Assembly (NCBI GenBank): GCA_900466945.1
Contig: UBNV01000006.1
Location: forward strand, 558,001 to 622,000
DNA length: 64,000 bases
Direction: 5' to 3'
Source: Hyphomicrobiales bacterium
GTDB lineage: Bacteria; Pseudomonadota; Alphaproteobacteria; Rhizobiales; Rhizobiaceae
Made by a program: the position numbers and the translations under genes
Notes under the pieces: generated by a model
The model's database searches: none
What the model was told of the DNA's origin: nothing
The model's input: the letters and a program-made list of their open reading frames with translations, nothing else
Shown here: in pieces, positions 1-64,000 of the stretch
Numbering within the stretch: the first letter of the stretch is position 1
How the letters are laid out: every line of letters begins with the position of its first letter

Positions 1-682
1 CGATCCCGTCGGCATAGATCGGTCCGAGCGAGCGGAAGCTCGAATTGGTGAGCCCGATGACGATGCAGCCGACGGTGGCGAGCGGTGAGACCGACCAGAG
101 CACCTTGATATCGAACTTGACGTCCTTCGGCGGCGCGGGGCTCGACTTGTCGGCAAACGAGATCGGCACCAGCGACAGCGAGAGCGCCATGGCGATGATG
201 GCGAAGAGATCGATGCCGGAGACCCCAAAGAGCGGGATCATGTACTGCGCCGCCGTCACCGAGCCGAGGTCAACGAAGCGATAGACGGAGAGCGTGCGCG
301 CCCGGTTCGCATTGGTGACGCGGGCGTTCAGCCAGCTTTCGACGACGGCGAAGAGGCCAGCAAAGCAGGCACCCTGGACGAGGCGCATCAGGAACCAGGA
401 GATCGGGTCAATTACCAGCACCATCATGATCGAGGCGGCGGAGGCGATGGCCGCGAGCGCCGAGAAAGCGCGGATATGGCCGATCGCCCGCATGATCTTG
501 GTGATGTAAACGCAGCCGAACACGAAGCCGATGAAATAGCCCGCACCGACCATGCCGATCACCGAGGTGCTGAAGCCCTCATCGATGCCGCGCAGCGCGA
601 TGAAGGTCCCCTGCAAACCGTTGCCGCCGATCAGTATGCCGGCGGTGACGAGAAGCGGGATGAGGGGGCGGATATCATGCAT
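1..682 (-). CDS. MFS transporter, C-terminal part outside window
   Basis: Reading the minus strand from an ATG at 682 gives at least 227 codons without a stop, running off the left edge. The protein begins MHDIRPLIPLLVTAGILIGG and has alternating hydrophobic helices, with the GxFAGxxxVxESWLN stretch near residue 105-120 seen in YcaD-like major facilitator proteins. It should be an inner-membrane secondary transporter; the substrate cannot be told. No strong Shine-Dalgarno sequence precedes the ATG, so a different nearby start is possible. The gene faces away from the other left-edge genes. Confidence 0.82.
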   Translation of the reverse strand, partial: MHDIRPLIPLLVTAGILIGGNGLQGTFIALRGIDEGFSTSVIGMVGAGYFIGFVFGCVYITKIMRAIGHIRAFSALAAIASAASIMMVLVIDPISWFLMRLVQGACFAGLFAVVESWLNARVTNANRARTLSVYRFVDLGSVTAAQYMIPLFGVSGIDLFAIIAMALSLSLVPISFADKSSPAPPKDVKFDIKVLWSVSPLATVGCIVIGLTNSSFRSLGPIYADGI

Positions 683-810
683 GAAGGGCCTGCAGGCCGC
701 GGCGCGGGGTGGGTGAGTCGGTGCCGTGGCAGGTCCGCATTCCTAGACCTGTTCGGCGGACGGCGACAGGCCAAATTCGACGCCCGCCGCCACTCGCCCC
801 GAATTTGTCT

Positions 811-1656
811 TCAAAGGAAGGGCCGGCCTTGCACTGCCTGCAGGAAGGTTGCTGCCACCACGGCCAGCGACAGGATCGCGCCGACCAGAATGCCGGATCG
901 GGCGAGGCGCGGCAGGAAGCGGTCGAGCGTCAAGCCGAGGATCGGGAGCGCCTGCATGATGTGGGTGGCAAAGAAATGTGGCACGCGAAGATCGCCGCCG
1001 GTTCGCGACCAGCCGAACAGCGGCAAACCGCCCATATCCGTCTTGATGCCACCAACCCAGTGGCCGGGACCGTCGATCGCGCCGCTGGCCAGTGGAAAGG
1101 CGGTGAGCAGCGTTGCGATGCTGCCGAGAACGAGCCCCCAGCCGGCGCCGAGGCGCAAGCCCGTCGGTGCATCGGGGCGTGGTCGCAGCAGGATGTAGAG
1201 CCCGAGCACGAGGCCCGAAAGGACAAGCAGGGTCGCGCCGAGACCCATGAGTCGATAGGCAATCGTTTCGAATTCGGTTCCGAGGTTGAAGTGCGACGCC
1301 CGTCCACGGGCGGCCTGCAGCGTGATGTAGAGGATCTCGCCGCCCGCGGTCACCACGGCGACAAGGGACGTGAACCAGACACCGCGTCCGGCGCGGGCGC
1401 GGGCTTCGATGAGCGGTAAGAGCAGAAGCAGTGTCGCAAGCATCAACGCCAGCGAGGCCTGGAACTTCAACGGCTTGATCCAGACGCTGATGTCGTTGAT
1501 CAGGCGGTCGTCGATGCCGAGCGCGATCAGGCTCGGGACGGCGAGGGCGATCTGAAATCCGATGCCGACGATCAGCACACGGCGGGTTCTTTGTTCGCCA
1601 GCAGCGAGATCCTGCGACGGTGCGAGCATGATGCTGTCATTGAAGAGCATGGTCAT
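811..1656 (-). CDS. Multi-pass membrane protein of unknown function
   Basis: 281 residues with seven or eight predicted hydrophobic segments from about residue 28 onward. A conserved-looking VPHFFATHIMQALP stretch near residue 225 carries two histidines in or next to a helix, which could bind a metal or heme, but this is inference. It starts three bases after the stop of the ABA4-like gene, so the two are almost certainly co-transcribed from the promoter region next to the TetR gene. I do not recognise a characterised family. The ATG at 1650 is an alternative start. Confidence 0.8.
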   Translation of the reverse strand: MTMLFNDSIMLAPSQDLAAGEQRTRRVLIVGIGFQIALAVPSLIALGIDDRLINDISVWIKPLKFQASLALMLATLLLLLPLIEARARAGRGVWFTSLVAVVTAGGEILYITLQAARGRASHFNLGTEFETIAYRLMGLGATLLVLSGLVLGLYILLRPRPDAPTGLRLGAGWGLVLGSIATLLTAFPLASGAIDGPGHWVGGIKTDMGGLPLFGWSRTGGDLRVPHFFATHIMQALPILGLTLDRFLPRLARSGILVGAILSLAVVAATFLQAVQGRPFL

Positions 1657-1659
1657 CGG

Positions 1660-2091
1660 TCAGGCCTTTCGGGGGCTGAGCGCGGTTTCAGTCGCGCGGG
1701 TGAGGTAGAAGAGCAGGAGGCCAAGCGGGCCGAACATGAAGGTCGCGACCAGCATCGGCGCCTGCAGCAGCCGGTTGTACCCGCGCTTGTCGGCCTCGAC
1801 GGCAATCCACGTGCCGATGAAGAGATCGAAGGCGAGGTAATGCACCCAGCCGGCGACCAGCACCGGATCGCTCATGAAGAGAGCCCGCACTTCCGCGATC
1901 GACCCGAAGCCGCCGCCCTCGACGCGGAAGAAAAAGACGAGGATCAGGACGGCATAGGTCAGCGATAGCGCGCCGATCAGGCCGAGACGGATGAAGGCGA
2001 TCAGCGCTGCCCAGCGCGGCGCGAGAATGAGCAGCAACCAGCCGGCCATGGCGGTGCTGCTGGCAAGCGAAAACACGGTGTCGGGGGACAT
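1660..2091 (-). CDS. ABA4-like family membrane protein
   Basis: 143 residues and four predicted transmembrane helices. The WVHYLAFDLFIGTWI stretch followed by a FGPLGLLLFYL helix is typical of the ABA4-like (DUF4281) family, named after a plant protein needed for neoxanthin synthesis; bacterial members have no settled role. I chose ATG 2091 because GAGG sits just upstream and the protein then begins directly at the first helix; an upstream in-frame ATG at 2133 lies inside the putative operator. First gene of a two-gene unit with the 281-residue membrane protein, divergent from the TetR regulator. Confidence 0.85.
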   Translation of the reverse strand: MSPDTVFSLASSTAMAGWLLLILAPRWAALIAFIRLGLIGALSLTYAVLILVFFFRVEGGGFGSIAEVRALFMSDPVLVAGWVHYLAFDLFIGTWIAVEADKRGYNRLLQAPMLVATFMFGPLGLLLFYLTRATETALSPRKA

Positions 2092-2101
2092 GGAAACCTC
2101 T

Positions 2102-2150
2102 ATCTTGACGGTGACAAGATGAGGATGGCGCAAAACTTGGCAATGTCAAG
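2102..2150. promoter_or_regulatory. Two candidate TetR operators in a divergent promoter region
   Basis: Two copies of CTTG-N7-CAAG lie at 2104-2118 and 2136-2150, with centres 32 bp apart (about three helical turns). The first is extended to a perfect ATCTTG-N7-CAAGAT inverted repeat (2102-2120). The second overlaps a TTGACA on the minus strand (2153-2148) that could be the -35 of the ABA4-like gene. The position between a TetR gene and its divergent neighbours fits autoregulation and repression of both units. Seen in sequence; binding is inferred. Confidence 0.5.
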
Positions 2151-2194
2151 ATTGGTTTTTTGACAGCAGGCGCGATGCGGAGGTAACTAGAGGG

Positions 2195-2803
2195 ATGGCA
2201 AGACAGAAATCTTATCACCATGGCGACCTGCGTCAGGCGCTGATCGGCACCGGGCTCGACATGCTCGAAGAGCAGGGCCTCGAAGGCCTGACGCTCCGCA
2301 AGCTCGCCGCCCGGGTCGGCGTGTCCCATGCGGCCCCCGAACATCATTTTCCGACCCTGCGTCACCTGATGACAGCCTTTGCCGTCGAAGGTTTCCGGCT
2401 GTTTGCCGCCTCGATGCGGGAGGCCATGGCGGCAGCCCCTGATGATCCGGCAGAGCAGCTACGGGCGGCCTCCCGCGGCTATCTGAACTTTGCCAGGTCC
2501 CGCCCGCAACTCTTCCGCCTGATGTTCACCGCCAACCGCCTCGATTGGGACGACCCGGCCATAGGCCCGCCTGCCAGTGCCGCGCGTGCCGTGCTGGAGG
2601 AGATCTCGTGGCCGGTGGCAAAGCGCATGAAGCTGGATACGCCGGAGGGCAGGGCGGCCGTCGAGCAACTCGTCTGGTCGCAGATCCATGGCCACGCGCA
2701 TCTGATGATCGACGGCAAGCTGCCACCGGAAGGCGATGGCGGCACCGGCTGCGAGCCTTTTGCGGCGCCGCTGGATCTGGCGAGTGTGTTGTTGCCGGAG
2801 TGA
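2195..2803 (+). CDS. TetR/AcrR family transcriptional regulator with WHG-type C-terminal domain
   Basis: 202 residues. The N-terminal helix-turn-helix is at about residues 8-55, including LTLRKLAARVGVSHAAPEHHF. The C-terminal half contains WSQIHGHAHLMIDGKL, which matches the WHG-type ligand-binding domain of this subgroup. It is preceded by AGAGGG directly before the ATG. It is divergent from the ABA4-like/membrane pair and probably represses that operon and itself through the repeats at 2102-2150. Ligand unknown. Confidence 0.92.
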   Translation: MARQKSYHHGDLRQALIGTGLDMLEEQGLEGLTLRKLAARVGVSHAAPEHHFPTLRHLMTAFAVEGFRLFAASMREAMAAAPDDPAEQLRAASRGYLNFARSRPQLFRLMFTANRLDWDDPAIGPPASAARAVLEEISWPVAKRMKLDTPEGRAAVEQLVWSQIHGHAHLMIDGKLPPEGDGGTGCEPFAAPLDLASVLLPE

Positions 2804-2870
2804 CATCTGCACGGCGAGGTTACCAGACTTCGGCGCTTGGAGATCATCGCCGAGTATGAGGAGGAACGGG

Positions 2871-3671
2871 ATGAAAATTATGTGCCTCAACGGCTGGGGC
2901 GGAAAACTCCACCCGGAGCTGACCTCCTACCTCGAGGCTGACGCTCCGGATGTGCTTTGCCTGCAGGAGGTCACGCACAGTCCGTCGGTTACGGCCGACT
3001 GGCTGGTTTACCGCGATGGAGACCACGTCTTGCCACAGCGGGCGAACTTCTTTCGCGACCTCGCTGGAGCCCTTCCCGATCATGTGGCAATGTTCTGTCC
3101 GGCGGCTCAAGGAACGCTCTGGCTGGAAGAGCACCCCTTACCCTCTCAATGGGGACTGGCGACCTTTGTCCACAAATCCCTCCCGATCGTCTCGCAGGCC
3201 CAGGGCTTCGTGCACAAGACGTTCTCGCCGCGCGGCTTCGGAGACCATCCACGATCCAGAAACGCTCATGTCGTCAGGCTCTACGACTTCGAGCAGGACC
3301 GCTACCTCTGTATCGCTCACATGCATGGGCTTCGCGACCTCAACGGAAAGAGCGATACGCCCGAGCGAAGACGGCAAGCGGGACGATTGGCGGAGCTCGT
3401 CGAGCGCGTGGCCGAGCCCGGGGATGGAGTGATCGTCTGTGGCGATTTTAATGTCGAGCCGGGCAGTGAAACCTTCTCGGTGCTCGGCGCAGTCGGGCTG
3501 GTCGATCTCGTGACTGCTAGAGGGTTCGAGGGCACCCGCACAACCCACTACGCCAAACCCGGCCGTTTTGCCGATTACATGCTGGTGAACGGAGACGTCA
3601 CGGTTCAGGACTTCTCTGTCGTCAGATATCCGGAGGTCTCAGACCATTGTCCGCTGGTGCTGACGATATGA
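2871..3671 (+). CDS. Endonuclease/exonuclease/phosphatase family protein
   Basis: 266 residues. The metal-dependent EEP fold is shown by Asn7 and Glu33 (LQEV) at the start, a GDFNVEPGS motif in the last third, and the final SDHCPL motif (Asp258, His259). Members cleave phosphodiester or phosphomonoester bonds in nucleic acids, lipids or nucleotides; the substrate here is unknown. ATG 2871 is chosen because GAGGAG lies 5-10 bases upstream; the open frame extends further upstream without family similarity. No signal peptide, so likely cytoplasmic. It follows the TetR gene by 67 bases and may be transcribed with it. Confidence 0.85.
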   Translation: MKIMCLNGWGGKLHPELTSYLEADAPDVLCLQEVTHSPSVTADWLVYRDGDHVLPQRANFFRDLAGALPDHVAMFCPAAQGTLWLEEHPLPSQWGLATFVHKSLPIVSQAQGFVHKTFSPRGFGDHPRSRNAHVVRLYDFEQDRYLCIAHMHGLRDLNGKSDTPERRRQAGRLAELVERVAEPGDGVIVCGDFNVEPGSETFSVLGAVGLVDLVTARGFEGTRTTHYAKPGRFADYMLVNGDVTVQDFSVVRYPEVSDHCPLVLTI

Positions 3672-3701
3672 TGAGCCCGTAAGCAGTTCGGCTTGAAAAG
3701 G

Positions 3702-3737
3702 GTCAAGGCTTGGTACTGTGACGCGTCCAGCCTTGAC
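3702..3737. repeat. Inverted repeat upstream of aspS with -35-like arms
   Basis: Arms at 3702-3713 (GTCAAGGCTTGG) and 3727-3737 (CCAGCCTTGAC) pair over 11 bases with one bulged T around a 13-base loop. The right arm reads CTTGACA on the plus strand and could be the aspS -35; the left arm gives the same type of sequence on the other strand. No T-run follows, so it is not an obvious terminator. It may be an operator or an RNA hairpin; unproven. Confidence 0.35.
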
Positions 3738-3842
3738 AAATCAGGCGCACCATGCGCTTTTCCGCCCGATTTTCTATCGGCTGGCCGTGTGCCGGATTCT
3801 TGTGCCCGCCAGCCGTCTACCAGTCCAGGAAAGCACGACATC

Positions 3843-5633
3843 ATGCATCGTTACCGCAGCCACACCTGTGCCGCTCTTCGCAAGTCCGACGTCGGTCAGA
3901 CCGTCCGCCTCTCGGGCTGGGTCCACCGTGTCCGTGACCATGGCGGCGTGCTCTTCATCGACCTGCGCGACCATTACGGCATAACCCAGGTCGTGGCCGA
4001 TCCCGATAGCCCGGCCTTCAAGCTGGCCGAAACCGTGCGTGGCGAATGGGTCATCCGCATCGATGGCCTCGTCAAGGCCCGTTCGGAAGAGACCACCAAC
4101 AAGGCCATGGCAACCGGCGAGATCGAGCTCTACGCTCAGGAGATCGAAGTTCTCTCGGCCGCCAAGGAACTGCCGCTGCCGGTCTTCGGCGAGCCCGACT
4201 ATCCGGAAGACGTGCGCCTGAAGTATCGCTTCATCGACCTGCGCCGCGAAACGCTGCACAAGAACATCGTCAAGCGCACCCAGATCATCTCCTCGATGCG
4301 CACCGGCATGGCCGCTGCCGGTTTTGCCGAATATTCGACCCCGATCCTGACGGCCTCGTCGCCGGAAGGCGCGCGCGACTTCCTCGTGCCGAGCCGCATC
4401 CACGAAGGCAAGTTCTTCGCGCTGCCCCAGGCGCCGCAGCAGTACAAGCAGCTGCTTATGGTCGCCGGCTTCGACCGCTATTTCCAGATCGCCCCCTGCT
4501 TCCGCGACGAAGACCCGCGCGCCGACCGTCTGCCGGGCGAGTTCTACCAGCTCGACGTCGAGATGAGCTTCGTCACCCAGGAAGACGTATGGGCGACGAT
4601 GGAGCCGATGATGACGGAAGTCTTCGAGCAGTTCGCCGAAGGCAAGCCGGTCACCAAGGAATGGCCGCGCATCCCTTACGACGTCGCGATCCGCAAATAT
4701 GGCTCTGACAAGCCTGACCTGCGCAACCCGATCGTCATGGAAGGCGTCACCGACCACTTCCGCGATTCCGGCTTCAAGGTCTTCGCCGGCATGATCGCGT
4801 CCAACCCGAAGGTCGAGATCTGGGCGATCCCGGCCAAGACCGGTGGTTCGCGCGCATTCTGCGACCGCATGAACGCCTGGGCTCAAGGCACCGGCCAGCC
4901 GGGCCTCGGCTATATATTCTGGAAGGAAGAGGACGGCAAGATTGCAGGCTCCGGCCCGCTCGCGAAGAACATCGGCGAAGAGCGCACCGAAGCGATCCGC
5001 CAGCAGCTCGGCCTCGAGCCGGGCGACGCCGCCTTCTTTGTCGCCGGCGATCCGGCCAAGTTCTACAAGTTTGCCGGTGAAGCCCGCACCCGCGCCGGCG
5101 AGGAACTGAACCTCGTCGACCGCGACCGCTTTGAAATGTGCTGGATCGTCGACTTCCCGTTCTACGAATACAACGAGGAAGAAAAGAAGATCGACTTTGC
5201 CCACAACCCCTTCTCGATGCCGCAGGGTGGTCTGGAAGCGCTGGAAAGCCAGGATCCGCTGTCGCTCAAGGCCTATCAGTATGACGCGGTCTGCAATGGC
5301 TTCGAAATCGCCTCGGGCTCGATCCGTAACCAGTCGCCGGAACTGATGGTCAAGGCCTTCGAGAAGGTCGGCCTTTCGAAGGACGATGTCGAGGAACGCT
5401 TCGGCGGCATGTACCGTGCCTTCCAGTATGGGGCACCTCCGCATGGCGGCTGCGCCTTCGGCATCGACCGCGTGGTCATGCTGCTCGTCGGCGCGAAGAA
5501 CCTGCGCGAGATCTCGATCTTCCCGATGAACCAGCAGGCCCAGGACCTGCTGATGAACGCCCCGTCGCCGGCCACGCCCGCGCAGCTGCGCGATCTGTCG
5601 CTGCGCGTGGTGCCGCAGCCGAAGAAGGTCTGA
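3843..5633 (+). CDS. aspS: Aspartyl-tRNA synthetase
   Basis: 596 residues, the normal length for a bacterial class II AspRS. The N-terminal OB-fold anticodon-binding domain begins [19 protein letters not shown]. Class II motif 2 appears as [19 protein letters not shown] and motif 3 as [15 protein letters not shown], with a GAD-type insertion in the middle. The enzyme charges tRNA-Asp in the cytoplasm; in bacteria lacking AsnRS it can also charge tRNA-Asn, which cannot be decided here. ATG 3843 is preceded by AGGAAAG. It is a single gene closed by a strong terminator. Confidence 0.98.
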
Positions 5634-5661
5634 TCCACCTAAGGGATCTGGGTATGACCAA

Positions 5662-5686
5662 GGCCGGGAGTGATCCCGGCCTTTTT
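5662..5686 (+). terminator. Rho-independent terminator of aspS
   Basis: Perfect 8-bp stem GGCCGGGA / TCCCGGCC with a GTGA loop, then CTTTTTCG. It is 28 bases after the aspS stop. Confidence 0.85.
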
Positions 5687-5703
5687 CGTTTGTCACAGAG
5701 CCA

Positions 5704-5736
5704 AGAAAAAGCCCCGCTGCTTTCGCAACCGGGCTT
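5704..5736 (-). terminator. Rho-independent terminator of the minus-strand secreted protein gene
   Basis: On the minus strand a 12-bp stem with a GAAA tetraloop (AAGCCCGGTTGC / GCAGCGGGGCTT, one mismatch and one wobble) is followed by TTTTTC. It lies just after the stop at 5758 and is convergent with the aspS terminator. Confidence 0.8.
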
Positions 5737-5757
5737 GTATCCTCACGATCAAGGCGA

Positions 5758-6954
5758 TCAGTCGTTGGCGGTAACCTTCAGCCCGATCAGGCCGGGGATG
5801 GTCTCCGGCGCGCCCATGGCCGCACCCATGATCATCGGGAAGGCGATCGGGTTTGCGGGAGCGGCGGCAATCGTGAGAGCCTTCGGATCGTCGATATAGG
5901 TATTCACCGCGGCGGAGATTTCGTTCTGGATCGCGCCGAGCTTGGCCTGGGCGAGCAGGATCGGCAGCATGCCCTTGACCATCTGCGCCATCTGGGCTCC
6001 GTCGGCACCCTGGCTCTTGCCGGCATAGTCGAGACCGCGCTTGGTGATGCCGGCATCCTCGAAGCGGATCTGGGCGTCTACCAGCGACATCTGCTGCACG
6101 AGGCCGAGCATGGCGAGGCCTGCTGCCTGCTGCGCCTGCTCGTTCTGCGGCTGTGCCTGCATCATGCGGGCCTGTTCCTGCATCTGCTTGACGAGATCCA
6201 GCGTGTAGCCAGACATGGAGAATGCGAGGGAGAGCTTGCCGACATTGGCGAAATCGATCGAATAGTCCTCGATGTCGATCGTGCCGCTCTCGACTTCCCA
6301 GCTGCCGGACATGTTCATGTTGCCGTCGAGTGTAGTGAGGCCGAGCGCTTCGATGGATTCCTTGGCCTTCGGATCTTCGACGGTGCTGAGATCGGCCTTC
6401 ACGCCGGTCACGGTGCCCTCGAAGGTGATCGTGGTCTCGTCTTCGGACAGGCCCATCGTGCCGACGGCTTCCGCCATGGAGAAGACCGGCTTGCCGTCAA
6501 CGGTGACGTCGACCGGACCGCTATGGGCTTCTTCGTAGAACATCAGCGAATCAATGCCCTCGGCATTGGCATCGCCGGGCACATAGACGCCGGAGAGATA
6601 GAGGTCCTGGACCTTGAAGGTGGACTTCTCCTCGGTGACGTTCACTTCGGGGAACTCGACGCGCTCGATATAATAGGCACCGCCTTCTTCCTCGCTGACG
6701 CCCTGAAGGGTCAGTTCCTCAAGCGCCAGAGGCTTTTCAGCAGGCTGGCCCTCGACGCCGAGCTTCAGACCCTTGAGGATGACGTCTGCACCATCGACCT
6801 CGATGCTGTCTGCCGTGAAGCTCGTGCCGCCGGTCGCGAAGGAGGCATTGATCTTCTTGAGCAAATCCTGTCCGTCCAGCGCAAGCGCCGGGCCGGTGAA
6901 CGCGCAAAGCGCCGCGCCCGCGAGCAGAATTCGGGTGGAACGGTACAAGGTCAT
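5758..6954 (-). CDS. Secreted protein of unknown function
   Basis: 398 residues with a Sec signal peptide (MTLYRSTRILLAGAALCAFTG, probable cut after ALA near residue 25). The mature part is acidic and made of beta-rich repeats of the form VDGADVILKGLKLGVEG in the first 120 residues, then a glutamine/methionine-rich segment near 240-270 (QEQARMMQAQPQNEQAQQAA) and an alanine-rich C terminus. It looks periplasmic and faintly like AsmA/DUF945-type envelope proteins, but I cannot assign a family. It is a single gene, divergent from parC, with its own terminator. Confidence 0.78.
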   Translation of the reverse strand: MTLYRSTRILLAGAALCAFTGPALALDGQDLLKKINASFATGGTSFTADSIEVDGADVILKGLKLGVEGQPAEKPLALEELTLQGVSEEEGGAYYIERVEFPEVNVTEEKSTFKVQDLYLSGVYVPGDANAEGIDSLMFYEEAHSGPVDVTVDGKPVFSMAEAVGTMGLSEDETTITFEGTVTGVKADLSTVEDPKAKESIEALGLTTLDGNMNMSGSWEVESGTIDIEDYSIDFANVGKLSLAFSMSGYTLDLVKQMQEQARMMQAQPQNEQAQQAAGLAMLGLVQQMSLVDAQIRFEDAGITKRGLDYAGKSQGADGAQMAQMVKGMLPILLAQAKLGAIQNEISAAVNTYIDDPKALTIAAAPANPIAFPMIMGAAMGAPETIPGLIGLKVTAND

Positions 6955-7160
6955 GACGAGGTCCTCTGTTGCTGTTGGCCGCGAAGAGCGTGCCCAAAAG
7001 GTCGGCGATATTTATAAGGGGGATTGAAAAAACGTCCACCGGTTTTCGCCATAGACCGGTGCGGAGGGATTGTGGCGTGATGACGGTCACAGCCCCTTAA
7101 TCCACAGGCAGAATCCCCGGTTTCCTTGCCGTTCCGGGTCTTCTCGGATAGGGGAGACCC

Positions 7161-9437
7161 ATGGGGACAAATCAGCTTCCGCCCGAAGAGGGTGGCGACA
7201 ACATTCTTCCGGTCGACCTGAAGGCGGCGCTCGAAGAGCGTTATCTCGCCTATGCCTTGTCGACGATCATGCATCGCGCGCTACCGGACGTCCGTGACGG
7301 GCTGAAACCGGTGCATCGCCGCATCATCCATGCGATGAGCGAAATGGGCATCCGGCCGAACTCGGCCTTCAAGAAATGCGCCCGCATCGTCGGTGATGTC
7401 ATCGGTAAGTTCCACCCGCATGGCGACCAGTCGGTCTATGACGCGCTGGTCCGCCTCGCGCAGGATTTCTCCCAGCGTTATCCTGTCGTCGACGGGCAGG
7501 GGAACTTCGGCAATATCGACGGCGATAGCGCTGCTGCCTATCGTTACACCGAAGCCCGCATGACCGACGTGGCGGCCCTGCTGCTCGAAGGCATCGACCA
7601 GGACGCCGTCGATTTCCGTCCGACCTATAACGAGGAAGACGACGAACCGACGGTTCTGCCGGGCGCCTTCCCGAACCTGCTGGCAAACGGTGCTACCGGC
7701 ATCGCAGTCGGCATGGCGACGTCCATCCCGCCGCACAATGCTCACGAGCTCTGCGACGCGGCGCTGTACCTGATCAAGAACCCCGGCGCCTCGGTCGAGG
7801 AGCTGTTCGCCGACCCGGACCATCCTGAGCGCGGCGGTATCGAAGGACCCGATTTCCCAACCGGCGGTGTGATTGTCGAGAGCCGGGCCTCGATGCTCGA
7901 GACCTATCGCACCGGCCGCGGCGGCTTCCGCGTGCGTGCCAAGTGGGAGATCGAGGATCTTGGCCGCGGTGGCTACCAGATCATCGTCACGCAGATCCCG
8001 TTCCAGGTGCAGAAGTCGCGCCTGATCGAAAAGATCGCCGAACTCCTGATCGCCCGCCGCCTGCCGCTGCTCGAAGACGTGCGCGACGAGAGCGCCGAGG
8101 ACGTTCGCCTCGTGCTCGTGCCCAAAAGCCGCACGGTCGACGCGACGCTGCTGATGGAATCGCTGTTCAAGCTCACCGAGCTCGAAAGCCGCATCCCGCT
8201 CAACATGAACGTGCTGTCGCAGGGCAAGGTGCCCAAGGTAATGGCCCTCAACGAGGTGCTGACCGAGTGGCTCGCCCACCGCAAGGACGTGCTGGTCCGC
8301 CGCTCGAAGTTCCGCCTGGCGGCGATCGACCGACGTCTGGAAATCCTCGGCGGTCTGTTGATCGCCTATCTCAATCTCGACGAGGTGATCCGCATCATCC
8401 GCGAAGAGGATGAGCCCAAGCCTGTGATGATCGCCAAATGGGATCTGACCGACAACCAGGCCGAAGCCATCCTCAACATGCGCCTGCGCAATCTGCGCAA
8501 GCTTGAGGAATTCGAGATCCGCAAGGAGCATGACGCGCTCTCCGCCGAAAAGGCCGAGATCGAATCCCTGCTCGCATCCGATGACAAGCAGTGGCAGACG
8601 GTCGCCTGGGAAATCGGCGAGGTGAAGAAGAAATATGCCAAGGCGACCGAACTCGGCCGCCGCCGCACCGTCTTCTCTGACGCGCCCAGCGCGGATGTCG
8701 AGGCGATCCAGCAGGCGATGATCGAGAAGGAACCGATCACCGTCGTCATCTCTGAGAAGGGCTGGATCCGTGCCCTGAAGGGCCATATCTCCGACACGTC
8801 GGCTCTGACCTTCAAGGAAGGTGACGCGCTGAAGGTGGCCTTCCCGGCCCAGACGACGGACAAGATCCTGCTCGTGACCACGGGTGGCAAGGTCTACACG
8901 CTGGGCGGCGACAAGCTGCCAGGGGGGCGTGGCCATGGTGAACCCTTGCGCATCATCGTCGACATGGAAAACGATCAGGACGTACTGACCGCCTTCGTGC
9001 ATGACGCGACCCGAAAGTTGCTGCTCGTCTCGACCGCCGGAAACGGCTTCATCGTGCCGGAAGGCGAGGTCGTCGCCAATACCCGCAAGGGCAAGCAGGT
9101 GATGAATGTCGGCATGCCGGATGAGACGAAGCTCGTCGTGCCTGTCAGTGGCGACCATCTGGCCGTCGTCGGCGAAAACCGCAAGCTTGTCGTCTTCCCG
9201 CTCGCCCAGATCCCGGAGATGACCCGCGGCAAGGGCGTGCGCCTGCAGCGCTACAAGGATGGCGGCATTTCCGACGTGAAGTGCTTCACGATCGCCGACG
9301 GCCTGACTTGGGCCGATAGTGCCGGCCGCACCTTTACGAAGACGAAGGACGAACTGGTCGAATGGCTCGGCGATCGAGCGACGGCCGGCCGACTGGTCCC
9401 GAAGGGTTTCCCGCGCAGTGGCAAGTTCTCGGGCTGA
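7161..9437 (+). CDS. parC: DNA topoisomerase IV subunit A
   Basis: 758 residues, too short for an alphaproteobacterial GyrA (about 930) and right for ParC. The catalytic tyrosine is Tyr129 in AYRYTEAR, and the winged-helix region [14 protein letters not shown] (86-99) forms the quinolone-pocket segment. C-terminal beta-pinwheel repeats follow after residue 500. With ParE it decatenates daughter chromosomes. Gln90 occupies the position that is Ser in E. coli GyrA (83) and ParC (80). ATG 7161 has AGGGGAGA upstream. Stands alone between a divergent secreted-protein gene and a bidirectional terminator. Confidence 0.95.
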
Positions 9438-9456
9438 TATCCTCGGCACGAAACGA

Positions 9457-9486
9457 AAAAAGCCGGTCGCAATGCGGCCGGCTTTT
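9457..9486. terminator. Bidirectional terminator between parC and the GGDEF-EAL gene
   Basis: Stem AAGCCGGTCGCA with its complement TGCGGCCGGCTT (one wobble), flanked by an A-run on the left and CTTTTCTC on the right. It can stop both parC and the convergent minus-strand gene ending at 9511. Confidence 0.8.
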
Positions 9487-9510
9487 CTCTATGGGTGATG
9501 GCTTCAGCGA

Positions 9511-11511
9511 TCAGCGGCCGCCGACGCTCGCCAGCCGAGGAAAGGGCTTGATTCGCACTTCGTCGATCGGGACGGGACGGCCGAGAAAATAGCCCTGTCC
9601 GAGCTCGATACCGAGTTCGTGCATCAGCTCGACATGGTCGGCCGTCTCCAGACCCTCGATCAGGATCTTCAGGCCGCGATTGCGAATGAGGCGGATGATG
9701 TCCTCGAGCATGGCCCGTCCGGCGGGACGGCGGGCATCCTGCAGGAAGGAACGGTCGATCTTGACCGTGTCGAAGGGGAAGAGACGCAGCCAGGAAAGGC
9801 CGGCAAAGCCGGTGCCGAAGTCGTCGAGCCAGATCCGGATGCCGAGCGCCTGCAGGTCGGTGATGCAGCGGATGACATCCGACTGCCCCTCCATGTCGAT
9901 GCCCTCGGTGATCTCGAAGGCGAGTTGCGAGCCGGAGACGCCGGTTTCTTCCAATATGGTCGAGACGGCCAGTGCGAACCCGCGCGACTTAAGCTGGATG
10001 GCCGACACGTTGACGCTCGCCATCGGTGCGACGCCGGTCGCCAGCACCTCGGTGCAGGCGCGACGGATCGCCCAGAGGCCGAGGTCGAGAATGGCGCCGG
10101 TGCGTTCTGCGACCGGAATGAACTGTGCCGGCGAGAGCGGTGTCCCGTCGATCATCTTCATCCGCATCAGCGATTCCACGGCCTCGACGCGGCCGGTCTT
10201 CAGGTTCTGTATCGGCTGGTAGACCAGATGCACGAGGTCGTTTTTGATCGCCATGCGAAGCGTGGCTGCGATGTTCTCGTTGTCGTCGCTGGTCAGAGGA
10301 TCGTTCGGATTGAAGAGGCGGATGCAGTTGCGGCCATTCGCCTTGGCGGAATAAAGCGCCCGGTCGGCTTCGTTGATGATGCGCTCCAGCTTCGGTCCAC
10401 TTTGCGGACGGGTATAGGAGGCGCCGACGCTGACCGTGACGAAAGCCTGTCCGTCGCGCCGCTGGTCGTGCACGAGATGCAGGCCTTCCACGGCACTGCG
10501 AATGATCTCGCCGAGTGCCATGACCTGGTCGCGCCCTGTTACGCGCGACAAAACGATGAATTCCTCGCCGCCATAGCGGCCGACCGAGGCATTCAGCGGT
10601 TTCAGCGTTTCATTGAGCACGCTCGCAACAAGAATCAAGCAGCGGTCACCGGCCTGGTGGCCATAAAAGTCGTTGTATTTCTTGAAGAAGTCGACATCGA
10701 CGAGGATGGCCGCAAATGCCTTGCCCTCGGTCTGCCAGTCATTCCAGTAGTCGCGCAGTCGCCGATCCACGGCGCGACGGTTCTCCATGCCGGTCAGGTA
10801 ATCCGTATTGGAGAGCCGCTCCAGCGCTACGCCGCGCTTCTCGGATTCACGGTGCTGATGGGCGGCCTCGAGTGCGTTGAGAAAGACGTTGTAGCGCTCT
10901 TCGTTCAGCTTCCAGTTCACATAGGACGTGAAGATGAAGCAGGAGACGTAAAAGAGGCCAAAGGTCATCATGTAGATCGGTTCGTTCGAGAACATGGCCA
11001 CCATGCTGATGAGCAGTATGGCAAGGACCACGACCGACGTGATGACCGACAGGATGAATGGAAAGATGAAGAAAAGATTGGCGCCCATCATGAAAATGGT
11101 GCCAAAGATCATGTAGAGGCGGATACTAGTCACGGCTTCTGTCTGCATGGCGGGCAGGAGCCAGAACAGATAGCCAGCAACGATGGCGGCGGCGGATGTA
11201 GCTTCAACCGTCCGGGCGCCGGCTTTTGCCAGGAAGAGCACCTCAAGGATGGCCAGCGACGCAGCCCCAACCACGAAGCGGGCGAAAATCGCGGTCTGAG
11301 CGACATCGGGAATTAGGATCAGGTCGCTGATAGCGAATAGCAGATAGACGAATACCGCCACCCACAGACCTTGGCGGGTTCCAGCTGCACGCGAAGGTCC
11401 AGTTTCGACCTGATAGATACGTCGCAGCGCGGTGGCGGGTGCGAGGGAAGGGCAAGTCTTGCCCGTCGCTTCAAGAGCGTTGAGCGCAGAATGCGACATG
11501 ATCGGTTCCAT
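9511..11511 (-). CDS. Membrane-bound GGDEF-EAL protein (cyclic-di-GMP turnover)
   Basis: 666 residues. Six transmembrane helices occupy residues 48-200, a short linker follows, then a GGDEF domain with an intact GGEEF signature (314-318) and an EAL domain from about 420. The EAL signature reads ESL (446-448), but the metal and catalytic residues NVS, EITE, LDDFGTG, VKIDRSF, EGLE and the final GQGYFLGRP are present, so phosphodiesterase activity is plausible. The RxxD inhibitory site before GGEEF is missing (PLNA). ATG 11511 has GGAGA six bases upstream; ATG 11499 is an alternative. Divergent from a methyltransferase gene. Confidence 0.95.
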   Translation of the reverse strand: MEPIMSHSALNALEATGKTCPSLAPATALRRIYQVETGPSRAAGTRQGLWVAVFVYLLFAISDLILIPDVAQTAIFARFVVGAASLAILEVLFLAKAGARTVEATSAAAIVAGYLFWLLPAMQTEAVTSIRLYMIFGTIFMMGANLFFIFPFILSVITSVVVLAILLISMVAMFSNEPIYMMTFGLFYVSCFIFTSYVNWKLNEERYNVFLNALEAAHQHRESEKRGVALERLSNTDYLTGMENRRAVDRRLRDYWNDWQTEGKAFAAILVDVDFFKKYNDFYGHQAGDRCLILVASVLNETLKPLNASVGRYGGEEFIVLSRVTGRDQVMALGEIIRSAVEGLHLVHDQRRDGQAFVTVSVGASYTRPQSGPKLERIINEADRALYSAKANGRNCIRLFNPNDPLTSDDNENIAATLRMAIKNDLVHLVYQPIQNLKTGRVEAVESLMRMKMIDGTPLSPAQFIPVAERTGAILDLGLWAIRRACTEVLATGVAPMASVNVSAIQLKSRGFALAVSTILEETGVSGSQLAFEITEGIDMEGQSDVIRCITDLQALGIRIWLDDFGTGFAGLSWLRLFPFDTVKIDRSFLQDARRPAGRAMLEDIIRLIRNRGLKILIEGLETADHVELMHELGIELGQGYFLGRPVPIDEVRIKPFPRLASVGGR

Positions 11512-11816
11512 CGGTCTCCACAGCGTTGCCCAAAAGAACGCGCCCCGCCGGGTCGTAGGCCCAAATCTCAGACATCATCCACTACGTGCTTTCCCATATC
11601 GCCCGACCAATCTCGCACTTGCGAGAAGTTCGGCACACAGTTGCGCGTCCGGGCTCGAGACTCCCGAAACCTATCTCCGAAGCGTTTCGAGCTCGGACAT
11701 CTGCGCTGTTAACCAAACTCCTCAAAAGTTACCAAATCGAGTCGCGCCATCACGGAACTGCGCATATGGTAACTGAAATGTTAACGAGGCGTTCACGTGT
11801 AGCGGTGGTGTTGCGT
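11512..11816. promoter_or_regulatory. Divergent intergenic region with four GTTAAC-type elements
   Basis: This 305-base stretch separates the GGDEF-EAL gene and the methyltransferase and is less GC-rich than its surroundings. GTTAACCAAA (11708) and GTTACCAAA (11728) are direct repeats exactly 20 bp apart; GGTAAC (11768) and GTTAAC (11780) follow. They could be sites for one regulator, possibly a CtrA-like protein whose half-site contains TTAACC. No clear -10/-35 pair or RNA gene was found. Confidence 0.35.
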
Positions 11817-12860
11817 ATGAGACAGACTGATATTTCTTTGGACGGTGAAAGTCTTATCACTCCAGAATCTATTGCGGCACATGTTGTCGCTCCTGGCACG
11901 ACATGGCGAAACGACGAACTTCAATCGGCCCGGACGGTTCTAGGTTTGACCCTCGGCATCGCATTGCAGCAGATTGAGCAGGGTGCGGTGCCGTACCATA
12001 TCATCCATCGCATTGCTGGATCGCTACACGAGTTGCGGAAGCGCTACTCGCCAAGCATCTGGCAGCAGTTGATCCCGGTCGCCCAGCAGCATCCGGTCGC
12101 CCGCTATTTCCTGGAGGACCCGTTTACGCGCTGGTCCTTCGAAAAGCCGCGGGGCTATTCCGGCGATGCCGGTCTTCTCGACTTCATCTACGGCCATTCT
12201 AGCGTGGCGCAGGCGATCGCAGATGCTTCGCCTGTGGGCAAGGCGCTCTACGACTATACCAAGGACGCGTCTTCCTCTGTCGCGGTTCGCGAACGCCGCG
12301 ATATTCTCACGCAACATGTTGACGAGATTGCATCTTCTCGCGGGAGTGGGGCTGAGGTGCTGACCATTGCAGCAGGCCATTTGCGCGAGGCAAATCGGTC
12401 GGTCGCACTGAAAGAAGGGCGCCTGAAGCGGTGGGTCGCCCTCGATCAGGATCCGCAGAGTGTGGGATCCATCAGTCGGGATTTCGCCGGCACCTGCATC
12501 GAGGCCATCGACGGCTCGGTACGCGGCATTCTTGGCGGACGCCACGATTTGGGCAAGTTCGATTTCGTCTACGCCGCCGGTCTCTACGACTATCTGAACG
12601 ACAAGGTTTCGATCAAGCTGACGCAGCGTTGCCTTGACATGCTGAAACCCAACGGCGTCTTCCTGTTTGCCAATTTTGCCACCGACATCATGGTCGATGG
12701 CTACATGGAAAGCTTCATGAACTGGGCGCTTCTCCTGCGCTCTGAAGAGGACATGTGGCGGATCATCAACGGCAGCGTCGGCGACCTGCCGGTCGAGGCA
12801 ACTGTACGCTTCGGCCAGAACAAGAACATCGTCTACGGCATCATTCGCAAGCTGTCTTGA
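11817..12860 (+). CDS. Class I SAM-dependent methyltransferase, PhcB-like
   Basis: 347 residues from ATG 11817. The middle carries RGYSGDAGLLDFIYG, and the Rossmann part reads AEVLTIAAGHLRE, then VALDQDP and FDFVYAAGLYDYL. This layout (degenerate glycine loop, acidic VALDxD, and a GLYDYL motif) resembles PhcB-type proteins that make 3-hydroxy-palmitic acid methyl ester signals in Ralstonia. Function here is inference. In-frame ATGs at 11766 and 11778 are possible alternative starts, since no start has a strong Shine-Dalgarno. Divergent from a GGDEF-EAL gene. Confidence 0.75.
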   Translation: MRQTDISLDGESLITPESIAAHVVAPGTTWRNDELQSARTVLGLTLGIALQQIEQGAVPYHIIHRIAGSLHELRKRYSPSIWQQLIPVAQQHPVARYFLEDPFTRWSFEKPRGYSGDAGLLDFIYGHSSVAQAIADASPVGKALYDYTKDASSSVAVRERRDILTQHVDEIASSRGSGAEVLTIAAGHLREANRSVALKEGRLKRWVALDQDPQSVGSISRDFAGTCIEAIDGSVRGILGGRHDLGKFDFVYAAGLYDYLNDKVSIKLTQRCLDMLKPNGVFLFANFATDIMVDGYMESFMNWALLLRSEEDMWRIINGSVGDLPVEATVRFGQNKNIVYGIIRKLS

Positions 12861-12867
12861 AATGAAA

Positions 12868-12901
12868 CAGCCCTTCGTCCGGCTTCCATGGCGGAGGGCT
12901 G
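12868..12901. terminator. Hairpin between the convergent methyltransferase and bpt genes
   Basis: CAGCCCTTCG pairs with CGGAGGGCTG (one wobble) over a 14-base loop. On the minus strand it is followed by TTTCATTTC, on the plus strand only by an A-run, so it is a weak terminator, better for bpt. Confidence 0.45.
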
Positions 12902-12945
12902 AAAAATCCCGAAATGGGACAGGTTAATTGCCGAAACTTCGGCGA

Positions 12946-13707
12946 TTACCCCTCAACATCGGGGGTAAATCGGCCCCAACCTTGACTCATGAGGTGCTCT
13001 TGCGGCTGGAACCGGGTCTTGTACCCCATCTTCTTCGAGCCCTGGACCCAATAGCCCAGATAGACATGCGGCAGGCCGAGTGCCTTTGCCCGGCGAATGT
13101 GATCGAGAACCATCATCGTGCCGAGTGACCGCTTTTCCATTTCCGGATTGTAGAACGAATAGACCATGGACAGGCCGTCGCTCATCAGGTCGGAGAGTGC
13201 GACGGCGATGAGTTCGCCGCGCGGCTGGGGCGAAATGCCGTCGCCGGTCGTGCGCAGGCGGTATTCGATCACCCGTGTCTGCACATGGCTGTCCTCGACC
13301 ATGATCGCATAGTCGAGAGCTGACATGTCCGACATGCCGCCTTGCTGGTGGCGGTGGTCGAGATATTGGCGGAAGAGAGAAAACTGTTCGGTAGAGGGTT
13401 GCGCCGGAAAGACGGTCGAGATGACGTCGCTGTTGACGGTCTCGATACGGCGAAAGCTCCGGCTCAACTCGAATTCATTCACCAGGACCCGGACCGAGAC
13501 GCAGGCCCGGCAGGATTCGCAGGCCGGCCTGTAGGCAATGTTCTGCGACCGGCGAAAACCGCCCTGAGTCAGAAGGTCGTTCATTTCGGTGGCACGCGGA
13601 CCGACGAGATGGGTAAAGACCTTCCGCTCCATTTCCCCCGCCAGATACGGGCACGGCGCTGGCGCCGTCAGATAGAATTGCGGGGAAGGGGAGGTCTGCG
13701 TGTTCAT
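12946..13707 (-). CDS. bpt: Aspartate/glutamate leucyltransferase (N-end rule aminoacyltransferase)
   Basis: 253 residues. The N-terminal ATE domain shows [16 protein letters not shown] and a cysteine cluster [12 protein letters not shown] near residues 63-74. The C-terminal GNAT-like domain shows [20 protein letters not shown]. Bacterial Bpt transfers leucine from Leu-tRNA to N-terminal Asp or Glu, marking proteins for ClpS-ClpAP. Eukaryote-like arginyltransferase activity is less likely in bacteria. It is a single gene between two hairpins. Confidence 0.92.
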
Positions 13708-13776
13708 CTGCTGCCGAAGAGAATCCTCTAGCCAGTCCTGTATGAGCTAGGATGGCGCAAGAATGAAAAAGGTCAA

Positions 13777-13800
13777 CACTCCGGCGCAAAAGCCGGAGTG
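13777..13800 (-). terminator. Hairpin downstream of the RDD protein gene
   Basis: Perfect 9-bp stem CACTCCGGC / GCCGGAGTG with a GCAAAA loop. On the minus strand it is followed by TTGACCTTTTTC, an interrupted T-run. It separates the RDD gene from bpt. Confidence 0.55.
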
Positions 13801-13827
13801 CATTGTCAGAAAAAGAGATTTCGAGAC

Positions 13828-14286
13828 TTAGTAGGTGCGGGCGGCGGCGGTGCCGAGCAGGAGGTCATGCACCAGGCGCGAACGTTCGATGAACAGGCCC
13901 GCGAGCAGGACCAGCGGCGTCAGCACAGAGTTCAGGATCCAGAACAGCGCCAGATGCGCGATCGCGGTAACGAAATCGATCTTGCGTCCGTCGAGACGCA
14001 CCATGGCGATGCCCATCATCCGCATGCCCGGCGTCGCTTGCGAGGGGCCGGCGAGCGACATGCCGAAATAGAGGCCCGCGACGACGAAGAACAGGATCGG
14101 GTAGAGAAGCCAGCCGAGGCCGAGCGTCAGCACACCCAGGAAAAAGACCACGACAGCGGCCGGGATCCAGAGGAGACCAATGAACAGATAGTCGACCAGG
14201 AAGGCGAAGACGCGCCGCGAAAGCACGCCGCTATAGGCGCGCCAGTCTTCGGGGGCGGCATAGGACGGGTTGCTGTCGAGGCTCAT
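13828..14286 (-). CDS. RDD family membrane protein
   Basis: 152 residues with three or four hydrophobic segments. The RDD signature appears as SRRVFAFLVDYL (residues 23-34) and the second signature as ATPGMRMMGIAMVRLDG. RDD proteins are inner-membrane proteins, some acting in ion or solute movement; the role here is unknown. ATG 14286 has AAAGGAG upstream. It follows hemB by 68 bases on the same strand and may share its transcript. Confidence 0.88.
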   Translation of the reverse strand: MSLDSNPSYAAPEDWRAYSGVLSRRVFAFLVDYLFIGLLWIPAAVVVFFLGVLTLGLGWLLYPILFFVVAGLYFGMSLAGPSQATPGMRMMGIAMVRLDGRKIDFVTAIAHLALFWILNSVLTPLVLLAGLFIERSRLVHDLLLGTAAARTY

Positions 14287-14354
14287 GTCGGGCTCCTTTA
14301 AGGTTGTGATCCTGATATGGGAAGCCCGATGCCGAATACAATAATCCGTGAAGT

Positions 14355-15371
14355 TCAACCCTGTTTGGCGAGCAGGCGCGCCACCGCGGGCGCGAAATAG
14401 GTGAGAATGCCGTCGCAGCCTGCGCGCTTGAAACAGAGAAGCGTTTCCAGCATTGCCCGCTCGCCGTCGATCCAGCCATTCGCCGCTGCAGCCTTGATCT
14501 GGCTGTACTCGCCGGACACCTGATAGGCAAAGACTGGAAGCCCGAAGCTCTCCTTGAGGCGCCAGCAAATGTCGAGATAGGGCAGGCCCGGCTTGACCAT
14601 CAGCATGTCGGCGCCTTCCTCGACGTCGAGGGCGGCGTCCCGCACGGCTTCGGTCCCGTTGGCCGGATCAATGTAATAGGTCTTCTTGTCGCCCTTCAAA
14701 AGACCGCTGGTCGAGATCGCCTCGCGGTAGGGACCATAATAACAGGAGGCGAACTTGGTCGCGTAGGACATGATGCCGACGTCCTGGTGTCCCGCGGCAT
14801 CCAGCCCGTGGCGGATCGCCCCAATCCGGCCATCCATCATGTCCGAGGGTGCGATGATGTCGGATCCGGCATCGGCCTGGGCAATCGCCGCCCGTACCAG
14901 CTGATCCACTGTCTCGTCATTGACGATCTCGCCGTCGCGCAGGATCCCGTCATGCCCATGACTTGTGAATGGGTCAAGCGCCACATCGGTGATCACGCCG
15001 ATGTTCGGGACCGCCTTCTTGATCGCGGCCGTCACCTGATTGAGGAGATTGTTGCTCTTCAGGACTTCTGAGCCGGTCTGATCGCGCAACTCCATCTCCA
15101 CATTGGGAAACGTCGCAAGCGCCGGGATGCCGAGGTCGGCCGCTTCCTTCGCGGCCTCCACGGCCTTGTCGACGCTCATCCTGAAGACACCGGGCATGGC
15201 GGCGATCGGGTCCAGAATGTTCGATCCTGGCACAACAAAGATCGGCCAGATCAGGTCGTCGACGGTCAGACGGTTCTCCACGACCATGCGGCGCTGCCAG
15301 TCGGCCTTGCGCAGGCGGCGCATGCGCCGGTGCCCGGTGACTGCGTCTACCAGATGTGTCTTGTCCGTCAT
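14355..15371 (-). CDS. hemB: Delta-aminolevulinic acid dehydratase (porphobilinogen synthase)
   Basis: 338 residues. It condenses two 5-aminolevulinate molecules to porphobilinogen, the second common step of heme synthesis. The active-site lysines lie in SYATKFASCYYGPYR and LMVKPGLPYLD. The metal site reads DVALDPFTSHGHDG, with Asp where zinc-type enzymes have cysteines, so this is the magnesium/Asp-rich form known from rhizobia. ATG 15371 is preceded by AAGGA. An upstream in-frame extension lacks similarity. The neighbouring gene on the other side is divergent. Confidence 0.97.
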   Translation of the reverse strand: MTDKTHLVDAVTGHRRMRRLRKADWQRRMVVENRLTVDDLIWPIFVVPGSNILDPIAAMPGVFRMSVDKAVEAAKEAADLGIPALATFPNVEMELRDQTGSEVLKSNNLLNQVTAAIKKAVPNIGVITDVALDPFTSHGHDGILRDGEIVNDETVDQLVRAAIAQADAGSDIIAPSDMMDGRIGAIRHGLDAAGHQDVGIMSYATKFASCYYGPYREAISTSGLLKGDKKTYYIDPANGTEAVRDAALDVEEGADMLMVKPGLPYLDICWRLKESFGLPVFAYQVSGEYSQIKAAAANGWIDGERAMLETLLCFKRAGCDGILTYFAPAVARLLAKQG

Positions 15372-15545
15372 AAGCGTGATCCTTGTCTGTATCAGGCTGC
15401 TGATTAGCACGATGCCGGAGGCTTGCAAAACGGAAGGCGGCAATGATCGCCGGATCAAGAGGTCGCAGCCTGCAAGCACGATCAGCAGGGGAGGGCGCCG
15501 TGCTGCTGCTGGCGAAGCCCTTCTTACAAGCCTATCCTCGCCGCC

Positions 15546-15983
15546 ATGGAACCTGATTCGACGCAAACGCCCATTCGAAGCCTGACGGAGACCATCTTCG
15601 TCCTCTTTCTGCGCGTCGTGGCGCTCGCCTGCCTCTGGTTCGGCCTGCAATACTGGGCGCTGCTCGTTGGCTTCAGTCACGACGGGCTGGGGCGTTTCGA
15701 CCTGCTCGCCACACCCTGGCGGGTTGCGGCCACCGGCCTCGCCGTGGTCTTTCCCGTGGCGGCCCTTGGCCTTTGGGTCGCCGGCTCTTGGGGACCGGTC
15801 ATGTGGCTCCTCGCCGCCGGCGGCCAGATGCTGATGTTCACCGTGTGGCCGGAGATCTTCGGCCACAACACGCTCGCGGTCACCATGCACTCGGCGGTGT
15901 TTGTGGTTTATCTCCTGTTCCGCCTGGCGTTGTGGATCGAAGGGAGACACAAGCAGGAGCGTATAACGGTTGATTTACCCTGA
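15546..15983 (+). CDS. Small membrane protein, DUF6163-like
   Basis: 145 residues and four predicted transmembrane helices (about 17-42, 58-80, 84-105, 112-133), ending in a basic-acidic tail. It resembles the DUF6163 family of Rhizobiales found next to hemB and ldtR; the name is from memory. Function unknown. Divergent from hemB and upstream of ldtR on the same strand, so it may be linked to envelope functions. Confidence 0.78.
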   Translation: MEPDSTQTPIRSLTETIFVLFLRVVALACLWFGLQYWALLVGFSHDGLGRFDLLATPWRVAATGLAVVFPVAALGLWVAGSWGPVMWLLAAGGQMLMFTVWPEIFGHNTLAVTMHSAVFVVYLLFRLALWIEGRHKQERITVDLP

Positions 15984-16115
15984 TCGCAGGAGAGGCTCTG
16001 GTAAGCCTCTGTTAAGCCTGCGTTTTAAATAGAATTTTATGCGCATTGGATACGGTCCTCACCAAGGCGGGAGAAAAAACCAACACCGCCAAACAAAACA
16101 GTGAGGCAGACCGAT

Positions 16116-16625
16116 ATGAACACCAAGCTCAAGCCGCAGCCGGCCACTCTCGACCCACAGGAAGAAGCGATCCGTTCGCTCTACCTCGAATCTCTCCACC
16201 TCGTCGAGCGTCTTCACCGCCGCCTTCTCGACGTCATCAAGGACGAGTTCGACCGCAAGGGTCGCTCCGACATCAACGCCGTCCAGGCACTCCTGCTCTT
16301 CAACATCGGCAATTCGGAACTGACCGCCGGTGAGCTGCGCTCGCGTGGCTACTACCTGGGCTCGAACGTCTCCTACAACGTCAAGAAGCTCGTTGACCTC
16401 GGCTTCATCAACCACCAGCGCTCGCGCGTCGACCGTCGCTCGGTCCGCATCAGCCTGACCGATGCCGGCCAGGAGATCGCCGAAACCGTCGCCAAGCTCT
16501 ACGAGCGCCACATCGGCTCGATCCAGAAGGTCGGCGGCATCGGCACCGACGAATTCACCCAGATGAACAAGCTCCTGCAGCGCCTCGACCGCTTCTGGAA
16601 CGACCAGATCCTGTATCGCCTCTGA
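16116..16625 (+). CDS. ldtR: MarR family transcriptional regulator LdtR
   Basis: 169 residues with a winged helix-turn-helix at about 65-125 (ELTAGELRSRGYYLGSNVSY, then DRRSVRISLT). The gene next downstream is an L,D-transpeptidase, the arrangement described for LdtR/LdtP in Liberibacter and Sinorhizobium, where LdtR regulates ldtP and responds to benzbromarone-type ligands. ATG 16116 is chosen because the GTGAGG at 16101 is its Shine-Dalgarno; a GTG start at 16101 is unlikely. Confidence 0.9.
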   Translation: MNTKLKPQPATLDPQEEAIRSLYLESLHLVERLHRRLLDVIKDEFDRKGRSDINAVQALLLFNIGNSELTAGELRSRGYYLGSNVSYNVKKLVDLGFINHQRSRVDRRSVRISLTDAGQEIAETVAKLYERHIGSIQKVGGIGTDEFTQMNKLLQRLDRFWNDQILYRL

Positions 16626-16662
16626 GGTGTCCTGAACGACCTCCAAAGCGATCCACCGCTCG

Positions 16663-16696
16663 AAACCGGATGCTTCAGAGAAGCGTCCGGTTTTCG
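16663..16696 (+). terminator. Terminator of ldtR
   Basis: 14-bp stem AAACCGGATGCTTC / GAAGCGTCCGGTTT with one wobble and an AGA loop, then TTCGCG. It separates ldtR and ldtP into two transcripts. Confidence 0.78.
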
Positions 16697-16743
16697 CGTT
16701 TCAACCGTCACGATGCCGGCTCGCACCTACACACTCCCGTGAC

Positions 16744-16782
16744 TCACCCCTTAGGTGACACGAATTGGCCATATTGATATGG
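16744..16782. promoter_or_regulatory. Two inverted repeats upstream of ldtP, possible LdtR sites
   Basis: TCACC-N5-GGTGA (16744-16758) and CCATAT-TG-ATATGG (16769-16782) are adjacent perfect inverted repeats 140-180 bases before ldtP. A MarR dimer such as LdtR could bind either. The link is positional only. Confidence 0.35.
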
Positions 16783-16867
16783 GACCGCCGGAACGAGAAG
16801 AGGGGGCGTTTCGTTAGCCTCCGATCGACCCCGCAACGCACATTTCAGCCCCCGTGGCGGCGCTTTG

Positions 16868-16875
16868 TTAACCAT
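16868..16875 (+). promoter_or_regulatory. CtrA-type half-site TTAACCAT upstream of ldtP
   Basis: The exact octamer TTAACCAT, the CtrA half-site known from Caulobacter, is 48 bases before the ldtP start. A single octamer can occur by chance, so this is suggestive only. Confidence 0.3.
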
Positions 16876-16922
16876 GGCGCGTTATGCGTTTGGTTCAGGT
16901 TCAGGATGAAACGGTAGGAAAT

Positions 16923-18251
16923 ATGTCCAAGAAGTCTGGTATTGTTGCTCTTTCGCGCCGATCGCTCCTCCGCGGTGCGGCTGCTGCTGGTGCCGCGGCG
17001 TTTGCTGGCCAGGCCTTGGCGCAGGACGCGATCAACGACCTCATCAATGCCCCGCGTCGCGGTAACTGGGACGACCAGTTCGACGCCCAGGCTTCCCGCA
17101 CGGCTGCAGCGGTCGGGTCCAACAGCTCCATGTTGAGCGCCAGCAACCTGCCTTACATGCAGCAGGCGATCGCCCTGCATCAAATGATCGTCGCCAATGG
17201 CGGCTGGCCGACCATCAATGCGCCGGACGCCCTGCGCATCGGAGCCATGGACCCGTCCATCCAGAGCCTGCGCCAGCGACTGATGATCTCTGGTGACCTG
17301 CCGCAGGAAGCTGGCCTGTCGAACTCCTACGATTCTTACGTCGAAGGCGCCGTCAAGCGCTTCCAGGCCCGTCATGGCCTGCCGGAAGACGGCGTGCTCG
17401 GCGAATTCACCGTCAAGGCGCTGAATGTCGGTGCCGACGTTCGCCTCAACCAGCTCAACACCAATCTCATCCGCCTGCAGTCCATGTCCGGCGATCTCGG
17501 GCCGCGTTACGTGACGGTCAACGTGCCGGGCGCTTCGGTCGAAGCTGTCGAGAATGATCGTGTGGCCCTGCGCAACACCGCAGTCGTCGGTCGTATCGAC
17601 CGCCCGACCCACATGATCAATTCGAAGATCTACGAGGTCATCCTCAATCCTTACTGGACTGCACCGCGTTCGATCGTCGAGAAGGACATCGTGCCGCTGA
17701 TGCGCAAGGATGCGACCTATCTGACGCGCAACAGCATCCGCCTGTTCGATAACAGCGGCAACGAGGTGGCGCCAGAAACCGTGGATTGGAACGCCGAGAA
17801 GGCCCCGAACCTGATGTTCCGCCAGGACCCGGGCAAGATCAACGCCATGGCGTCGACGAAGATCAACTTCCACAATCCGCACAACGAATACATGCATGAC
17901 ACGCCTCAGCAGGGCCTATTCAACAAGTTGATGCGCTTCGAATCCTCCGGCTGCATCCGCGTGCAGAACGTCCGCGACCTGATCACCTGGCTCCTGCGCG
18001 ACACGCCTGGCTGGTCGCGTCAGGAAATCGAGCGCGTCATCACGACCCGCCAGAACAATCCGATCAAGCTGGCCCAGGAAGTGCCGGTCTATATCGTCTA
18101 CATCTCGGCCTGGTCGACGAACGACAATATCGTTCAGTTCCGCGACGACATCTATCAGAAGGACGGCGACGCGCAGCTGGCGCTCCAGGCCAATATCGGC
18201 GTCGAACAGTTCGCCGGTTCGGTCGAAGAAGACTTCGTTCCGCTGCAGTAA
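16923..18251 (+). CDS. ldtP: L,D-transpeptidase with Tat signal
   Basis: 442 residues. The N terminus has a twin-arginine signal (SRRSLLRG at 11-18, then an alanine-rich helix to about residue 34). A peptidoglycan-binding helix bundle follows at 110-170 (AVKRFQARHGLPEDGVLGEF). The YkuD catalytic domain spans about 195-370, with His325 in MHDTPQQGLF and the nucleophile Cys344 in SSGCIRV. It makes 3-3 cross-links in the periplasmic wall, important for polar growth in Rhizobiales. ATG 16923 has GTAGGAAAT upstream. Separate transcript from ldtR. Confidence 0.93.
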   Translation: MSKKSGIVALSRRSLLRGAAAAGAAAFAGQALAQDAINDLINAPRRGNWDDQFDAQASRTAAAVGSNSSMLSASNLPYMQQAIALHQMIVANGGWPTINAPDALRIGAMDPSIQSLRQRLMISGDLPQEAGLSNSYDSYVEGAVKRFQARHGLPEDGVLGEFTVKALNVGADVRLNQLNTNLIRLQSMSGDLGPRYVTVNVPGASVEAVENDRVALRNTAVVGRIDRPTHMINSKIYEVILNPYWTAPRSIVEKDIVPLMRKDATYLTRNSIRLFDNSGNEVAPETVDWNAEKAPNLMFRQDPGKINAMASTKINFHNPHNEYMHDTPQQGLFNKLMRFESSGCIRVQNVRDLITWLLRDTPGWSRQEIERVITTRQNNPIKLAQEVPVYIVYISAWSTNDNIVQFRDDIYQKDGDAQLALQANIGVEQFAGSVEEDFVPLQ

Positions 18252-18277
18252 GCAGCCGCTTGCAGCCAATCCCGATC

Positions 18278-18306
18278 AAGCCGCGCCTCGTGCGCGGCTT
18301 TTTTGC
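18278..18306 (+). terminator. Terminator of ldtP
   Basis: Perfect 9-bp stem AAGCCGCGC / GCGCGGCTT with a CTCGT loop, followed by TTTTG. Confidence 0.85.
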
Positions 18307-18431
18307 TTTCGGCCTGCGGCCTTTCGCCCGAGCGCGTCAATTGATCCGCAAATGTCGCTCTCCGTATTGCTCTCGTGACTGCGGAACGTTAAGACCCCAC
18401 AGCATCAAACGCTTTTGAGGAGCCTGCGATC

Positions 18432-19721
18432 ATGTCGAACAACGATGCCTTCTTTTCTCGTTCTCTCGCCGATACGGACCCGGATATTTTCGGTGCGATC
18501 GAGAAGGAACTCGGTCGCCAGCGCCATGAGATCGAGCTGATCGCTTCTGAAAACATCGTCTCCCGCGCCGTGCTCGAAGCGCAGGGCTCGATCATGACAA
18601 ACAAGTATGCCGAGGGATATCCAGGCAAGCGCTACTACGGCGGCTGCCAGTTCGTCGACATCGCGGAAGAACTCGCGATCGAGCGGGCCAAGAAGCTCTT
18701 CGGCGTCAACTTCGCCAACGTCCAGCCGAACTCCGGTTCGCAAATGAACCAGGCCGTGTTCCTGGCCCTCCTGCAGCCGGGCGACACCTTCATGGGCCTC
18801 GACCTGAACTCGGGCGGTCACCTGACCCACGGTTCGCCGGTCAACATGTCCGGCAAGTGGTTCAACGTCGTCTCCTACGGCGTGCGTGAAGACGACCACC
18901 AGCTCGACATGGAAGACGTCGCCAAGAAGGCCGAACAGCACAAGCCCAAGCTGATCATCGCCGGCGGCACCGCCTATTCCCGCACCTGGGACTGGAAGCG
19001 CTTCCGCGAGATCGCCGACAGCGTTGGCGCTTACCTCATGGTCGACATGGCCCACATCGCTGGTCTCGTTGCGGGTGGTCAGCATCCGTCGCCGTTCCCG
19101 CATTGCCATGTCGCGACGTCTACGACCCACAAGTCGCTGCGGGGTCCGCGCGGCGGCATGATCCTCACCAACGACGAGGATCTGGCGAAGAAGTTCAACT
19201 CGGCAGTCTTCCCTGGCCTCCAGGGCGGCCCGCTCATGCATGTGATCGCAGCGAAGGCCGTTGCCTTCGGCGAAGCATTGCAGCCGGAATTCAAGGATTA
19301 TGCAGCTCAGGTCGTCAAGAACGCCAAGGTTTTGGCCGACACGCTGATCAAGCACAATCTCGACATCGTCTCCGGTGGTACCGACAACCACCTGATGCTG
19401 GTCGACCTGCGGAAGAAGAATGCCACCGGCAAGCGCGCGGAAGCGGGCCTCGGCCGCGCCTTCATCACCTGCAACAAGAACGGCATTCCATTCGACCCTG
19501 AAAAGCCGTTTGTCACCTCGGGAATCCGTCTCGGCACGCCGGCCGGCACCACTCGCGGCTTCAAGGAAGCGGAATTCACCGAGATCGGTAACCTGATCGT
19601 CGAAGTTCTCGATGGTCTCAAGGTTGCCAATTCGGATGAAGGCAATACTGCCGTCGAGGCTGCTGTGCGTGACAAGGTCGTGGCGCTTACCGACCGCTTC
19701 CCGATGTACCCCTACATGTAA
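18432..19721 (+). CDS. glyA: Serine hydroxymethyltransferase
   Basis: 429 residues. PLP enzyme converting serine and tetrahydrofolate to glycine and methylene-tetrahydrofolate. The N-terminal [18 protein letters not shown] and the PLP lysine motif [14 protein letters not shown] are present. GAGGAG lies eight bases before ATG 18432. It is the first gene of a probable glyA-nrdR-ribD operon (12-base and 3-base gaps). No glycine riboswitch could be recognised in the 125-base leader. Confidence 0.98.
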
Positions 19722-19733
19722 GGCTGGACGCTG

Positions 19734-20210
19734 ATGCGCTGCCCCTTTTGTGGATCGGATGAGACTCAGGTCAAGGATTCGCGACCGGCGGAGGACAATA
19801 CCTCCATCCGCCGGCGGCGCATCTGTCCGGATTGCGGGGGGCGCTTTACCACGTTCGAGCGGGTGCAGTTGCGTGAGCTGATGGTCTTAAAGAAGACCGG
19901 CCGCAAGGCACCCTTCGCCCGCGACAAGCTGGTGCGGTCTTTCCAGATCGCACTGCGCAAGCGCCCGGTCGATCCTGATCGCATCGAGCGGGCCGTCTCG
20001 GGTATTGTCCGCCGCCTCGAAAGCTCCGGCGAGACCGAAATTTCGTCCGAAGAAATCGGCTTGCAGGTTCTCGAAGCCCTGAAGACACTCGATGACGTCG
20101 CTTTTGTCCGCTATGCCTCGGTCTACAGGGACTTCTCCCATGCCGAGGACTTCGAAAACGTCATTGCCGAGATCAACGCAAAGATCTCGCGCGACAGCAC
20201 CGCGGACTGA
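19734..20210 (+). CDS. nrdR: Transcriptional repressor NrdR
   Basis: 158 residues. Zinc ribbon cysteines Cys3, Cys6, Cys31 and Cys34 lead an ATP-cone domain (about 46-136). It represses ribonucleotide reductase genes in response to nucleotide binding. Its place after glyA and before ribD is common in alphaproteobacteria. No NrdR box was identified in this window. Confidence 0.97.
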
Positions 20211-20213
20211 GGC

Positions 20214-21302
20214 GTGTCGATCACCGCCCGGGACGAGAGGTTCATGCGGGAGGCGATCGAGCTTTCCCTTGTTCATGTTGGCCAAACCGGCCCTAATCCT
20301 TCTGTTGGCTGCGTGATCGTGAAGGACGGCCAGATCGTCGGCCGCGGCGTGACCGCGCTTGGCGGCAGGCCGCATGCCGAGCCTCAAGCATTGGCCGAGG
20401 CCGGAGACAAGGCGAAGGGAGCGACGGCCTATGTCACGCTCGAACCCTGTTCGCACCACGGCAAGACACCGCCCTGCGCCAATACCATTATTGCCGCCGG
20501 CATTTCCCGCGTCGTCGTCGCCGTTGCGGATCCGGATCCTCGGGTCTCGGGGCAAGGGCTCAAGATGCTCGCCGATGCCGATATCGAAGTGACGATCGGC
20601 GTACTGCAGAAAGATGCGCGGCGCGCCATGTCCGGCTACCTGACACGCCAGACGAAGGGACGCCCGCAAGTGACTCTGAAGCTTGCCGTTTCCGCTGATG
20701 GAATGCTTGGCCGCGAGGGTGCTGGCCAGATCCCGATTACGGGGGCGCAGGCGCGTGAGGAAGTCCACCGACTAAGGGCCGCCAGTGACGCGATCCTTGT
20801 CGGCATAGGTACGGCGCTTGCCGATGACCCGGAATTGACGGTCCGGTTGCCGGGGTTGGAGGCGGCGTCGCCGCTACGGGTCGTGCTCGACCGCCGGGCG
20901 GAGTTGCCGGCAAGCTCGAAGCTTGCGAGCACGGCGGGCGCGGTACCGGTCCTCGTCGCTGTGTCGCACGGTGCCAAGGGAAACCGCGCGGCGCTGGCAG
21001 ACGCAGGCGTCGAGATTGTCGAGCTGGAAGGTGTCGAAGAGTTGCTGTCCGTACTCGCCCGGCGCGGGATCTCGTCGCTGATGGTCGAAGGTGGGGCAAG
21101 AGTTGCAACCGGCTTGTTGTCACGCGGCCTTGTGGATCGCATTCACCTCTATTGCGGCCAGACCGTGATCGGCGAGGGCGGTATAGCCTCGCCCATAATC
21201 GCGTCCAAAATGCCCCCAGGATTCGCCCTCGTTGAAGAGCGAATCCTGGGGGACGACCGGCTGCAGATATACGATCGACTGCCGGCCTCTGCCTGGCTTT
21301 AG
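20214..21302 (+). CDS. ribD: Bifunctional riboflavin deaminase/reductase RibD
   Basis: 362 residues. The N-terminal deaminase has the zinc motifs HAEPQAL and PCSHHGKTPPC; the C-terminal reductase starts near residue 147 (RPQVTLKLAVSADGM). It carries out steps two and three of riboflavin synthesis from GTP. The start is a GTG three bases after the nrdR stop; the ATG 30 bases later is an alternative, but the residues before it match the family. Its last bases overlap a convergent 25-codon gene. The usual next gene, ribE, is missing. Confidence 0.95.
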   Translation: MSITARDERFMREAIELSLVHVGQTGPNPSVGCVIVKDGQIVGRGVTALGGRPHAEPQALAEAGDKAKGATAYVTLEPCSHHGKTPPCANTIIAAGISRVVVAVADPDPRVSGQGLKMLADADIEVTIGVLQKDARRAMSGYLTRQTKGRPQVTLKLAVSADGMLGREGAGQIPITGAQAREEVHRLRAASDAILVGIGTALADDPELTVRLPGLEAASPLRVVLDRRAELPASSKLASTAGAVPVLVAVSHGAKGNRAALADAGVEIVELEGVEELLSVLARRGISSLMVEGGARVATGLLSRGLVDRIHLYCGQTVIGEGGIASPIIASKMPPGFALVEERILGDDRLQIYDRLPASAWL

Positions 21303-21376
21303 CGCCAGAAAAGCATGATCAGAATGATGATCGGGATCGGTACGCCGAGAAGCCAGAGAAGAATGCCGCGACCCAT
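21299..21376 (-). CDS. 25-residue hydrophobic membrane peptide
   Basis: An ATG at 21376 on the minus strand opens 25 codons starting MGRGILLWLLGVPIP and ending FWR, then TAA at 21299. Seven bases or so before the ATG is AGGAGGT, a near-perfect Shine-Dalgarno. The peptide is one continuous transmembrane segment with a small basic start and end. It overlaps the 3' end of ribD by four bases in convergent orientation. Similar MGRGILLWL peptides are, as far as I recall, common and unnamed in alphaproteobacteria. No function can be given. Confidence 0.7.
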   Translation of the reverse strand: MGRGILLWLLGVPIPIIILIMLFWR

Positions 21377-21468
21377 GGGGGACCTCCTGATGCCTGTTGT
21401 CTGGTAGGGCCCGGCCGTCCGCGCCCTGTCCCTCAGAAACGGATCATCGCGCCCGATTGTTCCCATGC

Positions 21469-21496
21469 AAAAAGCCCCGCGCCAGTGACGCGGGGC
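21469..21496 (-). terminator. Terminator of the small secreted protein gene
   Basis: On the minus strand GCCCCGCG / CGCGGGGC (8 bp, 7-base loop) is followed by TTTTT. It lies 28 bases after the stop at 21524 and upstream of the 25-residue peptide gene. Confidence 0.78.
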
Positions 21497-21523
21497 AGGT
21501 GGGACAGGGAGGAGAGGTAGACG

Positions 21524-21886
21524 TCAGCGGACGTAGAAGGTGACGCCGCCGTCGGCGGCCTGTTCCGCGCCGACGATATTCGTCAGTTCGATATGCCGGG
21601 CTTCGAGCTTCTGGGCGAGCGGTCGATTGGCGATGACTGAGGCCTGGACGAGCCGCGCTTCCTTGGAGGTGGGGGAGAGTGCGCCAAAGCGTTCATTGGC
21701 CGCGTCATGGGTTTTAAGCGAGTCCATGCGCACCACGTTGAAGCCCTTGGGCGACAGCGTCCGGATCGTGCTTTCGATCTTGCTGTCGGGCATGCCACCA
21801 GTGGCTGGCATGGCGGCGTAACTCTCGGCGCCGAAGGCGACGGCGGAGAGTGCGGTGGCGCCGAGGATGGTTGCAAAGCGATTCAT
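21524..21886 (-). CDS. Small secreted protein of unknown function
   Basis: 120 residues. Sec signal peptide at 1-24 (MNRFATILGATALSAVAFGA, then SYA). The mature part, about 95 residues, has no cysteine and no recognised domain; it ends with GGVTFYVR. AAAGGA precedes ATG 21886. It sits in the gap where ribE would normally be, on the opposite strand from the rib genes, so it is unlikely to belong to riboflavin synthesis. Confidence 0.75.
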   Translation of the reverse strand: MNRFATILGATALSAVAFGAESYAAMPATGGMPDSKIESTIRTLSPKGFNVVRMDSLKTHDAANERFGALSPTSKEARLVQASVIANRPLAQKLEARHIELTNIVGAEQAADGGVTFYVR

Positions 21887-22215
21887 GGTCCTGGTCCTTT
21901 CGAGGATGTTTGCGATGGCGGGGGATTCCGTCGCTCGCTTGCAGGACTGAAGGTGGGATCGATTTGTGGCGGGATCCAGGCCGTAAGGCTCTGATTTCCA
22001 TTAAACATTTGTCACATCATGCGCCCGATTTCGGTCAATATTAGCGAGCCTGGAACAAGGGCGCGACCAAGCCTGCGTCCAGGGAATCCCGAGGCGCCCG
22101 CCCGGCGCATCGCCGCCCTGACGCAAAAACACTTGCCTTCGATGATATGGCGTGGTTTGACCGCGTTTCTGTTCGGCCAGCGGCCGCAATCAAATTTCAA
22201 GATCGGATCAGACCC
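21887..22215. other. Intergenic region before ribH, no gene found
   Basis: 329 bases between a minus-strand secreted-protein gene and ribH. It must hold promoters for both, but I see no convincing -35/-10 pair, no FMN riboswitch and no RNA gene. A short AT-rich patch is at 22000-22050. Confidence 0.5.
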
Positions 22216-22674
22216 ATGGGAAACAAGACGGCTTCGCCGCATTTGCTGATCGTCGAGGCACGCTTCTACGACGACATGTCTGACGCCCTTCTGGACGGTG
22301 CCAAGCACGCACTCGAGGAGGCTGGCGCGACTTTCGACGTCATCACCGTTCCCGGCGCGCTCGAAATCCCGCCGGCGATCGCCATGGCACTCGATGCCAT
22401 GGATGACGAGGGTACTCACTATGACGGCTTCGTCGCACTCGGCATGGTCATTCGTGGCGAGACCTATCACTTCGACATCGTCGCCAATGAATCCTCGCGT
22501 GCGCTGATGGACCTCGCCGTCTCCGAATCGCTCGCCATCGGCAACGGCATCATGACCGTCGAAAACGACGAGCAGGCCTGGGCCCGCGTCAAGCGCAGCG
22601 ACAAGGACAAGGGCGGCTTTGCGGCCCGTGCTGCACTGACCATGATTGAACTGAAGCAGAAGCTGGGTGGCTGA
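22216..22674 (+). CDS. ribH: 6,7-dimethyl-8-ribityllumazine synthase
   Basis: 152 residues. It joins the ribityl pyrimidine to dihydroxybutanone phosphate, the step before riboflavin synthase. Motifs [25 protein letters not shown] and the final [10 protein letters not shown] stretch are typical. ATG 22216 fits the family start; an open frame upstream from 22147 lacks similarity. It is followed by nusB after three bases, the usual alphaproteobacterial pair. Confidence 0.97.
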
Positions 22675-22677
22675 GTC

Positions 22678-23154
22678 ATGACGGGCGAAGACAAGCAGGT
22701 GAAGCCGGCAAACCAGCGTGGCGCAGCCCGCCTCGGCGCTGTGCAGGCTCTGTATCAGATGGATATCGCCGGCTCCGGCGTGCTTGAGGTCGTGGCCGAA
22801 TACGAGGCGCATCGTCTCGGCCAGGAAGTCGATGGCGAGACCTATCTCAAGGCGGATGCGTCCTGGTTTCGCTCGATCGTCGCGGGCGTCGTGCGCGACC
22901 AGACCAAGATCGACCCCATGATCCGCGGCGCACTCCAGGACGACTGGTCGCTGTCGCGCATGGACAGCACGGTGCGCGCCATTTTGCGTGCCGGCACCTT
23001 CGAATTGATCGATCGCAAGGATGTGCCCATCGCCGTCATCGTAACGGAATATGTCGAGATCGCGCAGGCCTTCTTCCCCGAGGACGAGCCGAAGCTGGTG
23101 AACGCCGTTCTCGACCGCATTGCAAAGCAGGTTCGCGCCCCGGCGCAAAAATAG
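22678..23154 (+). CDS. nusB: Transcription antitermination factor NusB
   Basis: 158 residues. All-helical RNA-binding protein, with the N-terminal [19 protein letters not shown] and the C-terminal [11 protein letters not shown]-type helix ([14 protein letters not shown]). It binds boxA RNA with NusE for rRNA antitermination. Translationally linked to ribH and followed ten bases later by an MFS transporter. Confidence 0.95.
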
Positions 23155-23164
23155 GAATAGGCAG

Positions 23165-24391
23165 ATGGACGGGACGGCAGGGGCAGGGTTGGACGGACAA
23201 CTTTCGACCGCCCGGCGCAATGTTGGCCTGCTCGCGGTGGCCCAGGCGATCCTGGGCTCCGCACCGCCTCTCGCCTTTGCCGTCGGCGGCCTTGCCGGCT
23301 TCCAGATGCTCGGTGCCGACAAGTCGCTGGCGACCGCACCGCTGACAGGTTTCAATGTCGGCGTGGCCGTCGGCGCCATCGTCGTGGCTGCTGCCTCTCG
23401 CGTTCTCGGCCGCCGCGAAAGCTTCATGGTCGGCGCGCTGATGGGCGCCCTCGGCAGCGCGCTTGCCGCCTTTGCCCTCATCCAGTCCAACTTCTGGCTT
23501 TTTGCCTTCTCGCTGATGCTGATGGGCATTTCCGGCGGTTTTACCCAGAAGATCCGCTTTGCCGCCGCCGATGCCTCGCCGAGCTTCTACAAGGGCAAGG
23601 CCATTTCCTGGATCCTGGCGGCCGGCATCATTTCGGCGATTGTCGGCCCCCAGATCGCCATCTGGCTCAAGGACGCTCTGGCACCCGTCACCTTTGCCGG
23701 CGCCTTTCTCGGCATGGTGCCGCTGCTCCTTTGCGCGATTGCCGTTCTCTTCTTCCTGAAACTGCCGACCATTGCCGACAAGAAGGCGGAAGCTAAGGGA
23801 CCGACGCGGCCGCTCAGCGAAATCGTGATGACCCAGCGCTTCATGACCGGCATGATCTGCGGCATCAGTTCCTACGCCCTGATGACCTTCATGATGACGG
23901 GTGCCCCGCTCGCCATGGTCATCGGCTGCGGCTTTTCCTCGGAACTGGCAACGCTCGGCATCCAGTGGCACGTCATCGCCATGTTCGCCCCGAGTTTCTT
24001 CACCGGCGTGCTGATCACCCGCTTTGGAGCGGAAAAGGTGGTTGCCGCCGGCTTGCTGATCCTGATGGCCTGCGCGGTCGTCGCGCATATGGGCATCGAG
24101 CTCTGGAACTTCTGGGGTGCACTCGTCCTTCTCGGCATCGGCTGGAACTTCGGCTTCATCGGCGCGACAGCGATTGTCGCTTCCAGCTACCGCCCGGCCG
24201 AGGCCGACAAGGTGCAGGGCTTCCACGATATCATCCTGTTCTCGACGGTAGCGCTTTCGTCCTTTTCCTCCGGCAAGGTCTTCACAGCTTTCGGCTGGTC
24301 TTTCATGAACCTGGTCATCTGGCCGGTGACGATCCTCTGCCTCGTGCTGGTGCTTCTGCAGCTCCGCGCGGCCGCCCGCAAGCCCGCCTAA
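23165..24391 (+). CDS. MFS transporter
   Basis: 408 residues and twelve hydrophobic segments. The GRRESFMVGAL motif between helices 2 and 3 and the GWNFGFIGATAIVASSYRP segment in the second half match the MFS_1 group. Substrate unknown. ATG 23165 is preceded by TAGGAATAG. It lies ten bases after nusB and could be read through from it. Confidence 0.88.
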   Translation: MDGTAGAGLDGQLSTARRNVGLLAVAQAILGSAPPLAFAVGGLAGFQMLGADKSLATAPLTGFNVGVAVGAIVVAAASRVLGRRESFMVGALMGALGSALAAFALIQSNFWLFAFSLMLMGISGGFTQKIRFAAADASPSFYKGKAISWILAAGIISAIVGPQIAIWLKDALAPVTFAGAFLGMVPLLLCAIAVLFFLKLPTIADKKAEAKGPTRPLSEIVMTQRFMTGMICGISSYALMTFMMTGAPLAMVIGCGFSSELATLGIQWHVIAMFAPSFFTGVLITRFGAEKVVAAGLLILMACAVVAHMGIELWNFWGALVLLGIGWNFGFIGATAIVASSYRPAEADKVQGFHDIILFSTVALSSFSSGKVFTAFGWSFMNLVIWPVTILCLVLVLLQLRAAARKPA

Positions 24392-24545
24392 GTTCCCTCC
24401 GCACTGCAAGATATGTGTACTTGACGCGATGAAAAGCGCGACGCAATCTCGCCACGCGTTGACGAGGTCTCGGAGGAGGGGGCCTGAGTCTGCGAGTCAT
24501 GGCCCGCGATGAGTGAGGCGCGGGCAATACGGGAGGGTATTGCGA

Positions 24546-26684
24546 ATGACGGTTCTTCTAGGCGTAATTTTATGCGGGCTTCTGTCCGTGGTCTACGCGG
24601 TCTGGGCGACACGCTCGGTCCTCGCAGCGGACCAGGGCAATGCCCGAATGCAGGAAATTGCAGGCTATATTCGCGAGGGTGCTCAGGCTTACCTCACTCG
24701 GCAATACCTGAACATCGCGATCGTCGGCGCCGTCGTTTTCGTCGGCACATGGTTTCTCTTGTCGGGCACGGCCGCGATTGGCTTCCTGATCGGTGCGGTA
24801 CTCTCGGGTGCTGCAGGCTTTATCGGCATGCATGTCTCGGTCCGCGCCAATGTGCGCACGGCCCAAGCGGCCTCCCACAGCCTCGCAGCAGGCCTCGATA
24901 TCGCCTTCAAGTCCGGCGCCATCACTGGCATGCTGGTGGCGGGCCTCGCTTTGCTCGGCGTCTCCATCTATTTCTACATACTGACCGCTATCCTCGGTCA
25001 TGAAAGCGGCTCGCGCGACGTCATCGACGCCTTGGTCGCACTCGGCTTCGGCGCCTCGCTGATCTCGATTTTCGCCCGTCTCGGCGGCGGCATCTTCACC
25101 AAGGGCGCCGACGTCGGCGGGGACCTCGTCGGCAAGGTCGAAGCCGGTATCCCGGAAGATGATCCCCGCAACCCGGCCACCATCGCAGACAATGTCGGCG
25201 ATAACGTCGGTGACTGCGCCGGCATGGCGGCCGACCTGTTCGAGACCTATGCCGTCTCGGTTGTCGCCACCATGGTTCTGGCTGCCATCTTCTTTGCCGG
25301 CTCCGCCGTGCTCGACATCACCATGATCTATCCGCTCGCGATCTGCGGCGCCTGCATCATCACCTCGATCATCGGGACATTTTTCGTCAAGCTGGGCACC
25401 AGCGGCTCGATCATGGGCGCGCTCTATAAGGGCCTGATCGTCACCGGGCTGCTGTCCGTCGGCGGTCTTGCGCTGGCAACCTCGCTCACCATCGGCTGGG
25501 GCTCGATCGGCACCGTTGCCGGGATGGACATCACCGGGATGAACCTCTTCATCTGCGGTATTCTCGGCCTCGTCGTGACGGCCCTGATCGTCGTCATCAC
25601 TGAATACTACACCGGCACCAACAAGCGCCCGGTCAACTCGATTGCCCAGGCCTCGGTGACCGGCCACGGTACCAACGTCATCCAGGGCCTTGCCGTTTCC
25701 CTGGAATCGACGGCCCTTCCGGCCATCGTCATCGTCGGCGGCATCATCTCGACCTACCAGCTCGCCGGCCTCTTCGGCACGGCGATTGCGGTCACCACCA
25801 TGCTCGGCCTTGCCGGCATGATCGTCGCCCTCGACGCTTTTGGCCCGGTCACGGACAATGCCGGCGGCATCGCCGAAATGGCCCACCTGCCACCGGAAGT
25901 GCGCAAATCGACAGACGCGCTGGATGCGGTTGGCAACACGACCAAGGCTGTCACCAAGGGTTATGCGATCGGATCGGCCGGTCTCGGGGCCCTCGTCCTG
26001 TTCGCGGCCTACTCGAACGATCTGGCCTACTTCGCCGCAAATAGTGCCCAGTATCCATACTTCGCCGACATGGGGCCAATCTCGTTCGATCTTTCCAATC
26101 CCTACGTCGTTGCCGGTCTGATCTTCGGCGGTCTGATCCCATACCTCTTCGGGGGCATCGCCATGACGGCCGTCGGCCGTGCGGCGGGCTCGATCGTCGA
26201 GGAAGTTCGCCGTCAGTTCCGCGAAAAGCCCGGCATCATGCAAGGCACCGAAAAGCCTGACTACGGCCGGGCCGTGGACATCCTGACCCGTGCGGCGATC
26301 AAGGAAATGATCGTCCCCTCGCTGCTGCCGGTTCTGGCTCCGCTTGTCGTCTACTTTGGCGTGCTTCTGATCTCCGGTTCCAAGGCATCGGCTTTTGCAG
26401 CCCTCGGAGCCTCGCTGCTCGGCGTTATCGTCAACGGCCTCTTCGTCGCGATCTCGATGACATCAGGCGGCGGCGCCTGGGACAATGCCAAGAAGAGCTT
26501 CGAGGATGGTTTCATCGACAAGGACGGCGTCAAGCACTTGAAAGGTTCGGATGCTCACAAAGCCTCCGTTACCGGTGACACCGTGGGTGACCCCTACAAG
26601 GATACGGCGGGTCCAGCCGTAAACCCTGCGATCAAGATCACGAACATCGTGGCGCTTCTGCTTCTCGCCGTCTTGGCAGGCTGA
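24546..26684 (+). CDS. hppA: K+-independent proton-translocating pyrophosphatase
   Basis: 712 residues with about 16 transmembrane helices. It splits pyrophosphate and pumps protons across the inner (or acidocalcisome) membrane. The catalytic loop [20 protein letters not shown] (189-208) and [19 protein letters not shown] are intact. In [10 protein letters not shown] the Lys467/Thr470 pair marks the potassium-independent class; K+-dependent enzymes have Ala at the Lys position. ATG 24546 has GGGAGGG upstream. Single gene. Confidence 0.97.
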
Positions 26685-26701
26685 AGCTGCAAACAAAAAG
26701 A

Positions 26702-26731
26702 AAGACCGCGGAAGGCGACTTCCGCGGTCTT
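26702..26731 (-). terminator. Terminator of bamE
   Basis: Perfect 13-bp stem AAGACCGCGGAAG / CTTCCGCGGTCTT with a GCGA loop. On the minus strand it is followed by a T-rich run (TCTTTTTG); on the plus strand no T-run follows, so hppA may be stopped less well. Confidence 0.75.
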
Positions 26732-26775
26732 GTCCTGAACCAGTTGGACGTTGAAGTCCGCCGGGGGAGGCGGCC

Positions 26776-27264
26776 TTACTGGCCGCCGAGAATGTTGCGA
26801 ACGCTGTTGGCCGCACCGCCGCCGCCAGCGAGCAGCTGCTGCAGGAAGGTGAGGTCGCGACCGCCTGTCGGGGTCGTGCGGGAAATCGTGTCGAACACCT
26901 TGCCGTCCTGCAGGGTGTAGTTGGCGCGCTGGGCCACGACGCCGTCCTTGTCGAAGTAGATCGCGAGGATCTGCTGGTCGACCAGACGCTGTTTCATGAA
27001 GGCGACGGTCCGGGTGCGCTTCTGGGAGATGTAGTAGAACACCTCGCCGTCGAAGGTCGCCGTGGTCGACGGTGTGCCGAGCGAAAGCAGAACCTGTTCG
27101 CGGCTCGATCCGACAGGAACCAGGTCCAGCGCCGCTTGGTCAACGACATAGCCGTTGTGGAAGACCTCGGAGGTCTGGCAGGCGGAAAGGCCGAGTGTGA
27201 CGGCAACAGCAAGTGCGGTCGCGCTCAGGAGCTTCCTGTCCGACTTGAAAATCCGAATGTCCAC
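26776..27264 (-). CDS. bamE: Outer membrane assembly lipoprotein BamE
   Basis: 162 residues as drawn. The lipobox LSAC follows a basic-hydrophobic signal (KSDRKLLSATALAVAVTLG). The SmpA/OmlA domain runs GYVVDQAALDLVPVGSSREQ, then TTATFDGEVFYYIS, and continues to about residue 125. BamE is an outer-membrane accessory of the BAM complex that inserts porins. GTG 27264 is chosen because GGGAG lies eight bases upstream; ATG 27279 is the alternative and lacks a Shine-Dalgarno. Divergent from the cytochrome chaperone gene. Confidence 0.86.
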   Translation of the reverse strand: MDIRIFKSDRKLLSATALAVAVTLGLSACQTSEVFHNGYVVDQAALDLVPVGSSREQVLLSLGTPSTTATFDGEVFYYISQKRTRTVAFMKQRLVDQQILAIYFDKDGVVAQRANYTLQDGKVFDTISRTTPTGGRDLTFLQQLLAGGGGAANSVRNILGGQ

Positions 27265-27519
27265 GCAAACGTCTCCCATGACTGTCGATGGCACTTCAAA
27301 TGCCAGATCGCTTCTGCGCATAGCATTGTGGCCTTTCCGGGGAAAGCTGCCGCAATGAAGGCGCTGCCGTTTTCTCGGTCATTCTGCCACGAGATGCGGC
27401 ATCCGGGCCGGAGTTCGGCATTGCAATTCACGCCTGCTTCGGTAAACCAGCTTTCGCAATCATGCAACACGACCACGTCCGGGCTCACCACTTCGGTCGG
27501 CTCTTTTTGGTGATATTGG

Positions 27520-28059
27520 ATGGTATTCGGCTTTCTCAGGCAGAAAAGAAACAATCAGGTGATCGTCGAGCGCCAATATGGTGCCCTAACGGCGGCTGCG
27601 CGCACGCCTGCCTTCTATCTCGACATGCATGTGCCCGACACCGTGATCGGACGCTTCGAGTTGCTGACGATCATGCTGATTCTCTATTTCCGGCGCACGG
27701 CGAAGTCTCCGCGCAGCGGTCAGGAAATCGCCCAGAACATCATCGATGCCTTCTTCGAGGACGTGGATCATTCGATCCGCGAACTGGGCGTCGGCGATCC
27801 CGGTGTGCCCAAACGCATGAAGAAGCTCGCAGGCATGTATTACGGTCGTCTGGAATCCTATGCCGGTGCGCTGGATCGCAGCGACCGACAGGAACTGGCA
27901 GCCGCACTCAAGCGCAACATCCATCCCGAAGCGGGCGAGGCAGCACCCTCCATGCAGGCTCTAGCCGACTGGATGTTCGAAGCTGAACAGGCGCTTGGCG
28001 CCCTGGATGAGAACGAGATAGAGACGGGCATGGCCCGCATTGCCGTTCCGGGCGTCTGA
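27520..28059 (+). CDS. Ubiquinol-cytochrome c chaperone family protein
   Basis: 179 residues resembling the CBP3/UQCC1 family needed for cytochrome b maturation in the bc1 complex. Conserved stretches are FELLTIMLILYFRR and FFEDVDHSIRELGVGD...VPKRMKKLAGMYYGRLESY. No signal peptide; cytoplasmic side of the inner membrane is likely. It starts a probable operon with the DUF177 gene 64 bases downstream. Confidence 0.88.
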   Translation: MVFGFLRQKRNNQVIVERQYGALTAAARTPAFYLDMHVPDTVIGRFELLTIMLILYFRRTAKSPRSGQEIAQNIIDAFFEDVDHSIRELGVGDPGVPKRMKKLAGMYYGRLESYAGALDRSDRQELAAALKRNIHPEAGEAAPSMQALADWMFEAEQALGALDENEIETGMARIAVPGV

Positions 28060-28123
28060 GCGGCGTACAGCGCTTGATGGCGCAGACGCTTCGGGCCGGA
28101 TCGTAGAACCAGGAAACACGCAA

Positions 28124-28681
28124 ATGACAAGCAACACGAACGACCCGCGCGAGTTCAGCTATCTGGTGAAGGTCGGCCATATATCGGCCAACCCGGTACA
28201 GGTGCATGTTGAGGCCGACGAGCGCGAGCGTGCGGGCCTTGCGGATCTGTGGCGGGTGGAAGCCGTCAACAAGCTCTCCGCAGACTTGCAGATTGCGCGC
28301 TGGAAGAAGGATGGCGTGCGCATCAAGGGCCATGTCTCTGGCGAATTGGTGCAGGCCTGCGTGGTGACGCTCGAGCCGGTGGTCTCGCACATCGATCAGG
28401 AAATCGACCAGATCTACGTGCCGGAAGGCTCCAAGCTCGCGCGGATCGTGCTCGACGGCGCCGGTGAGATGGTGCTCGATCCCGAGGGTCCCGACCTTCC
28501 GGAACAGTTCACCGGCGACACGATCGACGCCGGCGCGCTGGTCGCAGAATTTGCCGCTCTCGACATCGACCCCTATCCGAAAAAGGAGGGCGTCGCCTTT
28601 TCCGGACACATCGAAAGCATGGTCGAGGAGGAGAAGAAGCCATCGCCCTTCGCCGTCCTGAAGGACTGGAAAAAGGATTGA
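28124..28681 (+). CDS. DUF177 (YceD-like) family protein
   Basis: 185 residues. DUF177 proteins accompany plsX and, in many bacteria, rpmF; YceD is linked to 23S rRNA accumulation. The core is VQACVVTLEPVVSHIDQEID and the C-terminal ALDIDPYPKKEGV. No rpmF follows here. ATG 28124 is chosen by the AGGA nine bases upstream; the open frame extends farther upstream without similarity. It precedes plsX by 101 bases. Confidence 0.9.
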   Translation: MTSNTNDPREFSYLVKVGHISANPVQVHVEADERERAGLADLWRVEAVNKLSADLQIARWKKDGVRIKGHVSGELVQACVVTLEPVVSHIDQEIDQIYVPEGSKLARIVLDGAGEMVLDPEGPDLPEQFTGDTIDAGALVAEFAALDIDPYPKKEGVAFSGHIESMVEEEKKPSPFAVLKDWKKD

Positions 28682-28731
28682 TCATCCCCCATCTGCACCT
28701 GCGGGTGGGTTGTGTGCCGAAGGAAAAGCGG

Positions 28732-28748
28732 TATTTTGGCCGAAAATA
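28732..28748. repeat. AT-rich inverted repeat before plsX
   Basis: TATTTT-GGCCG-AAAATA lies 35 bases upstream of the plsX GTG. It could be an operator for fatty-acid synthesis control; only position supports this. Confidence 0.25.
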
Positions 28749-28782
28749 TCGCTGTCCAGCGATGAAGAAGGGTCAGGTCTAA

Positions 28783-29829
28783 GTGATCAGAATTTCTGTC
28801 GACGTCATGGGGGGCGACTTCGGTCCCGAAGTGGTCATCCCTGGAGCCGCCAAGGCGCTCGAGCGTCATCCCGATGCGACCTTCCTTCTCTTCGGCCAGC
28901 AGGAACGCTGCCTGCCGATCCTTGCGCAGTTCCCGAAGCTCAAGGAAAAGTCGACCTTCCACCACTGCGAAATCTCCGTCACCATGGACGAAAAGCCGAG
29001 CCAGGCGCTGCGCCGTGGCCGCTATGTGTCGAGCATGTGGCGGTCCATCGAGGCAGTGAAGACCGGCCAGGCGGACGTCGCCGTGTCTGCCGGCAATACC
29101 GGCGCGCTGATGGCCATGGCCAAGTTCTGCCTGCGCACCATGGCGACCATTGAACGCCCCGCGATCGCTGCGATCTGGCCGACGCTGTCGGGCGAAAGCA
29201 TCGTGCTCGACGTCGGTGCCGGTATTGGTGCCGATGCCCAGCAATTGCTCGATTTCGCCGTTATGGGTGGCGCCATGGCACGCGCCCTGTTCGAAATCGA
29301 AAAGCCCCTGGTCGGCCTGCTCAATGTCGGCGTGGAAGAGATCAAGGGCCAGGAAGAGGTCAAGGAGGCCGGCCGCCTGATCCGTGAAGCGGGTCTCGAC
29401 ACGATCGACTATTATGGCTTCGTTGAGGGCGACGACCTCGGCAAGGGTACCGTCGATGTCGTGGTGACCGAAGGCTTTACCGGCAATATTGCCTTGAAGA
29501 CGGCTGAGGGTACCGCGAAGCAGATCGCCGAATACCTGCGCTCTGCCATGTCGCGCACCTGGATGGCCAAGCTCGGATACATCCTCGCCAAGGGCGCCTT
29601 CGACAGGCTTCGCGAGAAGATGGACCCGCGCAAGGTCAATGGCGGGGTCTTTCTCGGCCTGAACGGCATCGTCATCAAGAGCCATGGCGGCACGGACGCC
29701 GAGGGCTTTGCAGCGGCTCTGGACGTGGGCTATGACATGGCCCGAAACGGTCTCACGCAGAAGATCGAAAACGACTTGAAAAAATATCACGCGCGGCACC
29801 CGTCCCCGGCCGGCCCCGAAGCGGCGTGA
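28783..29829 (+). CDS. plsX: Phosphate acyltransferase PlsX
   Basis: 348 residues. Converts acyl-ACP to acyl-phosphate for phospholipid synthesis. The N-terminal [18 protein letters not shown] and [13 protein letters not shown] are family signatures. The start is GTG 28783, since the product then begins exactly at the family's [12 protein letters not shown]. First of the plsX-fabH-ihfA-MerR run. Confidence 0.97.
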
Positions 29830-29845
29830 AAGGTAGGAAACATCC

Positions 29846-30817
29846 ATGATCCGTTCTGTAGTTCGCGGTTTCGGAGCTTCGCTCCCGAAACGGGTGATGA
29901 CCAATCGCGATCTCGAAAGCCTGGTTGAAACGTCGGACGAATGGATCGTCCAGCGCACGGGCATCAAGCAGCGCCACATCGCCGGCGAAGGCGAAACGAC
30001 CGCATCTTTGGGCGCCGCCGCCGCCCAGGAAGCGCTCGACCGTGCCGGTCTGACCGCAGCCGAGATCGATCTCGTCATCTGTGCCACTTCGACGCCGGAC
30101 AACACCTTTCCCGCAACCGCCGTCAACATCCAGAATCGCCTCGGCATGCATCACGGCTTCGGCTTCGATGTGCAGGCGGTCTGCTCCGGCTTCGTCTACG
30201 CCGTAGCCACTGCCGATCTCTACATTCGCGGCGGCATGGCTAAGCGCGTGCTTGTCATCGGCGCGGAAACCTTCTCCCGGATACTCGACTGGACTGACCG
30301 CACCACCTGCGTCCTCTTCGGCGATGGCGCCGGCGCTCTCATCCTGGAAGCTCAGGAAGGCGAGGGGACGGTCGCAGACCGCGGCGTGCTGACCTCGAAC
30401 CTGCGCTCCGACGGTGCGCATCGCGAGAAGCTCTACGTCGACGGTGGCCCGTCCACCACCGGCACGGTTGGCCACTTGCGCATGGAAGGCCGCGAGGTCT
30501 TCAAGCATGCCGTGGGCATGATCACCGACGTGATCGAGGGGGCGTTCAACGCGACCGGCACGACGGCTGACGATATCGACTGGCTGGTGCCGCACCAGGC
30601 AAACAAGCGCATCATTGATGCTTCCGCGAAGAAGCTTGGAATCCCGGACGCCAAGGTTGTGATCACCGTCGACAAGCACGGCAATACCTCCGCAGCTTCC
30701 ATTCCGTTGGCGCTCGCCACGGCAGCCGGCGACGGCCGGATCAAGCAGGGCGACCTCGTCATGCTCGAAGCCATGGGCGGCGGCTTCACCTGGGGTGCGG
30801 TCCTTCTGCGCTGGTAG
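29846..30817 (+). CDS. fabH: 3-oxoacyl-ACP synthase III
   Basis: 323 residues. It starts fatty acid synthesis by condensing acetyl-CoA with malonyl-ACP. Catalytic Cys113 in AVCSGFVYA, His in VPHQANKRI and Asn in KHGNTSAAS are all present. The gap to plsX is 16 bases with a GAAAGGTAGG ribosome site, so both are on one transcript. Confidence 0.97.
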
Positions 30818-30925
30818 CATTTGAAACCCTAAAAAATGCGCACCGACAAGCACTTGACCGTCGCGGCCAAGGGCAATAGTCTTTGGCCAATTCAACAAGA
30901 TCATTGATTTAGGCGGGCGAGAACA

Positions 30926-31264
30926 ATGGCCGGGAAGACAGTGACGCGTGCGGATCTGGCAGAATCAGTTTTTCGCAAGGTCGGTCTTTCCAGAACGGAG
31001 TCAGCCGAGCTTGTCGAGACAGTAATCGACGAGATCTGCAATGCCATCGTGCGCGGTGAATCCGTGAAACTCTCCTCGTTTGCCACCTTCCAGGTCCGCA
31101 GCAAGAACGAGCGCATCGGCCGCAACCCGAAGACGGGTGAGGAAGTGCCGATTTCGCCGCGCCGTGTCATGACCTTCAAGGCGTCCAATGTCCTGAAACA
31201 GCGTATCTTGCGCGCCCATATTGCCCGCAAGGCCAAGCAGAAGCCGGTGAACCCCGCGGCTTGA
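30926..31264 (+). CDS. ihfA: Integration host factor subunit alpha
   Basis: 112 residues, a DNABII protein with the DNA-wrapping arm [20 protein letters not shown]. It bends DNA as a heterodimer with IhfB. The upstream gap has a CTTGACC (-35-like, 30853) with a poor -10 at 30877, so it may have its own promoter as well as readthrough from fabH. Confidence 0.96.
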
Positions 31265-31267
31265 TAT

Positions 31268-31295
31268 CGGGCAAAACCGGTGGAGCATTTGCCCG
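31268..31295. repeat. Stem-loop between ihfA and the MerR gene
   Basis: Perfect 8-bp arms CGGGCAAA / TTTGCCCG around a 12-base loop, starting four bases after the ihfA stop. No T-run follows, so it may stabilise the ihfA mRNA end or act as a weak terminator. Confidence 0.4.
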
Positions 31296-31384
31296 CCCGG
31301 TCACCGAGTGCTTGAAAAGCCATCCTCAAACCGTTGAAATATGAGCCGAGTCGCGCGCCTGCGTGACGATCGAGGAGCGCTGTG

Positions 31385-31924
31385 ATGCAGTTGGACAAGA
31401 GCCCGGATGCTTTCCGCACCATCAGCGAGGTGGCGGACGATCTCGATCTGCCGCAGCACGTCCTGCGCTTTTGGGAAACGCGCTTCCCGCAGATCAAGCC
31501 GCTGAAGCGAGGCGGGGGGCGGCGCTACTATCGCCCCGATGATATCGAACTGCTGAAGGGCATTCGCCACCTGCTCTACGATCAGGGCTATACGATCAAG
31601 GGCGTCCAGAAGCTCCTAAAGACCAATGGCAACAAGTTCGTCATGGCGGTCGCCACCGGCGATGTCGCGACGATGGAAGCACTCGTCGCCGCCAACGCCT
31701 CGAAGGGCGACGAGCCAAAGGTCAATCTGGATGAAGATCAGGTCGTCGGTCGCCCCAAGGTGCGCACCAGCGGGCGGTTCTTCGGCTTCGGCGCGAGTGC
31801 CGGCGACGACGCGCCGGAGATCTCTGTCGGCAAGGGTTCGGTCGGCAAGGAAGACCGCGCTTTGCTGCAGGAAGCGCTCTTCGACCTCCTCGAATGCAAG
31901 CGCTTGCTCGATCAGGTTCGCTGA
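31385..31924 (+). CDS. MerR family transcriptional regulator
   Basis: 179 residues. The N-terminal winged helix (about 12-80) reads [20 protein letters not shown] and continues with [33 protein letters not shown]. The rest is low in identifiable features, ending [11 protein letters not shown]-like ([12 protein letters not shown]). No metal-binding cysteines, so it is not a metal sensor. It always seems to follow ihfA in rhizobia (recollection). ATG 31385 has GAGGAG seven bases upstream. Confidence 0.9.
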
Positions 31925-32017
31925 CGGCAAGACGTCTTTTTCGCGCCGGTCTGGCGGCATGGAACATCGCGGTGCGCAAAGGCGTTCTGCTGCCAAACGC
32001 AACCCGCGCGAGGTTCC

Positions 32018-32446
32018 ATGAAACGTCTCCTGATATCGCTCCCCATCCTCTCCCTTCTCGCTGTCATCCCGGCCCATGCTCAGGAAACACAGGGCGGCCA
32101 GGCAGCAGCGTCCGGCAGTGCCACCGAGGCACGACCTGCTACCGTCGAGGATGCCTGCGTCTTCGTCGCCGAGAGCATGCTGATGGTGAAGGACCTCAAG
32201 GTCGGCGTTGTCCAGGCTTTCCCGGAACTCGACCCACCCGGCGCGCGTCTCACCTATTCGACCCGGATGGACTCGGAACCGCAGGAGATCACGGACGAGA
32301 TCGAGTGCCAGTTCGAGCGCGGCGCGGAGCCTCTGCAGGTTACCCGCTTCTGCATGGATTCGACATGTTATGCCGCCAACAGCGAGGAGCCCGAAGAGCG
32401 TCGCCGCTTCGAGGAGATCCGGGCGCTGATGCAAAGGCTCAATTGA
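32018..32446 (+). CDS. Small secreted protein of unknown function
   Basis: 142 residues. Sec signal peptide MKRLLISLPILSLLAVIPAHA, cut near residue 21. The mature part has an alanine/glycine-rich linker, then a compact domain with four cysteines (EDACVF, EIECQFE, TRFCMDSTCYAA), which would suit disulfides in the periplasm. ATG 32018 has GAGG upstream. It follows the MerR gene by 93 bases. Family not recognised. Confidence 0.75.
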   Translation: MKRLLISLPILSLLAVIPAHAQETQGGQAAASGSATEARPATVEDACVFVAESMLMVKDLKVGVVQAFPELDPPGARLTYSTRMDSEPQEITDEIECQFERGAEPLQVTRFCMDSTCYAANSEEPEERRRFEEIRALMQRLN

Positions 32447-32611
32447 CCCCCTCGCATTTTTTCGCAAGCGCCGGAGTTTCCCCTTGCGTCGAAATAGCTG
32501 ACTGGCTAAAGGGAACGTGCTGTCGAACGGGTCGATCGACACCGACATTTCACACAGAACGCAAGTTCTTCGGAAATTTCGGGGCGAGCGATCCACTTGA
32601 TTTGCCGGTGA

Positions 32612-32688
<77 letters not shown>

Positions 32689-32700
32689 TTTTCGGCGACG

Positions 32701-32716
32701 GATCAATTACTTGATC
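32701..32716. repeat. Palindrome GATCAA-N4-TTGATC after the tRNA
   Basis: Perfect 6-bp arms with a four-base centre start 12 bases after the tRNA 3' end, before the terminator. This is the reverse arrangement of an FNR box, so not one. It may be part of the tRNA trailer. Confidence 0.4.
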
Positions 32717-32733
32717 TGGTCGAACGGTTTGAA

Positions 32734-32767
32734 GGACCGGGTATCGTGAAGATGCCCGGTCTTTTTT
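32734..32767 (+). terminator. Terminator of tRNA-Pro
   Basis: 12-bp stem GGACCGGGTATC / GATGCCCGGTCT with two wobble pairs, a GTGAA loop, and a TTTTT run after it. Confidence 0.82.
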
Positions 32768-32839
32768 ATTTGCGCGATGTGAATGGCTTAGGCGCTGTTG
32801 CACAGGTTTCACGCTTTTTCCATGCGATTATACTACGCT

Positions 32840-32854
32840 TGCTGCAATGCAGCA
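32840..32854. promoter_or_regulatory. PhaR-like palindrome upstream of the esterase gene
   Basis: TGCTGCA-A-TGCAGCA, a 7-1-7 palindrome, contains CTGC-N3-GCAG, the type of site I recall for the PHB regulator PhaR. It lies about where transcription from a TATACT -10 (32829-32834) would begin, 38 bases before the start codon. A repressor there would block the gene. Confidence 0.4.
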
Positions 32855-32891
32855 TTATATTGGGTCAAGGTTCGAAGGGAGCCGCGATCCC

Positions 32892-33971
32892 ATGCGCTTC
32901 AAGTTTTCCATGTCTCCGCTCTCTGCCATCCTGCGCAGCCAGAAGCGCCTCCGCCGCAGCATCGAGAAGGCCATGCCGCAATTCAGGCTACCCGAAGCGC
33001 CGAAGGTGGCTAAGCCCCGGGCTCCCCGGTCCGTGCTGGTTCAGGTCTCTGCCTTCGGCAGCAATCCTGGAAGGCTGCGCATGCTGGAATATGTGCCGCC
33101 TGTCCGGCGCGAGCCACACAAACTTGTGGTCGTGCTGCATGGCTGCCTCCAGACCGCCGAGGACTATCACCGCGGTAGCGGCTGGAGTCGGCTCGCGAGA
33201 GACAAGGGCTTTGTCCTGCTCTATCCGGAGCAGACGGAGGCCAACAATCGAAACCTCTGTTTCAATTGGTTCCGGCCGAGCATGGTCGCGCGGGACCGGG
33301 GCGAACTCATGTCGATCCGCCAGATGATCGAGCATAGCGTCGAACGCCACGGTATCGCCCGGAACAGGATATTCATCCAGGGCCTGTCGGCCGGTGGCGC
33401 CATGGCCAATGCCATGCTGGTTACCTATCCGGATCTCTTTGCTGCCGGGCAGGTGGTCGGGGCGCTGCCCTATGGCGCTGCGCGCGACGCGATGTCGGCG
33501 CTCTCGGTCATGAAGTCCGGCAGTCGGCGCAGCAGGCAGGAATGGGGAGAGTTGGCACGCGCTGCGAGCGGGAAGATCGAGGGCGTGCCGCCCGCCGTTT
33601 CGATCTGGCAGGGCCGGGCGGATCGCGTCGTCTCACCGCTCAATGCGGAAGCCCTGCTCTCGCAATGGTTGGATCTGCATGGACTGGAAGAGGATGCCGG
33701 AGAGCGTGAGGCAGGTTCGCAGGGGACGAGCTTAATCTGGCGCGACACCGGTGGGAAAATACTGGTTGAGTATCGCCTTATCGAGGGGCTCGAGCATGGT
33801 CTGCCGGTGATCGCCCGGCATGCGAGCCAGAAGCGACAGCCTTACATGCTTGAGGGCGCCATCGGCGCCCCCCAGAAATTTTTCGAGATTTTCATACGAC
33901 CGCGTGAGGCGGCCACGAAACAGAAGCCGATCAGTTCTCCTCGATCGAAACCCCGTTCTCGCCAATCTTGA
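32892..33971 (+). CDS. PHB depolymerase family esterase (alpha/beta hydrolase)
   Basis: 359 residues. The alpha/beta-hydrolase fold is shown by VVVLHGCLQTAEDYH (80-93, oxyanion segment) and the nucleophile Ser166 in GLSAGGAMAN; the catalytic Asp is probably in WQGRADRVVSP and the His near GLEHGLP. No signal peptide is evident, so an intracellular PHB or oligomer hydrolase or a general esterase is possible. ATG 32892 has AAGGGAG upstream. Its end overlaps a convergent 49-codon gene by 41 bases. Confidence 0.9.
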   Translation: MRFKFSMSPLSAILRSQKRLRRSIEKAMPQFRLPEAPKVAKPRAPRSVLVQVSAFGSNPGRLRMLEYVPPVRREPHKLVVVLHGCLQTAEDYHRGSGWSRLARDKGFVLLYPEQTEANNRNLCFNWFRPSMVARDRGELMSIRQMIEHSVERHGIARNRIFIQGLSAGGAMANAMLVTYPDLFAAGQVVGALPYGAARDAMSALSVMKSGSRRSRQEWGELARAASGKIEGVPPAVSIWQGRADRVVSPLNAEALLSQWLDLHGLEEDAGEREAGSQGTSLIWRDTGGKILVEYRLIEGLEHGLPVIARHASQKRQPYMLEGAIGAPQKFFEIFIRPREAATKQKPISSPRSKPRSRQS

Positions 33972-34080
33972 GCTCGACGCCGCTGGGCTCCTGCTCTTCC
34001 TGGTAGACATAGATGCCCAAGCCGATGACGGCGACCACGAGCGCGCCGATGATGAGGTAGAGGCCATTGTTTCGGCTCAT
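33931..34080 (-). CDS. 49-residue single-pass membrane protein
   Basis: From ATG 34080 the minus strand gives 49 codons beginning MSRNNGLYLIIGALVVAVIG, with a helix at about 7-24 and an acidic tail (YQEEQEPSGVELKIGENG). AGGAGAG sits eight bases upstream. It overlaps the 3' end of the esterase gene by 41 bases in convergent orientation. The start, ribosome site and membrane-plus-tail layout argue for a real gene; function unknown. Confidence 0.68.
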   Translation of the reverse strand: MSRNNGLYLIIGALVVAVIGLGIYVYQEEQEPSGVELKIGENGVSIEEN

Positions 34081-34158
34081 GAAAACTCTCCTGTCTAGTT
34101 GTGTCGGACAGGGAAAGCGAAAAGCCGGCTTATTGTTCCATCGCCATATCGGAAAAAC

Positions 34159-34455
34159 TCAATCGTCGTTGGCGGCCGTCAGTTCTTCAGGTCGCATTCC
34201 GTCGTCGCCGGCGTGTGCCGCAAGGCGCAGGCCGTCTCCTCCAGGCCCGCCGGCTTCACCCGGCTGAATGAAGATCACTCCCAGCCCCTCCAGTGCGCTT
34301 TTCAGCGCCGCATAATGCTGTGGCGTCGCGTCGTAACCGTTCGACGATTCGATCTGAAGGATCAGGAGCGCCGGCACGCCGCTTTCCTGGCCGAGTCGGT
34401 CGGTGGTGATGTCGAGCATCGCGCGCGCCGCGCGTATCTGTGCGGGTGTGATCAT
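34159..34455 (-). CDS. XRE-like helix-turn-helix protein
   Basis: 98 residues. MITPAQIRAARAMLDITTDR and the following LGQESGVPALLILQIES fit a divergent XRE-type helix-turn-helix (about 1-60); a glycine-rich tail follows. It has no clear Shine-Dalgarno and sits 39 bases after the polymerase gene of the polysaccharide locus. It could regulate that locus, but this is inference. Confidence 0.72.
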   Translation of the reverse strand: MITPAQIRAARAMLDITTDRLGQESGVPALLILQIESSNGYDATPQHYAALKSALEGLGVIFIQPGEAGGPGGDGLRLAAHAGDDGMRPEELTAANDD

Positions 34456-34494
34456 GTAATGAGTATGGGGTGCTGCCGCTGAATTTCAATGCAG

Positions 34495-35748
34495 TCAGGC
34501 CGGCATACCGTCGGATCGGGTTCGTTTCGCGCGCTGCAACCGCCATTCGGCAGCGCCGCAGCCCCAGACGATGCCGAGAACGAGATAGAAGTGGCGCCAG
34601 TGATCCGTGTCGATGACGGCGCCGACCAGCATGTGTCCGATCAACACGATCCAGGCGATCATCAGATAGGGCTGCCAGGGCCTGTCTCGCAACATGTAGC
34701 GAAAGCCCATCGATACGGTCCAGACGATCAGCGTCAGGTAGGAGACGAAGCCGATCCAGCCATAGGACATCAGCGACTTCAGGTAGATGTTGTGTTCGTC
34801 CTCGGGAAAGATTTTGCCGAACATCATCGGTCCGATGCCGAGCGGTTTTTCCATCGCCATCTCGAATCCGAGCTTGTGGCGGGCGAAACGACCGAGATGC
34901 CCACCGTCATAATCCTGCACGAGCTGCGTCCGCGTCTCGAACAGCCCGCGCACCTTCTCGAACTGCAAGGCGACGAGCAGCGCCATGACCATGGCAATGA
35001 CGGCAGTCAGGGACAGGACGAGGATCTTCAGGCGGAACGCATTGGTGCGCTCCTTGAGCAGCATGAGGAACACCAGGGCCATGGCGCAGAAGAGGAAGAG
35101 CCCCCAGGCCGCCCGCGAGAAGGAGAGAAAGACGGCAAAGGAGAGGATTAAGATGCCGAGGATCCGGAGTGGCGATTCCGTCAGCCGGCCCTTGAGCATC
35201 CCGTGCAGCAGATAGAGCATGGGCGCAACGAGGAAGGGGCCAAAGACGTTCGGGTCCTGGAAAGCGCCCATGGCGCGGTCGTAGCGGGTAAAGACCTCCG
35301 AGCCGGGAAAGGCATGGAAATAGCCGAGAATGCCCAGCATGCCGGTAATCATGGCCGCGGCCACCCAGGCCTGGAAGATCAGCTTCAGCCTCTGTGGCCT
35401 GTCTTCGATGACGGCGGCATAGAAGACGGCGGTCAGCGCGAGGAAGATCGAGACGGCAACATAGAGCACCTGGTCTGTGAGAATGGTCGGCAGCACGGTC
35501 AAAGCCAGCAGGCCACCGACATTGAAGATCAGTAGCAGAGCCAGGAGAGGCGCGACCGCGCGGGAGATCTTCAGGCCGAACAGGAACCACAGGGCGACCT
35601 GGCCGACCATCAGCAATTCATACGGGGCCGGCTCCGAGATCACGAAGCCCGACAGAAAGACGCCGAGCGCCATGATCCAGGAGATCATCAGCTGGACGGC
35701 GGCGGCCTGCGGATTGAATGGCCGAATCTGGGCGGCGACCGCGCTCAA
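34495..35748 (-). CDS. O-antigen ligase/polymerase family protein
   Basis: 417 residues and about eleven transmembrane helices. The large periplasmic loop and its conserved stretch EDEHNIYLKSLMSYGWIGFV near residues 315-335 are typical of the WaaL/Wzy (ExoQ-like) superfamily. In this setting it is more likely the polymerase of an exopolysaccharide than a lipopolysaccharide ligase. It overlaps the hexose-phosphate transferase gene by four bases. Confidence 0.9.
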   Translation of the reverse strand: MSAVAAQIRPFNPQAAAVQLMISWIMALGVFLSGFVISEPAPYELLMVGQVALWFLFGLKISRAVAPLLALLLIFNVGGLLALTVLPTILTDQVLYVAVSIFLALTAVFYAAVIEDRPQRLKLIFQAWVAAAMITGMLGILGYFHAFPGSEVFTRYDRAMGAFQDPNVFGPFLVAPMLYLLHGMLKGRLTESPLRILGILILSFAVFLSFSRAAWGLFLFCAMALVFLMLLKERTNAFRLKILVLSLTAVIAMVMALLVALQFEKVRGLFETRTQLVQDYDGGHLGRFARHKLGFEMAMEKPLGIGPMMFGKIFPEDEHNIYLKSLMSYGWIGFVSYLTLIVWTVSMGFRYMLRDRPWQPYLMIAWIVLIGHMLVGAVIDTDHWRHFYLVLGIVWGCGAAEWRLQRAKRTRSDGMPA

Positions 35749-37298
35749 TAGGCGTTTTCCGTGTTTAACAGCTTGATCGGCGTCAGGAACAGGATCTTGA
35801 GGTCGAACAGCAGCGACCAGTTCTCGATGTAGTAGAGATCATAGGCCGTGCGGAACTTGATCTTGTCGTCGGTGTCGATCTCGCCGCGCCAGCCATTGAT
35901 CTGGGCCCATCCGGTGACGCCCGGCTTCACGCGGTGGCGGGCGAAATAGCCCTCGACGATCTCGCCGAAGGTCTTGTCGCGTGTCTGGCCCAGCACGGCA
36001 TGGGGACGCGGGCCGACCAGCGAGAGATCGCCGCGCAGAACATTGAAGATCTGCGGCAACTCGTCGATCGAGGTCTTGCGGATGAAGCGGCCAACGCGCG
36101 TGACGCGCGGATCGTTCTTGGTCACGGCATTCTTCGCCGTGTGGTCGCTCATCTCGGTATACATCGAGCGGAATTTCAGGACGTTGATGACCTCGTTGTT
36201 GAAGCCGTGACGCTTCTGCACGAAGAGGACCGGTCCCTTGGACGTCGTCTTGACGGCGATGGCGGTGGCGATGAACACCGGCCAGAGCAGGACCAGCGCC
36301 AACACGCTAAAGAAGATGTCGAAGGCGCGCTTGGCAACCGAATCCCAGTCCCGGATCGGCTTGTCGAGAATGTCGAGCAGTGGGACTGCGCCGACATGCG
36401 AATAGGCACGCGGGCGGAAGCGCAGATTGTTGGAATGGGCCGCAAGGCGAATGTCGACCGGCAGGACCCAGAGCATCTTCAGAAGCTGCATGATGCGCGC
36501 CTCAGCACTCAGCGGCAGCGCGATGATCATCATGTCGATATGGGCGAGCCGGGCGAATTCCACCAGCTCGGCCACAGTGCCGAGCTTCGGGTAACCGGCA
36601 ACGACATCGGGCGAGCGGGTCGCATTGCGATCGTCGAAGATGCCGCAGATGCGGATGTCGTTTTCCGGCTGCTGTTCCAGTGCCCGAATGAGATCCTTGG
36701 CCGGCTTGCCGCCGCCGACGATAACGGCGCGGCGTTCCATCACGCCGTTGCGTCCCCAGCGGCGGATTGCGAGGCCGATCAGGTTGCGCTCGACGAGCAA
36801 AAACAAAGCGCCGGCCCCGAATAGCACGGCCAGCATGGTGCGGTAGTTCGTGTCATGCGCAACGAATAGCAGGTTGGTCAGCGCGACGAGAGCGACAGAC
36901 GCCGTCCAGCTTCCGAGAACCCGGGCCATGGACCGCATCGGCGAGCGCAGGATGGAGACATGGTAGCAATCGCTCGCCTGCATGAATAGCAGCGCGAGTA
37001 GGGCGCCGGCAATGCCGCTGAGGCCGCTGTCGAGAAAATGGTCGCTTGGATCCAGGGCGAGGAAGAAGTTTGTCGCTAGCGCGATCCCGAGCAGGCTGAA
37101 AAACTCGAGGAAACGAAGCTGGCCGATCACGATGCTCGGCGAGTAGTTGACCACCGCATACTGGCCGGCAATCTGCCGGGCAAGAGCACTGATCTCCGCC
37201 CTTCGTTCCCCGTCGACCTTTTGGGAAGCATCGGCGGTCGTCTGACCGCGACGCAGGGCGTCAAGATCGAATGCCTCGGGTTTGTCGACCTTGTTCAT
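35745..37298 (-). CDS. Undecaprenyl-phosphate hexose phosphotransferase
   Basis: 517 residues. Five hydrophobic helices lead, then a nucleotide-binding-like (CoA_binding_3) part near 190-300 and the C-terminal bacterial sugar transferase domain, with [37 protein letters not shown] and [14 protein letters not shown]. It loads the first sugar-1-phosphate on undecaprenyl phosphate, the initiation step of the locus. Position and architecture match UppE/WcaJ/ExoY-type enzymes. Confidence 0.94.
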
Positions 37299-37340
37299 GG
37301 GCTACTCTCGCACGTGTGTGCGGGGAGACTAACCGCAAGG

Positions 37341-37360
37341 TCCTAAGAAACGCTTTAGGA
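37341..37360. repeat. Inverted repeat TCCTAA-N8-TTAGGA before the transferase gene
   Basis: Perfect 6-bp arms lie 43-62 bases before the 37298 start, between it and the GT4 gene. It may be an operator or an RNA hairpin. Confidence 0.3.
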
Positions 37361-37407
37361 ACCCCTCAGAAACAGGGTGGTCATGTGTCGCTTTGGCACG
37401 GACTGGG

Positions 37408-38550
37408 TCAAATCCGTGCGAGTTGCGCCCTGTAGAGCGTCTCGAGTTCCCGCGCCATGGCGACTGCGGAAAAACGCGAATGGAAGGCATCGGGTACCGG
37501 CATGGTGCGCTTGGACCAATCGGGATCGGTGAGGGCCTTGGCCATTGTGGCGCCGAAGAGATCGGCGCGCCCGGGCTCGATCAGCGCCTCGCTGTCGCTG
37601 CCGAGGATTTCGGGAATGCCGCCGACCCGGGAGGCGATGATCGTCTTGCCGGCAGCAAGGGCTTCGAGCACGATGTAAGGCATGGCTTCTGCGCGCGACG
37701 GCACGACGACGATGTCGGAATGAGCGAAGGCCTGGGCAATCGGCATGGCCGGCCGGAAGTCGATCCGCCGCCCGAGACCCTTCTGCTCAACCATCCGGCG
37801 ATAGTTCTCGAGATCTGGCCCGTCTCCGATGATCAGGCCGCTCAAAGGGCGACCGACCAGCCGCTCTGCTTCGGCGAAGGCGTTGATGAAGACATCCGGA
37901 CCTTTGAGGTCGCGCAGCATGCCGATATAGGCGAAATCCACGCCCTCGGGCCGGACCGGAATGCGCGCGAAGTCCCGTTCGCTGATGCCGTTATAGACGC
38001 GGGTCGCCTCACAGCGCGGCTTGCCGATCTTGGCCTCGTAGGTGCGTCGCTCGTAGTCGCAGACGAAGGAGATCGATTCCGTCATGCGCTCGAGAATGCG
38101 CTCTGCGGCAAAGACCCCCTGGCCGGACAGTGACCTGCTCGAAAAATGCAGGCTGCCGCCATGGGGAGAGTAGAGGCGGGCGACGCGATACCTTCTGACC
38201 CGCAGCAGTGAGCCGATCAATCTTGCGATCACGCCGCCCTTGGCGCCATGACCGTGCAGGATGTCCGGCCGCAATTCCTTGATGAGTTTATAAGCTTCGG
38301 CAAGCGCCGCCATGTCCTTCAGCCCGACGGAGCGGCCGATCGGAAAGCGTGTGACGCCGAGCGAGAGGTAAGGCATGATCTGGTCGAACAGGCGGTCCTC
38401 ATGGGCGCCGCCGGTGGAGCTGTCGCAGAGGATGCCGACCTGATGGCCGGCGGCACTGTGCTGTTCGGCAAGATCGCGTACATGACGGAAGATCCCGCCA
38501 ATGGGCGATCGAAAACAATGGACGATGCGCAGGGGCGGGGCTTCTGCCAT
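37408..38550 (-). CDS. Glycosyltransferase family 4 protein
   Basis: 380 residues. GT-B fold: the N-terminal domain contains GGIFRHVRDLAEQHSAAGHQ, the C-terminal domain VVPSRAEAMPYIVLEALAAG and the following GGIPEILGSD, the GT1-type donor site. It adds a sugar to the growing lipid-linked repeat. It starts three bases after the stop of the export lipoprotein gene. Confidence 0.93.
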   Translation of the reverse strand: MAEAPPLRIVHCFRSPIGGIFRHVRDLAEQHSAAGHQVGILCDSSTGGAHEDRLFDQIMPYLSLGVTRFPIGRSVGLKDMAALAEAYKLIKELRPDILHGHGAKGGVIARLIGSLLRVRRYRVARLYSPHGGSLHFSSRSLSGQGVFAAERILERMTESISFVCDYERRTYEAKIGKPRCEATRVYNGISERDFARIPVRPEGVDFAYIGMLRDLKGPDVFINAFAEAERLVGRPLSGLIIGDGPDLENYRRMVEQKGLGRRIDFRPAMPIAQAFAHSDIVVVPSRAEAMPYIVLEALAAGKTIIASRVGGIPEILGSDSEALIEPGRADLFGATMAKALTDPDWSKRTMPVPDAFHSRFSAVAMARELETLYRAQLARI

Positions 38551-38553
38551 CGA

Positions 38554-39129
38554 TCAGAACAGCCGCTCGCGAACGTAGACGGTGTCTCCCGCGAGGATGG
38601 GATCCGTGATCGGCACGCGGCCCGTGATGATCTGCCCGTTGATCTTACGGGTTACGTCGACATCGCGCTGGTTCGCCCGGCTGTTGAAGCCGCCGGAGAC
38701 CGCAATCGCGTTGAGGATGGTCATGCCCGGCACATAGGCATATTGTCCCGGCTGCCCGACCTGGCCCATGAGGAAGATCGAACGGTAGCGGTCGACTTCG
38801 ATGGAAACGTCGGGATCGCGCAGGAAGCCCTGCTTGAGCTTCTGTGCCAACGCGCCCTCTAGCTGGGTGATGGTGGCACCACGCGCGGCGACCTGGCCGA
38901 CGAGAGGGAAGGCGATGTAGCCGGCCTGGTCGACCGTATAGGTGTTGGTGAGGCTCGGCTGTTCGAACACCGTGACACGCAGGCGGTCGCCGCTGTCCAG
39001 GCGATAGGGCTGAATGGTTGCCTCGTGAAAGACCTTAGGCGCAGGCTTGTAGCTCGCGCAGCCTGTCAGAGCGACTGACAGGAACGCGCTCGCGACCAGA
39101 ACCATCGCCTGTTTGCCGACCATAGCCAT
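38554..39129 (-). CDS. Polysaccharide export outer membrane lipoprotein (Wza/ExoF-like)
   Basis: 191 residues. The lipobox is LTGC near residue 23. The Poly_export domain begins YRLDSGDRLRVTVFEQP and continues with a SLBB-like segment (GQVGQPGQYAYVPGMTILNA). It is short compared with Wza (about 360), with only one SLBB repeat, as in rhizobial ExoF. It forms the outer membrane exit for the polymer. Divergent from the co-polymerase gene. Confidence 0.92.
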   Translation of the reverse strand: MAMVGKQAMVLVASAFLSVALTGCASYKPAPKVFHEATIQPYRLDSGDRLRVTVFEQPSLTNTYTVDQAGYIAFPLVGQVAARGATITQLEGALAQKLKQGFLRDPDVSIEVDRYRSIFLMGQVGQPGQYAYVPGMTILNAIAVSGGFNSRANQRDVDVTRKINGQIITGRVPITDPILAGDTVYVRERLF

Positions 39130-39314
39130 GCGCTGCTGCGCTCCCAGTGAATTCGCATCTTCGTTGGCCTGTTATCGAATGATTAGGGTTAATGCCGGGT
39201 AAACAGCAGGCGGCCGCAGCCTTGATCCAGACGACAAATGCGGATCAGGTGGGATTAACCCTTGAGTTACCATGATCCTTTACCTTCGCGGGCGAGATGT
39301 ACCGGGAGTCTGTA

Positions 39315-41516
39315 ATGTCGAGTGTGGACCGCGATCAACATGATGTCGATATCGACCTCGCCCAGCTCTTTCGCGCCGTCTGGCAGCGAAAGGGGAGGAT
39401 CCTTGCGGCCACGGCTCTCGTCGGCGTGCTCGCCTTCGTCGGCGCGAACGCGATTTCTCCGAGCTACAAGAGCGACGCCAAGCTGCTGATCGAATCGCGC
39501 CAGCCGAATTTCTCGGCCTCCGGGACGGCATCGTCCACGGTCGAACCCATGCCCGACGAGCTGAACATCGCCAGCCAGGTTCAACTGCTCCAGTCGGTCG
39601 ATCTCATTAAGCAGGTCTCCCGTGATCTGAAGCTGCACGAAAGAGCAGAATTCGACCCGGATTCGAGCCCTTCGGCCATGACCGATTTTCTGGTCCTCTT
39701 CGGCCTGACGAAGAATCCGCTCGAACTGCCGCCGGAAGAACGGGTCATCAATGCCTTCAAGGAAAAGCTCAATGTCTACCAGGTCGACAAGTCGCGCGTG
39801 ATCGGCATCGAGTTCACCTCGAAGGATCCGAAGCTCGCGGCAGCAGTGCCGAACGCCATGATGGACGTCTACCGTTCACTGCAAAGCGGCGCCAAGCTCG
39901 ACAGCAATTCCGATGCCGTGCGCTGGCTGGAAACCGAGATCGCCAATCTGCGCGGCAAGGTGAGCGAGGCCGAGCAGAAGGTCGCCGAATATCGCTCCTC
40001 GGCCGGCCTGATGTCTCTCGGCTCCGACCAAAGCTCGTTCAGCGGCAAGCAGCTTTCCGACATTTCGACGGAGCTCGCGAGGGTCCGTGGTGAGCGGGCG
40101 AATGCGGAAGCGACGGCCGAGAACCTGCGGACCAGCATTGAGGCCGGCAAGTCCACCGATACGCTCGACGCGATCGCGCGCTCCGAATCGATCCAGCGCC
40201 TCAAGGCAACGGAATCGCAGATCCGGGGGCAGATTTCCGATCTCTCCACGCGCCTGCTCGAAGGTCACCCGCAGATGAAGGCGCTACGCGCCCAGCTCTC
40301 CGGCATCCGTGAACAGGTCCAGGCCGAATCGTTGCGTGTGGCCGCCAGCCTCGACAACGAGGCGGCTGTGGCCCGGGAACGCGAGACACAACTGCTTGCC
40401 CAGCTGAACACGCTGAAGGCTGATACTGCGCGGTCCGGTGAAGACGAAGTCGGCTTGAAGGCACTGGAACGCGAGGCGACCGCCCAGCGCCAGCTCCTGG
40501 AAACCTATCTCGCGCGCTACCGCGAAGCCTCCTCCCGCCTCGACAAGAATGCGAGCCCGGCCGATGCGCGGGTGATCTCCACCGCGATCGAGCCTCAGGA
40601 GCCGAGCTTCCCAAAGGTCCTGCCGATCACCATCGTCGCCATCTTGTCGACGCTGATCCTCTCGGCGGTGGCTGTCATGCTGGCCGAACTCTTCAGTGGC
40701 CGCGCCCTGCGTCCGACCGGCGCCGTAGCACCCGTCGTCGCGCGCCGCGAGGAAACGGATGGCGCAGAGCTTGTTGCCGCCGAAGCTCCGCAGACGCGGG
40801 CGCAGGACGAAACCCCTGCAAGCCTTCTGAACGTCGCGCCCGATGCGCAACTCGTCGAAGAGATGGAACAGGCGGTGGCTGCGGAACAGGACGCGGAGGC
40901 CACACCGCTTGCGCTAGCCGAGGAGCCGGATGAATTTTCGGTTGCATCCGTGGCCGACTATCTGGAGGAGCAGGGCGCACGGATCGCTTTTGCCATCTCG
41001 CCTTCGGGCGATGACGGCTCAATCGGAACTGTGGCGCTGGCCCGCGAGCTTGCCGATCGCGGCCACCGTACCGTGCTCGTCGACATGACCGGTTCTGCCT
41101 GTCCGAGCCGCATGATGGCCAACTGGAGAGACCTGCCGGGGGTTACCGATCTCCTCACAGGTGAGGCCGCCTTTGCCGATTGCATCCATTCGGACCACTC
41201 TTCCGCGGCCGATATCGTGCCTCAGGGGAATGCAGATATCCGCCAGGCCATGCGCGGCGCGGACAGGCTCTCGATGATCGTCGATGCTCTCGCGGACGTC
41301 TATGACATCGTGCTTGTAGAATGCGGCCCGGCGAATGCCGAGGGTGTCGCGCGGTTGAGCCGCAATGGCCATCACGAGATCATCCTCTCGGCGCCTGAAC
41401 CGCAGGCAGAAGAGCTGGCCGAGATCATGATCGCTTTCGAGGATGTCGGCTACAGGGATTTGGTCCTACTGTCTGTCAATAACCCGTCGGCGCGCCGCTC
41501 TCGCGACGCAGCCTGA
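39315..41516 (+). CDS. Wzz/ExoP-like polysaccharide co-polymerase with degenerate kinase domain
   Basis: 733 residues. Wzz domain at about 10-110 with a transmembrane helix near 33-50, long coiled coils at 190-400, a second helix near 440, and a C-terminal BY-kinase-like domain from about 545. That domain lacks a proper Walker A: SPSGDDGSIGTVALA has no GKS/T; the Walker A' is VLVDMTG and Walker B is VLVECGP. No C-terminal tyrosine cluster is present. It probably controls chain length without kinase activity. ATG 39315 has GGGAG upstream. Confidence 0.93.
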   Translation: MSSVDRDQHDVDIDLAQLFRAVWQRKGRILAATALVGVLAFVGANAISPSYKSDAKLLIESRQPNFSASGTASSTVEPMPDELNIASQVQLLQSVDLIKQVSRDLKLHERAEFDPDSSPSAMTDFLVLFGLTKNPLELPPEERVINAFKEKLNVYQVDKSRVIGIEFTSKDPKLAAAVPNAMMDVYRSLQSGAKLDSNSDAVRWLETEIANLRGKVSEAEQKVAEYRSSAGLMSLGSDQSSFSGKQLSDISTELARVRGERANAEATAENLRTSIEAGKSTDTLDAIARSESIQRLKATESQIRGQISDLSTRLLEGHPQMKALRAQLSGIREQVQAESLRVAASLDNEAAVARERETQLLAQLNTLKADTARSGEDEVGLKALEREATAQRQLLETYLARYREASSRLDKNASPADARVISTAIEPQEPSFPKVLPITIVAILSTLILSAVAVMLAELFSGRALRPTGAVAPVVARREETDGAELVAAEAPQTRAQDETPASLLNVAPDAQLVEEMEQAVAAEQDAEATPLALAEEPDEFSVASVADYLEEQGARIAFAISPSGDDGSIGTVALARELADRGHRTVLVDMTGSACPSRMMANWRDLPGVTDLLTGEAAFADCIHSDHSSAADIVPQGNADIRQAMRGADRLSMIVDALADVYDIVLVECGPANAEGVARLSRNGHHEIILSAPEPQAEELAEIMIAFEDVGYRDLVLLSVNNPSARRSRDAA

Positions 41517-41535
41517 TCACAAGCAAACGGCCTGT

Positions 41536-42801
41536 TCAGACGTCGGATTTCGCCGGCGGCTGCCCGCTCGTTCCCATTGCCCGCCATCTCTGGATCAGTG
41601 CATAGAGATGCGGATTTCCCTTGATCAGGGTTTTTGTTCGCGTCATGCCGCGATGGGTCATCGCCGCCAGCCGGCCAGCCGGCCGGATCGGCAGCAGGAT
41701 GTCATGATGCACTGTCTGGATATTGCACCACCGCCGCTTGTAGTCCTGTTCGCCGATACCGAAGTCGAAAACCGTAGCGCCCGTGAGTGCGCTGCGCTCG
41801 ATCACCAGCCAGAAGAGCAATTCTCCGGGGCTTGCATCAGGCAGCAGGCTGTCGTCGATCGAACCGAACTGGCAGATCACGTGATCGCCCTTGCGGGACA
41901 GGCCGGTGATCGCGGCAATCTTTCCCTCGTATTCGCCCTTAAGGCGGATCGCGTGAAGTTCGAGGGGCACGTCGCTGCCGCCCCTGTCATTCTCGAGCAG
42001 CATGCGGAAGAAGGCCTGGGTCTCTGCCGGCTGAAAGACGTTCGGCAATCCGACGGCCGCGAAACGGGCGGCTTTCTGCTGGAAGAAACATTCGAGCAGG
42101 GCCTGCTGTTCACTCAGTTGTGTGGGTCGGATGTGCTCGTAACCACCGGCGGCCTCCAGTTTGCGGATCTGGGCACGATACTTCTTGCGGCGGCTTTTGG
42201 CATTGAGCGGCGCAATGCTCTCTTCCATGGTGGCGCAAAGTGGCAGCTGGAACGACGGGTTCTGGTTCTGGACATGGGGCAGTGCGGCCAGCGGATGGCG
42301 TTCGCCCCGCCAGGCGAGCGGCACATGGGTCAGGCTGAGCAGGTCCGCGTGATCATGCAGGGCGTCTACAAACAGCATTTCCAGGTCATGCGGCGCGATC
42401 TCGGCGGCGACCTGCCGGAAGGTGGCGCTGAACAAGCCGCTGTTGAAATTCGTGAATGGCGATCCGACCAATTGTGCCCTGCGCAGCAGGAACTGTCGGT
42501 CGATTTCGAGCGGCAGCAGGAAGGCGGTTTGACTGTTGAGCCGGCCTTCGACAATGGCAAGCGGATGGCCATGGGTCTGCACCCAGGCCCGGCACCAGTC
42601 AAAGCTTTGGTGGAGAGAGTTCCACGGATCGGCTTCGAGCTCGCGCCAGCTGGTTTCCAGCGGCTTCATCTGGTGATGGACGTTAAGCGAAAGCCTGCCC
42701 ACCGGAGTATCGAGCCCAGCTCCGCCGTTCACGACGGCAAGGCCGTCTTCGGGCAGATCCTCGGCAACTGCCATTGCATCATGGCGCATCTGGGCTCGCA
42801 T
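41536..42801 (-). CDS. GNAT-type acyltransferase (BioF2/FemAB-like, CelD family)
   Basis: 421 residues. The C-terminal half has the GNAT-type core with LHAIRLKGEYEGKIAAITGL and VFDFGIGEQDYKRRW, seen in proteins that acylate polysaccharides. The N-terminal part carries WNSLHQSFDWCRAW. In a locus with the genes above, it may acetylate the polymer. Convergent with the co-polymerase gene with a 19-base gap. Confidence 0.87.
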   Translation of the reverse strand: MRAQMRHDAMAVAEDLPEDGLAVVNGGAGLDTPVGRLSLNVHHQMKPLETSWRELEADPWNSLHQSFDWCRAWVQTHGHPLAIVEGRLNSQTAFLLPLEIDRQFLLRRAQLVGSPFTNFNSGLFSATFRQVAAEIAPHDLEMLFVDALHDHADLLSLTHVPLAWRGERHPLAALPHVQNQNPSFQLPLCATMEESIAPLNAKSRRKKYRAQIRKLEAAGGYEHIRPTQLSEQQALLECFFQQKAARFAAVGLPNVFQPAETQAFFRMLLENDRGGSDVPLELHAIRLKGEYEGKIAAITGLSRKGDHVICQFGSIDDSLLPDASPGELLFWLVIERSALTGATVFDFGIGEQDYKRRWCNIQTVHHDILLPIRPAGRLAAMTHRGMTRTKTLIKGNPHLYALIQRWRAMGTSGQPPAKSDV

Positions 42802-42914
42802 GTCCCCATCCCGTCCGGTTTTAGAGATGCGCGGCAGCTTAGGCAGACACTGCGAACAAACGGTTATCGATCCGAAGCTTTAGGAAGTCGCCGCATGCGA
42901 GGGTTAAGGCCGGG

Positions 42915-43142
42915 TTAATCGAGGGGCTTCTTCTTGAGCGGTCCCGCCATCCATTTGATGACCAGCATTGCGGGGATCACCCAAAGCAGGCCGGTCAGAA
43001 GGAAGTAGAGAAGGTGCCCCCACCAGGGAGCCGTGGCGAGCGTCGCGGTGGCGATCGTCGTCGCGAGAAGGGCATAGATCGAAACGATCAAGATGATCAG
43101 GATCGTGCCGATGAAGGATCTCAGTTTCGGGCGCCTCGTCAT
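42915..43142 (-). CDS. DUF2842 family membrane protein
   Basis: 75 residues, two transmembrane helices (about 11-33 and 41-64) and a lysine-rich end. Matches the small DUF2842 family of alphaproteobacteria, often next to cytochrome oxidase assembly genes. Divergent from ctaA. Function unknown. Confidence 0.86.
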   Translation of the reverse strand: MTRRPKLRSFIGTILIILIVSIYALLATTIATATLATAPWWGHLLYFLLTGLLWVIPAMLVIKWMAGPLKKKPLD

Positions 43143-43257
43143 GCCTCATTCCTGTTCGACATCGCGCACTCTGTGACGCGACCGCTTGCCGCAAACCGGC
43201 GGGCTTGTTTTGCACGGCTGACTGATGCAAATCAACGGTCGAAAAGAGGATTGACGA

Positions 43258-44361
43258 ATGAGTGCTGTATTGACCGGACCCGAGTTGCAGGTGCGCAAGG
43301 AAATCGCCCGCGTGGATTCTGACCGCAAGGCGATCCGCATCTGGCTCGGCGTGGTGATCCTTGCCTTGTTCTGTCTCGTGCTCGTCGGCGGCGCGACGCG
43401 CCTCACCGATTCCGGGCTGTCGATCACCCAGTGGAAGCCGATTCATGGCGTCATTCCGCCCTTGACGGTTGCGGAGTGGGAAGAAGAACTCGAGCTCTAT
43501 CGTCAGATCCCGGAATATCAGCAGATCAACAAGGGCATGAGCCTGGACGAGTTCAAGTTCATCTTCTGGTGGGAATGGGCGCATCGTCTGCTGGCCCGCA
43601 TGATCGGGCTGATCTTCGCACTGCCGCTCGCCTACTTCTGGATCCGCGGCAAAGTCGAGCCAGGCATTCGCGCACCGCTGGTGGGCCTTCTGGCACTGGG
43701 TGGTCTGCAGGGCTTTATCGGCTGGTGGATGGTCTCCTCGGGCCTCAGCGAGCGCGTCGATGTCAGCCAGTATCGTCTGGCCGTGCATCTGATGATGGCC
43801 TGTTTCATCTTTGCAAGCTGTGTCTGGATTTTCCGCAGCCTCAGTGCACACAGCAACGACATCGCACCAACCGGCAACAGCCGTCTTTTCGCGGCTGTAC
43901 TGCTTGTGATGACATTCGTGCAGATCTATCTCGGCGCGCTCGTGGCAGGCCTCGACGCCGGTTACAGCTACAACACCTGGCCGCTGATGGACGGTGCCTG
44001 GGTGCCGCAGGGCCTCTTCGCCCAGTCGCCCGCGTGGATCAATATCTTCGAGAACCCGAAGACGGTGCAGTATATCCACCGCATTGGCGCCTATTTGCTA
44101 TTGGCGGCCGCGCTCGTCCACATGATCCAGTCTCTGCGGGCCGCACCGGGAACGACCCATGCCCGTCGCAGCGTGGTCTTCTTCGCCTTGATCAGCCTCC
44201 AAGCCGTGATCGGCATCGTCACGCTCGTCACGCAGGTTCCGCTGCATGCCGGCGTCACGCATCAGGGCATGGCGCTGGTGGTGCTGGCCTTCGCGGTCGC
44301 CCATCTGCGTGGCTTCTATGGCGAGCGACCGAAGCCGGTGCTGGTCGAGATCCGCGATTGA
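43258..44361 (+). CDS. ctaA: Heme A synthase
   Basis: 367 residues, eight transmembrane helices. Converts heme O to heme A for cytochrome c oxidase. Conserved EWAHRLLARMIGL, RLAVHLMMA and VQYIHRIGAYLLL carry the heme-ligand histidines; GGATRLTDSGLSITQWKPI is a family signature. ATG 43258 has AAGAGGA upstream. Its stop is one base from the end of the convergent dioxygenase gene. Confidence 0.96.
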   Translation: MSAVLTGPELQVRKEIARVDSDRKAIRIWLGVVILALFCLVLVGGATRLTDSGLSITQWKPIHGVIPPLTVAEWEEELELYRQIPEYQQINKGMSLDEFKFIFWWEWAHRLLARMIGLIFALPLAYFWIRGKVEPGIRAPLVGLLALGGLQGFIGWWMVSSGLSERVDVSQYRLAVHLMMACFIFASCVWIFRSLSAHSNDIAPTGNSRLFAAVLLVMTFVQIYLGALVAGLDAGYSYNTWPLMDGAWVPQGLFAQSPAWINIFENPKTVQYIHRIGAYLLLAAALVHMIQSLRAAPGTTHARRSVVFFALISLQAVIGIVTLVTQVPLHAGVTHQGMALVVLAFAVAHLRGFYGERPKPVLVEIRD

Positions 44362-44362
44362 T

Positions 44363-45187
44363 TTAGCCGAAGCGATAGGCGGAATAGGGTTTTCCGAGGA
44401 ATTCACCGCGGAAGATCTGACGCCCGGCATCCGACCCTGCCGCACCTGCCGCCACGAAGAGCGGCACGAGGTGATCGTGGTCGGGCACGTGGCAGGCGAT
44501 CGCGTCCGGATTCTGGTCCCACATCGAAAGCAGTTCTGCTCGCCGGTCGCTGTCTGGGTTTGCGACAACCTTGGTCAGCCAGTCGTCGAAGCGGATCGCC
44601 TGCTGAACGTGATTGGGCTCTGCCTGCCGGAACATGCGCATGTTGTGATAACTCATGCCCGACGCGATGATCAGCACGTCTTCGTCGCGCAATGGTGCGA
44701 GCGCTCGGCCGATTTCAACATGGCTTTCGACATCCAGTGTGTTCTTCAGCGAGATCATCGTGATCGGCACATCCGCATCCGGATAGACCAGCATGAAGGG
44801 AATGAAGACCCCGTGGTCGAAACTACGCTTGTCGTCCTCCGCGCTGTCGATGCCAGCATTGGCAAGCAGCGCTCTCGCCCTTGTAGCAAGCTTCGGCGAT
44901 CCCGGGGCAGGGTAGGATAGTTCGTAGGTGTGAGGCGGGAAATTGTAGTAGTCAAAGAGCATGCCAGGCTTCGATGCCGTGCTCACCGTTGGAACCGGTT
45001 CCTTTTCCCAATGACCGGAGACGACGAGCACGGCCCTCGGCCGCCGCCCGATCTCGGCATCGAGCCCTTGCAGAAAGGCACGCAGGTCATCCCAAGGGGC
45101 CTTGCCCTCGGCATCCCTGGGGAAATCCATGAACGGCCAGGGGCCGCCACCATGCGGAATGAAGTAGACGGGGAAACGCTTGCTCAT
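44363..45187 (-). CDS. Class III extradiol ring-cleavage dioxygenase (YgiD/DODA-like)
   Basis: 274 residues. LigB-like fold: YFIPHGGGPWPFMD near the start, VVSGHWE, and SFDHGVFIPFMLVYP carry the metal-site histidines; ASGMSYHNMRMF and PDHDHLVPLF follow. The closest characterised relative is E. coli YgiD, 4,5-DOPA extradiol dioxygenase. Substrate here unknown. No gene for further aromatic breakdown is next to it. Confidence 0.9.
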   Translation of the reverse strand: MSKRFPVYFIPHGGGPWPFMDFPRDAEGKAPWDDLRAFLQGLDAEIGRRPRAVLVVSGHWEKEPVPTVSTASKPGMLFDYYNFPPHTYELSYPAPGSPKLATRARALLANAGIDSAEDDKRSFDHGVFIPFMLVYPDADVPITMISLKNTLDVESHVEIGRALAPLRDEDVLIIASGMSYHNMRMFRQAEPNHVQQAIRFDDWLTKVVANPDSDRRAELLSMWDQNPDAIACHVPDHDHLVPLFVAAGAAGSDAGRQIFRGEFLGKPYSAYRFG

Positions 45188-45300
45188 GACGACACCTCAC
45201 TTTGTAGGTGAAGCTATCACCAAGGGTCGTCCCGCATAACGGTGGCAATCAACGACGATTCGTTCGGCAATTGTGAACGACCAGCTAGCGTGGTGGATCG

Positions 45301-45690
45301 TCACTCCGGTGCGTGGCAAACCGCTTCGATGTTGTGCCCATCAAAGTCCAGGACGAAAGCGGCATAGTAGTTCGGGTGGTAGTGAGCGCGGATGCCCGGC
45401 GGGCCGTTGTCGGTTCCGCCAGCAGCAATTGCTGCAGCGTAGAAGGCATCCACAGCGGCGCGGCTTTCCGCCGCGAAAGCGATATGCAGCGAGCCCTTGG
45501 TTTGTCCGCCCGTACCGATCCAGAACAAGGGCTTGCCGCCCACACCGTAGCCGGCACCTTCATAGGTGCCGCCGGTTTCGGCAGCCGTCAAAGCCATCAC
45601 ACAGGATGCGCCGATGGTCGGCATCACCGAGTCGTAGAAGGCTTTTGCATTTGTATAATCCGCAACGGAAAGTCCGATGTGATCGAGCAT
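45301..45690 (-). CDS. VOC (glyoxalase-fold) family protein
   Basis: 129 residues. One VOC module: MLDHIGLSVADYTNAKAFYD at the start and YYAAFVLDFDGHNIEAVCH at the end, with paired metal-site His/Glu. Substrate unknown. ATG 45690 is chosen by the GGGAGGAG just upstream; a longer open frame has no similarity. Follows argC on the same strand by 28 bases. Confidence 0.87.
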   Translation of the reverse strand: MLDHIGLSVADYTNAKAFYDSVMPTIGASCVMALTAAETGGTYEGAGYGVGGKPLFWIGTGGQTKGSLHIAFAAESRAAVDAFYAAAIAAGGTDNGPPGIRAHYHPNYYAAFVLDFDGHNIEAVCHAPE

Positions 45691-45718
45691 GCGCTCCTCC
45701 CGCCCGATGTGCTGCAAC

Positions 45719-46651
45719 TTACGCCGACAGCATCAGGTCCATGTTCTGAACGGCTGCTCCCGAGGCGCCCTTGCCGAGATTGTCGAGCAGCGCGACGAGA
45801 TTGACATGCGCACCGCCGGCCGTGCCGAAGACGAAGAGCTTCATCGTGTCCTGGCCCACCAGCTCTTCGGCATCGACGCGCGGTAGCTTGGCGCTATCCG
45901 CAAGCGGAACGACGCTGACGATGTCCTGTCCTGCATAATGAGCAACGAGTGCCGCATGGATGCTGTCCGCCGTCGTGCCGGCGGCGAGGTCTTCGAGGAA
46001 GAGCGGCACCTGCACGATCATGCCCTGGGCGAAGCGACCGACGGAGGGAGCAAACAGCGGCGCGCGGTCGAGCAGGCCATGGGTCTGCATTTCCGGCACG
46101 TGCTTGTGCTTGAGCGTCAGCCCGTAAAGGAAGTTGTTCGCGGCCAGATGCTCGGGATGACCAACATCCTCCATCTGCGCGATCATCTGCTTGCCGCCGC
46201 CGGTATAGCCCGAGACCGCATTGACCGAGACCGGATAGCCGTCGGGCAGGATGCCGGCCGCGCGCAGCGGCCGGATGAGGCCGATCGCACCCGTCGGATA
46301 GCAGCCTGGATTAGAAACGTGGCGCGCGCCTCTAATCTTCGCCTTCTGGGCCTTGTCCATTTCGGCAAAGCCATAGGCCCAGTCGGGATGCACGCGAAAC
46401 GCCGTGGAGGCGTCGAGCAGGCGGACATTGTTGTTGGCGGCCGTCATTTCATAGGCCTGCTTCGACGCATCGTCGGGCAGGCAAAGAATCGCGATGTCGG
46501 CGCTGTTGAGCATGTCCTCGCGCATCTTCTCGTTCCGCCGCTCGGCTTCGGGGATAGACAAGAGCTCCAGATCACGGCGATCGGCCAGGCGCGTGCGGAT
46601 CTGCAGACCCGTTGTGCCATGTTCGCCGTCGATGAAGATCTTCGCTGCCAT
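45719..46651 (-). CDS. argC: N-acetyl-gamma-glutamyl-phosphate reductase
   Basis: 310 residues, the shorter type 2 form. Third step of arginine synthesis, reducing N-acetylglutamyl phosphate with NADPH. The catalytic Cys117 lies in [13 protein letters not shown], and [16 protein letters not shown] is the nucleotide-binding start. It is next to speB, transcribed the same way. Confidence 0.96.
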
Positions 46652-46719
46652 TTGTCTAGTCCCGTCAGAGGTTTGGATGAGAATGCGGAATCTGTTTGTG
46701 AGTGTGATGAATCAATATG

Positions 46720-47673
46720 TCAGGCGCGTGTCGCAAGCTTTTCCGCGCGCAAGCCCAGCATATACATCGCAACTGTCGCACCGGCAATTGCGGTGATGTC
46801 GGCATGGTCATAGGCCGGCGCCACTTCGACGATATCAGAGCCGCGGATGTCGAGGGGACCGAGCTTGCGCAGGACCGACAGCATCTTGGCCGAAGAGGGG
46901 CCGCCCGCGACCGGCGTGCCGGTTCCCGGCGCGTAGGCCGGGTCCAGGCAGTCGATGTCGAAGGTCAGATAGGTTGGGGCGGTGCCGACATGCTGGAGGA
47001 TCGTATCGGCGATCGCCTGCGCGCCCATGTCCTCGACCTCGTAGCCGGGGATGATCCGGATGCCGAAATCCTCGGGCGCTTCGGTGCGGATGCCGATCTG
47101 GATCGATTTCTTTGGATCGATGACGCCTTCGCGCACGGCGCGGCAGACGAAGGAGCCGTGGTCGATCCGCTGGCCGTCGTCGTCCCAGGTGTCCTGGTGA
47201 GCGTCGAAATGCACAAGCGCCAGCGGGCCATGTTTCGCGGCATGGGCTTTCAGCAACGGCCAGGTGACGAAGTGATCGCCGCCGAGGCCGAGCAGATAGG
47301 CGCCGGAGGCGATGATCTTGGCCGCTTCCTGCTCGATCAGGCCCGGTGTGTGCTGGTGATTGCCGTAGTCCAGCAGCACGTCGCCATAGTCGATAACGGC
47401 CATCTGCTCAAAGAGATCACGGGCGAAGGGATATTGCGGGTCATTGTCGAAAATCGCCGATGCGCGCCGGATGGCCTGTGGTCCAAAACGGGCGCCCGGC
47501 CGGTTGGAGACGGCGGCATCGAAGGGGATACCGAGCACGACGGCATCGACGTCGGTGAGGTCCTTGGAGTATTTCCGCCGCATGAAGGAGAGCACGCCCG
47601 CATAGGTCGGATCGGTCGCCGCACCGCGCAAGGTCTTTGCGGTAAACGCGTTGTCGATCGATTTGCTGGCCAT
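46720..47673 (-). CDS. speB: Agmatinase (ureohydrolase family)
   Basis: 317 residues. Manganese-binding motifs GGDHFVTWPLL, HFDAHQDTWDD and TFDIDCLDPAYAPGTGTP are complete. It would split agmatine to putrescine and urea; other guanidino substrates are possible for this subfamily. GAGGGAGAAG precedes ATG 47673. Lies upstream of argC by 68 bases. Confidence 0.92.
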   Translation of the reverse strand: MASKSIDNAFTAKTLRGAATDPTYAGVLSFMRRKYSKDLTDVDAVVLGIPFDAAVSNRPGARFGPQAIRRASAIFDNDPQYPFARDLFEQMAVIDYGDVLLDYGNHQHTPGLIEQEAAKIIASGAYLLGLGGDHFVTWPLLKAHAAKHGPLALVHFDAHQDTWDDDGQRIDHGSFVCRAVREGVIDPKKSIQIGIRTEAPEDFGIRIIPGYEVEDMGAQAIADTILQHVGTAPTYLTFDIDCLDPAYAPGTGTPVAGGPSSAKMLSVLRKLGPLDIRGSDIVEVAPAYDHADITAIAGATVAMYMLGLRAEKLATRA

Positions 47674-47771
47674 GATGCGCTTCTCCCTCTCAAGATTTGA
47701 TCAAATTAGACGGTCGGCTTGCCCGGTCAAGCCACGATCCGCGGCGCCGGACACGGGCTTGGAGGAAAACG

Positions 47772-47799
47772 AAAAAAGGCGGAGCCGAAGCCCCGCCTT
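47772..47799 (-). terminator. Terminator of rplM-rpsI
   Basis: On the minus strand AAGGCGGGGC / GCTCCGCCTT form a 10-bp stem with a TTCG tetraloop, followed by TTTTC. It is 27 bases after the rpsI stop. Confidence 0.85.
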
Positions 47800-47825
47800 G
47801 ATTTCCGTTTCCGGTTGTCCAGCGA

Positions 47826-48290
47826 TTAACGCTTGGAGAACTGGAACGAACGACGGGCCTTCGCCTTGCCGTACTTCTTGCGCTCGACGACGCGGCTGTC
47901 GCGGGTCAGGAAGCCACCCTTCTTCAAGACCGGACGCAGGCCCGGTTCGAAGTAGGTGAGGGCCTTCGAGAGACCGTGACGAACGGCACCAGCCTGACCG
48001 GACAGACCGCCACCGGCGACAGTCGCGATGATGTCGAACTGACCATCACGGGCAGCGGCGACGATCGGCTGCTGCAGAACCATCTGCAGGACCGGACGGG
48101 CGAAGTAAGTGCGGAATTCGCGGCCGTTGATGGTGATCTTGCCGGTGCCCGGCTTGACCCACACGCGGGCAACAGCGTTCTTGCGCTTGCCGGTGGCGTA
48201 GGAGCGACCCAGGGAGTCGACCTTGCGGACGTGAGCCGGAGCTGCGTCCTGTGCCGGGGCAAGGTCCTTCAGGGAAGAAAGATCGGCCAT
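47826..48290 (-). CDS. rpsI: 30S ribosomal protein S9
   Basis: 154 residues. The C-terminal [24 protein letters not shown]-like tail reaches the P-site tRNA; the conserved [17 protein letters not shown] begins the core after a 28-residue extension usual in alphaproteobacteria. It is three bases after rplM, with AAGGAGCG at its start. Confidence 0.98.
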
Positions 48291-48292
48291 AC

Positions 48293-48757
48293 TTAGGCGC
48301 TCCTTGTGTTCTTGCTGTTCAGCGAAGCAACGTCGAGAGCGACGGGCTGCTGAGCTTCATGCGGGTGGTTCATGCCGGCGTAGACGCGCAGATTCTTCAT
48401 CTGGCGACGACCGAGCGGGCCACGCGGGATCATGCGCTCGACGGCCTTCTCCAGAACGCGCTCCGGGAAGCGGCCTTCGATGATCTGGCGAGCCGTACGC
48501 TCCTTGATGCCGCCCGGATAACCGGTGTGCCAGTAGTACTTCTTGTCGGAGTACTTCTTGCCGGTCAGAGCGACCTTCTCGGCATTGATGACGATGACGT
48601 TGTCGCCGTCGTCAACATGAGGGGTATAGGTGGCCTTGTGCTTGCCACGCAGGTGCATGGCGATGATGGTGGCGAGGCGGCCGACAACGAGCCCTTCGGC
48701 GTCGATGAGGATCCACTTCTTCTCCACCTCTGCAGGCTTCTGAACGAAGGTAGACAT
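48293..48757 (-). CDS. rplM: 50S ribosomal protein L13
   Basis: 154 residues. [20 protein letters not shown] at the start and [11 protein letters not shown] in the middle are L13 signatures. First gene of the rplM-rpsI operon. The leader lies in the large gap upstream. Confidence 0.98.
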
Positions 48758-49188
48758 GAGGGTCTCTTTCAGTGTGATCCTGCGGTCCCGTTTTGCGGGA
48801 GCTGCAGGCGTTTCTTGTTGCTTGTTTCACGCGTATTTCGCGCAAAAAAGAAAGCGGTCCCGAAGGGCCGCATTCCGAGGAGGGGTATAAATCCGCAGGC
48901 CGGAGACGTCAAGATGGGCGCATTTGGTAGGGGCGGTGGAAATGCAAGCAAAATCAATGCGCTAGTTGTGTGGTGTTATTTTACCACACGACAGCGCTTG
49001 GAATCAGGAGTTCACAGGACCTCGAATGACTGGGCATGCAGGACCAAGCAGATCATTCCACATTCGCGGTGAAATGGAACAAGCGTGTTGCGGTCCCCCG
49101 TCGCAACCTCTGATTTGTCTAATATTCGCATGAACATAATGAAAACATAAACCGAACGTATCGGCAGGCGCCCCAGATGGAGAAAACA
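48758..49188. other. 431-base intergenic region with rplM and VOC promoters
   Basis: No protein or known RNA could be supported. It holds the rplM leader on the left. At 48966-48991 TTGTGTGGT and ACCACACGA form a 9-bp stem with an AT-rich 8-base loop, of unknown role. At 49115-49142 TTGTCT and TAATGA (16-base spacer) may be the promoter of the VOC gene to the right. Confidence 0.4.
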
Positions 49189-49620
49189 ATGTCGCTGGAA
49201 CGTCGTATCTCGCTCATTACCCTCGGCGTCGCAGACGTCGCCCGCAGCACGGATTTCTACGCAAGGCTGGGCTGGACAAAATCTTCGGCCTCCAATGACA
49301 ATGTCACCTTCATTCAGTTGAAAGGCACGGCACTTGGTCTCTTTTCCCGCGCCAATCTTGCCGAAGATGCCCATGTCGAGAACACGCCTTCCGGCTTTTC
49401 CGGCGTGACGCTTGCCTACAATGTCACGAGTGAAATTGGCGTCGACGCAGTGGTGAAATTTGTCGTTTCCTGCGGTGCGACCCTGGTCAAGGCGCCACAG
49501 AAAGTGTTCTGGGGCGGATATTCCGGCTATGTCGCTGACCCTGATGGTCACCTCTGGGAGATTGCTTTCAATCCCTTCTTCCCGCAGGACGAACATGGTC
49601 ATGTGGTGCTGCCTGAGTGA
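49189..49620 (+). CDS. VOC (glyoxalase-fold) family protein
   Basis: 143 residues. SLITLGVADVARSTDFYARLGW opens the module and GGYSGYVADPDGHLWEIAFNP closes it, as in glyoxalase/bleomycin-resistance-type proteins. Substrate unknown. ATG 49189 fits the GGAGA six bases upstream; ATG 49177 is an alternative adding four residues. Confidence 0.85.
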   Translation: MSLERRISLITLGVADVARSTDFYARLGWTKSSASNDNVTFIQLKGTALGLFSRANLAEDAHVENTPSGFSGVTLAYNVTSEIGVDAVVKFVVSCGATLVKAPQKVFWGGYSGYVADPDGHLWEIAFNPFFPQDEHGHVVLPE

Positions 49621-49733
49621 TCAGCGGCATTTGAGTGATCCTCCGATGGGGTCGTTAACCCGCCAGCGCTAGAGTTGGATCGGGACATAGAAGGACGGGT
49701 GAACCAAGGCCCCCGCGGGCCGGGAGGAACGCC

Positions 49734-50198
49734 ATGAACCACGACACCTATCCGAACAGCTACCTCGCCGATATCCTCGCGACGGCCAAGAACGTGGCCG
49801 TGCTCGGCGCCTCGCCGGACGACAAGCGCCCCAGCCACTGGATTTCCGGGTTCTTGCTGGGCAAGGGATACCACGTCTTTCCGGTCAATCCCCTGCACGG
49901 CGGCGAACTCATCCTGGGACAACGCGTCTACCGGTCACTCGCCGAAATCCCCGAGCCCGTCCATCTCGTCGATGTCTTCCGGCGGTCGGAACATCTTGAC
50001 GAGATCGTCGACGAGGTTCTGGCCATGAGCCCCCGACCGATGGCGATCTGGTGCCAGCTCGGCGTCCGCGACGATGCGGCTGCCGCAAGAGCGGAAGTGG
50101 CCGGTATCAAGGTCGTGATGGACCGTGCGCTGGTGGCGGAATATCCGCTGGTCTACGAGCGCATGCATCCGGGTTCGGCGCAGGGCCATGCGGCCTGA
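49734..50198 (+). CDS. CoA-binding (YccU-like) protein, copy 1
   Basis: 154 residues. Rossmann-type CoA_binding domain: AVLGASPDDKRPSHWISGFL and GYHVFPVNPLHGGELILGQ, then VHLVDVFRRSEHLDEIVDEV and a VVMDRALVAEYP end. Members bind CoA or related nucleotides; function uncertain. GGGAGGAA precedes the ATG. A paralogue lies 0.5 kb downstream. Confidence 0.9.
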   Translation: MNHDTYPNSYLADILATAKNVAVLGASPDDKRPSHWISGFLLGKGYHVFPVNPLHGGELILGQRVYRSLAEIPEPVHLVDVFRRSEHLDEIVDEVLAMSPRPMAIWCQLGVRDDAAAARAEVAGIKVVMDRALVAEYPLVYERMHPGSAQGHAA

Positions 50199-50207
50199 AG
50201 ACCAGCG

Positions 50208-50552
50208 TCAGAACCGGATGACGGGCTTGCCGAAGCCGAAACGACGCGTTTCGGGATCGTAATCCTGGCAGCTCAAGACCGGACAGCGATTGGTGTCGCG
50301 CGTCGGCACATAGGCGCGCTCCGCATATTCGTGTGGAGAGCACATGGCGTTGCGGGTCACGTAACGATCATAGAGCGTCATGCCCTCCACCCGCGTCGAC
50401 GGATAGCGCAGGATGACCGCACGCTCGTTGATCACCCGCTGGCGCACCTGATCGCAGGTGAGGGCGGTCGAATTGTAGCGCGAGATCGCAAGCGCGGGCT
50501 CGGCCAGCGTCATGGTGGCGATCGTCATGATGGCAAGGTGAGACAGTCGCAT
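50208..50552 (-). CDS. Small secreted cysteine-containing protein
   Basis: 114 residues. Signal peptide MRLSHLAIMTIATMTLAEPALA (cut near 22). The mature domain has four cysteines (LTCDQV, AMCSPHE, NRCPVLSCQDYDP) and resembles hypothetical periplasmic proteins of rhizobia with two disulfides; no function known. GAAGGAGGA precedes the ATG. It lies between the two CoA-binding genes on the other strand. Confidence 0.75.
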   Translation of the reverse strand: MRLSHLAIMTIATMTLAEPALAISRYNSTALTCDQVRQRVINERAVILRYPSTRVEGMTLYDRYVTRNAMCSPHEYAERAYVPTRDTNRCPVLSCQDYDPETRRFGFGKPVIRF

Positions 50553-50670
50553 AACCTTCCTCCTTCTCGGCGTTCGATCAACGTGTGGGTGGTCTGGCCG
50601 GTTCCCGGCCTTGTTGCAGGCGGTCGCAACCCCATCTAATTCTCAAACTACGACGAAAGAGGAGATGCGG

Positions 50671-51102
50671 ATGGCTGATCACGATCATTACACTGCCGAC
50701 TACCTGAAGGGCATCCTCGGCGAGGTGAAAACCATCGCGCTGCTCGGTGCATCCCCCAAGCCCGACCGTCCGAGCTTCGGCGTCATGCGTTTCCTGCTGT
50801 CGAAGGGTTACACGGTCTATCCGGTCAACCCCGGTCAGGCCGGCAAGGAAATCCTTGGCCAGACCGTGTTCGCCAGCATGGCCGACATTCCAGACGAAAT
50901 CGACATGGTCGATGTCTTCCGTGCGCCGGAATATCTGGGTGAGGTCGTCACTGAAGCGCTCTCCTTGCCGAAGCAGCCGAAGGTGATCTGGGGCCAGCTT
51001 ACTGTGCGCGACGACGACGCCGTGAAGCCGGCCGAGGAGGCGGGCATCCGCGTGGTCATGGACCGTTGCCCGGCGATTGAAATCCCGAGGCTCGGTCTCT
51101 GA
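50671..51102 (+). CDS. CoA-binding (YccU-like) protein, copy 2
   Basis: 143 residues, clearly a paralogue of the gene at 49734 (IALLGASPKPDRPSFGVMRFL, GYTVYPVNPGQAGKEILGQ, IDMVDVFRAPEYLGEVVTEA, VVMDRCPAIEIPRL). The last segment has a Cys where copy 1 has Ala. Start ATG 50671 fits AAAGAGGAG at its usual spacing; the open frame upstream is not similar. Confidence 0.9.
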   Translation: MADHDHYTADYLKGILGEVKTIALLGASPKPDRPSFGVMRFLLSKGYTVYPVNPGQAGKEILGQTVFASMADIPDEIDMVDVFRAPEYLGEVVTEALSLPKQPKVIWGQLTVRDDDAVKPAEEAGIRVVMDRCPAIEIPRLGL

Positions 51103-51106
51103 CGAT

Positions 51107-51538
51107 TCAGGCTTCGATCAGAAGGTCAGGATTGGCCCTGAGCGCATTCAGCGTTTCGGCATTGCCGCAATACTCCACAAAGGTCTGATCGGCCTTGCCC
51201 TGGCGCAAGTGTTGCTGGCAGGTCTCCTTGGACTGACATTGTGCGCAGGTGATCTGCATGTCGCGAAAGACCCGGCGCATCCGGTATTCAACTTCCGCCG
51301 GATCGATGTTGAGCGCCCGCATCATCGCCGGCATTTCGTCTGCGGCATGCGGGCCGGCCTTCACCAGCGCCAGCAGTTGATGGGAACTCATGCCGCAGTC
51401 TTCAGCCAGCGCCTCTATTTCGGCATCGGAAAGACTGGCGAGCATGTCGCTCTCCGAGGCATGTTCGAAACCCTGGGCGAACCATGAGAGGATTTGCTGC
51501 ACGGTGTGGCGGATCGGATCGGCGATCGTGACGGTCAT
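51107..51538 (-). CDS. DUF6455 family protein
   Basis: 143 residues. The C-terminal ITCAQCQSKETCQQHL followed by YCGNAETLNAL matches DUF6455, whose CxxC-x5-C plus a later Cys could bind zinc or an iron-sulfur cluster. The N-terminal part is helical and acidic (SDMLASLSDAEIEALAEDCG). Function unknown. AAGGAGA precedes the ATG. Confidence 0.84.
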   Translation of the reverse strand: MTVTIADPIRHTVQQILSWFAQGFEHASESDMLASLSDAEIEALAEDCGMSSHQLLALVKAGPHAADEMPAMMRALNIDPAEVEYRMRRVFRDMQITCAQCQSKETCQQHLRQGKADQTFVEYCGNAETLNALRANPDLLIEA

Positions 51539-51706
51539 GGCTGTCTCCTTCGACTTTGAAGGAGAATGTCATCGTGCCGAACATGCGCATTGACCTCGAT
51601 CAAGCACGAATTTCCCCAAGCCCCGCCGACTTTGGAATAATGCAGGCTGACAAGCTGCCGCGAGCGATTATGATCCGCCCCGAAGTTACCAAGGGAGGAC
51701 CAAACA

Positions 51707-52993
51707 ATGTCGGAGAACAATCCGGGTTTCGCCACGCTTGCCATCCATGCCGGCGCCCAGCCGGACCCCACCACGGGCGCCCGTATAACACCGATCTACC
51801 AGACCACGGCTTACGTCTTCAACGACAGCGACCATGCCGCAAATCTCTTTGCGCTCAAGGAGTTCGGTAATATCTACACCCGCATCATGAACCCCACCCA
51901 GGGCGTTCTGGAAGAGCGGATTGCGGCGCTCGAAGGCGGCACGGCAGCGCTCGCCGTCGCCTCGGGCCATGCAGCCCAACTCCTGATCTTCCACTCGCTG
52001 ATGCAACCCGGCGAAAACTTCGTTGCTGCAAGGAAGCTTTACGGCGGCTCGATCAACCAGTTCGGCCATGCCTTCAAGAATTTCGGCTGGCAGGTCCGTT
52101 GGGCAGACCCTGCTGACCCCGAGAGCTTTGCAGCCCAGATCGATGACAAGACCAAGGCCGTCTACATCGAAAGCCTTGCAAACCCCGGCGGCACCTTCGT
52201 CGATATCGAAGCGATCGCCGAGGTCGCCCATCGCCACGGTCTGCCGCTGATCGTCGACAACACCATGGCGAGCCCTTACCTGATCCGTCCGCTGGAGCAC
52301 GGTGCCGACATCATCGTCCATTCCGTCACCAAGTTCCTCGGCGGCCACGGCAACTCCATGGGCGGCGTCATCGTCGATGGTGGCACCTTCGACTGGTCGG
52401 CCAAGGCTGGCCAGTATCCGATGCTGTCCGAGCCGCGTCCGGAATATAACGGCGTCGTCCTGCACCAGACCTTCGGCAATTTCGCCTTCGCCATCGCTTG
52501 CCGCGTCCTCGGCCTGCGTGACCTTGGGCCGGCGATTGCGCCAATGAACGCCTTCCTGCTGCTGACCGGCATCGAGACGCTGCCGCTGCGCATGCAGCGC
52601 CACTGCGACAATGCGATGAAGGTGGCAACCTGGCTGAAGAGCCATCCCAAGGTCGAATGGGTGAACTATTCGGGCCTTCCCGACGATGCCAACAACGCAC
52701 TCCAGAAGCGTTATTCGCCGAAGGGCGCCGGCTCCGTTTTCACCTTCGGCATCAAGGGTGGGCTTGAAGCCGGCAAGGCGCTGGTCGGTGGGTTAAAGCT
52801 TTTCTCGCATCTGGCGAACATCGGCGACACCCGCTCGCTGATCATCCATCCGGCGTCGACGACCCATGCGCAGCTCTCCGAAGACCAGCAGATCGCAGCC
52901 GGTGCCGGGCCTGACGTGGTGCGTCTCTCGATCGGCATCGAAGACGCCGAAGACATCATCGCCGATCTCGAGCAGGCGCTGGCCTCGGCCTGA
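51707..52993 (+). CDS. metY: O-acetylhomoserine sulfhydrylase
   Basis: 428 residues. PLP enzyme making homocysteine from O-acetylhomoserine and sulfide. Lys209 in HSVTKFLGGHG is the PLP lysine; the N-terminal TLAIHAGAQPDPTTGARITP and YTRIMNPTQGVLEERIA are family marks. GGGAGGA precedes the ATG. No SAM-II riboswitch was recognised in the leader. Confidence 0.95.
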   Translation: MSENNPGFATLAIHAGAQPDPTTGARITPIYQTTAYVFNDSDHAANLFALKEFGNIYTRIMNPTQGVLEERIAALEGGTAALAVASGHAAQLLIFHSLMQPGENFVAARKLYGGSINQFGHAFKNFGWQVRWADPADPESFAAQIDDKTKAVYIESLANPGGTFVDIEAIAEVAHRHGLPLIVDNTMASPYLIRPLEHGADIIVHSVTKFLGGHGNSMGGVIVDGGTFDWSAKAGQYPMLSEPRPEYNGVVLHQTFGNFAFAIACRVLGLRDLGPAIAPMNAFLLLTGIETLPLRMQRHCDNAMKVATWLKSHPKVEWVNYSGLPDDANNALQKRYSPKGAGSVFTFGIKGGLEAGKALVGGLKLFSHLANIGDTRSLIIHPASTTHAQLSEDQQIAAGAGPDVVRLSIGIEDAEDIIADLEQALASA

Positions 52994-53003
52994 TCTGTCC
53001 TTT

Positions 53004-53034
53004 GAGCGGCGGTGCAAAACACCGCCGCTCGTTT
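53004..53034 (+). terminator. Terminator of metY
   Basis: Perfect 11-bp stem GAGCGGCGGTG / CACCGCCGCTC, CAAAA loop, then GTTTAC. The T-run is short, so some readthrough into the cupin gene is possible. Confidence 0.62.
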
Positions 53035-53048
53035 ACCTGGAGACCATG

Positions 53049-53393
53049 ATGAGCCCGTCACTGCCATTCGATCCCTCCACCGTCACGCCGGAAGAGGGCG
53101 CTCCCGCCGCCGACCGCCTGATTTCCGGCGACCCGCGGTTCACCACCTGGAACATCGAGGAGGCAGACGGCGGGATCTATGCCGGCGTCTGGCAGTCGAC
53201 GCCGGGCAAGTGGCGGATCGTCTACGATGAATGGGAGTACTTCCACATTCTCGAAGGCCACTCTGTTGTCACCGAGGACGGCGGGGAGCCTGTACACCTG
53301 GAGGCAGGCGACCGCCTGATCCTCAGACCCGGCTTCAAGGGAACCTGGGAAGTCCTTGAAACGACTCGAAAGGATTATGTCATCAAGGTCTAG
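53049..53393 (+). CDS. Cupin-fold (DUF861) protein
   Basis: 114 residues. Single cupin: RIVYDEWEYFHILEGHSVV and LEAGDRLILRPGFKGTWEVLE fit the DUF861 group. Substrate unknown. ATG 53049 has GGAG at a better distance than ATG 53046. Its stop codon overlaps that of the convergent GST gene by four bases. Confidence 0.86.
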   Translation: MSPSLPFDPSTVTPEEGAPAADRLISGDPRFTTWNIEEADGGIYAGVWQSTPGKWRIVYDEWEYFHILEGHSVVTEDGGEPVHLEAGDRLILRPGFKGTWEVLETTRKDYVIKV

Positions 53394-54049
53394 CTCGTGG
53401 CTTTCAACCGGGCCGCTGCCGCTTCGTGTTCGACGACCATGACGGCATCCTCGGCCGAAACCTGCTGGATGCTCGCACGACTGCCGATGCGGTTCATATA
53501 GGCCTGGAAGGCCGGCCGCTCTTCGACAAGGCCGAACATCGTCGTCCAGCGGAGTGCGATTCCCCAGAGCAGATCCGCTGCCGTGAAGCGCTCGCCGAGC
53601 AGATAGGGGCCCTTTTTCATCGTCTGCTCCAGCAAGTCGATGAGGGAATCGTAGCTGGCATAGGGCGTTTCGTTCATCGATCCTGGCTCGCGCTTCATGT
53701 AGCGATCGACGACCGCCGGCTCGAAGCAGCTGCCATAGATGAACAGCCAACGCACATAGGCGCCGCGGTCCGGATCGGTCAGGGCAGGGGCGAGACCCGC
53801 CTCGGGGAAGAGATCCGCGAGATAGAGGTAGATTGCCCCCTGCTCGGTGACCAGCGTGTCGCCGACGCGAACAGCCGGGACCTTTCCGAGCGGGTTGATC
53901 GCGAGATAGGCAGGTTGCCGCTGCTCGCCCGTCTTCATGTTCAATACATGCAATTCGTAAGGCACCTTCAGTTCCTCCAGCAACACGCGCGCGCCGGTGG
54001 CGCGGGTCTGCGGCGAGTAGAAGAGGGTGATCGGTGCGTTCGTGGTCAT
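53390..54049 (-). CDS. Glutathione S-transferase family protein
   Basis: 219 residues. Thioredoxin-like N domain (LFYSPQTRATGARVLLEELK, then GKVPAVRVGDTLVTEQGAIYLYLA) and helical C domain with YLLGERFTAADLLWGIALRW. Ser/Thr rather than Tyr is near the N terminus, as in beta-type bacterial GSTs. AAGGGAGA precedes the ATG. It is divergent from a WYL regulator that probably controls it. Confidence 0.93.
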   Translation of the reverse strand: MTTNAPITLFYSPQTRATGARVLLEELKVPYELHVLNMKTGEQRQPAYLAINPLGKVPAVRVGDTLVTEQGAIYLYLADLFPEAGLAPALTDPDRGAYVRWLFIYGSCFEPAVVDRYMKREPGSMNETPYASYDSLIDLLEQTMKKGPYLLGERFTAADLLWGIALRWTTMFGLVEERPAFQAYMNRIGSRASIQQVSAEDAVMVVEHEAAAARLKATS

Positions 54050-54111
54050 CTAATGTCTCCCTTTGAAATGCGCCATGCTGTGAAGGCGATGAAGGGAGAA
54101 TGCGGCACCAT

Positions 54112-54132
54112 ACCTGTCAGATTGTGTCAGGT
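54112..54132. promoter_or_regulatory. Phased repeats in the GST-WYL divergent region
   Basis: TGTCAG occurs at 54115 and 54125, one helical turn apart, inside ACCTG-N11-CAGGT arms (54112-54132). It lies between the two divergent start codons and could be the WYL regulator's site. Confidence 0.35.
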
Positions 54133-54168
54133 TGGTTTAGAATTCTCGTCGAAGCGAGGATTTTTTTG

Positions 54169-55152
54169 ATGCGTGCGAGCCGGTTGATCAACATTCTGAC
54201 GACACTGCAGGCGAAGGGGCTGGTGACCGCGGAGGCGCTGGCCGCGGAAAACCAGGTCTCGGTGCGTACCATCTACCGCGACGTCGATGCCCTCTCCCTC
54301 TCGGGTGTCCCCGTTTACAGCGAGCGTGGCTCTGAGGGCGGTTACCGCCTGCTGGACGGGTATCGCGTCCGTCTGAATGGTCTCACCCCTGCCGAGGCGG
54401 AAGCCATGTTCCTCTCCGGCATCCCCGGCGCCGCTGCCGACCTCGGCCTCGGCTCGCTGATGGCCGGCGCACAGAAGAAGCTCACCGCTGCCTTGCCCGA
54501 GGACCTGCGTGAAAGCGCGAGGCGCATGCAGTCGAAGTTCCACCTCGACGCCCCGGCCTGGCTCGCCGAGGGTGAGCAGCCCGCCTATCTCCAGGCGATC
54601 GCCGATGCTGTCTGGAATTCCAAGCGCATCCGCATGCGCTATCGCTCCTGGAAGGCGGAGAAGAAGAGGGTCGCCGAGCCTCTCGGCATCGTGATGAAGG
54701 GCGGCGCCTGGTATCTCGTTGCGCGTGTCGACGAGACGCCGAGGACCTACCGCATTTCCCGCGTGCTCGACCTGATCGTCACCGAAGAGCGCTTCGACTG
54801 GCCGAGAGATTTCGATCTCGCCACCTACTGGACAGAGAACACGCGGCGGCTCGAAGTGGAGCTCTATCCCAACCTGGCCACGATCCGTCTCTCGGCATGG
54901 GGGCTGAAGGAAATCGAGCACATGGCGCCCCCTTATGTGCGAGCCAACCTCGAATACATCGGCGAGGCCGACGAAAACGGCTGGCGGACGGTCCGTTTGC
55001 CTGTGGCCCACGAACGCATGGCCGTGTCGGAAATGCTGAAGCTTGGCACAGAGGTTGAAGTTGTCGATCCGCCGGACCTGCGTCTCGCCATGCGCCAGGC
55101 CGTCGAAGCCCTGACGGCCCGTTATGCCGAGGCGGCCGACCTCACCAGGTGA
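54169..55152 (+). CDS. YafY-type HTH and WYL domain regulator
   Basis: 327 residues. The N-terminal HTH_11 (about 1-60) has TAEALAAENQVSVRTIYRDVD. The WYL domain begins near residue 140; its motif is WYLVARVDETPRTYRISRVL. GEQPAYLQAIADAVWNSKR precedes it. Such regulators usually repress or activate a neighbouring gene, here the divergent GST. ATG 54169 has GAGGA eight bases upstream. The 3' end overlaps the P450 gene by 11 bases. Confidence 0.92.
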   Translation: MRASRLINILTTLQAKGLVTAEALAAENQVSVRTIYRDVDALSLSGVPVYSERGSEGGYRLLDGYRVRLNGLTPAEAEAMFLSGIPGAAADLGLGSLMAGAQKKLTAALPEDLRESARRMQSKFHLDAPAWLAEGEQPAYLQAIADAVWNSKRIRMRYRSWKAEKKRVAEPLGIVMKGGAWYLVARVDETPRTYRISRVLDLIVTEERFDWPRDFDLATYWTENTRRLEVELYPNLATIRLSAWGLKEIEHMAPPYVRANLEYIGEADENGWRTVRLPVAHERMAVSEMLKLGTEVEVVDPPDLRLAMRQAVEALTARYAEAADLTR

Positions 55153-56386
55153 GGTCGAGCCGTTCCAGGCCGTGGAAATGATAGACGTCCTTGACCGTCG
55201 GCGTGTCGGCAATCTTCAGCCCCGGCAGCCGCTTGAAGAGCAGCGGCAAAACGATGTTGAGCTCGAGCCGCGCAAGCGGCGCGCCGATGCAGAAATGGAT
55301 GCCGGCACCGAAGGAGAGATTGGCGCCTTCGTCGCGGCTTGGCTTGAAGGTCAGCGGATCAGAAAATTTCCGCGGATCGAGATTGGCCGCCGCCAGGATC
55401 AGGCTCACCTTGTCGCCACGCTTGAAGGACACGCCGTCAATCTCGCAGGGCTCCAGGCACCAGCGCTGGAAGATGTGAACCGGCGCGCCGATCCGAAGCG
55501 TCTCCTCGACAGTCCGTTCCGTCGCCTTCTCGTCCCTGAACATCGTCGCCGGATCGATCCCGCTTTCGAGGATCACTCGGACCGAATTGCCGATCTGGTG
55601 CACGGTCGCCTCGTGGCCGGCATTCAGCAGCACGATTGTCGTCGAAACTAGCTCATCTTCAGTAAGGAACTGTCCCTTGTGCTCGGTGTGGATCATGTGG
55701 CTCAACAGATCGTCGCGCGGCTCGGCCCGACGTTCCGCAATCACCTGTCGCACATAATCGGCGAATTCTTTTGCCGACCGGTCGGCGGCCTCCTCGTCGG
55801 CGCGGGTCCGCTTGAACATGTACATGCCGACATAGTCGTGGCTCCATCTCAGCAACTGCGGCCCCATCTCCTCGGGGATGCCGATCATGCGGGCGATCAT
55901 CGTCACCGGAATAATGTCGGCAAAGCTCGACAAGAGCTCCGTCTCGCCGTCCTTTTCGAACTCGTCGATCAGGCGGTTTGCCAGCAACTCGATCTCTGGC
56001 GTCATCTTTTCGACATGGCGGGAAACGAAAGCGCGGTTCACCAGTGTCCTGAGGCGCGTGTGCTCGGGCGGCTCGATTTCCAGCAGCGAGTGTTCTTCGG
56101 CCTTGTCGAAATGCCGGGTGTGCTCGGCGGGTTCTGGCATGCCCAGTTCGTCGCGCGTCGCGATATGCAGGATCTGCCGGCCGAATCGTCGATCCCGCAG
56201 CAGAGCGTTCACATGGTCATAGCCGGTGAAGAACCATTGCTTCTGTTGTTCCCAATAAAAGGTCGGACATTGCGCATGGAGCGCCGCATAGGTGCGGTTC
56301 GGATTGCCGTAGAAGGCCGGATCGCGGGCGTCGAGCGAAACCCGGCGTGTGGCCGGATCGATGGAAAGGAAAGAGGGCTGTGTCAT
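55142..56386 (-). CDS. Cytochrome P450
   Basis: 414 residues. The heme ligand Cys366 sits in SFGAGIHFCIGAPLARLE; the I-helix motif is AGHEAT (256-261) and the ExxR is EETLR (295-298). The N terminus is soluble, typical of bacterial CYPs. Its redox partners and substrate are not visible here. AGGA precedes ATG 56386. Convergent with the WYL gene. Confidence 0.95.
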   Translation of the reverse strand: MTQPSFLSIDPATRRVSLDARDPAFYGNPNRTYAALHAQCPTFYWEQQKQWFFTGYDHVNALLRDRRFGRQILHIATRDELGMPEPAEHTRHFDKAEEHSLLEIEPPEHTRLRTLVNRAFVSRHVEKMTPEIELLANRLIDEFEKDGETELLSSFADIIPVTMIARMIGIPEEMGPQLLRWSHDYVGMYMFKRTRADEEAADRSAKEFADYVRQVIAERRAEPRDDLLSHMIHTEHKGQFLTEDELVSTTIVLLNAGHEATVHQIGNSVRVILESGIDPATMFRDEKATERTVEETLRIGAPVHIFQRWCLEPCEIDGVSFKRGDKVSLILAAANLDPRKFSDPLTFKPSRDEGANLSFGAGIHFCIGAPLARLELNIVLPLLFKRLPGLKIADTPTVKDVYHFHGLERLDLTW

Positions 56387-56437
56387 GACGTCCTGTTTAT
56401 CCTCTGCATTCCCTCACGCAAGTGGACCGGGCGCCGC

Positions 56438-57694
56438 TCAGTCGTCCAGCTTGTGGGCAACTGCGGAGATGCGCTTTAGGATGGCCACCTGCCGGTCGGC
56501 CTGTCGGTCGACTTCCTCTGGTCCGCTTCCCTCGCGCGCTGGCGGTACGGTCACGGTCCGGCTGCCCGAGCGCAGGGATGTCCTGTTTCGACCTTGCGCC
56601 TTTGCCGAGTACAGCGCGAGATCGGCCTCGGAGAGGAGCTTGTCCAGATCTGCGTCGCGCAGTGAACTGATCGCGATTCCGACGCTGGTCGTGACGGAAA
56701 TGATGTCGCCTTCGGTTACAATGCTGCGATCCGCAAGCGCCAGACGCACGGTTTCGGCAAACAGTGCCGCATCTTTCGGTTCCGAAATCGCCAGCACGGC
56801 GGCAAATTCCTCGCCACCGGTCCGCGCGAAGACCGCGCGCTGCGGCAGAAGCGAGCGGCAGACGTCGGCAAATTCCCGAAGGACCCGGTCACCGACCGTG
56901 TGGCCATGGCGGTCGTTGATCTGCTTGAAGTGGTCGAGGTCGAAGATCAGCACGCCGAGCGTATCGAGAGGGGAAGTGTCCACCAGTCCCTGATAGGCCT
57001 CGAAAAAGCCCCGCCGGTTGAGCGCTCCGGTGAGAGGATCGGTCCTGACCAGCGCCTGCAGCTGTTCCTGTGACCGATCCATTGTAATCTTGGCGACGAT
57101 CACGACAGCGGTGATAAAGCCTATCACCGCGATCGTCCCCATCCACATGCCGAAGAAATTGTCGGCAAAGCTCTGCGGCCGGTGGAATAGGACGAAGACG
57201 GCGAAAATCGAGCCGGCGATCGCCTGGGCAGCCCAGACGAATGTGAGCAGGGCGCGGTAACGGTCGGAGCTGAAGCGCGCGCGAGCGGCGGTGAGGGCAA
57301 GGGTCGCAAAGCCAATGGCTGCTGCCGCATTGTAGAGCGACACGCGAGAGGCGAACTCGTCTCGGATCGGAGGCAGGAGGTTTCCGACCAACCACAGCAG
57401 GGGCGGAGCCCAGATCATATGCGCGGCCCGCCTGTGATCGAGTGCTGCAAGCCCCTTCGCCCAGAAACTGAACCCGAACAGCGAGATGGCATTCGCCGCC
57501 TGGATCGAGACGATGTCAGGGATCTGTCCGCGCAGGCCCACCAGGCCGAGGCCACTGGCATGCAGCAGGAGGCCGAGGCCGAACCAGAGGAAGTGTCTCT
57601 GGTCGCGGGCATGCAGCCAAATCGCCAGGAGGAGAATCGCGAGCGTATTGGCCTGTATGACCCAGAGCAAAAACGCTGTCTTCACGTCGATCAC
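56438..57694 (-). CDS. Membrane-bound diguanylate cyclase (GGDEF)
   Basis: 418 residues. Six or seven helices at 5-200, then a GGDEF domain with LVRTDPLTGALNRRGFFEAY, FDLDHFKQINDRHGHTVGD and the GGEEF signature (293-297). The inhibitory RxxD before it is replaced by PQRA, so there is no I-site. GTG 57694 is preferred because AGGA lies eight bases upstream and the helix then begins at once; ATG 57745 is the long alternative. Faces the clpP promoter region. Confidence 0.91.
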   Translation of the reverse strand: MIDVKTAFLLWVIQANTLAILLLAIWLHARDQRHFLWFGLGLLLHASGLGLVGLRGQIPDIVSIQAANAISLFGFSFWAKGLAALDHRRAAHMIWAPPLLWLVGNLLPPIRDEFASRVSLYNAAAAIGFATLALTAARARFSSDRYRALLTFVWAAQAIAGSIFAVFVLFHRPQSFADNFFGMWMGTIAVIGFITAVVIVAKITMDRSQEQLQALVRTDPLTGALNRRGFFEAYQGLVDTSPLDTLGVLIFDLDHFKQINDRHGHTVGDRVLREFADVCRSLLPQRAVFARTGGEEFAAVLAISEPKDAALFAETVRLALADRSIVTEGDIISVTTSVGIAISSLRDADLDKLLSEADLALYSAKAQGRNRTSLRSGSRTVTVPPAREGSGPEEVDRQADRQVAILKRISAVAHKLDD

Positions 57695-57953
57695 GATGCA
57701 ATTCCTGAAATCAATTCGGCAGACTATCGCTCCAGAATGGCCCAAGCGGGTTAAACAGTCACTATGAAATGCCGCAGGATCCTGCTTGCAGCCGGAACCT
57801 TCACACGACAGACTTACCGAAATTTCACCATGTTAGCCGTTTCTTGTGCAAGGATGACAGGCGAGCACCGACGCGGTCCCGACGGCCGGCCGGAAAGTCA
57901 GGATCTTCAGCGCCGAGCGCATTCTGACCATTAAGGATATCCGGTCCTCGTGT

Positions 57954-57987
57954 CTTGAATGTCGGGGTGCGGACACTCTATGTAGGG
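57954..57987 (+). promoter_or_regulatory. Possible RpoH (sigma32-type) promoter of clpP
   Basis: CTTGAA (57954-57959) followed at 18 bases by CTATGTAGG (57978-57986) resembles the alphaproteobacterial heat-shock form CTTG-N17-18-CyTATnTnnG, with one mismatch. It leaves a leader of about 60 bases. This 355-base gap (57695-58049) holds no gene that I can see. Confidence 0.42.
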
Positions 57988-58049
57988 ATTGACAAAGATT
58001 ACGTGATTCCCGCCACCGATGTGCCGGGGAGAGGCTGAAAAGGACCGAC

Positions 58050-58685
58050 ATGAGAAATCCCGTTGATACCGCTCTCGCTCTGGTGCCGATGGTCGTCGAG
58101 CAGACCAATCGTGGCGAGCGCTCCTACGACATCTTTTCTCGACTGCTCAAGGAGCGGATCATCTTCCTGACGGGCCCGGTCGAAGACACCATGGCTTCGC
58201 TCGTCTGCGCCCAGCTCCTCTTCCTCGAAGCCGAGAACCCGAAGAAGGAAATCGCCATCTACATCAATTCGCCAGGCGGTGTCGTCACCTCTGGCATGGC
58301 GATCTACGACACGATGCAGTTCATCCGTCCGGCCGTGTCGACGCTTTGCATCGGTCAGGCCGCCTCTATGGGCTCGCTGCTGCTGGCCGCCGGTGAGAAG
58401 GGCATGCGCTTTGCAACCCCGAACGCCCGCATCATGGTTCATCAGCCGTCCGGCGGCTTCCAGGGTCAGGCTTCCGATATCGAGCGTCATGCTCGTGACA
58501 TTATTAAGATGAAGCGTCGCCTGAACGAGGTTTATGTCAAGCATACCGGCAAGACATATGACGAAGTCGAGAATACGCTTGATCGCGATCATTTCATGGA
58601 ATCGAGCGAAGCCAAGGAATGGGGTCTGATCGACCGTATCCTGACATCGCGCGTCGAAATGGAAGGCGTCGCACCGTCGGCTTGA
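58050..58685 (+). CDS. clpP: ATP-dependent Clp protease proteolytic subunit
   Basis: 211 residues. Catalytic Ser106 in [10 protein letters not shown] and His131 in MVHQPSGG are present, with the Asp later. The 14-mer works with ClpX or ClpA. AAGGA precedes ATG 58050. It is followed by clpX after 285 bases, which must hold a separate clpX promoter or a long joining leader. Confidence 0.97.
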
Positions 58686-58970
58686 TCCACGCTTATGCCG
58701 CCGGCATCACCAGGTGCTGGCAGACGTGATGGCAGGCGGGGTTTAAAGTCGGCGTAAAAGCGCTAATAGTGTGATTAAGGCTATGTTGAATCTTTGTGAC
58801 ATAGTCTGCCGAGACTGGGAGTTTTCGTTGCCGCCGCTCTGACATGGTCGGATCGGCTAGTAGCTCCGGATCGGAAGAGGTTCCCCCCAACGGCGGCGGT
58901 GGGAGCCGGACAGTGTGAGTGACCGCCCTGCCGTGACTGCGGTGGCGCGGCGTGCTGGAAGGATAAAGAC

Positions 58971-60248
58971 ATGAGCAAGGTCAGCGGAAGCAACGGCGGT
59001 GACTCCAAGAATACCCTTTATTGTTCCTTCTGCGGCAAGAGCCAGCACGAGGTCCGCAAGCTGATTGCCGGACCGACTGTGTTCATCTGCGATGAATGCG
59101 TCGAACTCTGCATGGACATCATCCGCGAAGAGAACAAGTCTTCGATGGTCAAGTCTCGCGACGGCGTTCCCACGCCGCAGGACATCATCAAGATCCTCGA
59201 CGAATATGTGATCGGTCAGAAGCAGGCGAAGAAGATCCTGTCTGTGGCCGTGCACAACCACTACAAGCGCCTGTCGCACGCCTCCAAGGGCGGCGATGTC
59301 GAACTGGCGAAGTCGAACATCATGCTCGTGGGCCCGACCGGCTGTGGCAAGACCTATCTTGCCCAGACGCTGGCCCGCATCATTGACGTGCCCTTCACCA
59401 TGGCGGATGCAACGACGTTGACCGAAGCCGGCTATGTCGGTGAAGACGTCGAAAACATCATCCTGAAGCTTCTGCAGTCTGCGGATTACAATGTCGAGCG
59501 CGCCCAGCGCGGCATCGTCTACATCGACGAAGTCGACAAGATCTCCCGCAAGTCGGACAATCCTTCGATCACCCGCGACGTGTCGGGCGAGGGCGTCCAG
59601 CAGGCACTTCTGAAGATCATGGAAGGCACGGTCGCTTCCGTTCCGCCGCAGGGCGGCCGCAAGCATCCGCAGCAGGAATTCCTGCAGGTGGATACGACCA
59701 ACATCCTGTTCATCTGCGGCGGTGCCTTTGCCGGCCTCGACAAGATCATCTCTGCCCGCGGCGAAAAGACCTCGATCGGTTTTGGCGCAACGGTGAAGGC
59801 GGAAGACGATCGCCGCGTCGGCGAAGTGCTGCGTGAACTGGAGCCGGAAGATCTCGTCAAGTTCGGCCTCATCCCGGAATTCATCGGTCGTCTGCCAGTC
59901 CTGGCGACGCTTGAAGACCTGGACGAGGACGCACTGATCCAGATCCTGTCCGAGCCGAAGAACGCGCTTGTGAAGCAGTACCAGCGCCTGTTCGAAATGG
60001 AGGACGTCGAACTGTCCTTCCACGAAGACGCGCTTCGTGAAATCGCCCGCAAGGCAATCACCCGCAAGACCGGCGCCCGCGGCCTTCGCTCGATTATGGA
60101 AAAGATCCTGCTCGACACGATGTTCGAACTGCCGGAACTGGAAGGCGTCCGCGAGGTCGTCATCTCCGACGACGTCGTCAACGGCAAGTCCCGTCCGCTC
60201 TACATCTATGCCGATCGCCAGGAAGAGAAGGCCAACGCCTCCGCCTGA
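58971..60248 (+). CDS. clpX: Clp protease ATP-binding subunit ClpX
   Basis: 425 residues. Zinc-binding N domain ([10 protein letters not shown], then CDECVEL) and AAA+ domain with [15 protein letters not shown] Walker A and [10 protein letters not shown] Walker [14 protein letters not shown] is the sensor 2 region. Unfolds substrates for ClpP. GGAAGGA precedes ATG 58971. Closed by a terminator. Confidence 0.98.
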
Positions 60249-60274
60249 TCGGTTGGGATTAAAACCAGACGATG

Positions 60275-60300
60275 AGCCCGCCCTCGTGGCGGGCTTTTTC
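60275..60300 (+). terminator. Terminator of clpX
   Basis: Perfect 8-bp stem AGCCCGCC / GGCGGGCT with a CTCGT loop, then TTTTTCG. Confidence 0.86.
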
Positions 60301-60643
60301 GTGTCTGCTAGGTCTTTTTTGGTGCAGCCTGTGGTTTTCCCGGCTGGCGCCCGCATTTACGCTATTCCGTTGTTGTCACGCCCGCTGATTGGGCTAGAAC
60401 GGAGTGGAGATTGAACGCCTGTGTGCTGCGTCGCCTTCACCGCGTAACCGTGTCTCCGATCACCCAAGCGACTGACGGTAGCCAACCGGGCGACGAAGTG
60501 ACGCGAATGCCTCGCATCAGGTCCGATTTGTAGTGTGAAAGCCGGCGAGGTTTGTCATTCTGGTGTCACAGATTCGGCACCGGCCCGGGCGGCAGGCTTG
60601 AATTGGCGGGATCGCCACTCCACTTGTTGGAGGATCGAAAAAT

Positions 60644-60709
60644 ATGCCTGACGCCTCTTTTGGGTCGGCATGGAGTCCCGGTTTCCCCGGGACGTTTGAA
60701 AGGAAGTGA
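60644..60709 (+). CDS. 21-codon upstream ORF of lon
   Basis: ATG 60644 with GGAGG ten bases upstream opens 21 codons starting MPDASFGSAWSPG and ending at TGA 60707-60709, one base before the lon ATG. It is in a different frame from lon. A 7-bp hairpin (GTCCCGG / CCGGGAC, 60675-60693) lies inside it. This could be a leader peptide coupling lon translation to ribosome movement. The rest of the 395-base gap before it (60249-60643) holds the clpX terminator and no gene. Confidence 0.42.
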   Translation: MPDASFGSAWSPGFPGTFERK

Positions 60710-60710
60710 A

Positions 60711-63128
60711 ATGACGAATACGTCAGCTGCAAACGAGGCGAACACCTATCCGGTGCTTCCTCTGCGCGACATCGTGGTGTTTCCTCACATGATCGTCCCG
60801 CTGTTCGTCGGCCGCGAGAAATCCATCCGCGCTCTAGAAGAGGTGATGGGTTCCGACAAGCAGATCATGCTGGCCACGCAGATCAACGCGAGTGACGACG
60901 ATCCGGCCCCGGACGCCATCTATGAAGTCGGCACCGTGGCCAATGTCCTCCAGCTCCTGAAGCTGCCGGACGGCACCGTCAAGGTGCTGATCGAAGGACG
61001 CGCGCGCGCCAAGGTCGAGGCTTACACAGCCCGCGAAGATTATTACGAAGCGAAAGCCAGCATCCTGGCCGAACCGGCGGAAGATCCGGTCGAGATCGAG
61101 GCTTTGTCCCGCTCGGTGGTGTCGGAGTTCGAAAACTACGTCAAGCTGAACAAGAAGATCTCCCCCGAGGTCGTCGGCGCCGCAAGCCAGATCGAAGACT
61201 ACTCGAAGCTCGCCGATACCGTGGCCTCGCATCTCTCCATCAAGATCACCGAAAAGCAGGAAATGCTCGAAACGGTGAGCGTGAAGACGCGTCTGGAAAA
61301 GGCGCTCGGCTTCATGGAAGGCGAGATCTCCGTTCTGCAGGTCGAAAAGCGCATCCGCTCGCGCGTCAAGCGCCAGATGGAAAAGACCCAGCGCGAATAT
61401 TATCTCAATGAACAGATGAAGGCGATCCAGAAGGAACTCGGCGACGGCGAAGACGGCCGTGACGAGATGGCCGAACTGGAAGAGCGCATCGCCAAGACCA
61501 AGCTTTCCAAGGAAGCCAAGGAAAAGGCCGATGCGGAGCTGAAGAAGCTGCGCCATATGAGCCCGATGTCGGCGGAAGCCACTGTCGTGCGCAATTATCT
61601 CGACTGGCTGCTGGGTCTGCCCTGGGGCAAGAAGTCCAAGGTCAAGATCGACCTCAACGCGGCCGAAAAGACCCTCGACGAGGACCATTTCGGCCTCGAC
61701 AAGGTCAAGGAGCGCATCGTCGAATATCTTGCCGTCCAGGCGCGTGCGACGAAGCTGAAGGGCCCGATCCTCTGCCTCGTCGGTCCTCCGGGCGTCGGCA
61801 AGACCTCGCTCGCCAAGTCGATCGCCAAGGCGACCGGCCGTGAATACGTCCGCATGGCGCTCGGTGGCGTGCGTGACGAAGCCGAGATCCGCGGTCACCG
61901 CCGCACCTATATCGGCTCGATGCCCGGCAAGATCGTGCAGTCGATGAAGAAGGCGAAGCGGTCCAACCCGCTCTTCCTGCTCGACGAGATCGACAAGATG
62001 GGCATGGATTTCCGTGGTGACCCGTCTTCGGCTCTGCTCGAAGTGCTGGATCCGGAACAGAACTCGACCTTCATGGACCACTATCTCGAAGTGGAATATG
62101 ACCTGTCGAACGTCATGTTCGTGACCACTGCCAATACGCTGAACATCCCGGGTCCGCTGATGGACCGTATGGAGATCATCCGTATTGCCGGTTACACCGA
62201 GGATGAAAAGCTCGAGATTGCCAAGCGGCACCTGCTGCCCAAGGCGATCAAGGAGCACGCCCTGCGTCCGGAAGAATTCTCCGTGGCGGATTCGGCGATC
62301 ATGGCGATCATCCAGCAGTACACCCGCGAAGCCGGTGTCCGCTCCTTCGAACGCGAACTGATGAAGCTCGCTCGTAAGGCTGTGACGGAAATCATCAAGG
62401 GCAAGGTGACTTCGGTCGCCGTGACCGGTGAGAACATCAACGAATACCTGGGCGTTCCGCGCTTCCGCCATGGCGAAGCAGAGGGCGAGGATCAGGTCGG
62501 CGTCGTCACGGGTCTTGCCTGGACGGAAGTGGGCGGCGAATTGCTGACCATTGAAGGCGTCATGATGCCCGGCAAGGGCCGCATGACTGTCACGGGCAAT
62601 CTGAAGGAAGTGATGAAGGAATCGATTTCGGCAGCGGCATCCTATGTCCGTTCGCGCGCCGTCGATTTCGGCGTCGAGCCGCCGCGCTTCGACAAGTCCG
62701 ACATCCACGTGCACGTGCCGGAAGGCGCCACCCCGAAGGATGGTCCGTCTGCCGGTGTTGCCATGGCAACGGCGATCGTCTCGATCATGACCGGGATCCC
62801 GGTCAACAAGGACGTCGCCATGACGGGTGAAATCACCCTGCGCGGCCGTGTCCTGCCGATCGGTGGCCTAAAGGAAAAGCTGCTCGCAGCACTTCGCGGC
62901 GGCATCAAGAAAGTTCTGATCCCGGAAGAGAACGCCAAGGATCTGGCAGACATTCCGGACAACGTGAAGAACAACATGGAGATCGTTCCGGTGTCCCGGA
63001 TGGGCGAGGTCATCCGCCACGCTCTGGTCCGTGTACCCGAGCCGATCGAGTGGGACGGAACCGTTGAAACGCCGGCGATCGGCGTGGTCGACGGGACCGA
63101 CGAAACCGGTGCAACCATCGCTCACTGA
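60711..63128 (+). CDS. lon: ATP-dependent protease Lon
   Basis: 805 residues, normal length. N-terminal substrate domain ([20 protein letters not shown]), long coiled coil, Walker [16 protein letters not shown], and the C-terminal protease with catalytic Ser in [14 protein letters not shown] and Lys in [20 protein letters not shown]. Degrades misfolded and regulatory proteins. ATG 60711 has AAAGGAAG four bases upstream. The longer open frame to 60552 is not family-like. Confidence 0.98.
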
Positions 63129-63171
63129 GGCAATTCTGCCATAAGTGAGCCACAAAGCTCCAAAACCGACA

Positions 63172-63203
63172 AAAAGGCTGGCATTTTTGCCAGCCTTTTT
63201 TGT
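63172..63203 (+). terminator. Terminator of lon
   Basis: 11-bp stem AAAAGGCTGGC / GCCAGCCTTTT with an ATTTTT loop, followed by TTTG. Confidence 0.86.
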
Positions 63204-63334
63204 GAAAAGCCGCTTGAAAGGCTTGTTTTCCGGGGCTTTCGGGTGCTTTTGAGTTGCGAAGGGCAGAAGCTTTCGTATTCTCCGCCCGACTTAATCATTT
63301 GAGTCGTTTCATACCAATCAGAAAGGGTGGAAAC

Positions 63335-63610
63335 ATGAACAAGAACGAACTCGTATCCGCGGTCGCCGAGAAGGCTGGCCTCACCAAGGCTGACGCAGCC
63401 TCTGCCGTTGATGCCGTTTTTGAAACGGTCCAGGCTGAACTGAAGAACGGCGGCGACATCCGTCTCGCCGGCTTCGGCGCCTTCACCGTCGCCCGTCGCG
63501 AAGCCTCCAAGGGCCGCAACCCGTCCACCGGCGCTGAAGTCGATATCCCGGCTCGCAACGTTCCGAAGTTCACGGCCGGCAAGGGCCTGAAGGACGCTGT
63601 CAACAGCTGA
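63335..63610 (+). CDS. hupB: DNA-binding protein HU
   Basis: 91 residues. MNKNELVSAVAEKAGLTKAD start and NPSTGAEVDIPARNVPKFTAG DNA arm identify HU-beta. A nucleoid protein, next to lon as in many alphaproteobacteria. ATG 63335 is preceded by AAAGGGTGG. A 206-base gap before it holds the lon terminator and its promoter. Confidence 0.97.
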   Translation: MNKNELVSAVAEKAGLTKADAASAVDAVFETVQAELKNGGDIRLAGFGAFTVARREASKGRNPSTGAEVDIPARNVPKFTAGKGLKDAVNS

Positions 63611-63664
63611 TCCGTCGTGACCGTCGCCACCCTTCGGTGCCGATGGTCAGCTGACACCTTGGTT

Positions 63665-63695
63665 AGCCCGGCTTCGTGCCGGGCTTTCTTTTTGT
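63665..63695 (+). terminator. Terminator of hupB
   Basis: Perfect 8-bp stem AGCCCGGC / GCCGGGCT, TTCGT loop, then TTCTTTTTG. Confidence 0.85.
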
Positions 63696-63753
63696 CATCT
63701 TGCGCTGCAGCATGACCTGTCATATTTGTGTCTTGCCGGTTGTTCCGGCATTC

Positions 63754-63898
63754 GTTCTCAGGGCGGGGTGAAATTCCCCACCGGCGGTAAGGGGGCAACC
63801 CCAAGCCCGCGAGCGCCTGCGATCCCGAAGGGGAGGGCAGGGTCAGCAGATCCGGTGTGATTCCGGAGCCGACGGTTAAAGTCCGGATGAAAGAGAAT
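63754..63898 (+). promoter_or_regulatory. FMN riboswitch
   Basis: The stretch has all the RFN-element blocks in order: TTCTCAGGGCGGGGTGAAAT, CCCCACCGGCGGTA, GCCCGCGAGCGCC, GGTCAGCAGATCCGGTG, TTCCGGAGCCGACGGTTAAA and GTCCGGATGAAAGAGAA, closing with the first block. It binds FMN and should switch off a riboflavin synthesis or uptake gene to the right (ribBA, ribH2 or the transporter ribN are the usual choices in Rhizobiales). The gene itself is outside the window. Confidence 0.97.
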
Positions 63899-64000
63899 GA
63901 GGTCAGGCTGCGCCCTTGGTCCGCTCGCGGTGGATTGGGAGGGGTAGCTGCGCAGTTCCGTGTCCGTCCGGGTGCGGTTTTCGTCGTCCTCATCTGTCCT
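63899..64000 (+). other. Riboswitch expression platform, no start codon identified
   Basis: The last 102 bases after the FMN aptamer contain a purine-rich GGGAGGGG at about 63938-63945 that could be a ribosome site or part of a hairpin, but no start can be chosen because the coding part is not visible. Confidence 0.4.

Follow-up and report, generated by a model that had tools for sequence, protein, structure and literature searches.

The upp polysaccharide locus of a Rhizobiaceae genome and a candidate flippase encoded outside it

We analysed a stretch of 64,000 nucleotides from a Rhizobiaceae genome (contig UBNV01000006.1, positions 558,001 to 622,000; hereafter, the window) and find that the six genes at 34495-42801 form a upp locus, a kind that is already known and widely conserved and of which this is an ordinary example. 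Taking the evidence as a whole, it is very probable that this uppABCDEF set makes an adhesin of the unipolar polysaccharide (UPP) type by the Wzx/Wzy route, with a flippase encoded outside the locus, here wzx1. The new part of the finding, which we in part infer, is a swap of the flippase in the lineage of this genome.

Reading the open reading frames (ORFs) of the window, we find six intact genes in this interval, and Pfam and NCBIfam models were used to assign their families. The first gene in the conserved order, uppA (41536-42801, minus strand), encodes a FemAB/GNAT-type acyltransferase of 421 amino acids (Acetyltransf_6, PF13480, 3.1e-25). It is followed by uppB (39315-41516, plus strand), coding for a polysaccharide co-polymerase of the Wzz/ExoP type with a fused, degenerate BY-kinase domain (PF02706, 5.4e-12), and by uppC (38554-39129, minus strand), coding for an OPX outer-membrane export lipoprotein of 191 amino acids (PF02563, 7.6e-24, plus SLBB) with a lipobox-like LTGC read by eye. 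The product of uppD (37408-38550, minus strand) is a GT4 glycosyltransferase of 380 amino acids (PF00534/PF13439). The fifth gene, uppE (35745-37298, minus strand), encodes an initiating polyprenyl-phosphate hexose-1-phosphate transferase of 517 amino acids (TIGR03023; PF02397 and PF13727) and overlaps by 4 bases with uppF (34495-35748, minus strand), which encodes a Wzy/O-antigen-ligase-type polymerase of 417 amino acids (PF04932, 1.8e-14). Thus, uppB is divergent from the other five genes. UppE scores above the cut-off of the WcaJ-type model TIGR03023 (459 bits versus 411), and UppB scores below that of TIGR01005, the ExoP-type exopolysaccharide transport protein (340 bits versus 411.7). The ORF of uppB is listed from 39297; in an alignment of 14 rows, made up of the window and 13 near relatives, the shared start is an ATG 18 bases further in, at 39315, and a GGGAG box precedes it.

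The first-pass annotation had named these six families at 34495-42801 without giving strands, and the intact ORFs and the model matches agree with it. The polymerase label is weaker than the other five (transferase, GT4, OPX, co-polymerase and acyltransferase), because a 2014 review, in its account of uppABCDEF as an incomplete Wzy-type cluster, reports no Wzx or Wzy homologue identified in Agrobacterium (PMC4018554), though UppF matches PF04932. The claim that no flippase (Wzx) lies in the locus also holds: in the family search, neither the six genes nor the flanking ctaA and PHB-esterase-like genes matched a flippase family. Since the cluster has been reviewed as an incomplete Wzy-type one, the missing Wzx is not peculiar to the locus of the window. 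Elsewhere, the genome carries two other initiating transferases, one in an exopolysaccharide cluster on contig C15 and one on contig C31, where the surrounding ORFs read as sugar genes by inspection without a family search.

Comparing the gene order, we find that the OPX gene holds the third place and the gene of the initiating transferase the fifth, which are the positions of the published uppC (Wza-type OPX) and uppE (initiating transferase) (PMC12727192). The roles of these two are published (PMC12727192), and the letters A, B, D and F were given by gene position. With UppE as the key, a scan over named genomes yielded at least 590 confirmed loci, from which the best 80 were taken. Of these best 80, 70 have all six genes with order and orientations unchanged, including Agrobacterium tumefaciens UMA610, and ctaA adjoins uppA in 68 of the 70 complete loci. 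Of the remaining 10, nine come from a group of Agrobacterium in which the locus is reduced, and one (L159) ends at a contig start inside the co-polymerase gene. UppE similarity was also used to choose 40 family loci, of which 38 hold the six genes in order, the exceptions being L054 and L061; some genomes occur in both the 40-locus and the 80-locus sets (for example, L049/L095 and L054/L088). With this order seen again in 38 of the 40 and in 70 of the best 80 loci, all of them picked for their UppE similarity, a chance arrangement is no issue. Across the 199 family genomes, UppE has a match in 185, UppA in 152 (at 1e-10) and UppF in 151 (at 1e-30).

In the 70 complete named loci, identity to the proteins of the window is 43-76% for UppA, 67-94% for UppC and 58-87% for UppD. 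The Agrobacterium comparison was made via UMA610, standing in for C58 (Atu1235-1240), whose uppABCDEF, like that of other Rhizobiales, is alike in gene types, in the OPX third and the transferase fifth, and in having no flippase. The upp genes of UMA610 likewise lie near ctaA, argC and speB; their products are 49, 58, 67, 62, 64 and 66% identical from A to F. The resemblance to Agrobacterium upp that was first proposed is therefore borne out in content, order, orientation and chromosomal neighbourhood, and the best matches did not turn out to be a different exopolysaccharide locus. The unipolar glucomannan genes of Rhizobium leguminosarum are likened to upp by reported orthology (PMC4018554). 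The closest named locus among the matches listed is that of Peteryoungia aggregata (73, 87, 94, 87, 91 and 93% from A to F), a nearness judged at the upp locus only. P. aggregata owes its species name to frequent rosettes (PMC9558580), and these are what a polar adhesin would give, though they are no proof for the strain of the window. In a genome labelled as the same genus (G107), UppE is just 65% identical.

Searching for wzx elsewhere, as the first-pass annotation had proposed, we found four PF01943 proteins in the genome outside the locus and, among them, a flippase candidate. This gene, wzx1 (G000:C26:222252-223601), scores above the cut-off of the Polysacc_synt model PF01943 (40.9 bits versus 28.2) and overlaps a FemAB-type gene. 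Of the other three, two belong to the C15 cluster, and the third (L165) has a histidine kinase gene as its neighbour. This third one was considered as the UPP flippase and rejected, as it has a match in just 6 of 199 family genomes at 1e-20. With the wzx1 query, a match was obtained in 147 of the 199 genomes at the same threshold. The presence of wzx follows that of UppF: both occur in 146 genomes, UppF only in 5, wzx only in 1 and neither in 47, so that wzx is found in 146 of 151 genomes with UppF versus 1 of 48 without it. The corresponding counts are 146, 5, 1 and 33 among the 185 genomes with UppE, and 80, 1, 1 and 27 by genus. In all five genera with variable UppF, wzx varies alongside. 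The Fisher p-value for this table ignores phylogeny and is not relied on; it overstates significance because UppA, UppF and wzx share their phylogeny.

We examined 15 wzx loci (L220-L234) from 14 other genomes. Twelve are of a main type, 42-81% identical to each other and 28-32% to wzx1. Three stand apart, namely L224 and L226 (42-45% to wzx1) and L225 (26%, on a short contig). The main-type wzx has an adjacent FemAB-type gene in 12 of 12 loci, and secA was found in 11 of 12, the exception being L221 (from G107). The genes of A. tumefaciens UMA610 run argJ, prsA, secA, oafA, wzx, femAB; only part of the main-type loci showed oafA next to wzx. UppZ, an OafA-family enzyme, is reported to be required for UPP in A. 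tumefaciens (PMC11340318), and that UppZ is the secA-linked oafA is no more than a guess. These observations point to the secA-linked wzx with its FemAB partner as the candidate UPP flippase.

Both types of wzx occur in P. aggregata and at two further loci (L111 and L160), where the secA-linked gene is 67-68% identical to that of G107 and the wzx1-type gene is 77-84% identical to wzx1. Seven genomes reached via named loci have the secA-linked type only (L139 of R. wuzhouense, L156, L116, L118, L127, L097 and L131), whereas in Rhizobium sp. AAP43 (L114) the only type is that of wzx1, with a match split into two pieces. Of the two types, the genome of the window has wzx1 only. There, oafA and femAB are open reading frames at the start of contig C13. 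Aligning this DNA to P. aggregata, we find that the match runs about 75 bases into wzx and resumes 1,280 bases on, at about the end of wzx; therefore, nearly the whole secA-linked wzx has been lost and its neighbours oafA and femAB kept. This is a further difference from UMA610, where secA is followed by oafA, wzx and femAB. We considered a plain assembly gap, as secA is split over the ends of C11 and C13, and rejected it: both oafA and femAB are on C13, and it is between these two that the 1,280 bases present in P. aggregata are absent, which places the deletion within a contig. In the genome of the window, wzx1 may have taken over the flippase role. In the fuller account, the flippase that the upp locus of the Rhizobiaceae lacks would be the secA-linked Wzx, paired with FemAB, and the Peteryoungia-like lineage of this genome would have natively replaced it: a second Wzx-FemAB pair emerged or was acquired, the two pairs were present side by side, as they still are in P. 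aggregata, and nearly all of the original wzx was then deleted while oafA and femAB stayed. We give this account an even chance.

A possible but rather less likely alternative is that the secA-linked wzx and wzx1 both serve another glycan and that a Wzx of the C15 cluster, which has two, flips the UPP unit. The holdfast Wzx is reported to be apparently promiscuous, with redundancy among Wzx proteins (PMC11340318), so another Wzx might serve UPP as well. In addition, five genomes with UppF gave no match to the wzx query (G009, G113, G134, G150 and G191), and two of them, G009 and G113, are 99-100% complete. A flippase hidden at the upp loci of these five was sought and rejected, there being no wzx in the stretches read around their upp genes. 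Against the alternative, the candidate wzx co-occurs with UppF and co-varies with it within genera, and its FemAB partner belongs to the family of UppA.

We also checked the kinase-like domain of UppB. For the BY-kinase consensus, we take the Walker A lysine and the second aspartate of Walker A' as the key residues. The lysine is present in none of 119 aligned UppB copies (serine in 108, alanine in 10 and threonine in 1), and the second aspartate position holds threonine in 114 and serine in 5; some genomes are counted twice in this alignment, and a truncated 120th row (L159) was left out. All 119 copies thus lack what marks an active co-polymerase of the Wzc type. As a control, the second co-polymerase of the genome, in the C15 cluster, retains GEGKTT, and among 15 control loci tried, the intact Walker A motif was found in L163/L175 (the same gene) and in L170. 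A further match, in L186, appears fortuitous, and the remaining 11 loci gave none, in part because the stretches around the Wzz match were short. Searching the PDB sequences with UppB returned weak matches only (PslE, Wzc, MinD-like and other kinase chains; best 3.6e-06). Since the domain lacks key residues, UppB probably works without tyrosine phosphorylation. Judged by its residues, UppB is in line with published pseudokinase co-polymerases, namely EcpK/EpsV, HfsA/HfsB and the fused SMc01795, which likewise have a kinase-like domain without catalytic residues (PMC12004946). It is not new in kind, because fused forms, Sinorhizobium SMc01795 and others, have already been cited (PMC12004946). 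In comparison with these, the upp domain has been counted over 119 aligned copies, and it is stand-alone in one Agrobacterium group.

All six families are also found in ordinary exopolysaccharide clusters. It could thus be argued that the product is a secreted exopolysaccharide or a capsule of general type, neither polar nor needed for attachment; the best models for UppE are generic WcaJ/exopolysaccharide transferases, and sequence cannot reveal polarity. We consider this improbable. Contig C15 of the genome carries a separate exopolysaccharide cluster that has an initiating transferase of its own and a co-polymerase whose Walker A motif is intact, the upp locus is syntenic with that of A. 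tumefaciens UMA610, and in Bradyrhizobium ottawaense deletions of uppC and uppE reduce root attachment (PMC12727192). By orthology, the locus is predicted to act in attachment. That it is a Caulobacter-type holdfast (hfs) cluster, likewise coding for a polar adhesin with an HfsE-like transferase and a pseudokinase (HfsB) that the degenerate UppB domain parallels, is extremely improbable and was rejected, as UppE reaches 336 bits against the HfsE model NF050817, less than half its cut-off of 750, the upp pseudokinase is fused to the co-polymerase, the gene set, number and order are unlike hfsEFGHCBAD (PMC12727192, PMC9980756), and the literature treats UPP and holdfast as separate clusters in which some proteins are similar (PMC12727192).

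The region between the divergent uppB and uppC genes carries a conserved pair of boxes. A GGTTAA box (39187-39192, plus strand) occurs in every one of the 70 related intergenic regions measured, versus a mean of 3.0 and a maximum of 8 in shuffled ones, a count uncorrected for kinship. A facing TTAACC box lies at 39255-39260 (plus strand), and TTAACC is found in 37 of the 70. GGTTAA followed by TTAAC within 20-120 bases occurs in all 70 regions, with a shuffled maximum of 3. CtrA was considered as the regulator and rejected: of the sequences we take to be CtrA motifs, TTAA-N7-TTAA and TTAACCAT occur in 0 of 71 regions and ATGGTTAA in 3 of 71.

Starting from the families, order, synteny, co-occurrence, deletion and missing Walker residues that we observed, we infer the adhesin product, its polar placement and the individual catalytic steps as follows. 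UppE would load the first sugar phosphate onto the lipid carrier, and UppD would attach a further sugar. UppA would acylate the unit. The lipid-linked unit would be flipped over the inner membrane, in most of the family by the wzx near secA that is paired with a second FemAB-type gene, and in the genome of the window by its displaced relative wzx1. UppF, together with UppB, which probably functions without tyrosine phosphorylation, would polymerise the unit, and UppC would export the polymer.

The six-gene set is well known; by it, rhizobia and their relatives build a sticky sugar polymer and attach by one cell end, and for many root-associated bacteria UPP is the first means of sticking to roots and surfaces. 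What is added here is a testable flippase candidate, where the 2014 review, in its account of the cluster, named none (PMC4018554), together with evidence of gene replacement in one lineage. A gene that tracks upp across the family and has apparently been swapped in one lineage could be tested by deletion in a rosette-forming strain.

In the region between the divergently transcribed uppB and uppC genes (positions 39130-39296), the window carries GGTTAA followed by TTAAC. All 70 relatives measured had this pair, against a maximum of 3 for shuffled sequences, a comparison that ignores kinship among the relatives. In the assembly of the window's own genome, we find secA divided between the end of contig C11 and the start of contig C13. 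The two contigs are therefore probably neighbours in the genome.

In the genome G009, the upp locus (L320, contig C11) lies in two parts. uppE and uppF stand on one side, while uppA and a co-polymerase gene are found about 13 kb off, past rpsI. The co-polymerase was seen only in part; the fetched stretch stops there. An inversion perhaps caused this split.

In nine loci (L084, L085 and L087-L093), the upp locus was reduced to uppE, the OPX gene and a gene for a stand-alone protein with the kinase-like domain (213-259 aa, measured stop to stop). Within these stretches, no homologues of the GT4, Wzy, FemAB or the membrane part of the co-polymerase were detected. Among the carriers are Agrobacterium rosae, R. 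skierniewicense, A. cavarae and A. larrymoorei. Two genomes of the same genus, G017 and G120, likewise gave no match for UppA, UppF or the candidate flippase gene wzx.

G017 and G120 have one cluster in common (L186 on contig C15 and L187 on contig C51, respectively). Reading the roles by eye, we find a co-polymerase of about 690 aa, then Wzx-like and Wzy-like membrane proteins and glycosyltransferase-like ORFs. Neither an initiating transferase nor an OPX protein was recognised by eye in the 20 kb covered. The remaining uppE and OPX genes may serve it.
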